A stretch of DNA of 32,498 nucleotides from an uncultured Gammaproteobacteria bacterium (GTDB lineage: Bacteria; Pseudomonadota; Gammaproteobacteria; Arenicellales; JAANXG01), in the NCBI GenBank assembly GCA_947259175.1, contig CAMYKW010000033.1:1-32498 (forward strand), given 5' to 3'. Each line of letters starts with the position of its first letter. Positions within the stretch are counted from its first letter, which is position 1. Below are positions 1 through 32,498 of this stretch, in pieces. Position numbers and translations under genes: made by a program. Below the pieces are notes generated by a model. The model saw only the letters and a list, made by a program, of their open reading frames with translations. It ran no database searches and was not told the origin of the DNA.

Positions 1-109
1 CGCAGGGCTCGTGCGGCTGCGCGCCGCGCCTGGAGCGAGACCCATAGCGAGCTATGGGTCGAGTGAAGGCCAAGCGCAGATGTGCGAGAACCAGCCAGGG
101 CCGGGATAG
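1..109. other. gene-free left edge with a perfect hairpin
   Basis: No convincing gene lies here. Positions 39-47 and 52-60 form a perfect 9-bp hairpin with a CGAG tetraloop, and the pentamer GCGAG or TCGAG recurs at 35-39, 47-51 and 59-63. The stretch around it is rich in G, C and short dyads, which suits a structured RNA or the end of a mobile element more than protein-coding DNA. The family is not recognised. A reading frame from 82 to 321 crosses the repeats and has no protein-like character. Confidence 0.4.
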
Positions 110-211
110 CCCAGCTACTATTCTCAGCAATCCACACCAGGAATTTAAGCTGTCTCTTCATAGAATTTACGTATCGAGTCTTTCCGGTGCATGCCAGGAA
201 TAGTAGCTGGG
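110..211. repeat. 14-bp perfect inverted repeat with 74-nt spacer
   Basis: The arm at 110-123 (CCCAGCTACTATTC) is the exact reverse complement of 198-211. The right arm belongs to the core of the dispersed repeat described at 141-235, so the left arm looks like a partial copy of that core in opposite orientation. The arrangement could fold into a long stem-loop or mark an element end. No open reading frame of plausible function lies between the arms. Confidence 0.75.
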
Positions 212-235
212 CGCCTGGTGAGAAATGCGGGCTAG
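141..235 (+). repeat. dispersed repeat, left copy
   Basis: This 95-bp stretch matches the reverse complement of 32400-32493. By hand alignment there are 11 mismatches and one single-base gap, about 87% identity, and positions 198-235 are identical over 38 bp. The conserved part faces inward, toward the genes. No transposase is encoded in or beside it. It may be a MITE-like or RNA-associated mobile repeat, or an end of a larger element cut by the window edge; the family is not recognised. Confidence 0.85.
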
Positions 236-252
236 GCCCCCCGACGCCCGGT

Positions 253-276
253 CCTACGACTACGCTCAGGACAAGC
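253..276. repeat. short CGACTACGCTCAGGACA-type repeat
   Basis: The stretch contains CGACTACGCTCAGGACA. From memory this closely resembles a short repeat scattered through many environmental bacterial genomes, often mistranslated as a PERSRR-like peptide; one minus-strand frame here does read CPERSRR. Its ends, GTCCT and AGGAC, can pair as a small hairpin. It lies between the left dispersed repeat and the end of the Nudix gene. The rest of 236-329 shows nothing I can name and no clear terminator for the minus-strand operon. Confidence 0.5.
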
Positions 277-329
277 CTCTTCGCCAGCTTCCGGGAATCC
301 TTGGTGCATTATCCGCGCTAACTGCGTGA

Positions 330-1292
330 TCACTCCCACAATGCGCTGATCATTGCGACGCCCCTGGCACCAGCCCGTTGTGCGTCGCCCAGATCTTCGG
401 GCCGCATGCCCCCCAGGGCATACACCGGCAATCCGGCCCGCGCGCACAGGGCGGCAAAGCGGCGCCACCCCAACGGTTCTGTCTGGGGGTGGGATGCAGT
501 CTTAGCGACGGGACCCAGCACCACGAAGTCTGCATTGATATTTCTGGCCATCTCGATCTCGGCCTCGTTGTGGCACGAAGCCGCCACCCAATACCGATCC
601 GCAAGCGGCCGCCGATCACATGTCCGCAATCGCGCGGAGGTGAGATGAATTCCATCAACGTCCAACTCCATCACCGTGTCCACGTCCGCGTTCAACAACA
701 CCCTGGCGCCGCGGCGGCGCGATTTGGCCACGACTTCGCCGACGAACTCCCGTAACGCCGCGCGGGGCAGCGATTTTTCTCGCACCTGAACCAATCCTCC
801 GCGCTCCAAAGTAGCATCGAGGCGCGATAGCACGCGCTCGCGCCCGAATCGCTGCGCGTCGGTGATCAGGTACTTCGCCGGTAATTGCAGGCCGCGTACT
901 ACGGTCCTGTTGGCTTCCAAAAACTCAACCTCGTGGAGGTCCGGCGGCGGCAACCACTGCAGCGCCTGCCCCTCGCGTCCTTCGGGTATCCCTTCGTAGC
1001 TCAGCACCCGGTAGACGTTGAGCGTGATGCGGTGCTGTGGGTACTCATGAAACACCGTGGCCCATGGCTGCGATCGCACCACACGAATACCGAGCTCCTC
1101 GTGCAATTCCCGTTGTAACGCCTGTCCCGCGGTCTCGTTGCACTTCAGCTTACCACCCGGAAATTCCCATTTGCCGCAATGGTGGTCCGGATACGTCCGC
1201 TGCGTGATCAAAATCCTGCCATCGCGATCGGTGACAATACCGGCGGCGACCTCGATGCGATCGGATCCAGGGCTAGGTTCGGTATTCGGCAT
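330..1292 (-). CDS. Nudix hydrolase fused to a ThiE/TenI-like domain
   Basis: A two-domain protein of about 320 residues. The N-terminal part is a MutT-type Nudix hydrolase with a complete Nudix box at residues 47-69 (G-x5-E-x7-REL-x-EE-x-GI), expected to hydrolyse oxidised nucleoside triphosphates such as 8-oxo-dGTP. From about residue 139 follows a TIM-barrel domain like thiamine phosphate synthase or TenI. The VQVREK and ALGG motifs remain, but the usual NDR and GQxD segments have become NAD and TSAR, so TMP synthase activity is doubtful. Pseudomonas has the same fusion near secA and argJ. The ATG at 1292 is chosen because it overlaps the argJ end by only 20 nt; the frame stays open upstream to 1355, and an ATG at 1310 is also possible. 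Confidence 0.9.
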   Translation of the reverse strand: MPNTEPSPGSDRIEVAAGIVTDRDGRILITQRTYPDHHCGKWEFPGGKLKCNETAGQALQRELHEELGIRVVRSQPWATVFHEYPQHRITLNVYRVLSYEGIPEGREGQALQWLPPPDLHEVEFLEANRTVVRGLQLPAKYLITDAQRFGRERVLSRLDATLERGGLVQVREKSLPRAALREFVGEVVAKSRRRGARVLLNADVDTVMELDVDGIHLTSARLRTCDRRPLADRYWVAASCHNEAEIEMARNINADFVVLGPVAKTASHPQTEPLGWRRFAALCARAGLPVYALGGMRPEDLGDAQRAGARGVAMISALWE

Positions 1293-2493
1293 TAATGCGC
1301 ACATACTCATTGGACAGGTCGCAGGTCCACACCGTCGCCTTCCGGTCACCGGCACCGAGGTTTATGGACACCAGCAACTCCTCGGCCGCCATCGCAGACT
1401 GCCCGACCTCCTCGGTGTACGTCGGTGATACTTCACCGCCGGCGACAATGGAGTGCTGGTTGATGTGCATGTTCACCCGGCTCATATCGAGGTCCGCGAT
1501 TCCCGATCTTCCCACCGCTGCGAGCAGTCGGCCCCAGTTGGGATCGCTGGCATAGAACGCAGTCTTCACCAGCGGCGAATGAGCAACCGTGCGCGCCACC
1601 TGTAGACAGTCCGTTTCGCTGGCGCCACCGGCCACCTCGATCTCCACGAATTTCGTTGCCCCTTCAGCATCGCGTATTATGGCCTTAGCCAGGGTCGCGG
1701 CGACTGACTCGAGCGCCTGGGCGAATTGCAAATACTCAGCTTGGTCCAGGGTGGTGATGGACGCATGGCTCGCCACGCCGGTGGCCAGCACCACGCACGC
1801 GTCATTGGTAGACGTATCACCATCCACGGTGATCCGATTAAAACTCCGGGCCAGCGCCTGTTCCAGACACGCCTGCAACACAGCCTGCGTCACCGATGCG
1901 TCCGTGGCGATGTAGGACAGCATCGTCGCCATGTCCGGGCAGATCATTCCCGAGCCTTTCGCGATACCGGTGATGGTCACGGTCTGCCCTCCTAGGACCG
2001 TCTGTACCGAGCACCCCTTGGGCACCGTGTCGGTAGTCATTATGGCGCGGGCCGCGGGCAACCAATCCTTTTCCCGCAGCCGTTCGCTACACCGGCGCAA
2101 CCCGACCAGCATGCGGTCAACCGGCAGGCGTTCCCCAATCACCCCTGTCGAGAACGGCAGCACCTGCTCCGGCGCCACATTCAACTGCGCGGCGACCGCT
2201 TGACATATCTGCCTGGCGTCGCGGTATCCAGCATCGCCGGTTCCGGCGTTCGCGCAACCGCTGTTCACGATGAGGGCACGCACGGGCCCGTTCCCGAGGT
2301 GGTTTCGGGCCACTTGCACCGGCGCGGCTACAAAGCGATTGCGGGTAAAAACCGCGGCGCACCGGGTTCCCGGCGCGCATTCCAGCAGCGCGATATCATC
2401 TCGTTGTGACTGGCGAATCGCCGCGCATGCGGTTCCCCACCGAATGCCGGCCACCGGCAGCAAATTATCGGGAGCGCGCAATCCCACAGGCAA
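1273..2493 (-). CDS. argJ: bifunctional ornithine acetyltransferase / N-acetylglutamate synthase ArgJ
   Basis: ArgJ transfers acetyl from N-acetylornithine to glutamate and often also makes N-acetylglutamate from acetyl-CoA, recycling the acetyl group of arginine synthesis. The self-cleavage motif is intact at about residues 179-192 (KGSGMICPDMATML); the Thr of ATML, about residue 190, is the expected nucleophile that starts the beta chain. The C-terminus (YVRINAEYRT) is typical. The start is taken as TTG at 2493: a GAGGAG ribosome site sits 7 nt upstream and the protein then begins LPVGL, as the family does. A TTG at 2529 would extend it 12 residues into secA. The gene begins 11 nt after the secA stop, so the two are probably cotranscribed. 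Length is 406 residues, normal. Confidence 0.95.
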   Translation of the reverse strand: MPVGLRAPDNLLPVAGIRWGTACAAIRQSQRDDIALLECAPGTRCAAVFTRNRFVAAPVQVARNHLGNGPVRALIVNSGCANAGTGDAGYRDARQICQAVAAQLNVAPEQVLPFSTGVIGERLPVDRMLVGLRRCSERLREKDWLPAARAIMTTDTVPKGCSVQTVLGGQTVTITGIAKGSGMICPDMATMLSYIATDASVTQAVLQACLEQALARSFNRITVDGDTSTNDACVVLATGVASHASITTLDQAEYLQFAQALESVAATLAKAIIRDAEGATKFVEIEVAGGASETDCLQVARTVAHSPLVKTAFYASDPNWGRLLAAVGRSGIADLDMSRVNMHINQHSIVAGGEVSPTYTEEVGQSAMAAEELLVSINLGAGDRKATVWTCDLSNEYVRINAEYRT

Positions 2494-2504
2494 GGTCGTA
2501 CTCC

Positions 2505-5225
2505 TCAGGCGTTGAGCCTGCCGTGACAATGTTTGTATTTCTTCCCGGATCCGCAGGGACAGGGTTCATTACGGCCGATCTTGCGCCCTTCGCGGACATA
2601 AGGCTTGGGCGGGGCCTGCACCGCCACCTCTCCGCTATCCTGAGATTCGGGTAACGCCTGGTCGCCCATTTCCGGATGAACGAACTCCATCGGCTGCTGG
2701 GTGCGCCGTTGCGCCTCCAGCTCCTCGACCTCGCCCTCGGAGCGAATCTGAATCTTGGACAAGATGGTGATCACATCGTGCCTCACTCGCCCCAACAGGT
2801 CCTGAAACATCTCAAAGGCTTCGCGCTTGTACTCCTGTTTCGGATTTTTCTGCGCATATCCCCTCAAGCCGATTCCCTGCCGCAGATGATCCATGGACGC
2901 AAGATGCTCCTTCCACTGTGAGTCCAGCACCTGCAGCATGACGGCTTTTTCCAGATGGCGCATCACCGGTTCTCCAACTTCCTGGGTCTTGGCAGAGTAC
3001 GCATCTGCGATCTCAGTGGCGATTCGCTCGCGCAGCGTCTCTTCGTGGAGTTCCGGATCGTCTTCCAGCCATTGCTTGATGGGCAACTGAGTTCCGAACT
3101 CGCCCTCCAGGTCATGCTCCAGGCCATCGATATCCCATTGCTCTTCCAGACTCTGCGGCGGTACGCTACGATCGATGATTGCAGTCGTAACATCCCGACG
3201 CATGACTGCGATGCTCTCGGATATATCCTCGACATCCATCAGCCGGTTACGTTCCTCGTAAACGATCTTCCGCTGTTCATTCGCGACGTCGTCGTACTCG
3301 AGCAATTGCTTGCGAATGTCAAAATTGCGGCCCTCGACTTTGCGCTGCGCATTCTCAATGGCCCGGGTAACCCAGGGGTGCTCTATTGCTTCGCCTTCCT
3401 CCATGCCAAGCTTCTGCATCAATCCGGATACGCGATCGGATCCGAAAATCCGCATCAAATTGTCTTCCAATGACAAATAAAATCGCGACGAACCGGGGTC
3501 GCCCTGGCGGCCGGAACGTCCGCGCAACTGATTGTCGATTCGACGCGACTCATGGCGCTCAGTACCGATAACGTGCAGGCCACCCGCCGAAACTACCTGT
3601 TGGTGACGCTTGTTCCACGCGTCACGAGCCCGTTGTCTCGCGTCCGCATCATCACCCAGGTCCTTGAGCTCCATTTCCAGATTGCCACCCAGCACGATAT
3701 CCGTCCCACGACCCGCCATATTGGTGGCGATGGTGATCGCCCCCGGGCTCCCGGCCTGGGTGATTATTTGCGCCTCCTTCTCATGATGTTTGGCGTTTAG
3801 CACCTGATGTTCCAGATTTTCCGTAGACAAAAGCCGCGACAGCAGCTCGGACGCCTCGATCGACGCCGTCCCCAACAGCACGGGTTGGCCGCGCTCGTGA
3901 GATTCACGAACGCCGTCCACGATCGCGCTAAACTTCTCCTGCATGGTGCGATACACCAGATCCGGATGGTCCATGCGGATCATGTCCTGGTCGGTGGGAA
4001 TCACTACCACTTCCAGACCGTAGATCTGCTGAAACTCGGCAGCTTCGGTGTCGGCGGTGCCGGTCATGCCGGCGAGCTTGCCGTATAATCGGAAGTAGTT
4101 CTGAAACGTGATCGACGCTAGCGTCTGATTTTCCTGCTGCACCTTCGCCCCTTCTTTGGCCTCTACTGCTTGATGCAGTCCCTCGGACCAGCGGCGGCCG
4201 GGCATCATCCGTCCGGTGAACTCGTCGATAATAATCACCTGATCGTCGCGAACGATATAGTCGACGTCTTTCTGGAACAGCGTGTGGGCGCGCAACGCGG
4301 CGTTTAAGTGATGCAGCAAAGAAATGTTCGTAACATCGTATAGACTGCTGCCCTCGGACAACAAACCCGCTTCGGCCAGCAGGCGTTCCGATGTCTCGTG
4401 GCCCTGTTCGGTGAGAAATACCTGCTTATTTTTCTCGTCCACACTGTAATCACCGGGTCCGTCCTCCACCTCCTGCCGGGTCAACTTCGGGATGATGCCA
4501 TTCATTCTCCCGTAAAGATCAGTGCTCTCTTCAGCAGGGCCGGAAATTATCAGCGGCGTGCGGGCTTCGTCGATCAGGATGGAGTCAACCTCGTCAACAA
4601 TGGCGTAATGAAGCCTGCGCTGCGCCCGATCCTCGGCGGAGAACGCCATGTTGTCTCGCAGGTAATCGAAGCCGAACTCATTGTTGGTTCCGTACACGAT
4701 ATCCGCTGCGTAGGCTTCGCGTTTGGAGAGCGGGTCCTGGCCGGTGGTGATGACCCCCACTGTGAGCCCCAAAAACTCATATATCTCACCCATCCATTCG
4801 GCGTCACGGCGCGCCAAATAGTCGTTGACGGTGACGATATGCACGGATTGACCGGCGAGACTGTTCAAATAAGCCGGCAAGGTCGCGGCCAGCGTTTTTC
4901 CTTCGCCGGTACGCATTTCCGCTATCTTGCCCTCGTGCAGCACCATACCGCCGATAATCTGCACATCGAAGTGCCGCATTTCCAAGGTGCGCTTGGCGGC
5001 TTCCCGCACGACGGCGAAGGCCTCCGGCAGCAAGTCCTCCACGGTCTCGCCTTGCTCGATGCGCTGGCGAAATTCGGCCGTTTTCGCCGTCAATTCGCCA
5101 TCCGATAATTTGCTCACCGAAGGTTCCTGTGCATTCACTTCGGCGACGGTCTTCGACATCTGTCGGATCAATCTTTCATTTCGCGTACCAAAGACTTTTT
5201 GCAGTAACGATCCGATCATTCCCAA
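2505..5225 (-). CDS. secA: preprotein translocase ATPase SecA
   Basis: SecA is the motor ATPase that pushes unfolded preproteins through SecYEG. The 906-residue protein is full length (E. coli 901). The Walker A motif is at residues 104-111 (MRTGEGKT), the Walker B DEVD at 211-214, followed by [12 protein letters not shown]. The C-terminal zinc and SecB-binding tail is intact, with Cys889, Cys891, Cys900 and His901. Two starts compete: TTG at 5225, 6 nt after a GAGG ribosome site, or ATG at 5219, giving [11 protein letters not shown], closer to the usual N-terminus but 12 nt from that site. No secM-like arrest peptide is visible upstream; an M23 peptidase gene is there instead. argJ follows closely. 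Confidence 0.97.
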
Positions 5226-5337
5226 TACTTACCTCAATTCAGATAACATTTGCTATTACAGGCGCTTAGTATGAAGGGTAATGAACCCAATGAAAACTCA
5301 TTGGATTCAACAATTCAACGTCGCTTCCGGGAGATTA
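5226..5337. promoter_or_regulatory. secA leader region with a perfect hairpin
   Basis: This 112-bp gap lies between the M23 peptidase and secA on the minus strand. Positions 5287-5304 form a 7-bp perfect hairpin (CCAATGA/TCATTGG, 4-nt loop). There is no U-run after it, so an intrinsic terminator is unlikely. A weak sigma70-like pair (TTCATT, 17 nt, TACTAA on the minus strand) can be drawn but is not convincing. An 11-codon frame starts inside the hairpin without a ribosome site and has no SecM-like arrest motif. Confidence 0.3.
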
Positions 5338-6291
5338 TTAACTGGAGCGGGAGGCTTTGAGATAGCGCCGCGGATTCACGGTTTTGCCGTTCAATAGAAC
5401 CTCGAAATGCAAATGTGGCCCGGTCGAGCGGCCGCTGTTGCCTACCACCGCGACCACTTGGTCTTTTTCAACGCGATCGCCGACCTGTACCACCGTTGCC
5501 AGGGCATGGGCATATCGAGTGGTGTACCCATTGCCGTGATTGATCTCAACCATCAAACCATAGCCGGCCTCGACGCCCGAGTGGGTGACGATGCCGGCCG
5601 CCACCGCCTTGATGGAGCTGCCGGACTTGCCGGCGATGTCGACGCCGCCGTGAAAATCACGACGGCCGTTAAAAGGATCGGTACGGTAACCATATGGAGA
5701 CGATAACCACCCGCCGTCCACCGGCCAGCCCCTGGGAAACTGTCGTTTGTGCAGCGTGCGATCCATCATCAGTGATTGCAGAATTTTCAGTTCCTCGAAT
5801 TTTTCCTGCAGACGCGCGTCCAGGCGGTCCAGGGCGCGAATGAAATCGGCCCGCGATCGATTTTGCAACGTAGCGGAAGACACCGGCCCGCCAACCGCCG
5901 GCTCAGCGTTGAAACTGAACTCACCGGGATCCAGGCCCGCCATTTCCGTTAACCGCTGCCCCAGGGCGTTGATCCGCGACACCTGGGCCTGCAGCTGGCC
6001 GAGATTGCGTCCCATGGCGTCGAGATGATTTTCCACTTCGGTTTTCGCTTTCGCCACTTGGGCCCGCTGTTCCCGCACCCCGCTCTCGATCAACCTCGCG
6101 TAGTACTGATAGTCATGTATGTACGCCGGATTCCCGGCGGTTTGCCTACCGCTACTGATGTAATATCCGGCGATTGCGGACAAAAGAGGGAGTACAATGA
6201 ATACCGAAATCATCAGCACCGTCACTTTGTGGCGCGTGAGACTGGTGCTGCGGCGTTTACCCGTACCACTGGGAACGATGATAATACGCAT
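5338..6291 (-). CDS. membrane-anchored M23 family peptidase (LytM domain)
   Basis: A 317-residue protein with a short basic cytoplasmic N-terminus, one membrane segment at about 23-44, a likely coiled coil at about 68-115, and a C-terminal M23/LytM domain from about 195. The zinc and catalytic residues are all present: His214 and Asp218 in HGGVD, His262 in YAH, and His293 and His295 in HLHFEV. It is therefore probably an active periplasmic glycyl or D,D-endopeptidase acting on peptidoglycan, unlike degenerate amidase activators such as EnvC and NlpD. The topology resembles the MepM/YebA type. A gene of this kind between lpxC and secA is common in gammaproteobacteria. It is divergent from dciA, with 43 bp between the starts. 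The physiological substrate cannot be read from sequence. Confidence 0.9.
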   Translation of the reverse strand: MRIIIVPSGTGKRRSTSLTRHKVTVLMISVFIVLPLLSAIAGYYISSGRQTAGNPAYIHDYQYYARLIESGVREQRAQVAKAKTEVENHLDAMGRNLGQLQAQVSRINALGQRLTEMAGLDPGEFSFNAEPAVGGPVSSATLQNRSRADFIRALDRLDARLQEKFEELKILQSLMMDRTLHKRQFPRGWPVDGGWLSSPYGYRTDPFNGRRDFHGGVDIAGKSGSSIKAVAAGIVTHSGVEAGYGLMVEINHGNGYTTRYAHALATVVQVGDRVEKDQVVAVVGNSGRSTGPHLHFEVLLNGKTVNPRRYLKASRSS

Positions 6292-6334
6292 TGAGTTGAC
6301 GTGATCGTTTATTTAAGAAATCAGTGATTCACCC

Positions 6335-6790
6335 ATGCCGCCGACAACGAAAACCAAGTCCTTCCAATCTGTAGCGGCGTTGCTCGAAACACATCAGACC
6401 GCGGGCATCTCCTTGCCGAGTCTCATCAAACAACTCAAAAAAATCCACAATGTCTGGCTCACCGTCGTATCCGCTGAGCTGGCGAAACATAGCCGGCCCA
6501 CATTCTATGCACATGGCCGGTTGACCGTCTGCGCCGACTCGGCGGTCTGGGCAAACAGCATCCGACATAACCAATCCTCCCTGGTTCGGCGGCTCCGCCA
6601 ACATGGATTGAGCAAAGTCGAAATCATCCAGATCCACGTACTCCCTGCAGATCAACAGCGGCGCCGCATCCCGCCGCCCCGCAAACCGCCGTCGTCCGGC
6701 ACCCAACGGATCATTCAAAACACCGCCGCGGGAATCCAAGACCAAGAGCTGAGAACCGCCCTAATTAAGCTTAGCAGAAAGTTCCGCTGA
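6335..6790 (+). CDS. dciA: DciA-type DnaB helicase-associated protein (DUF721)
   Basis: A 151-residue protein with the DUF721 pattern at about residues 25-100: a conserved Trp in VWLTVV, the HSRPTFYAHGRLTV strand region and AVWANSIRHNQSSLVRRL. DciA is the ancestral partner that helps place the replicative helicase DnaB on DNA in bacteria lacking the phage-derived loader DnaC. The C-terminal third is basic and proline-rich, probably disordered. It is the only plus-strand gene between the left edge and 27006, sitting between lpxC (convergent) and the M23 peptidase (divergent), as in other gammaproteobacteria. I see no strong ribosome site before the ATG. The 82-bp gap to the lpxC stop shows no clear bidirectional terminator. 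Confidence 0.88.
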   Translation: MPPTTKTKSFQSVAALLETHQTAGISLPSLIKQLKKIHNVWLTVVSAELAKHSRPTFYAHGRLTVCADSAVWANSIRHNQSSLVRRLRQHGLSKVEIIQIHVLPADQQRRRIPPPRKPPSSGTQRIIQNTAAGIQDQELRTALIKLSRKFR

Positions 6791-6872
6791 AGCTGTTGTG
6801 TTATCAGCAAACGCTCCTGCCACCGACGAACATCCGTTGCTTTAACGCCGCCGCCGCCCTTATGTATGCTGA

Positions 6873-7787
6873 TTACAGCGTCGCAGGCACCGTTCGTACA
6901 AATGCGATCGGCGCCACTTCAGGATCATCGAAGGACACCAATTCCCAAGCGGACCTGTCGTGGACCAGGGTTCGCAGCAGTTGGTTGTTCAATTCATGCC
7001 CCGACTTGTAAGCGCTAAACGCACCGATTAAGGGATGACCGAGTAAATACAAATCGCCGATCGCGTCCAGGATTTTGTGCTTGACGAACTCATCCTCGTA
7101 ACGCAGTCCGTCGTCATTCAGTATATGATATGAATCCATCACGATAGCGTTATCGAGGCTGCCTCCACGCGCCAAGCCGGCATCGCGCAACGCTTCCAAA
7201 TCCTGCATAAAACCAAACGTACGTGCTCGGCTTACTTCTTTAACAAAAGATGTCGTGGAGAAATCAACACTAGCGCGTTGAGTAATGTTGTTGAATATTG
7301 GGTGATCAAAGTCAATCGCGAACGACACCTTGAAACCGTCCAGCGGATCAAAGCGAACCCATTTATCCCCTTCGTTAATCTCTATCTTCTTAGTGATGCG
7401 AATAAACTGTTTGGCGACCTCTTGCTCTTCGATGCCCGCCGATTGAATCAGAAACACAAACGGTCCGGCACTGCCATCCATGATCGGTACTTCGCCGGCG
7501 GTAAGATCGACATAAGCGTTATCGACTCCCAGACCTGCGAACGCCGACATCAAGTGTTCAACGGTGGAAATCTTGACGCCGTCGTTCTCGAGGGTGGTGG
7601 ATAGCCGGGTGTCGCCGACATACTCGGATCGCGCGGGGACTTCCACCGCTGGATCCAGGTCGACCCGTCTGAATACAATACCGGTATTGGGCGCAGCTGG
7701 CCGTAACGTCAAATAGACTTTGTCCCCTGTATGTAGCCCTACCCCGGTTGCTCGGATAACGTTTTTCAGCGTGCGTTGTTTGATCAT
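6873..7787 (-). CDS. lpxC: UDP-3-O-acyl-N-acetylglucosamine deacetylase LpxC
   Basis: LpxC catalyses the committed step of lipid A synthesis, zinc-dependent deacetylation of UDP-3-O-acyl-GlcNAc. The 304-residue length fits (E. coli 305). The expected zinc ligands are present at His78 (in VEHLMSAF), His237 and Asp241 (HKILDAIGD), with the catalytic Glu77 and His264 (KSGHELNN). The start is ATG at 7787, giving [11 protein letters not shown] as in the family; a GTG at 7820 would add 11 unusual residues. It lies 125 bp downstream of ftsZ. That gap holds a small GCCCG/CGGGC hairpin and a TAGAAT box without a good -35 partner, so a separate promoter is possible but unproven. Confidence 0.97.
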
Positions 7788-7912
7788 TGGATTGTTCTTG
7801 AGCCATTTGTTATGCGACACGCGCCCGTCAGCGGGCTATGGAGAGGCCCTCCCCAAAGCGGCGCATCGTACACGATTCTAGTGGATTTGTGTAGTCATAA
7901 CGGCACCTGGGT

Positions 7913-9052
7913 TTAGTCCGCCTGACGCCGGAGAAACGCGGGAATATCCAGATAATCCATGTTCTTTTCATCCGGCATCGACGGTAAATCCCGGTCTTCG
8001 CGCCGGTTTCGTATCACCGTGGGGGCCTCATAATCCTCATAATTCACCGCCTTGGGGACGGAATGGACTACTTTATAGGGGTGCGCCTCGGATTTTGACT
8101 TGCCGATGCCGGTGGCTACCATGGTAACCCGCAAATCCCCCTGCATCTCCGGCTCCAGCACCGTTCCGATCACCACCGTGGCGTCGTCCGCCGCGAATTC
8201 CCGCACCACATTGCCGACTTCCTCGAATTCACCGATGGACATGTCCATACCGGCGGTAACATTGATTAATATGCCGCGGGCGCCGGAAATACGGGTGTCC
8301 TCCAGCAGCGGACTGGATACCGCCGCCCGCGCGGCGTCGGCGGCGCGCTCGATACCGGTAGCCGTCGCCGAGCCCATCATCGCCATGCCCATTTCACCCA
8401 TTACCGTGCGCACATCGGCGAAATCCACGTTAATCAGGCCGGGACGGGTAATGAGCTCGGAAATCCCCTGCACCGCGTTGCGCAGCACCTCATTGGCTTT
8501 GGCAAACGCCTCCAGCAAGGTCGCCTGTTTCCCCATGACATCCAGAACCCGCTCGTTGGGAATGGTAATCAGGGAGTCCACGAACTCGGACAACTCTTCG
8601 ATGCCCGTGGCCGCCACCGACATCCTCTTGCCGCCCTCGAACGGGAATGGTTTGGTGATCACCGCGACCGTCAACGCCCCTTGTTCGCGCGCGATCTGCG
8701 CCACTATGGGGGCGGCACCGGTACCGGTACCACCACCCATCCCGGCGGTGATGAACACCATATCCGCACCCTGGATCGCCTCCGCGATACGGTCACGATC
8801 CTCCATCGCCGCCTGCCGTCCAATATCCGGATTCGCTCCCGCGCCCAGACCTTTTGTGAGATTGGCGCCAAGTTGCAGAATCGTATCGGCATTGGTCCGA
8901 TTGAGGCATTGCACATCGGTATTGGCGTTGATGAACTCCACGCCTTCGATGCTGGCGGAGACCATGTGATCCACGGCATTGCCGCCTCCGCCACCGATGC
9001 CTACAACCTTAATGACTGCTTGTTGATCGACTGTATCTATTAACTCAAACAT
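7913..9052 (-). CDS. ftsZ: cell division protein FtsZ
   Basis: The tubulin-like GTPase that forms the Z ring. The tubulin signature GGGTGTG is at residues 106-112, the N-terminal glycine loop GIGGGGGNAVDHM at 18-30 and the NxDxxD-type synergy region near 207-212. The linker of about 45 residues is short and ends in the conserved C-terminal peptide DYLDIPAFLRRQAD (366-379), which binds FtsA and ZipA. At 379 residues it is near E. coli size (383). A good ribosome site (AGGAG, 7 nt spacing) precedes the ATG. It is separated from ftsA by 84 nt, the widest gap inside the dcw run, consistent with the extra promoters and processing sites usually found before ftsZ. Confidence 0.98.
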   Translation of the reverse strand: MFELIDTVDQQAVIKVVGIGGGGGNAVDHMVSASIEGVEFINANTDVQCLNRTNADTILQLGANLTKGLGAGANPDIGRQAAMEDRDRIAEAIQGADMVFITAGMGGGTGTGAAPIVAQIAREQGALTVAVITKPFPFEGGKRMSVAATGIEELSEFVDSLITIPNERVLDVMGKQATLLEAFAKANEVLRNAVQGISELITRPGLINVDFADVRTVMGEMGMAMMGSATATGIERAADAARAAVSSPLLEDTRISGARGILINVTAGMDMSIGEFEEVGNVVREFAADDATVVIGTVLEPEMQGDLRVTMVATGIGKSKSEAHPYKVVHSVPKAVNYEDYEAPTVIRNRREDRDLPSMPDEKNMDYLDIPAFLRRQAD

Positions 9053-9082
9053 ATGAATACTCCTGTACCTGCGAAACTCTGG

Positions 9083-9127
9083 TTATATAGGATGTCCTTC
9101 TCGCCATCTGTATGTGGTTCGTTGCAT
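9083..9127 (-). other. possible 14-codon leader ORF before ftsZ
   Basis: Directly after the ftsA stop, an AAAGGAG ribosome site is followed 4 nt later by ATG and a 14-codon frame (MQRTTYRWREGHPI), which ends 30 nt before ftsZ. The site does not serve ftsZ, which has its own. It may be a chance event or a translated leader that affects ftsZ expression; sequence alone does not decide. Confidence 0.2.
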
Positions 9128-9136
9128 CCAACTCCT

Positions 9137-10372
9137 TTAAAAGCCGCCTTGAAACCAACCCTTCATGCGCTCGAGTACTGCCTTGAATCCCGAGCGGCGA
9201 GGTCCTGCGTCGAGCTTCGGACCCTTATGTAAATTTCCGAATTGAATGAGCCCGACTCCGGTGGAATAAATCGGGTTCTTAACCACCTCATTCAGCCCGC
9301 CGATGTACTTCGGCACGCCCAACCGCACCGGCACATGAAAAACCTCTTCGGCCAATTCGATCATTCCGTCCATCTTGGAGCTGCCTCCGGTTAACACAAC
9401 CCCCGACCCGATCAGTTCTTCAAAACCGCTGCGGCGAAGCTCACCCAGCACCAACTCGTACAGCTCCTCAATACGCGGCTCGATGACTTCGGCCAAGGTA
9501 TGCCGGGACAACTTGCGCGGCGGCCGGTCGCCCACGCTCGGGGCTTCAATGCTTTCGTCGCTGCTGGCCAACTGGGTCAGCGCCGATCCGTACTTCTTTT
9601 TAATCTCCTCGGCGGACTGGGTCGGTGTGCGCAGGGCCACCGCGATGTCATTCGTCACCTGGTCGCCGGCGATGGGAATGACCGCGGTGTGACTAATCGC
9701 GCCTTCAGTGAAGATTGCGATATCGGTGGTCCCACCACCGATATCGACCAGGCACACGCCCAGGTCTTTCTCATCTTCGGTCACCGTCGACTGGCTCGAA
9801 GCCAATTGCTCGAGGATTATGTCGTCCACTTCCAGACCGCAACGACGTATGCACTTGATGATGTTCTGGGCCGCGCTGACCGCTCCGGTAATTATGTGGA
9901 CCTTTGCCTCCAACCGGACACCGCTCATGCCGATGGGTTCACGTATGCCTTCCTGGCCATCGATGATGAACTCTTGCGGCAGGATATGCAGAACCTTCTG
10001 GTCATTCGGTATCGCCAGCGCGCGCGCCGCCTCCAACACGCGCTCCACATCCTGAGCGGCGACCTCTTTATCCCGTATCGCCACCACGCCGTGGGAATTG
10101 AAACTATTGATGTGCGCTCCGGCGATACCCGCGTAAACAGAGTAAATCTGACATCCCGCCATCAACTCCGCTTCCTCTACCGCCCTTTGAATCGACTGCA
10201 CCGTGGATTCGATGTTGGCCACCACACCTTTACGCATGCCGCGCGCCGGATGATGGCCGACACCGATGATCTCTATCTCTCCCACCGGATTGACCTCCCC
10301 TACGATGGTCAATACCTTGGAGGTGCCAATATCGAGCCCTACTATGAAATGGTCATCGTTTTTCTTGGTCAT
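9137..10372 (-). CDS. ftsA: cell division protein FtsA
   Basis: FtsA is the actin-family ATPase that tethers FtsZ to the membrane and signals to the late divisome. At 411 residues it is near E. coli length (420). Visible landmarks are the phosphate-1 loop GLDIGTSKV (residues 13-21), the FtsA-specific 1C domain at about 85-165, the second phosphate loop VDIGGGTTDIAIF, the adenosine region GVVLTGGSSKMDG, and the C-terminal amphipathic helix (SGFKAVLERMKGWFQGGF) that inserts in the membrane. Its ATG overlaps the ftsQ stop as ATGA, so translation is probably coupled. FtsZ follows. Confidence 0.98.
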   Translation of the reverse strand: MTKKNDDHFIVGLDIGTSKVLTIVGEVNPVGEIEIIGVGHHPARGMRKGVVANIESTVQSIQRAVEEAELMAGCQIYSVYAGIAGAHINSFNSHGVVAIRDKEVAAQDVERVLEAARALAIPNDQKVLHILPQEFIIDGQEGIREPIGMSGVRLEAKVHIITGAVSAAQNIIKCIRRCGLEVDDIILEQLASSQSTVTEDEKDLGVCLVDIGGGTTDIAIFTEGAISHTAVIPIAGDQVTNDIAVALRTPTQSAEEIKKKYGSALTQLASSDESIEAPSVGDRPPRKLSRHTLAEVIEPRIEELYELVLGELRRSGFEELIGSGVVLTGGSSKMDGMIELAEEVFHVPVRLGVPKYIGGLNEVVKNPIYSTGVGLIQFGNLHKGPKLDAGPRRSGFKAVLERMKGWFQGGF

Positions 10373-11202
10373 GTCTCAATGTCCGCGTCTGAATTTTTTT
10401 CTGATTTCGGTTCGGGTCGTCGCGACACCGCAAGCCCGTTGGGATAGCGCAAATCGATCCGCGACAGGGCGCCAAGCTGGGTGTACAAAGAACTGTGATA
10501 AGAATCGAGGAAACGCCGCAGGCGAGACTCGACATGCCGATTGCCGAGCAGCACCTCGAATTCCAGGTCTTTCCCGTTGAAAGGCGCCGTCTCCGCCGCA
10601 TCCGTGGGCAGCAATGTCAATGTCCACGCATGGCGCTGCGTCAACGCAGCTCGCTGAATCTTGAGGCTCCAACCGGCCAGCAATGCTTGCCACTTTCGAT
10701 AACGCTCCAACATCACCCGCGACAACTTGGACGGCCCGTCCAGTTGAACCAGGTCCTTCAGGTCGGACGAAGCGGTCAAGGTGATCACATCCCCATCGAC
10801 GTTCAACCAGTTGTCCCGGCCCCAGCGGGCAACCGGGTGTTGTTCCCGCACCCGCACGTGGATACTATCCGGCCATACGCGTCGTATCGTCGCCGAGTAC
10901 ACCCAATCCATTCCGAGCACAGCACGCTCCACGTATTCCAGGTCTACCGCAAAGAAATTTCCCTCCATTGCGGTCACTACCCTGCTGCGCAGCTGTTTGG
11001 GGTCGACGTGTTCGAACGTGCCTTCGAGGCGTACCTGATCCAACTGGAATGCGCTCGGCACGAACAATCGATCCGCCACCACCGCTGCAACGGAGGTCGC
11101 CGCCAGCAAGGTTGCGGTCACCAGCAAGGTTGAGCGCCGGAAGCGAAGACGCCGCACGCTTCTGCGTTCGCGTTCCCGTCGCGCCAACGCCCGCTGCGTC
11201 AT
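10369..11202 (-). CDS. ftsQ: cell division protein FtsQ
   Basis: A bitopic divisome protein that links FtsA and FtsK upstream to FtsL, FtsB and FtsW downstream. The 277-residue product has a basic cytoplasmic tail (RRERERRSVRRLRFRR), one membrane segment at about 23-45, a POTRA domain beginning at about residue 50 (FQLDQVRLEGTFEHV) and the FtsQ beta domain with WPDSIHVRVREQHPVARW. The start is the ATG at 11202, which overlaps the ddl stop as ATGA and has GGAG 8 nt upstream; the frame extends 54 codons further into ddl but that part has no FtsQ similarity. The stop overlaps ftsA by 4 nt. Confidence 0.95.
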   Translation of the reverse strand: MTQRALARRERERRSVRRLRFRRSTLLVTATLLAATSVAAVVADRLFVPSAFQLDQVRLEGTFEHVDPKQLRSRVVTAMEGNFFAVDLEYVERAVLGMDWVYSATIRRVWPDSIHVRVREQHPVARWGRDNWLNVDGDVITLTASSDLKDLVQLDGPSKLSRVMLERYRKWQALLAGWSLKIQRAALTQRHAWTLTLLPTDAAETAPFNGKDLEFEVLLGNRHVESRLRRFLDSYHSSLYTQLGALSRIDLRYPNGLAVSRRPEPKSEKNSDADIET

Positions 11203-12107
11203 AGACTGATCTCCAGGATTCTGCGCACCAGTTGTTCGAATTCCATACCCTTGGCGCGCGCCGCCATGGGTACCAGGCTGTGATCGGTCATGCCCGGCAC
11301 CGTATTGACCTCGAGGAAATAGGGCGCGTTGTGCGCATCCAGCATCAGGTCCACGCGGCCCCATCCGGAACAGCCAAGTACCTGGAATGCGCGCAGGGAT
11401 TGCTGTTGCAGCGCCAGCTCGAAATCCGCATCGAGCCCGCTTGGACAGTTATATTTCGTGGAATCCGCTTCGTATTTGGCTGTATAGTCATAGAACGTGC
11501 GCGGCGTTTCCAGCCGGATGATCGGCAGCGCCTCGTCACCGAGTATGGCTACCGTCAATTCCGGTCCCTCAATACAACGCTCCGCGAGCACGTCGGTGCC
11601 ATATTCCCTTGCGTCGCGCCAGGCGTGCGATAACTGTTGTTGCGTAGTGACCTTGGTCACGCCGATACTCGAGCCTTCCAGCGATGGTTTAACAAAAAGC
11701 GGTAATCCGAGTTCGCGCGCCACACCAGCAAGCTCGGCTTCTTCGGTGAGCAGTCTGTATTCCGGTGTGGGTATGCCCGCGCCTTGCCACATGATCTTGG
11801 TCCGCAGTTTATCCATGGCCAACGCCGAGCCGAGCACGCCGCTCCCGGTGTAGGGTATGCCGGCGACTTCCAGCGCCCCCTGAATAACCCCGTCCTCTCC
11901 CCACCTGCCGTGCAGGGCGATGAATGCGCGGTCGGCTGCCAGCTCCTGCAACCGCCGCAGGACGTTGCGGTCGGCGTCCACGCCCACCACGTCCAGGTCA
12001 CGGGCCTGTAACGCCTGCACAATTCTGGCGCCGCTGTTCAACGACACTTCTCTTTCGGCCGACAATCCACCCATGAGCACTGCTATTTTTCCGAAATCTT
12101 CATTCAC
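11199..12107 (-). CDS. ddl: D-alanine--D-alanine ligase
   Basis: An ATP-grasp ligase that joins two D-Ala to make the dipeptide MurF adds to the peptidoglycan precursor. Visible signatures include HGRWGEDGVIQG, the ATP-grasp segment KPSLEGSSIGVTKV, the loop YDYTAKYEADSTKY and the C-terminal FLEVNTVPGMTDHSLVP with the metal-binding Glu and Asn. The GTG at 12107 is chosen: it overlaps the murB stop as GTGA and gives [20 protein letters not shown], a proper DdlB N-terminus. Upstream in-frame sequence lies inside murB and is out of family. Length is 302 residues (E. coli DdlB 306). The weak ribosome site suggests dependence on coupling to murB. Confidence 0.96.
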   Translation of the reverse strand: MNEDFGKIAVLMGGLSAEREVSLNSGARIVQALQARDLDVVGVDADRNVLRRLQELAADRAFIALHGRWGEDGVIQGALEVAGIPYTGSGVLGSALAMDKLRTKIMWQGAGIPTPEYRLLTEEAELAGVARELGLPLFVKPSLEGSSIGVTKVTTQQQLSHAWRDAREYGTDVLAERCIEGPELTVAILGDEALPIIRLETPRTFYDYTAKYEADSTKYNCPSGLDADFELALQQQSLRAFQVLGCSGWGRVDLMLDAHNAPYFLEVNTVPGMTDHSLVPMAARAKGMEFEQLVRRILEISL

Positions 12108-13024
12108 TTGCGTTCGCCCATTATTCGAATCTCGGGCTCCAGTAATACGCCATGTTTTTCCAGCACCTCCCGCTGTACCCGCTGCACCAGAACCTCTATT
12201 TGTTCCGCCGTCGCCCCGCCGCGGTTCTCGATGAAATTGGCATGTCGTTGCGACACACAGGCCCGCCCTTCGCACACGCCTTTCATTCCGCAGGATTCGA
12301 TCAATCTTGCCGCGTAGTCCCCGGGCGGATTGCGGAATACCGAACCGGCGCTTGGCACTCGAATCGGCTGCGTTTGCGCGCGTTTGGCCAAAAGAGTCTT
12401 GATTCTCTGCCGCCCGGCCGCCACATCGCCGGGGCTTAAGTTCAATTCGGCGGCGATAAACCACTCGTTCGGCCGCGGCGCGACGACTGTCCGATACCCG
12501 ATCTCGAACTCACCGGGAAGTCTCCGGTGGACGCGCCCGCTCCGGTCCACGGTTTCCGCCGCAGTCACCACCTGCCAGGTCTCGGAACCGAAGGCGCCGG
12601 CGTTCATCGCCAGCGCGCCGCCCAAGGTGCCGGGTATCCCGGCGAAAAACTCGGCCCCGCTCAGTCCGGCGCGCACGCTGTAGCGGGCAATCCTTGCCCC
12701 CGGCACGCCCGCCTCCGCATAGATCCCTGCGGCACCGAGCCGATGGATTTCGTTCAGCGCTCTATGAGTGGCGATGATCACGCCGCGGATTCCGCCGTCG
12801 CGCACCAACAGGTTGCTGCCCAATCCCGCCCACGTCACCGGCACGTTCGGAGAAAGTTCGCTTAGAAAACAGATCAAATCATCGCGATCCGCCGGCGTAT
12901 AGAACTGATCCGCCGGACCCCCGACACGCCAACTGGTGTGTTTCGACATCGGCTCGTCATATCTCAGTTCGCCCCGGATCATTGCTTGCGTGTCCACCTG
13001 GTGTTTGAGTGCGGCCGTCATCAT
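12104..13024 (-). CDS. murB: UDP-N-acetylenolpyruvoylglucosamine reductase MurB
   Basis: A flavoenzyme that reduces UDP-GlcNAc-enolpyruvate to UDP-MurNAc with NADPH. The FAD-binding segments are visible ([41 protein letters not shown]), together with the catalytic Ser in SAGSVFRNP and the C-terminal Glu in LEPEIRIMG. The length of 306 residues and the SAGSVFRNP arrangement fit the short (type II) MurB rather than the 342-residue E. coli form. The ATG overlaps the murC stop as ATGA (a second ATG follows at once), and its stop overlaps ddl by 4 nt. Confidence 0.96.
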
Positions 13025-14424
13025 AGGCGCTTATCCCCGCAGCCCTCGCCGGCCAGTTGTTTTGACGCTTGACCGATATCGCCCGCGCCCAAAGTCAAAA
13101 TCACATCCTGGTCCCGCACGATGGACGACAGCGCCCGCGGCAAATCCGCCAAAGTCTGGATGAAAATCGGATCGGTCCGGCCCCGTGCACGAATGGATCG
13201 GCATAACGCACGTCCGTCCGCGCCGCTTATCGTTCGTTCGCCGGCAGCGTACACCTCGGTAATGATCAGCGGGTCGTAGTCAGCCAACACCTGACTGAAG
13301 TCATCAATAAGATCCCGCGTACGCGTGTAGCGATGAGGTTGAAATACAACCACCAGCCGTCGCTGCGGCCAACTCTCGGCGGCTGCCTGTAAAGTCGCCT
13401 GGATCTCGCGCGGATGGTGGGCATAATCATCCACCAACAGCGCCGAACCCTGATCAAATTTAATTTCGCCGCGTATATCGAAGCGACGGTCTATGCCTTG
13501 AAATTCACGCAATCCCTCCACCAGCGCCGATTCCGGCACACCCAGTTCGTCCCCCACCGCGATCGCGGCCAATGCATTGCCCACGTTGTGCCGTCCCGGC
13601 ATCGGCAGTTCGACGGCCAATGGATTTCCGTGACCTGGACGCATCACATCGAAATGCATTGCCGGCCCTTGCTGCCGGATATTTACGGCGTAAAAGTCCG
13701 CCGCCGGGGTGGTGCCGTACGTGCGTATCGGCTTTCTCACCTGGGGGCTGATCTCTCGCACCACCGGATCGTCCGCACACAGAACCGCCAGTCCGTAAAA
13801 CGGGAGATTCTTGAGGAAATCGACGAATGTCTGCTTGAGTACACCAAAGTCCCTCTCGTAGGTATCCATATGGTCCGCGTCTATGTTGGTCACCACCGCT
13901 ATCAGCGGCTGCAGATGCAAAAACGACGCATCGCTCTCGTCCGCTTCGGCCACCAGGTATTCGCCACTACCCAGTTTGGCGTTGGACTCGGTGCTTTTTA
14001 CTTGCCCGCCGACGACGAAGGTAGGATCCAAGCCACCCCGGGCGAGGACGCTGGCCACCAGACTCGTCGTGGTGGTTTTACCGTGGGTTCCGGCGACCGC
14101 GATACCTTTTCTAAAACGCATCAATTCGGCAAGCATTTCCGCCCGCGGAATAACGGGAATCTTGACCAGCAACGCGGCCTCAACTTCCGGATTGTTTTCC
14201 TTGACCGCCGTCGACGTAACGACTACATCACAGTCCTGCACCAAAGCCGCGTCATGCCCGATGCGCACGTCGGCCCCGAATTTCCGCAAGCGCCCGGTGG
14301 CGCTGTTTTCCGCCAGATCCGAGCCGGAGACTCTATAGCCCAGGTTGATCAATACCTCGGCGATGCCGCTCATGCCACTGCCTCCGATGCCCACGAAATG
14401 TATTCGTTGAACGCGGTCACGCAC
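13021..14424 (-). CDS. murC: UDP-N-acetylmuramate--L-alanine ligase MurC
   Basis: The first Mur ligase, adding L-Ala to UDP-MurNAc with ATP. An N-terminal Rossmann domain ([18 protein letters not shown]) binds the UDP sugar. The ATP loop is GTHGKTTTT at residues 112-120, and [12 protein letters not shown] and DYAHHPREI are typical MurC signatures. At 467 residues it is slightly shorter than the E. coli enzyme (491). The start is GTG at 14424, with GGAGGT 5 nt upstream inside the murG end; the two genes overlap by 8 nt. The stop overlaps murB. Confidence 0.97.
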
Positions 14425-15487
14425 TTAGGACCTCCATACATGCCTCGGCAACCCGCGCCGCCGCGTCGGGCCTGGCGAAACGCCGCGCACGCCGTGCCAT
14501 ATCAATGGTGGCCGTACGCCCGTGGTGTAAGCGGCCGATTGTTTCGATCAACTTTTCGGCGCTGAGGTCCTGTTGTTGAATTGCAATCGCCGCATGGTGG
14601 TTGACCAGGAAACGCGCGTTGGCGGTCTGATGATCACCCACCGCGTAGGGAAACGGCACAAAGATCGCCGCCACCCCCGCGGCACTGACTTCCGCCACGG
14701 TCATCGCCCCGGCCCGGCACACCACCACGTCGGCCCAACCGTAGGCATGCGCCATATCGTCGATGAACTCATCCACCCGCACCGAAAGTCCGCGTTCACG
14801 ATAGGCGGCATTGACTGCCCCGGCGTTACCCGCCCCGGCTTGATGCCAGACGTCCGGCATTGGCTGAAGCCCGCCGATTACTTCCGGCAGCAACTCATTC
14901 AATACTTTCGCGCCTTGACTGCCGCCCACGACCAGCAGCCGTAACGCACCCTGCCGGCCTGCGAGCCGGATGGCGGGGTCCTGGAGCTGTGCGATATCGG
15001 CGCGCACCGGGTTGCCCACGTACTCAGCATTCACGCCCTTGGGAAATGTATCGGGAAAACCGCTCATGACCCGCGATCCCATCCGTGCCAGAACGCGATT
15101 AGTGAGGCCGGCGATGGCGTTCGCTTCATGAATCAGCAACGGTCGACGAAGCAACCATGCGACGATTCCTCCGGGGGCGGCGACGAATCCACCCATACCC
15201 AGCAACGCAGCCGGGCGGCGGCGCAGTATCACGCCGATGGTCTGCAGCATTGCGGTAAGCAGCAAGAACGGCATGCGCAACATGCCCCACAATCCCTTGC
15301 CGCGAAGCCCGCGAATACTCACCCACTCGATGTCTATACCCGCAGCCGGCACGGATCGCGCTTCAATACCCGATTTAGTGCCCAACCAAACGATGTCGAC
15401 GCCCCGGCTGCGGAGAATCTCCGCCACTGACAGCGCTGGAAACACGTGCCCCCCGGTTCCGCCGGCCATAATCAATAATGTGCTCAT
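14417..15487 (-). CDS. murG: lipid II synthase MurG (GlcNAc transferase)
   Basis: A peripheral inner-membrane GT28 glycosyltransferase that adds GlcNAc to lipid I, forming lipid II. The N-terminal G loop [13 protein letters not shown] (residues 7-19) and the second G loop [12 protein letters not shown] are clear, and the UDP-GlcNAc site appears in [15 protein letters not shown] and [14 protein letters not shown]. Its 356 residues match the family (E. coli 355). The ATG overlaps the ftsW stop as ATGA, and the stop overlaps murC by 8 nt. Confidence 0.97.
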
Positions 15488-16647
15488 CGCCTTGCTCCCG
15501 GGCGCTGCTGCGTGTCGCGGTCGACAGCGAACAACAAACCGACCGCGATACTGCTGGCGAGCAGGCTCGAACCGCCGTAACTCAGGAACGGCAGCGTCAA
15601 TCCCTTGGTGGGTAGCACGCCGGTGTTAACGCCAATATTGATTATCGACTGAATCGCGATGAGCACCCCGATGCCCTGGGCAAGGCGCGCAGCGTAAATC
15701 TCGCCTAAACGCTCCGCACGTCGCGCTATCGCGAAAGCGCGCCACAACAGAACACCGAACAGCACAATGACGAACCCCACCCCGATCAGTCCCAGTTCCT
15801 CGGCAATAACGGCAAGCAGGAAATCGGTGTCTGCATGAGGCAGATAGTAGAGTTTCTGTATACTGGCGCCCAAACCGACGCCATACCATTCGCCACGTCC
15901 AAAGGCGATCAACGCCTGCACCAGCTGAAAGCCGCTGTCGAAAGGATCCGACCACGGGTTCATGAAGCTCATCACACGCTCGGTACGGTAGGGCGAGATG
16001 ATGGTCAACAAAACCATGGCTGCGACTCCCAAAAACACACACAATAAAAAGTGCCAGAAGCGGATACCGCCGAGAAACAACATAATTCCGACCGTGAGCG
16101 TGATCACAACGAAACCGCCGAAGTCGGGCTCCAACAACAGCAACAACGCGAGCACGGCCAATACGATGCCGATCACCAGTACACCCTGGCTGAATTCACT
16201 CAGCGACTCCCGTTTGCGTGTGAGATAACCTGCGGCATAGATGATCATTGCCACCTTGGCGAATTCAGACGGCTGAATACGTATTGGCCCCAACTCAAGC
16301 CAGCGAACACTCCCGTTAACCTCGACTCCGATGCCGGGAATCAACAGCAAGGCGAGCACGGTCATGCTTGCAACCAACAACGGCTTACTGATTCGCTCCC
16401 ACCAACGAATACGAGTCAAAGACACCAGCACAATCAACGCCACGCCTACGGCGACGTGTATCGCGTGTCGCAACAGGTGTTGAACGCTGGCCGCCAGGGA
16501 ATGATTGGCGCCTGCAATGGTCGCCGAGTACACCATCACCAAGCTGAAACACAGCATCGCGATCAGCACGCCTGTCAACCAACGATCGATGCTGGGTAAC
16601 GGAGCGGCATCACGGGAGCGAACCGCATGAGACATAGAGGAAGTCAC
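15484..16647 (-). CDS. ftsW: septal peptidoglycan polymerase FtsW (SEDS family)
   Basis: A SEDS-family membrane protein that polymerises lipid II into glycan at the septum together with FtsI. About ten hydrophobic segments are visible. Family landmarks are GSVRWLELGPIRIQPSEFAK (residues 112-131), LLEPDFGG (171-178), GRGEWYGVGLG and HADTDFLLAVIAEELG, where Asp275 is the likely catalytic Asp of the SEDS fold. Length is 387 residues. The GTG start overlaps the murD stop as GTGA and has AGGAG 8 nt upstream; an ATG four codons in is an alternative. Confidence 0.96.
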   Translation of the reverse strand: MTSSMSHAVRSRDAAPLPSIDRWLTGVLIAMLCFSLVMVYSATIAGANHSLAASVQHLLRHAIHVAVGVALIVLVSLTRIRWWERISKPLLVASMTVLALLLIPGIGVEVNGSVRWLELGPIRIQPSEFAKVAMIIYAAGYLTRKRESLSEFSQGVLVIGIVLAVLALLLLLEPDFGGFVVITLTVGIMLFLGGIRFWHFLLCVFLGVAAMVLLTIISPYRTERVMSFMNPWSDPFDSGFQLVQALIAFGRGEWYGVGLGASIQKLYYLPHADTDFLLAVIAEELGLIGVGFVIVLFGVLLWRAFAIARRAERLGEIYAARLAQGIGVLIAIQSIINIGVNTGVLPTKGLTLPFLSYGGSSLLASSIAVGLLFAVDRDTQQRPGARR

Positions 16648-18023
16648 GCGGATTGCTCCTTTACCAGGGTGCGGAACACATCACCCCGATGTTCGAAATT
16701 GTCGAACATGTCGAAACTGGCGCAAGCGGGCGACAGCATCACGACATCGCCGTTCCGCGCCAACCTACCGGCCATCTGAACCGCCTCGCACAAGCTGTCA
16801 ACGAAATGACACGGGGTTACGTCCTCGATGACGCGGGCGATGGCGGCCGCATCCTGGCCCAACAGCACCGCCGCGCGCACATGTTGCGCGGCCGCGGGGG
16901 CGAGTGGAGAAAAATCCGCCGCTTTGCCGTCACCGCCGGCGATCAGAATCACCGGCGCATCACTGCCGCTCAACGCCGCAACCGTGGCGCCCACGTTGGT
17001 TGCCTTTGAGTCGTTTACCCAGCGCACCCCGTCGTGATCCAACACCAACTCGGTGCGGTGAGGCAGTCCCGCAAACCGCCGCACTGCATTCACCATGTCG
17101 GTGGACGACACACCGGCGACACTAGCCAATGCCATCGCCGCCAGCACGTTGGCAAGGTTATGGCCACCGAACAGCGGCACTTGCTCGCGCTGCATTAACG
17201 CGTGTCCGCCTTGAGCCAACCATATGCTGCGGCCCCGCGTTATCAACCCAAATTCGTCATCGCGTTGTGGGTTCGAGAATCCGAAGGTGACCACGGAACG
17301 TGACGGCGGAACCAGCTCCAGCGTCGCCGGATCGTCGCGATTCACCACCGCCACTCCCTCGCCGTGAAAGATTCTAGCCTTGGCCTGCGCGTAGGCACTG
17401 ATGTCGGGGTAGCGGTCCATATGGTCGGGACTCACATTCAATACCGCTGCAGCCTTCGGATGCAGGCTCGACGTCGTCTCCAGCTGGAAGCTGGATAACT
17501 CCAGAACATACCAATCCGGCACCGGCCGCGTCGGGGCCAGCAGATCCAGCACCGGCACGCCGATGTTGCCGCCCACGGGCGCATCCAGCCCCGCCGTGCG
17601 ACACATCGCACCGACCAGCGCGGTGACCGTGCTCTTTCCATTTGAGCCCGTTACCGCGATGACCGGAACCTGTGCATACCTTGCGAACAACTCCACGTCA
17701 CCGGCTATTTCCGCGCCGCTTTGATGCGCCTGTTGTATTTCCGGCTCGGCGATCGACACACCGGGGCTAACCAGCACCAGGTCGGCATCCGCCCAATATT
17801 TTGAGTGCAATCCGACGTGTACGGGCACATCGGGAAACTGCACCATGAGTTGCGCTTTCATGGGTGGCTCCGTGCGCGAATCCACTACCTGGACTTTGTA
17901 TCCATGGCTCGTCAGGAAACGTACGCAACTCAGCCCGGTCTTACCGAGTCCCACCACAACCGCGGATTGCCGAACACGGGCCACGTCAGTCGCCTCTTCG
18001 CAGAATTGAAGCGCAGCGGTCAT
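16644..18023 (-). CDS. murD: UDP-N-acetylmuramoylalanine--D-glutamate ligase MurD
   Basis: The second Mur ligase, adding D-Glu. An N-terminal Rossmann motif VVVGLGKTGLSC is followed by the ATP loop GSNGKST (about residues 126-132), SSFQLETTSSLHPKAAAVLN, NVSPDHMDRY and the C-terminal NDSKATNVGAT motif that marks MurD. The ATG at 18023 is preferred because AAGG lies 8 nt upstream; an ATG at 18041 would add six residues and has no ribosome site. The 40-nt gap from mraY is the only real break in the coupled run from rsmH to ftsA. Length is 459 residues against 438 in E. coli, the extra being an N-terminal extension. Confidence 0.95.
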   Translation of the reverse strand: MTAALQFCEEATDVARVRQSAVVVGLGKTGLSCVRFLTSHGYKVQVVDSRTEPPMKAQLMVQFPDVPVHVGLHSKYWADADLVLVSPGVSIAEPEIQQAHQSGAEIAGDVELFARYAQVPVIAVTGSNGKSTVTALVGAMCRTAGLDAPVGGNIGVPVLDLLAPTRPVPDWYVLELSSFQLETTSSLHPKAAAVLNVSPDHMDRYPDISAYAQAKARIFHGEGVAVVNRDDPATLELVPPSRSVVTFGFSNPQRDDEFGLITRGRSIWLAQGGHALMQREQVPLFGGHNLANVLAAMALASVAGVSSTDMVNAVRRFAGLPHRTELVLDHDGVRWVNDSKATNVGATVAALSGSDAPVILIAGGDGKAADFSPLAPAAAQHVRAAVLLGQDAAAIARVIEDVTPCHFVDSLCEAVQMAGRLARNGDVVMLSPACASFDMFDNFEHRGDVFRTLVKEQSA

Positions 18024-18063
18024 ACATCCACCCTTAACCATAATGTATAGCGCAGTACATCCA

Positions 18064-19146
18064 TTAGCGTATCTTCAATGTTGCCAGACCCACGAGTACG
18101 AGGATCAGACTGATGATCCAGAACCGCACGCTGACCCGCGGTTCCGGCCACCCCTTAAGTTCAAAATGATGATGCAGTGGCGCCATGCGAAAAATGCGCT
18201 TGCCCACCAATTTGAACGACGCCACCTGTAAGATGACGGAAACCGTTTCCACCACGAATATTCCGCCCATGATGACCAACACGATTTCCTGGCGGACCAC
18301 AACGGCCACCGTCCCCAACGATGCACCGAGCGCCAACGCTCCGATATCTCCCATGAACACTTGGGCGGGATAGGTGTTAAACCAGAGGAATCCCAAGCCG
18401 GCGCCCACCAGCGCCGAGCAGAAAACCAGCACCTCCCCGGTTCCAGGTATGTAAGGTATCGCTAGGTAGTTTGCGAATACGCTGTGGCCGGTGACGTAGG
18501 CGAATATTCCCAGTCCTCCGGCGACCAGAACCGTGGGCATTATCGCCAGGCCGTCGAGGCCGTCGGTAAGGTTGACGGCGTTGCTGGAACCGACGATCAC
18601 CAAATAGGTCAATACAATAAACCAGGGGCCCATGGTGATCGCCACTTCCTTGAAAAATGGCACGATTAATGCGGTCTCCAACGGTGATTGCGCGCTGAAG
18701 TAAAGAAACAGCGCACTGGCGAGCCCCGCGAGGCTCTGCCAGAAGAACTTGGCCCGTGCGCCGATACCCCGCGGATTTTTCTCAATAAGCTTACGATAAT
18801 CGTCGACCCATCCTATGACCCCGAACGACAGACAGGTGAACAGCACCACCCATACGAAACGATTCGCCAGGTCAGCCCACAACAACGTGGTGGCGATCAC
18901 CGACACCAGTATCAACGCACCGCCCATGGTGGGCGTGCCGACTTTTTCAAAGTGAGTTGGGGGACCATCCTGGCGAACGGTCTGCCCGATCTGGTGGTGG
19001 CTCAGCTTGCGGATCATCATGGGTCCAAGCACAAAACACACGACCAAAGCTGTGATTACGCCACAAATACCGCGGAACGTGAGATAACGAAACACGTTGA
19101 ACACGCTAAATTCATTCGCCAGATAATCGAACAAGTAAAGCAGCAT
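18064..19146 (-). CDS. mraY: phospho-MurNAc-pentapeptide translocase MraY
   Basis: The polytopic enzyme that moves phospho-MurNAc-pentapeptide onto undecaprenyl phosphate, making lipid I. It has exactly the usual 360 residues and about ten membrane segments. The Mg and active-site acidic motifs are WVDDYRK (113-119, with Asp115 and Asp116) and NLTDGLDG (192-199); the conserved HHHFE triplet is near the C-terminus ([12 protein letters not shown]). Its ATG overlaps the murF stop by one base (TAATG). Confidence 0.98.
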
Positions 19147-20510
19147 TACTTGAGCACCTCGTTCGCAACACCCTCGTCCGATCGCAGAATCTCCGCGACA
19201 ATCCGCTCCATGTGCATGCAGCGCGATCCCTTTACCAGCACCGTGGCGCCTTCACCCAGATCTTCCCGCAACCGCTCGATCAACGCCTCGCGGTCCACAA
19301 AATGACCGCCGCGGCTACCGAAGGCGTGCACCGCATGCCGACTCAGGGGACCCACCGCGTACAGATCGTCGATGCCGTGGTCACGCGCGTATTCGCCTAT
19401 TTCGCGATGCAGCCCCTCCTGTTCCGCGCCCAATTCCGCCATGTCGCCGAGCACCAGAATTTTCCTGCCTGCGGCCTGGGACAAAAAGTCGATGGCGGCG
19501 CGCATCGATGCAGGATTCGCGTTATAGCTGTCGTCATAGACACGCGCCCCGCAGATCCCAGCGCGCTTTTGCAAACGCCCGGAAACCGGCGCCACCGCGG
19601 CCAGGCCGTCCTTGATATGCGCCGGCGCGATGCCTGCCGCCAGCGCGGCACAGGTTGCGGCGAGCGCATTGGCGACATTGTGTACGCCGGGTAACGGCAG
19701 GGTCACCGCGATGTCTCCGGCAAATGTGCGCATGCGCATCTCGGTCGCTTCGGCGCCCAAGCGGTACTCGGCGGTGACATCGGCCTCGCTGTGCAGCCCG
19801 AATTCCAGACATCGCCGCGGAGCAGCCCGCCGCCTCCACAACGGCGCATACGCATCGTCCGCGTTGATTACCGCAATACCGGCATCGTCCAGACCGTTGA
19901 AGATCTCTGCCTTGGCCATGGCGACGGTCTTTACGTTACCCAATCCCTCCAAATGCGCAGCAGCCGCGTTGTTGATTACCGCAATCGTAGGCCGCGCCAT
20001 ACGGCTGAGATAATCAATCTCACCCACGTGGCTGGTTCCCATCTCCACGACCGCAAATCGATGTGTGTCACGCAGGCGCAACAAGGTCAGCGGTACGCCG
20101 ATCTCATTATTGAGGTTTCCCACGGTAACCAGCGCTTCACCCTCGGTGCCGACGATGGCGCCGATCATTTGTTTTACGGTGGTCTTACCGTTGCTGCCGG
20201 TAATTCCGATTAACGGAATATCGAACTTTCTCCGCCAGTGCGCCGCAAGTTCGCCCAGCGCCGCCTTGGTATCCCCGACCCGGATGATGTTGAGACCAGT
20301 CTCGGTTCGTTCGTCGATCAACGCGCCCGCCGCTTGTTGCCGCATCGCATCGTCGATGAAGCGATGACCGTTGAAGTGCGGCCCGTGCAAAGCGACAAAA
20401 AGATCGCCGCGATTGATGGTTCTCGTATCGGTTGATACGCCTTCGATCATGATGTCGATGCCAATCAATCTACCGTCCACAGCCTTGGCCACCTCCCGCA
20501 AACGCATCAC
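19146..20510 (-). CDS. murF: UDP-MurNAc-tripeptide--D-alanyl-D-alanine ligase MurF
   Basis: The last cytoplasmic Mur ligase, adding D-Ala-D-Ala made by Ddl. The ATP loop GSNGKTT is at residues 105-111, with STDTR near 26-30, the [11 protein letters not shown] segment and [11 protein letters not shown] in the C-terminal half, all typical of MurF. Length is 454 residues (E. coli 452). The start is either GTG at 20510 (GTGA overlap with murE) or the ATG right after it at 20507; no strong ribosome site is present, so coupling to murE is likely. Confidence 0.97.
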
Positions 20511-21979
20511 GCCGCCATTCCCAATGTTCGACTCACGATGTCACGATCGCTGAGCGGAATTTTTCGATCCCCGATGTGCTGCACCAATTCGTGACCCTTG
20601 CCGGCAATCAATATCCAGTCGCGGGACTGCGCGTTGTTGATCGCCCATCGGATCGCCCGAGATCGATCATGAATTACCTTCGGCGACGTCTTCATCCCGG
20701 AGATGATCTCGGACACGATTGCCTGCGGCCGCTCCAACCGCGGATTGTCGTCGGTGAGAATCACGATGTCGGCCAGTATCTCGGCCATATGGCCCATCAT
20801 CGGCCGCTTGGCGCGGTCGCGATCACCACCGCATCCGAACACGCACCACAACCTTCGCGTGCAGTGCTCGCGAATCGACCGCAGTGCGCGGGATAAGGCA
20901 TCCGGCGTGTGTGCATAATCCACAACGACGGTGGGCACATCGCCGGCGCCACGAAACAACTCCATACGTCCGGGTACCGGGCGCAAGTGATCCATCGCCG
21001 CGCCGATTTGTTCCACGTCGTGTCCATACGCGAGCAACACCGCTGCCACCGCTAACAGGTTTGCCGCGTTGATGCGTCCAATTAACCCCGAACGCACGGT
21101 GAATGTGCGCTCCCCGCTGTTGATCACCACCATGAGGCCGTCGTCCTCCGGCGTAATTGACTCCCCGTGTACGTCTCCGGCTGCCAAACCAAAAGTCCAG
21201 GTGTCTTTCGCGCTGGTTCGAGCGCGCAACGTGTAGCTGAATGGATCGTCGTGATTGAGCACCGCAATTCGCAACGAAGCGCAATCGAATAACAGCGCCT
21301 TGCTGCTGCCATAGGCAGCCATGTCGTCGTGATAATCGAGGTGATCGTGACTGAGATTTGTAAATACCGCGGTATCGAACGCGACCCCCGCGACGCGTCC
21401 TTGATCCAACGCGTGCGAAGACACCTCCACGCATACGTGAGTGGCGCCGTTGTCCAGGAAACGCCGCAATTCACGATGCAATCGAATCGGATCCGGCGTG
21501 GTGTGCAATCCCGGAGCGATGTCACCGATGAATCCGATGCCCAGGGTGCCGATCAGGCCACATCGGTTCCCCAGGACACCCAAAGCCTGTGTCAACAAAT
21601 GGCAACACGTGGTTTTGCCGTTGGTGCCGGTCACCCCGGTGATGAACAGGTCCCGAGACGGTTGTCCGTAGAACCGATCGGCAATGACGCCGATCTTGCG
21701 TTGCAGCTGTGCGACGGCATAACACGCTGTTGCACCCGGTCCCGCAGGCATACCGGCGGATTCATAGATCACCGCCGCCGCTCCCTGATCGAGCGCTTGC
21801 TGGATATAATCACGGCCGTCGTGACGAGCCCCCGGATACGCGCAGAACAAGTCCCCCGCCTTGACCTCTCGGCTATCCAGGGCGATTCCGGAAACCATTA
21901 CATCGGCGGTGGCGGAGTCGACTTTAGCGATCTCTGCCAGCAACTCACCCAAACGCATTGTCTGCGCATCCCCGGTCAT
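20507..21979 (-). CDS. murE: UDP-MurNAc-tripeptide synthetase MurE, meso-DAP type
   Basis: The third Mur ligase, adding the diamino acid to UDP-MurNAc-L-Ala-D-Glu. The ATP loop GTNGKTT is at residues 118-124, and Lys227 in GSSKALLF is the likely carbamylated Lys. The DDNPR motif at 410-414 is the known signature for meso-diaminopimelate, so the cell wall is expected to be the A1-gamma type of Gram-negative bacteria. Length is 490 residues (E. coli 495). The ATG overlaps the ftsI stop as ATGA. Confidence 0.97.
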   Translation of the reverse strand: MTGDAQTMRLGELLAEIAKVDSATADVMVSGIALDSREVKAGDLFCAYPGARHDGRDYIQQALDQGAAAVIYESAGMPAGPGATACYAVAQLQRKIGVIADRFYGQPSRDLFITGVTGTNGKTTCCHLLTQALGVLGNRCGLIGTLGIGFIGDIAPGLHTTPDPIRLHRELRRFLDNGATHVCVEVSSHALDQGRVAGVAFDTAVFTNLSHDHLDYHDDMAAYGSSKALLFDCASLRIAVLNHDDPFSYTLRARTSAKDTWTFGLAAGDVHGESITPEDDGLMVVINSGERTFTVRSGLIGRINAANLLAVAAVLLAYGHDVEQIGAAMDHLRPVPGRMELFRGAGDVPTVVVDYAHTPDALSRALRSIREHCTRRLWCVFGCGGDRDRAKRPMMGHMAEILADIVILTDDNPRLERPQAIVSEIISGMKTSPKVIHDRSRAIRWAINNAQSRDWILIAGKGHELVQHIGDRKIPLSDRDIVSRTLGMAA

Positions 21980-23688
21980 ACGCCCGCACCGCCCGCCCGC
22001 AGCTGATCCGGGACGTCGGGGGAGCGATCCGGAGGCAAATTAAACAACCGCAGCGCGCCCGCCATGACTTTGGCGAATACCGGCGCCGCGACATCGCCAC
22101 CGTAATAGTTTTCGCCTCTGGGATCATTCACGACAACAACCATCACCAGCCGGGGATCACTCACCGGCGCGAATCCCGCAAATATGGACATGTACCGGTC
22201 GTCGGCGTAACCGGACTTGGTGACCTTGTGCACGGTTCCAGTCTTGCCCGCGACCCGGTAGCGGTCGACACGGGCGGCTCCCCCGGTGCCATGGTCACCC
22301 ACCGACTTTTCCAGCATCTGCCGCATTTGCCGGGCGATGGTCGGCCGCATCACCCGATCGCCGACAACCGGTCCCTGCACCGGCAATATGCTCACCGGGA
22401 GCAAGACGCCGTCATTGGCCAATACCGCGTAGGCGCGCGCCAGTTGCAGCGGGGTCGCCGACAAACCATATCCGAACGCCAAAGTCGCTTGTTCAATCGG
22501 ACGCCAACGGCGGCGCTGTGGAAGACTACCGGCGACCTCCCCGGGCAATTCCAAACCGGTGGCGTTACCGAATCCGAGCGACTGCAGTGCGGCGACCAAC
22601 TTCTGCGGCTCGAAGGCCATGGCGATCTTGGCGGCGCCGACATTACTCGATTTCACTATCACCCGGGACACGGTCAACAATCCGTAATCCTTCACGTCAC
22701 GCACACGATGGCGCCCAACCATGAGATGACCGGGCGTTGTATCGATACGGGTATCCGGCCCGAAACGGCCACTGGCTAGAGCCATTGCCACGGTAAACGG
22801 CTTGATGGTGGAACCCGGTTCGAACACATCGGTCACGGCACGGTTGCGGAATCGACTGCCGCGAATGTCGTCGCGGTTATTGGGGTTGAAACTCGGTTCG
22901 TTGACCATCGCCAACACCTCCCCGGTTTTCGCGTCCAACACCACCACTGAGGCACTTTTTGCACGATGGCGGTGCACCGCCGCTCGTAGATAACGATGGG
23001 CAAGGAACTGGATACGCGCGTCGAGGCTGATGCTGAGATTGCTGCCGTTGACCACGGGTTGGATGAGTTCCACACGTTCGACGATCCGGCCCAGGCGATC
23101 CTTGAGCACCCGGGTTTTGCCGGCGACGCCACGCATGCGTTTGTTGTACGTCAATTCGATTCCTTCCTGACCTGCGTCGTCGATGTTGGTAAAACCGAGC
23201 ACATGACCCGTATAAGGTCCCGCGGGGTAATAGCGCCGATACTCCCGTACCAGATCCACGCCGGGAATACGCAAACTCATGACGCGCTCTACGGTCTTCG
23301 GCGGCAGATGACGTTTCAGGTAGACGAACTCACGGTTGCGATTCTTACGGCATATTTTTTTTATCTTCGCCGGGGACAGCTTCAGCGCACGCGCGAGCTT
23401 GCGCCAGGAATGACCTTGTTCGAGCAGTGTTTCCGGATGCGCCCACACCGAATCGACGGGGGTGCTCACGGCCAACGGCTCTCCGTTGCGATCGAGAATC
23501 ATGCCGCGCGTGGGAGGCGTGTGAACCACACGCAAATATCGGGCATCACCCTGGGCTTTCAGGTAGTCGGTATCCAAAACTTGAAGGAATACAGCACGCG
23601 CGGCCAGCAGCCCCAGGCACAAGAACAAAATCACCAGCACCAGCCACTGACGTCCGGCGTAGGCAATGGGTTCAGGCCGTGTACTCAC
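21976..23688 (-). CDS. ftsI: septal transpeptidase FtsI (PBP3)
   Basis: A class B penicillin-binding protein that cross-links septal peptidoglycan in complex with FtsW. With the start used here (570 residues) there is one membrane segment at about 15-37, the pedestal domain opening with RGMILDRNG, and a transpeptidase domain with the three active-site motifs: STIK at 293-296 (catalytic Ser293), SSN at 347-349 and KTG at 482-484. The GTG at 23688 is chosen because it overlaps the ftsL stop as GTGA and follows GAGGGG; the frame stays open 43 more codons into ftsL without similarity. E. coli FtsI has 588 residues. Confidence 0.97.
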   Translation of the reverse strand: MSTRPEPIAYAGRQWLVLVILFLCLGLLAARAVFLQVLDTDYLKAQGDARYLRVVHTPPTRGMILDRNGEPLAVSTPVDSVWAHPETLLEQGHSWRKLARALKLSPAKIKKICRKNRNREFVYLKRHLPPKTVERVMSLRIPGVDLVREYRRYYPAGPYTGHVLGFTNIDDAGQEGIELTYNKRMRGVAGKTRVLKDRLGRIVERVELIQPVVNGSNLSISLDARIQFLAHRYLRAAVHRHRAKSASVVVLDAKTGEVLAMVNEPSFNPNNRDDIRGSRFRNRAVTDVFEPGSTIKPFTVAMALASGRFGPDTRIDTTPGHLMVGRHRVRDVKDYGLLTVSRVIVKSSNVGAAKIAMAFEPQKLVAALQSLGFGNATGLELPGEVAGSLPQRRRWRPIEQATLAFGYGLSATPLQLARAYAVLANDGVLLPVSILPVQGPVVGDRVMRPTIARQMRQMLEKSVGDHGTGGAARVDRYRVAGKTGTVHKVTKSGYADDRYMSIFAGFAPVSDPRLVMVVVVNDPRGENYYGGDVAAPVFAKVMAGALRLFNLPPDRSPDVPDQLRAGGAGV

Positions 23689-23954
23689 CGCAGTCCCCTC
23701 GACAATACCGAAACGTGATTCGGGCTCGGCGTGGTCATGCCTAATTTCTCGCGAGCGTTTTTTTCCACCAGGTGATGCATCGACCACGTGCTTTCTTCCA
23801 GCAACAGCTGCCGCCATTCGATATTCAAATGATCGCGCTGCTGTTGCGCGTCTTTGAGCGCGATAAATGTCAAGCGATGCTGGTGACGAACGTGGACCAC
23901 CGCGATTCCACTGATCACGAGCGTTACAATCAGCATCAACATCGTGTTACGCAT
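23685..23954 (-). CDS. ftsL: cell division protein FtsL
   Basis: A small bitopic protein of 89 residues that forms the FtsQLB complex and activates FtsWI. A membrane segment at about 4-22 is followed by a short coiled coil (ALKDAQQQRDHLNIEWRQLL) and a conserved-looking EESTWSMHHLVEKNAREKLGM tail typical of gammaproteobacterial FtsL. The cytoplasmic tail is only a few residues, shorter than in E. coli (121 residues in all). The ATG lies inside the rsmH end (8-nt overlap). Confidence 0.92.
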   Translation of the reverse strand: MRNTMLMLIVTLVISGIAVVHVRHQHRLTFIALKDAQQQRDHLNIEWRQLLLEESTWSMHHLVEKNAREKLGMTTPSPNHVSVLSRGLR

Positions 23955-24906
23955 AGGCCGCCTCCGTACGCTCCGCCACGCGCATCACCGCGCTGCGCGC
24001 ACGTGGATTACGGGATACTTCGTTCGCGCCCGCCCTGATCGGCCTGCCGATCAAACGCAATCTCGGCGTCAGTTGATGGTCGGGGATTGGAAAATCCGGC
24101 GGGTAAGGATCACCCTTGGATTCGCGACGCAGGAAGCGCTTGACGATACGATCTTCCAATGAGTGAAAACTAATGATTACCAGCCGCCCCCCGGTGGCCA
24201 GCGTCTCCACGGCTTGGGGGAGCACATCCCGAAGCTGCTCCAATTCCTTGTTAAGAAACATACGAATGGCTTGAAACGTGCGCGTAGCCGGATGTTTGTG
24301 CGGCTCTCGTTTAGGAACCGCTTGCTCTATGATCTCAACCAACTGGCGGGTACGCTGAATGGACTGCTGCTGGCGAGCGCTGACGATCGCGAATGCAATG
24401 CGTTTTGCGTACCGCTCTTCTCCCAGCTCACGGATCACTTGCTCGAGCTGCCGGCATTCCACGGTGTCGAGCCATTCGGCTGCCGCGACTCCGGCGTCAG
24501 GATCCATGCGCATGTCCAAGGGGCCGTCAGCGGTGAAGCTGAATCCCCGGGTTGCATCGTCCACTTGCGGTGAAGACATTCCGAGGTCGAATACTATACC
24601 GTCGGCCTTGCCGGCAATCGATAAAGCCCTGACGGCGCGCTTCAGTTCCGCGAACCGGTTATGCAGGATGACAACACGGGGATCCCCCGCGAATAATGAT
24701 CTTGCCGCCGTTACGGCATCGGGATCCTGATCGATGACAATCAATCTGCCATCGTCCGCCAGCAAATCAAGAATGCCGCGGCTGTGTCCCCCGCGGCCGA
24801 ACGTGGCATCGATATAAGTTCCGTTTACTTTGATGTTTAGAGCCTGCATGACTTCGCTGAACAGTACCGGCTTATGCCCTTGGGTAACCACGGTGATGAG
24901 ACGCAT
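23947..24906 (-). CDS. rsmH: 16S rRNA (cytosine(1402)-N4)-methyltransferase RsmH
   Basis: Formerly MraW. It methylates N4 of C1402 in the ribosomal P site; RsmI, encoded at 26126-26977, methylates the 2'-O of the same nucleotide, so both halves of that modification flank rnpB here. SAM-binding motifs are visible (DATFGRGGHSRGIL, VIDQDPDA), and GIVFDLGMSSPQVDDATRGFSF and the C-terminal ISFHSLEDRIVKRF are family signatures. Length is 319 residues (E. coli 313). It starts 3 nt after the mraZ stop and overlaps ftsL by 8 nt. Confidence 0.97.
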   Translation of the reverse strand: MRLITVVTQGHKPVLFSEVMQALNIKVNGTYIDATFGRGGHSRGILDLLADDGRLIVIDQDPDAVTAARSLFAGDPRVVILHNRFAELKRAVRALSIAGKADGIVFDLGMSSPQVDDATRGFSFTADGPLDMRMDPDAGVAAAEWLDTVECRQLEQVIRELGEERYAKRIAFAIVSARQQQSIQRTRQLVEIIEQAVPKREPHKHPATRTFQAIRMFLNKELEQLRDVLPQAVETLATGGRLVIISFHSLEDRIVKRFLRRESKGDPYPPDFPIPDHQLTPRLRLIGRPIRAGANEVSRNPRARSAVMRVAERTEAAYA

Positions 24907-24909
24907 CCG

Positions 24910-25368
24910 TCATAAAGACAAGGATTCCAGCTCCACCGATAAGGGGCCTCCTCCTTCGATGTCCTGTGACAACCATACTTCTCTTCGCGCCGTCCACAGG
25001 TCTTCGTTCCAGATCTCGAACTTGTTGCCCTGCCCGATCAACACGACGCGCTTCTTCAACTCGGCGAAATCACGCAGTGGTGCGGGCAACAGCACGCGGC
25101 CGCTGGCGTCGAGATCGCACTCATTCGCGTGGCCAATGAGAATGCGCTTTAATCGCTGAGCATTGCCGTCGAGGCTGGGCAGGTTGACCAGTTTCCGCTC
25201 GATCACTTCCCACTCAATGAGCGGATACAGCCATAAGCAACGTTCGGTATTGTTGATAGTGACCACCATCCGGCCCTCGGTCTGCCGGACGAGTCCTTCC
25301 CGATACCGCGTTGGGATCGCGAGTCGGCCTTTGGCATCCAGGTTAAGTGTGTTGACACCGCGGAACAT
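24910..25368 (-). CDS. mraZ: transcriptional regulator MraZ
   Basis: First gene of the dcw run and its DNA-binding regulator. The 152-residue protein has two AbrB/SpoVT-like units, each with the family's DxxGR signature: LDAKGRLAIPTRYRE at about 10-24 and LDASGRVLLPAPLRD at about 85-99. MraZ forms ring oligomers that bind TGGG-type direct repeats with 10-bp spacing; such an array lies immediately upstream (25381-25420). Repression of its own operon is therefore likely. The ATG follows a purine-rich GTGAGGGG site. Confidence 0.96.
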   Translation of the reverse strand: MFRGVNTLNLDAKGRLAIPTRYREGLVRQTEGRMVVTINNTERCLWLYPLIEWEVIERKLVNLPSLDGNAQRLKRILIGHANECDLDASGRVLLPAPLRDFAELKKRVVLIGQGNKFEIWNEDLWTARREVWLSQDIEGGGPLSVELESLSL

Positions 25369-25380
25369 TGCCCCTCACCT
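25369..25380 (-). promoter_or_regulatory. mraZ ribosome-binding site
   Basis: On the minus strand the sequence just before the mraZ ATG reads AGGTGAGGGGCA, a purine-rich stretch with GAGG 4 nt from the start codon. It abuts the last MraZ-box unit, so bound MraZ could also affect initiation. Confidence 0.6.
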
Positions 25381-25420
25381 GCCCTAATAATCCACGTTTT
25401 CCCACTTTGCCCCACTAATA
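25381..25420 (-). promoter_or_regulatory. MraZ box array (four 10-bp units)
   Basis: Read on the minus strand from 25420 to 25381, this is four consecutive 10-mers: TATTAGTGGG, GCAAAGTGGG, AAAACGTGGA and TTATTAGGGC. The GTGGG core recurs at exact 10-bp spacing, perfect in the first two units and degraded in the last two. It lies just downstream of the predicted transcription start, the known position of MraZ-binding repeats, so it is the likely autoregulatory operator. Confidence 0.85.
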
Positions 25421-25425
25421 AACAC

Positions 25426-25455
25426 ACTATAGAGAGGTCAAACAGCAGGTGTCAA
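25426..25455 (-). promoter_or_regulatory. sigma70-like promoter of the mraZ (dcw) operon
   Basis: On the minus strand a perfect -35 hexamer TTGACA (25450-25455) is separated by 18 nt from TATAGT (25426-25431), five of six matches to the -10 consensus. Transcription would start near 25418-25421, at the edge of the MraZ boxes and about 50 nt before the mraZ start. It is the best promoter in the window and probably drives the cluster. Confidence 0.8.
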
Positions 25456-25620
25456 GCAAAAAACGGTCTCAATTCAATAAGAAATCTTCCTTATCTGACA
25501 ATCGGTTACGAGTTTTTTTGGCGGACGGGCACGGGCCGCGCCGCAGGTCGCGTGGTCGGCAGTCCTTTCCCACCGCGTCCCGGTCGCGCGATGACGCCAG
25601 AGAATGAGTACAACTGTTTG
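25456..25620. other. gene-free stretch upstream of the mraZ promoter
   Basis: No credible gene. Positions 25456-25510 are AT-rich, with a run of seven T on the plus strand at about 25513-25519; 25520-25600 is a very GC-rich block of unknown meaning. It may contain upstream promoter elements or trailing rnpB transcript. No repeats matching the window ends were seen. Confidence 0.4.
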
Positions 25621-25677
25621 AAAAACATATATTTTTTATGGACGCACGGGTCCGGCGGGAATCCCCACGGCGCGTCC
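25621..25677 (-). terminator. possible rnpB terminator
   Basis: On the minus strand, 13 nt after the rnpB end, GGACGCGC pairs with GTGCGTCC (25640-25677, 8 bp including one G-U) around a smaller GGG/CCC stem. It is followed by an A/T-only tract (25621-25639) that is not a clean U-run at first and turns to TTTTT only later. It is placed as a terminator should be, but the tract makes it imperfect. Confidence 0.45.
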
Positions 25678-25689
25678 ACTGCCCCGGGG

Positions 25690-26085
25690 GGCGAGAGCCA
25701 GCCTGTAAGCCGGGTTCTGTCGCGGACAGTCATTCATCTGGGACAGGCGTCACCGCCTGCCTCGAGCGACCTACCCGGACCCGGTGCGGGCCACACCCGT
25801 GGGTCCCTATGCGGTCTTGCTCCAGGTGGGGTTTACCCTGCCACGGACGTTACCGTCCGCGCGGTGCGCTCTTACCGCACCTTTTCACCCTTACCGTCCA
25901 CCTACCCGCGATCGGCTCTCCGGCCCGGCACCTGGGCCCTGAACCGCCCGAGGGTAGATGGCCGGCGGTATATTTTCTGTGGCACTTTCCGTCGGCTCGC
26001 GCCGCCCAGGCGTTACCTGGCACCCTGCCCTGTGGAGCCCGGACTTTCCTCCCCCGCGGGGGCGACTGCCCGGCTGACTCTCGCC
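25690..26085 (-). ncRNA. rnpB: RNase P RNA (type A)
   Basis: The catalytic RNA that removes the 5' leader of pre-tRNA, about 396 nt. P1 is a 14-bp helix between 26072-26085 and 25690-25703. The conserved elements occur in order on the minus strand: GAGGAAAGTCCGGGCTCCAC, the ACAGAAA core segment, GGTAAGGGTGAAA, GTGCGGTAAGAGCGCACC and AGATGAATGACTGTCC near the 3' end. The P15 region keeps a GGU that would pair with the tRNA CCA end. All major type A parts appear present. Between rsmI and mraZ, in the same direction as both, is also its position in Pseudomonas. Confidence 0.97.
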
Positions 26086-26090
26086 TGCAC

Positions 26091-26118
26091 CATACAAGAT
26101 CGGGACCGACCGATACAA
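26091..26118 (-). promoter_or_regulatory. weak candidate promoter of rnpB
   Basis: Minus-strand TTGTAT (26113-26118), a 16-nt spacer and TGTATG (26091-26096) end 5 nt before the RNase P RNA 5' end. Each hexamer matches consensus at only about half its positions, so it is proposed mainly for its position; transcription might instead continue from rsmI. Confidence 0.35.
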
Positions 26119-26125
26119 GCCCGGC

Positions 26126-26977
26126 TCAATCCCCGGAATCCTCGAGCGCCAGGCGATACACTTCGTTCCGCGCGGCCCCGGTGATCTGCGCCGTCAGTTC
26201 CACTGCCTGCTTTAACGGCAGCGCCGCCTGCAACAGCGACAGCACGCGCTCCAGTTCCTCCGCCGCCGGCGCGGCTTGCGTTCGCCCGTGCACCAAAATC
26301 ACAAATTCCCCGCGTTGCTGCCGGGGATGGTCCTGCAGCCACGCCAGCAGGCCGGCAAGTGAATCACGCTTGACGGTTTCGAACTGCTTGGTGATCTCGC
26401 GCGCAATGGCCGCTTCCCGCTGCCCGTCGAAAATAGCCGCCATATCGCGCAGCGTAGCCAGGATGCGATGCACGGATTCGTAGAAAACCAAGGTGCGCGA
26501 TTCATCCTTGAGATCCGCCAGACGCCGGCGCCGCGACGCGGCTTTGGCCGGTAAAAAGCCCTCAAAAACAAACCGGTCCGTCGGCAACCCGGCCATCGAT
26601 AAGGCGGTGATCGCCGCGCAGGGCCCGGGGACCGCAGTCACGCGTATGCCGCGTTGCTGCGCCAGGCGCACCAGACGGTAACCGGCGTCGCTGATCAGCG
26701 GTGTACCAGCATCGCTGATCAACGCGATATCCTCGTCGTGAACCAGCTTATCCACCAATTGCGGGGCTTTTCGCTGCTCATTATGGTCGTGGTAGGCGAT
26801 CATCGGCGTTTGGATGTGATAGCGATCTGCCAGTTTCCGGCTGACACGCGTATCTTCCGCGGCGATGACATCGACGCCGGCAAGAACACGCAGCGCACGC
26901 GCACTAATATCCTCCATATTGCCGATCGGCGTCGCTACAATGTACAAAATACCGCCTTTGCCTGGTTGCTCGGCCAC
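26126..26977 (-). CDS. rsmI: 16S rRNA (cytidine(1402)-2'-O)-methyltransferase RsmI
   Basis: A tetrapyrrole-methylase-fold SAM enzyme that 2'-O-methylates C1402 of 16S rRNA, partner of RsmH. Family signatures are YIVATPIGNMEDIS at about residues 12-25, AAEDTRVSRKL, the DAGTPLISDAGYRLV segment, PGPCAAITALSMAGLPTDRFVFEGFLP and FYESVHRI. Length is 283 residues (E. coli 286). The GTG at 26977 has GGAG 8 nt upstream. It is divergent from lpoA with 28 bp between the starts, so promoters for both must extend into the opposing genes. Confidence 0.97.
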   Translation of the reverse strand: MAEQPGKGGILYIVATPIGNMEDISARALRVLAGVDVIAAEDTRVSRKLADRYHIQTPMIAYHDHNEQRKAPQLVDKLVHDEDIALISDAGTPLISDAGYRLVRLAQQRGIRVTAVPGPCAAITALSMAGLPTDRFVFEGFLPAKAASRRRRLADLKDESRTLVFYESVHRILATLRDMAAIFDGQREAAIAREITKQFETVKRDSLAGLLAWLQDHPRQQRGEFVILVHGRTQAAPAAEELERVLSLLQAALPLKQAVELTAQITGAARNEVYRLALEDSGD

Positions 26978-27005
26978 TCGCTATACTCCACTTGCTTCGG
27001 TGCTA

Positions 27006-29000
27006 ATGAGATCTCGCTCAATCGTGAAAATTCGGCTCGTCACTGCGCTCACCATTCTGCTCATCGCCGGCTGTGCGTCGCAACCCGCGCCGGAGATTTC
27101 AACTGCGCCGACCCCGCAACGTGTCGATCCGCCGGTGTCGCAAACCGTGGAACCCGCCGCCAAACCTCCGTCGCCCCAGGAACTGCTCAACGCCGCCTCC
27201 GAATACCTTACTCGCGCAGATGAGGCGTTACCACCACAGCGCGCCGACTTTCAACTCAAGGCCGCCGCGGCATTGGTGCAATCGGGGCGCCTGGATCCGG
27301 CCATGCGTCTTCTGGATTCCATCGACCTGACCGGATTGGCGTCAGCCTACGACACGCGCCGCCGATTGCTCAAGGCGCGCATATCGCTGCGTTCAAACCG
27401 TCCCAACACCGCGTTTGTGTTCCTGTCCGGACTGGAGATTCGGCCTGGCCTCAATCCCCAGCTCGGCGGACAATTGTGGGAACTGCGAGCGCGGGCGAAT
27501 CTACTCGTGGATCGTCCGCTGGAGGCCGTACGCGCATTGATTATGCGCGAAAGATATTTAACCGAACCGGATGAACTGCTGTTCAATCAACGTCAGATTT
27601 GGGCATTGCTCAGTCGGACCAAGATGAACCAACTACTCGACATACGCCAGTCGGCTATCAGCGAAGAATTATCCGGATGGATAGATCTCGCTCTGGCGCA
27701 CATGGAGTATGGGCATGATGCGTTTCGACTCGAAAATGAGATCCAACGCTGGCGGTCGCTGCACCCTCGGCACAGCGCAGATCTCTTTTTGCGACGACGC
27801 GCCACTGCCTACACCGGACCGGCCATCATCTCCGCCCGGCGCGTGGCATTATTGCTACCGCTGGCTTCGCAGTACGGACGCGCGGCGCAAGCGGTCCATG
27901 ATGGTTTCACGGCGGTGCACCACGCCAACGGTGACCCAAACAAGCCCGAGATCGCCGTATACGATATAGGATCCGAAGCCACGTTGTCGCCGATTTATTA
28001 CCGGCTTGCGGTACAGGAAGGTGCGGATCTGGTGGTCGGCCCACTGGGCAAAGAAGCGGTCGCTGCGTTATTGGCTACCGACGCGCTTTCGGTTCCGACC
28101 CTGCTGCTGGGCGGCGCGTCGGCGGCTGAAACGCTCCCTGTGAACGGTTTTCAATTCGACCTTTCACCGGAGCAGGATGCCGAGCAGACTGCACTGCGCG
28201 CCTACCTCGACGGTCACCGGACCGCAGCGGTGTTGTACCCGGAGACTCCTTGGGGTCAGCGTGTCCAGGATGCGTTTAGCGCGCGATGGCGGGAACTGGG
28301 TGGCGTAGTTGTGGAATCCCGTCCGTACGTGGATAACCGCCCCGATTACTCCGCCTCGATCAAGGAGGTCTTGAATATCGACAAGAGCGAGGGACGCAAA
28401 TACGAATTGTCGGCATTGCTCGGAACAAAACTGGGCTTCCAGCCGCGCCGCCGTCAAGACATCGATTTTTTATTTCTTGCCGCCAAGACATCCACCGCGC
28501 GGTTACTGAAACCGCAGATCAATTTTTTTCAGGCGCATGATTTGCCGGTTTACGCAACGTCCCATGTCTACGCCGGAAAACAGGACCCGGTGAACGATAT
28601 CGACCTCAACGGCATCGTGTTCGTCTACATGACATGGTTTCTGGAAAACGTCGGGCGCATTCGCAATACCCGTAAGCAAATTCAGGGCAGCTGGCCGTAC
28701 GCCTACAGCGCGCTGGATCGGTTATTCGCCCTGGGCATGGACAGCTATGCGATAATCCCCGTTCTCGCACGATTGCGCGAAGACCAAGACCTGCGCATCG
28801 AGGGCGTCACCGCGGATTTGAGCATGGACCGCGCAGGCCGGGTCATACGTCATTTGAGTTGGGCCAAATTCGAAAATGGACGACCGGTCATGCAGGAGCT
28901 CCCGGTCACCGGGCGCCGTATGGACGCGTATGAAACCAGGAACGAGGCAAGTGGCACTCCATTTAAAACGAGGACAGCTGGCGGAACGCAAGGCCCGTGA
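27006..29000 (+). CDS. lpoA: penicillin-binding protein activator LpoA
   Basis: An outer-membrane lipoprotein that reaches through the periplasm to stimulate the class A synthase PBP1A. The signal peptide ends in the lipobox LIAGC, with the lipidated Cys at residue 23. An alpha-helical, TPR-like region spans about residues 50-260, and a type I periplasmic-binding-protein fold follows from about 275 (VALLLPLASQYGRAAQAVHDGF; VVGPLGKEAVAALL). Total length is 664 residues (E. coli 678). The ATG at 27006 is used; the frame is open upstream but there overlaps rsmI antisense. yraN begins inside its 3' end. Confidence 0.93.
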   Translation: MRSRSIVKIRLVTALTILLIAGCASQPAPEISTAPTPQRVDPPVSQTVEPAAKPPSPQELLNAASEYLTRADEALPPQRADFQLKAAAALVQSGRLDPAMRLLDSIDLTGLASAYDTRRRLLKARISLRSNRPNTAFVFLSGLEIRPGLNPQLGGQLWELRARANLLVDRPLEAVRALIMRERYLTEPDELLFNQRQIWALLSRTKMNQLLDIRQSAISEELSGWIDLALAHMEYGHDAFRLENEIQRWRSLHPRHSADLFLRRRATAYTGPAIISARRVALLLPLASQYGRAAQAVHDGFTAVHHANGDPNKPEIAVYDIGSEATLSPIYYRLAVQEGADLVVGPLGKEAVAALLATDALSVPTLLLGGASAAETLPVNGFQFDLSPEQDAEQTALRAYLDGHRTAAVLYPETPWGQRVQDAFSARWRELGGVVVESRPYVDNRPDYSASIKEVLNIDKSEGRKYELSALLGTKLGFQPRRRQDIDFLFLAAKTSTARLLKPQINFFQAHDLPVYATSHVYAGKQDPVNDIDLNGIVFVYMTWFLENVGRIRNTRKQIQGSWPYAYSALDRLFALGMDSYAIIPVLARLREDQDLRIEGVTADLSMDRAGRVIRHLSWAKFENGRPVMQELPVTGRRMDAYETRNEASGTPFKTRTAGGTQGP

Positions 29001-29307
29001 ATTTTTGATACAGAACGGATTGCGACATATCGAATCCAACTACCGTTGTCCCTGCGGCGAGCTTGATCTGATCATGGAAGACGGGGAACACGTGGTTTTC
29101 GTTGAGGTACGCTATCGAAACAATGAACGCTTCGGCGGCGCATTAGCCAGTATTGACGCCAAAAAGCAGAATAAACTGCGCGCCACTGCTGAACACTATC
29201 GCCAGCGTCGCAGACCGATTTGCCACCGGCCTTGCCGTTTCGATGTGATATCTCTTACCGGCGACGTCAACGCGGCAGATCCCGCATGGATCAAAGATGC
29301 GTTTTGA
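28951..29307 (+). CDS. yraN: YraN family protein (UPF0102), endonuclease-like fold
   Basis: A small protein of about 118 residues with the UPF0102 pattern, RGQLAERKAREFLIQNGL followed by CGELDLIMEDGEHVVFVEVRYR. The spaced acidic residues and the VEVR strand resemble the restriction-endonuclease-like nuclease core; the family's role is poorly known and a link to DNA processing is inference. The start is uncertain: GTG at 28951 has AGGAACGAGG just upstream and gives MALHLKRGQL, while the ATG at 28930 would add seven residues. Either way it overlaps the end of lpoA, as in E. coli and Pseudomonas. Confidence 0.9.
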   Translation: MALHLKRGQLAERKAREFLIQNGLRHIESNYRCPCGELDLIMEDGEHVVFVEVRYRNNERFGGALASIDAKKQNKLRATAEHYRQRRRPICHRPCRFDVISLTGDVNAADPAWIKDAF

Positions 29308-29341
29308 CGCAAGACCGACAGGCCGAGTTTCAACTTGCTGA

Positions 29342-30536
<1,195 letters not shown>

Positions 30537-30540
<4 letters not shown>

Positions 30541-31019
30541 GTTCGAGCGCGGACAAAATCGTTGATGATCCGGCACGGCTCGAAACGCTGCTGAGCGTAC
30601 TGGCGCGGCCCCTGGTATTTACCAACGGTTGCTTCGATATCCTGCACCGAGGGCATGTCGCGTATCTCGAACAGGCCGCAGCGCTGGGAAACAGTCTGGT
30701 GATCGGCATCAATGACGATGCCTCGGTGCGGCGTCTGGACAAGGGTGGCGAGCGTCCGATCAATCCCCTCCCGGACCGGGCGGCGGTGCTCGCCGCGCTC
30801 GCGTGCGTCGATCTCGTCGTCCCCTTCGGCGAAGACACACCGCTGTCATTGATCGTGCGGGTACAACCGGACTTTCTGGTAAAAGGCGGCGATTGGCCCG
30901 CAGATCGGATTGTCGGCGCAATAGAGGTACAGGAACGCGGTGGGCAGGTGCGCAGCATTCCGATCCGGTATGAACGCTCCACCACCGAATTGATAAGGCG
31001 GATTCGCGGTGATGCCTGA
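30537..31019 (+). CDS. rfaE2: heptose 1-phosphate adenylyltransferase RfaE2 (stand-alone)
   Basis: A 160-residue nucleotidyltransferase that activates D-glycero-beta-D-manno-heptose 1-phosphate with ATP. The N-terminal [21 protein letters not shown] carries the HxGH nucleotide-binding motif, and [20 protein letters not shown] and DFLVKGGDW are typical. In E. coli this is the C-terminal half of bifunctional HldE; here it stands alone, so the kinase half (RfaE1) must be elsewhere in the genome. The start is TTG at 30537, overlapping the dolP stop as TTGA with no strong ribosome site, hence probably coupled. Confidence 0.93.
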
Positions 31020-32403
31020 TTTACCCGCCAACTTCGAGCGTCGCGTCCGGGACGCGGTCGGTGACCATCTGGTGCTCATCGACCCCGCTGATACATGGAC
31101 CTACGGATACGACAATTCTCGCAAACACCAGGCACCGGACATGGTGGTATTTGCGACGTCCCATGACCACGTTGTGAATCTGGTTCGCCTGTGTAATGAA
31201 TTCCATGTGCCTATCGTCGCGCGCGGCAGAGGCACCGGCACCACCGGCGGCTGCATCCCGAAGCGACACGGCGTTGTGTTGTCGCTGGAACGCATGAACC
31301 GCATCGTGCGCATGGATGCCGCCAACCGCGCGATTACCGTCGAACCGGGGGTGCTCAATCAAACGGTGCAGGACTGTGCCGGCGAACAGGGTTTCTTCTG
31401 GCCGCCGGACCCCAGCAGCGGCGCGTTCTGCACCATCGGAGGAAATCTTGCCTTCAATGGCGCCGGCCCGCGTGCGGTAAAATACGGCACACCGCGCGAG
31501 AACATTCTTGGTCTCAAGGGGGTGACCGGGGACGGAGCGGAGATTCATACCGGTTGTTACACGACCAAGGGGGTCGTGGGCTACGATCTCACGCGATTGA
31601 TCGTCGGTTCCGAGGGCACCCTGGCGATCATAACCGAGGCCGTGCTCAAATTGACTCCCCTTCCAGAGGCGAAGCGCACGCTGCAAGCCATCTACCATGA
31701 TATGCACAGCGCCGTACAGGCGGTGGTGCGGTTGATGAGCCAACCCATCACGCCGTGCGCGCTGGAGTTTATCGACGGTCACGCAATCGATGTCATTCGC
31801 GACTACTCCAGGGCGGCGCTACCCAGCGACGCCGGTGCGATGTTGATTATCGAGGTCGATGGACCGGCCGCGGCCATGGACGCGGCCGCTGCTACGCTGT
31901 CCGGTGCCGCCAGTGGCGACGGGCTGGTGTCATTGAAAACCGCCGAGAGCGAGCAGGAAGTTGCCGCACTATGGGACACCCGCAAGGCGTTGTCTCCCGC
32001 GCTGCGGAATATTGCGCCCAACAAGTTGAATGAGGATGTGGTGGTGCCGGTGTCCAAAATCCCCGCATTGATTACCGGCCTCGATGAATTGAGCCGCGAG
32101 TTTGGAATTCCCATCGTCAATTTCGGGCACGCGGGGAACGGTAACATACACGTCAATCTGCTGTACGACACCCAGGATCCGGCGCAGGAGCGTAACGCAC
32201 GCCCGTGTCTCGACCGGGTATTTGATCTGGTGGTCGGTTTGAACGGCACGCTATCGGGGGAGCACGGTGTCGGACAAGAGAAACGCGATTACATCACCAA
32301 GGAGATCGACCCGGTCACCCTGGATCTGATGCGGCGCATCAAGCGCGAGTTCGATCCCAATGGATTGCTCAATCCTGACAAGATATTTCCGCACAGCGGC
32401 TAG
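31009..32403 (+). CDS. FAD-linked oxidase, GlcD / D-lactate dehydrogenase family
   Basis: A flavoprotein of 464 residues, likely oxidising a D-2-hydroxy acid such as D-lactate or glycolate. The FAD-binding PCMH domain spans about 38-217 ([53 protein letters not shown]). The C-terminal oxidase domain has the [13 protein letters not shown] and [14 protein letters not shown] motifs and ends [15 protein letters not shown]. There is no iron-sulphur extension and no glcE or glcF beside it, so the exact substrate is open. The start is GTG 31009 or the next ATG at 31012, overlapping rfaE2. The TAG stop at 32401-32403 lies inside the terminal repeat. Confidence 0.92.
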
Positions 32404-32493
32404 CCCGCATTTCTCACCAGGCGCCCAGCTACTATTCTTGTTAAGCACCGAAAAGACTCATACGATAATTCTACGAAGACACATCGTAAATTC
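32400..32493 (-). repeat. dispersed repeat, right copy (inverted)
   Basis: Reverse-complement match of 141-235: 38 identical bases at 32400-32437, then diverging outward, about 87% over 94 bp by hand alignment. The conserved core begins at the stop codon of the FAD oxidase, whose TAG is part of the repeat. Positions 32494-32498 are too few to assign. No transposase or RNA gene is visible at this edge. Confidence 0.85.
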
Positions 32494-32498
32494 GAACA

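Follow-up and report, generated by a model that had tools for sequence, protein, structure and literature searches.

REP and REPIN sequences are palindromes of 20–40 bp that carry a tag sequence and have a RAYT transposase; REP hairpins are recognized by their Y1 transposases. ERIC sequences are small, dispersed, structured repeats of enterobacteria, and neither they nor the bcr families are known outside narrow host groups. Insertion sequences of the IS1380 family encode a DDE transposase (Pfam DDE_Tnp_1_4) that acts on double-stranded ends. They are prokaryotic relatives of piggyBac.

The cited passages on REP and REPIN sequences describe dispersed palindromic intergenic repeats able to act as RNA or DNA hairpins (PMC3733652, PMC3116915) and likewise put REPs at 20–40 bp (PMC3733652). 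For the Bacillus cereus group, the relevant section of PMC3446304 presents bcr1–3 as small, MITE-like repeats dispersed in UTRs and intergenic regions, and reports conserved secondary structures for bcr10 and bcr18; a passage of PMC3110155 mentions ERIC as an enterobacterial repeat. High-copy MITEs termed hupL and dsrA are described in part of an account of the gammaproteobacterium Thiomargarita nelsonii: the hupL MITE has a 10-bp direct repeat and a 19-bp inverted repeat, and there its authors found no likely ISfinder parent, while the dsrA MITE has TATAG direct repeats (PMC4853749). In the cited sections on piggyBac, IS1380 is the outgroup of the trees and the target is TTAA, with CTAA and TTAG among rare variants (PMC10813416). 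A target duplication of 5 bp is given for Paracoccus IS1247 in a passage of PMC3281130.

Here we analyse a repeat found at both ends of a 32 498-bp stretch of DNA, hereafter the window, which is an entire contig (C33) of a gammaproteobacterial genome of 4.18 Mb in 121 contigs. The repeat resembles IS1380 insertion sequences in its terminal inverted repeat (TIR) pattern, CCYGSATWT..CAC, and its 4-bp YTAR flanks (measured on copies L201, L259/L273/L281 and L260), but it has no transposase gene, measures 110–355 bp rather than 1.6–1.8 kb and contains a structured core that is missing from the insertion sequences examined. Like bcr and ERIC it is small and dispersed in UTRs and intergenic regions; unlike them it occurs in many genera between varied transposon ends, and its sequence and hosts differ. 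It is distinguished from REP and REPIN sequences by 17-bp TIRs, target duplications, IS1380-type ends and a larger size. The hupL and dsrA MITEs are set apart from its YTAR duplication and its terminus CCCGCATTTCTCACCAG by their description, not their sequence. No published account joining IS1380, MITE and a CTAG target was found in a literature search whose scope excluded subscription journals and ISfinder.

Results and discussion

The window ends inside two copies of a multi-copy element

The original prediction, made from sequence alone, held that the same repeat stands in inverted orientation at both ends of the window. A BLAST search of positions 90–260 against the genome of origin does return 32400–32493 on the minus strand, and the 87% identity over 141–235 is consistent with the 11 mismatches and one gap that had been counted. 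In an inverted-repeat search of the window, 176–235 and 32400–32459 pair as a 60-nt inverted repeat with 92% complementarity, the longest reported. The 38-bp identity nearest the genes is exact: 198–235 is the reverse complement of 32400–32437.

This fixed stretch had been taken for a functional or recent core, as in a mobile or RNA element. The mobile, RNA-like character stands, as described below; the fixed 38 bp as functional core does not. They are made up of the target flank CTAG, the 17-bp TIR CCCGCATTTCTCACCAG and a further 17 bp in which the first arm of a hairpin module starts. This is not where the structured core lies; as originally delimited, the repeat takes in just part of the element (Table 1). 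The core is present in the left copy and missing from the right fragment. Complete copies of the left copy's build in the same genome measure 262–263 bp. The core, here called domain 1, was recovered again as C33:1–94 (72.5 bits) when the whole genome was searched with covariance model R2. The order of the modules suggests that the sense strand of the right copy is the minus strand.

Table 1. Features of the two element copies and their neighbours in the window, with mini-elements found in other stretches
Feature	Position	Strand	Remarks
Left element copy	1–231	+	5' end lost at contig start; + is the better-folding (sense) strand
Structured domain 1, truncated	1–109	+	Covariance-model positions 18–127; cmsearch with R2, 91.7 bits, E 3.4e-21
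Domain 2b (second hairpin module), 5' arm GCCCAGCTACTATTC	109–123	+	Read off the sequence; partner arm 198–212
Domain 2b, 3' arm GAATAGTAGCTGGGC	198–212	+	Read off the sequence
Left TIR, 17 bp (CCCGCATTTCTCACCAG on the − strand)	215–231	−	TIR pattern match
Left CTAG, one copy of the duplicated 4-bp target	232–235	.	Partner beyond contig end
Nudix/ThiE-like gene	330–1355	−	Adjoins left copy
GlcD-like gene	31009–32403	+	Stop codon is the target TAG; adjoins right copy
Right CTAG, one copy of the duplicated target	32400–32403	.	32401–32403 is the TAG stop of the GlcD-like gene
Right TIR, 17 bp, CCCGCATTTCTCACCAG	32404–32420	+	TIR pattern match
Right element copy: TIR and part of domain 2b	32404–32498	−	Ended by contig end; strand suggested by module order
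Mini-elements	L098:1352–1398; L196:2605–2657; L123:2382–2443; L157:5462–5527

How often does the repeat occur? In the genome of origin the BLAST query has 62 matches. The 22-bp TIR pattern CCTAGCCCGCATTTCTCACCAG, with up to three mismatches allowed, matches 110 times there and its reversed control not at all, so the repeat is multi-copy, as foreseen. A tally picked by hand among 100 of these 110 matches contains at least 18 contig ends with a TIR match no more than 260 bp away, at least 14 of them within 110 bp. Given the number of TIRs and their proximity to contig ends, we conclude that the contig forming the window stopped in one copy at each end, much as the original prediction supposed. 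The assembly would have been unable to pass the repeat, so that the window ended inside two element copies.

There is practically no chance that the repeat is an assembly or adapter artefact, or one confined to two contig ends. It is true that the two copies occupy the very ends of the window and that runs of N interrupt four others. However, many complete copies with target duplications lie inside contigs, and copies occur in other genomes, including single-contig ones (a Terriglobia chromosome for the TIRs, G239 for domain 1); the match counts given above refute a two-copy repeat. The runs of N lie inside copies L022, L031, L047 and L065 of the same genome and are scaffolding gaps in the repeat.

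The ends and target duplications are of IS1380 type

The anatomy of the element was read from 60 stretches of the genome of origin together with the window. This sample contains 36 two-ended copies, defined by two TIRs less than 500 bp apart and measuring 110–355 bp, and 31 single TIRs, two of them the window's. Target-site duplications, which the original prediction had proposed looking for, are present in most two-ended copies: identical 4-bp sequences of YTAR type stand outside the TIRs in 26 of the 36 (CTAG/CTAG in 22, TTAG/TTAG in L028 and L063, CTAA/CTAA in L075 and TTAA/TTAA in L072). Since the flanks of L028, L063 and L075 are not palindromic, they represent a true direct duplication of YTAR. 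Flanks are unequal in the other 10 copies (L023, L024, L064, L068, L069, L070, L074, L076, L078 and L079).

An empty site was found for one insertion. When the flanks of L028 are joined, they align through the junction in the congeners G005 and G001 (73% identity, 12-nt gap). L028 gave the only clear spanning match among the three insertions queried: the best matches of the joined L063 flanks (in G001 and G003) extend just 15–16 nt beyond the junction, and the joined L043 flanks match on either side with none across. The element is thus short, non-coding, bounded by TIRs, multi-copy and flanked by a target duplication, with an empty site in a relative, the features by which a MITE is recognized. 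At their length the two-ended copies carry no transposase of their own, as an autonomous insertion sequence would.

The TIR CCCGCATTTCTCACCAG is akin to the ends of several IS1380 copies, namely CCCGCATTTCTCACCG (right end of L258), CCTGGATTTCTCACCG (L201) and CCCGCATATCTCACCA (L259). L201, a 1736-bp IS1380 of the congener G004, has CCTGGATTTCTCACCG at both ends and CTAG/CTAG flanks. L258, of the same family, ends in CCCGTATCGCTCACCG and CCCGCATTTCTCACCG; the first 15 nt of the latter being those of the MITE TIR, its CTAG/CTTG flanks are not clean and its transposase has two stops. The three intact copies of G040 (L259, L273 and L281) end in CCCGCATATGTCACCA and CCCGCATATCTCACCA, with TTAG/TTAG flanks for L259 and CTAG/CTAG for the other two. 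L260 has ends CCCGGATATTTCACCA and CCCGGATGTTTCACGA and flanks TTAG/TTAG. In the genome of origin itself, the resident IS1380 (L021) ends in CCCGGATATTGCACGA and CCTGGATATTGCACGA with flanks TTAG/TAGC, a duplication that is not clean; one core copy there, L334, has an end, CCTGGATATTGCACCA, close to CCTGGATATTGCACGA, and its other end is decayed. With the NCBIfam model for the IS1380 transposase, L201 scores 403 bits and L021 405 bits (cut-off 180). The MITE thus shares with IS1380 a related TIR and the same kind of 4-bp target duplication. Among the IS1380 copies found, none matches the 17-bp MITE TIR exactly at both ends.

From the TIRs, the YTAR duplications, the IS1380-like ends and the empty site in two congeners it follows that the repeat is mobile, as had been suggested, and we conclude with high confidence that it is a non-autonomous (MITE-like) IS1380-type transposon. 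Presumably an IS1380-type transposase does the moving. Such a DDE enzyme, supplied in trans, would excise the element and insert it at a YTAR site, in most cases CTAG, whose 4 bp would be duplicated.

Where is the transposase encoded? Relatives of the L201 enzyme occur in 16 of 109 genomes of the order, the genome of origin included. The screen for a parent insertion sequence covered 41 TIRs without a near partner (loci L022–L200), with 40 stretches from Acanthopleuribacter and Terriglobia outside it. At 35 of the 41 an open reading frame of at least 200 codons lies within 2.2 kb inward; Pfam found no transposase among these 35 frames, nine of which could not be assigned to any family at E 1e-5. 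A tblastn search of the unpaired-TIR loci with two IS1380 transposases gave no match. An IS1380 transposase above the cut-off is present in 5 of 18 carriers, and in 5 of 27 in a second set. Most carriers tested thus lack an enzyme above the cut-off, for example Acanthopleuribacter pedis, and the mover there is either absent or unknown. The 10.8-Mb genome of this isolate (G145) has 668 TIR matches with up to two mismatches (335 forward, 333 reverse; controls 0 and 1) and no IS1380 match.

Some of the smallest forms deserve mention. In A. pedis (L217–L236), CCCGCATTTCTCACAAG accounts for most one-mismatch TIRs among the matches listed, and mini-elements of 58 bp composed of two TIRs recur. The 3-kb blocks repeated in Acanthopleuribacter were discarded as candidates; they are 100% duplicates between two pairs of stretches. 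Other mini-elements, of 47–66 bp, are barely more than two TIRs with YTAR-like flanks (Table 1). In Verrucomicrobia RA.bin27 the TIR occurs on an element some 67 bp long that lies beside ordinary genes (L166:4491 and L146:3405); beyond it, further near-identical sequence follows in both copies.

The core has a conserved fold

In complete copies of 240–263 bp the TIR is followed by domain 1, about 127 nt that fold into stacked helices with GA-rich internal loops, and then by a variable second domain. The latter comprises some 85 nt in many copies; the type found in the window, domain 2b, is a hairpin of about 100 nt with 15-bp arms. This hairpin is placed within domain 1 in L049, L079 and L023 and is inverted in L025. 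Short copies look like deletions between modules. By eye, an ACA..CTGTAT-like motif recurs directly after domain 1 across genera (for example L341, L345, L350 and L353).

We aligned 31 domains chosen by hand (alignment A4), 10 of them from the genome of origin and the others from further gammaproteobacterial MAGs, from Acidobacteria (a Terriglobia chromosome among them) and from a MAG named Candidatus Versatilivorator vitaminiformans. They were drawn from 44 candidates through an alignment of 36 (A3); copies similar to others, copies that carried insertions or folded oddly, and one read in the wrong orientation were left out. A conserved secondary structure across copies had been proposed as something to look for, and it is there: 27 of the 33 consensus pairs have changed on both sides. 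Paired cells amount to 92.0%, against 71.4 ± 0.8 in shuffled alignments; 197 cells are changed on both sides, against 58.7 ± 6.2; and covariation is 0.562, against 0.197 ± 0.012 for shuffled alignments and 0.070–0.126 for slid structures. None of 500 shuffles reaches the pairing, the double changes, the covariation or the 27 pairs, and 11 reach the number of further pair types. As shuffling ignores phylogeny and the alignment tested is also the one that yielded the structure, these figures are not probabilities. Between the arms, internal loops with conserved bases persist as invariant unpaired columns.

Two comparisons point to one strand. For A4, RNAalifold computes −35.3 kcal/mol when the sense strand is folded and −13.9 when the antisense strand is. 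For 16 interiors of the 173–189-bp class the values are −29.4 and −6.1; this alignment (A1) served for the strand comparison and for covariance model R1 only, as RNAalifold missed its middle helices. We also counted single G-T and A-C mismatches in helices, using folds in which G-U was forbidden so that the count is strand-neutral, and give one figure for the fold of either strand. The G-T:A-C ratios are 35:10 and 40:5 in the 176-bp class (n = 15) and 22:5 and 20:4 in the 240-bp class (n = 27); the excess is weak in copies from the same genus as the window (8:4 and 9:4, n = 22) and absent or weak in other sizes (13:14 and 20:11, n = 19). The count covers 83 of 116 copies, those with a tied orientation signature being excluded. 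The list of orientation motifs was picked after the folds had been seen and the copies are related, so the p-values are no more than indicative.

The compensatory changes, together with the excess of G-T over A-C on one strand, make it seem that the core is selected as a folded single strand. We have high confidence in the conserved fold, which appears to be selected mainly on one strand. Could the arms instead have been corrected against each other? Long inverted repeats undergo correction, and the modules doubled or inverted in the genome of origin (L049, L079, L023 and L025) would suit an account in which the copies are deletion derivatives of an insertion sequence whose arms are matched during replication, by template switching or gene conversion, with no selection on the fold. 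But correction acts on both strands and predicts equal numbers of G-T and A-C, contrary to the ratios in the 176- and 240-bp classes, and the loops with conserved unpaired bases have been retained between the arms. Model R2, moreover, has no match in the IS1380 loci L201, L258, L259 and L260. We regard this account as very unlikely.

A second alternative concerns the nature of the strand. The RNA-like character implied by the original prediction is borne out by the compensatory changes and the strand bias, which by themselves do not distinguish RNA from single-stranded DNA. The same pattern would result from a hairpin of DNA that becomes accessible on a single strand at replication or in the course of transposition, is recognized there in the manner of REP hairpins, and serves movement and not expression; in predicted folds the TIRs close the base of the hairpin, and the sense strand of neighbouring genes is not preferred (see below). 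Against it, the IS1380 family works on double-stranded ends and has copies that lack such a core: in five copies the 3' non-coding parts have fold z-scores of −1.9 to 1.1, compared with −5.0 and −7.1 for two elements. The core is therefore not required for the transposase on its own ends. We consider a DNA hairpin unlikely, and that the folded strand is RNA is our conclusion with moderate confidence. The same z-scores leave unsupported the idea that the core derives from the 3' non-coding region of IS1380.

A search of Rfam, also suggested at the outset, yielded no family for the core, conserved as its structure is. With Rfam 15, 18 loci gave a single tRNA at the gathering threshold, three loci gave four weak matches (E 2.9–8.9) at E up to 10, and the window gave RNase P only. 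The two covariance models are thus a gain for a family without an Rfam 15 match here.

One core is found between different ends

The exact TIR preceded by TAG is present in at least 115 stretches of the genome contig collection searched, from Gammaproteobacteria, Acidobacteria, Myxococcales, Planctomycetes, Nitrospira, Verrucomicrobia and others. With one mismatch it occurs in 12 of 145 genomes, the genome of origin included. Searched with R2, which was built on the 240/263-bp class, domain 1 was found 53 times in the genome of origin and in 15 of 60 relatives. A search of the class that applied stricter filters and scored few candidates in each genome found it in 42 of 369 gammaproteobacterial genomes (35 of 272 genera). 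Both genome counts include the genome of origin. R1, built on the 176-bp class, matches copies in Acanthopleuribacter (best E 7e-9) and also in Acidobacteria, Planctomycetota and gammaproteobacterial MAGs. Neither model significantly recognizes the class of the other. Viral contigs searched with the exact pattern, and plasmids and phages searched by blastn with one 263-bp copy, gave no match.

Domain 1 is not tied to one kind of end. At 20 loci in G007, G011 and three congeners it stands between other ends, such as CCCGCATATTGCACC or CCTGCATATTGCACCA, with flanks that are mostly YTAR. Among 20 loci from 19 other genomes, 15 have varied IS1380-like end repeats (for example CCCTCATATCTCACC, CCTGCATATTGCAGC and CCCGAATAATTCACC), L352 and L354 have no credible end repeat and L343 is cut off. 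The clearest case of a swap, despite worn ends, is L318 in the genome of origin, which has ends CCGGATATTGCACC and CCGAACATTGCACC and no clean target duplication. Its core is 93% identical to that of L075, which has ends CCCGCATTTCTCAGCAG and CCCGCAGTTCTCACCAG; L075 in turn is only 80% identical to L026, L064 and L078, whose ends are of its own kind. As one core lies between different ends even within a single genome, cores and ends have been exchanged. The best explanation of these sequences is that the core would be the persistent unit, with core and ends recombining.

A further step is possible, and we take it tentatively. The core may be a mobile structured RNA that spreads by capturing active IS1380 (piggyBac-like) ends and swaps ends while keeping its fold, in effect an RNA-defined satellite of a transposon family. 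Its hosts would be Gammaproteobacteria and Acidobacteria, and a look-alike class would occur in other phyla. The interiors of MITEs are usually thought to be filler; here compensatory changes, strongly biased toward one strand, keep the interior while the ends vary in transposase specificity. The element thus lets selection on the folded core of a non-autonomous bacterial transposon be put to the test, and it accounts for assembly breaks and for many intergenic repeats seen in environmental genomes.

Domain 1 lies between less fitting, unusual end repeats in L358 (G472, AACMCGGATAATCCAT) and L359 (G481, GTGGCCTGYAACGGAT), possibly another transposon family carrying it.

Gene context and possible function

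Simple ORF calls, not gene predictions, placed 115 of 136 copies: 40 lie between convergent genes, 13 between divergent and 62 between codirectional ones. The excess of convergent over divergent sites (sign test against equality, p 0.0003) holds for the genome of origin (7:3), for congeners and family (9:2), for other taxa (15:7) and for Acanthopleuribacter and Terriglobia (9:1). Codirectional copies show no preference for the sense strand, with 4 sense and 10 antisense in the genome of origin and 5:4 in a second set; in the window, both neighbours read into the antisense strand of the element. This distribution fits a role in 3' regions; purifying selection would leave an avoidance of promoters in any case.

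Of 33 copies in the genome of origin, 15 have a target whose TAG serves as the in-frame stop of an open frame of at least 100 codons, compared with 13 of 51 other CTAGs (p 0.10); pooled, the figures are 39 of 100 and 133 of 473 (p 0.04). With so weak an enrichment, we rejected the targeting of gene stop codons as a rule.

What would the core do? Most probably, and as the best explanation we have, the repeat is a non-autonomous IS1380-type element whose structured core would act in cis at the 3' regions of genes. Copies, mostly at gene ends, would be transcribed into 3' regions and fold there as a stable hairpin, which would render the insertion harmless or protect the end of the transcript. 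Our confidence in any given function is low. Alternatively, the core could be the gene of a trans-acting small RNA that is carried along by IS1380-type ends and acts on a host protein by titration or regulation. Its copy number in the genome of origin, its conserved unpaired GA-rich loops, its compact fold and its breadth among gammaproteobacterial genomes would suit such a gene; yet the copies adjoin gene ends and numerous R2 matches are partial or low-scoring, and we think a small RNA gene distinctly unlikely.

In one case an insertion seems to supply the end of a protein: the YhdP-like frame at L027:801–1601 (minus strand) has its last 40 or so codons inside an element copy, whose domain-1 match spans 803–934. 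Apart from the element, the window contains an RNase P RNA at 25690–26081 on the minus strand (Rfam RF00010, 315.8 bits), which lies within what we take to be a cell-division and cell-wall cluster (secA, lpxC, ftsZ, ftsA, murC and others).
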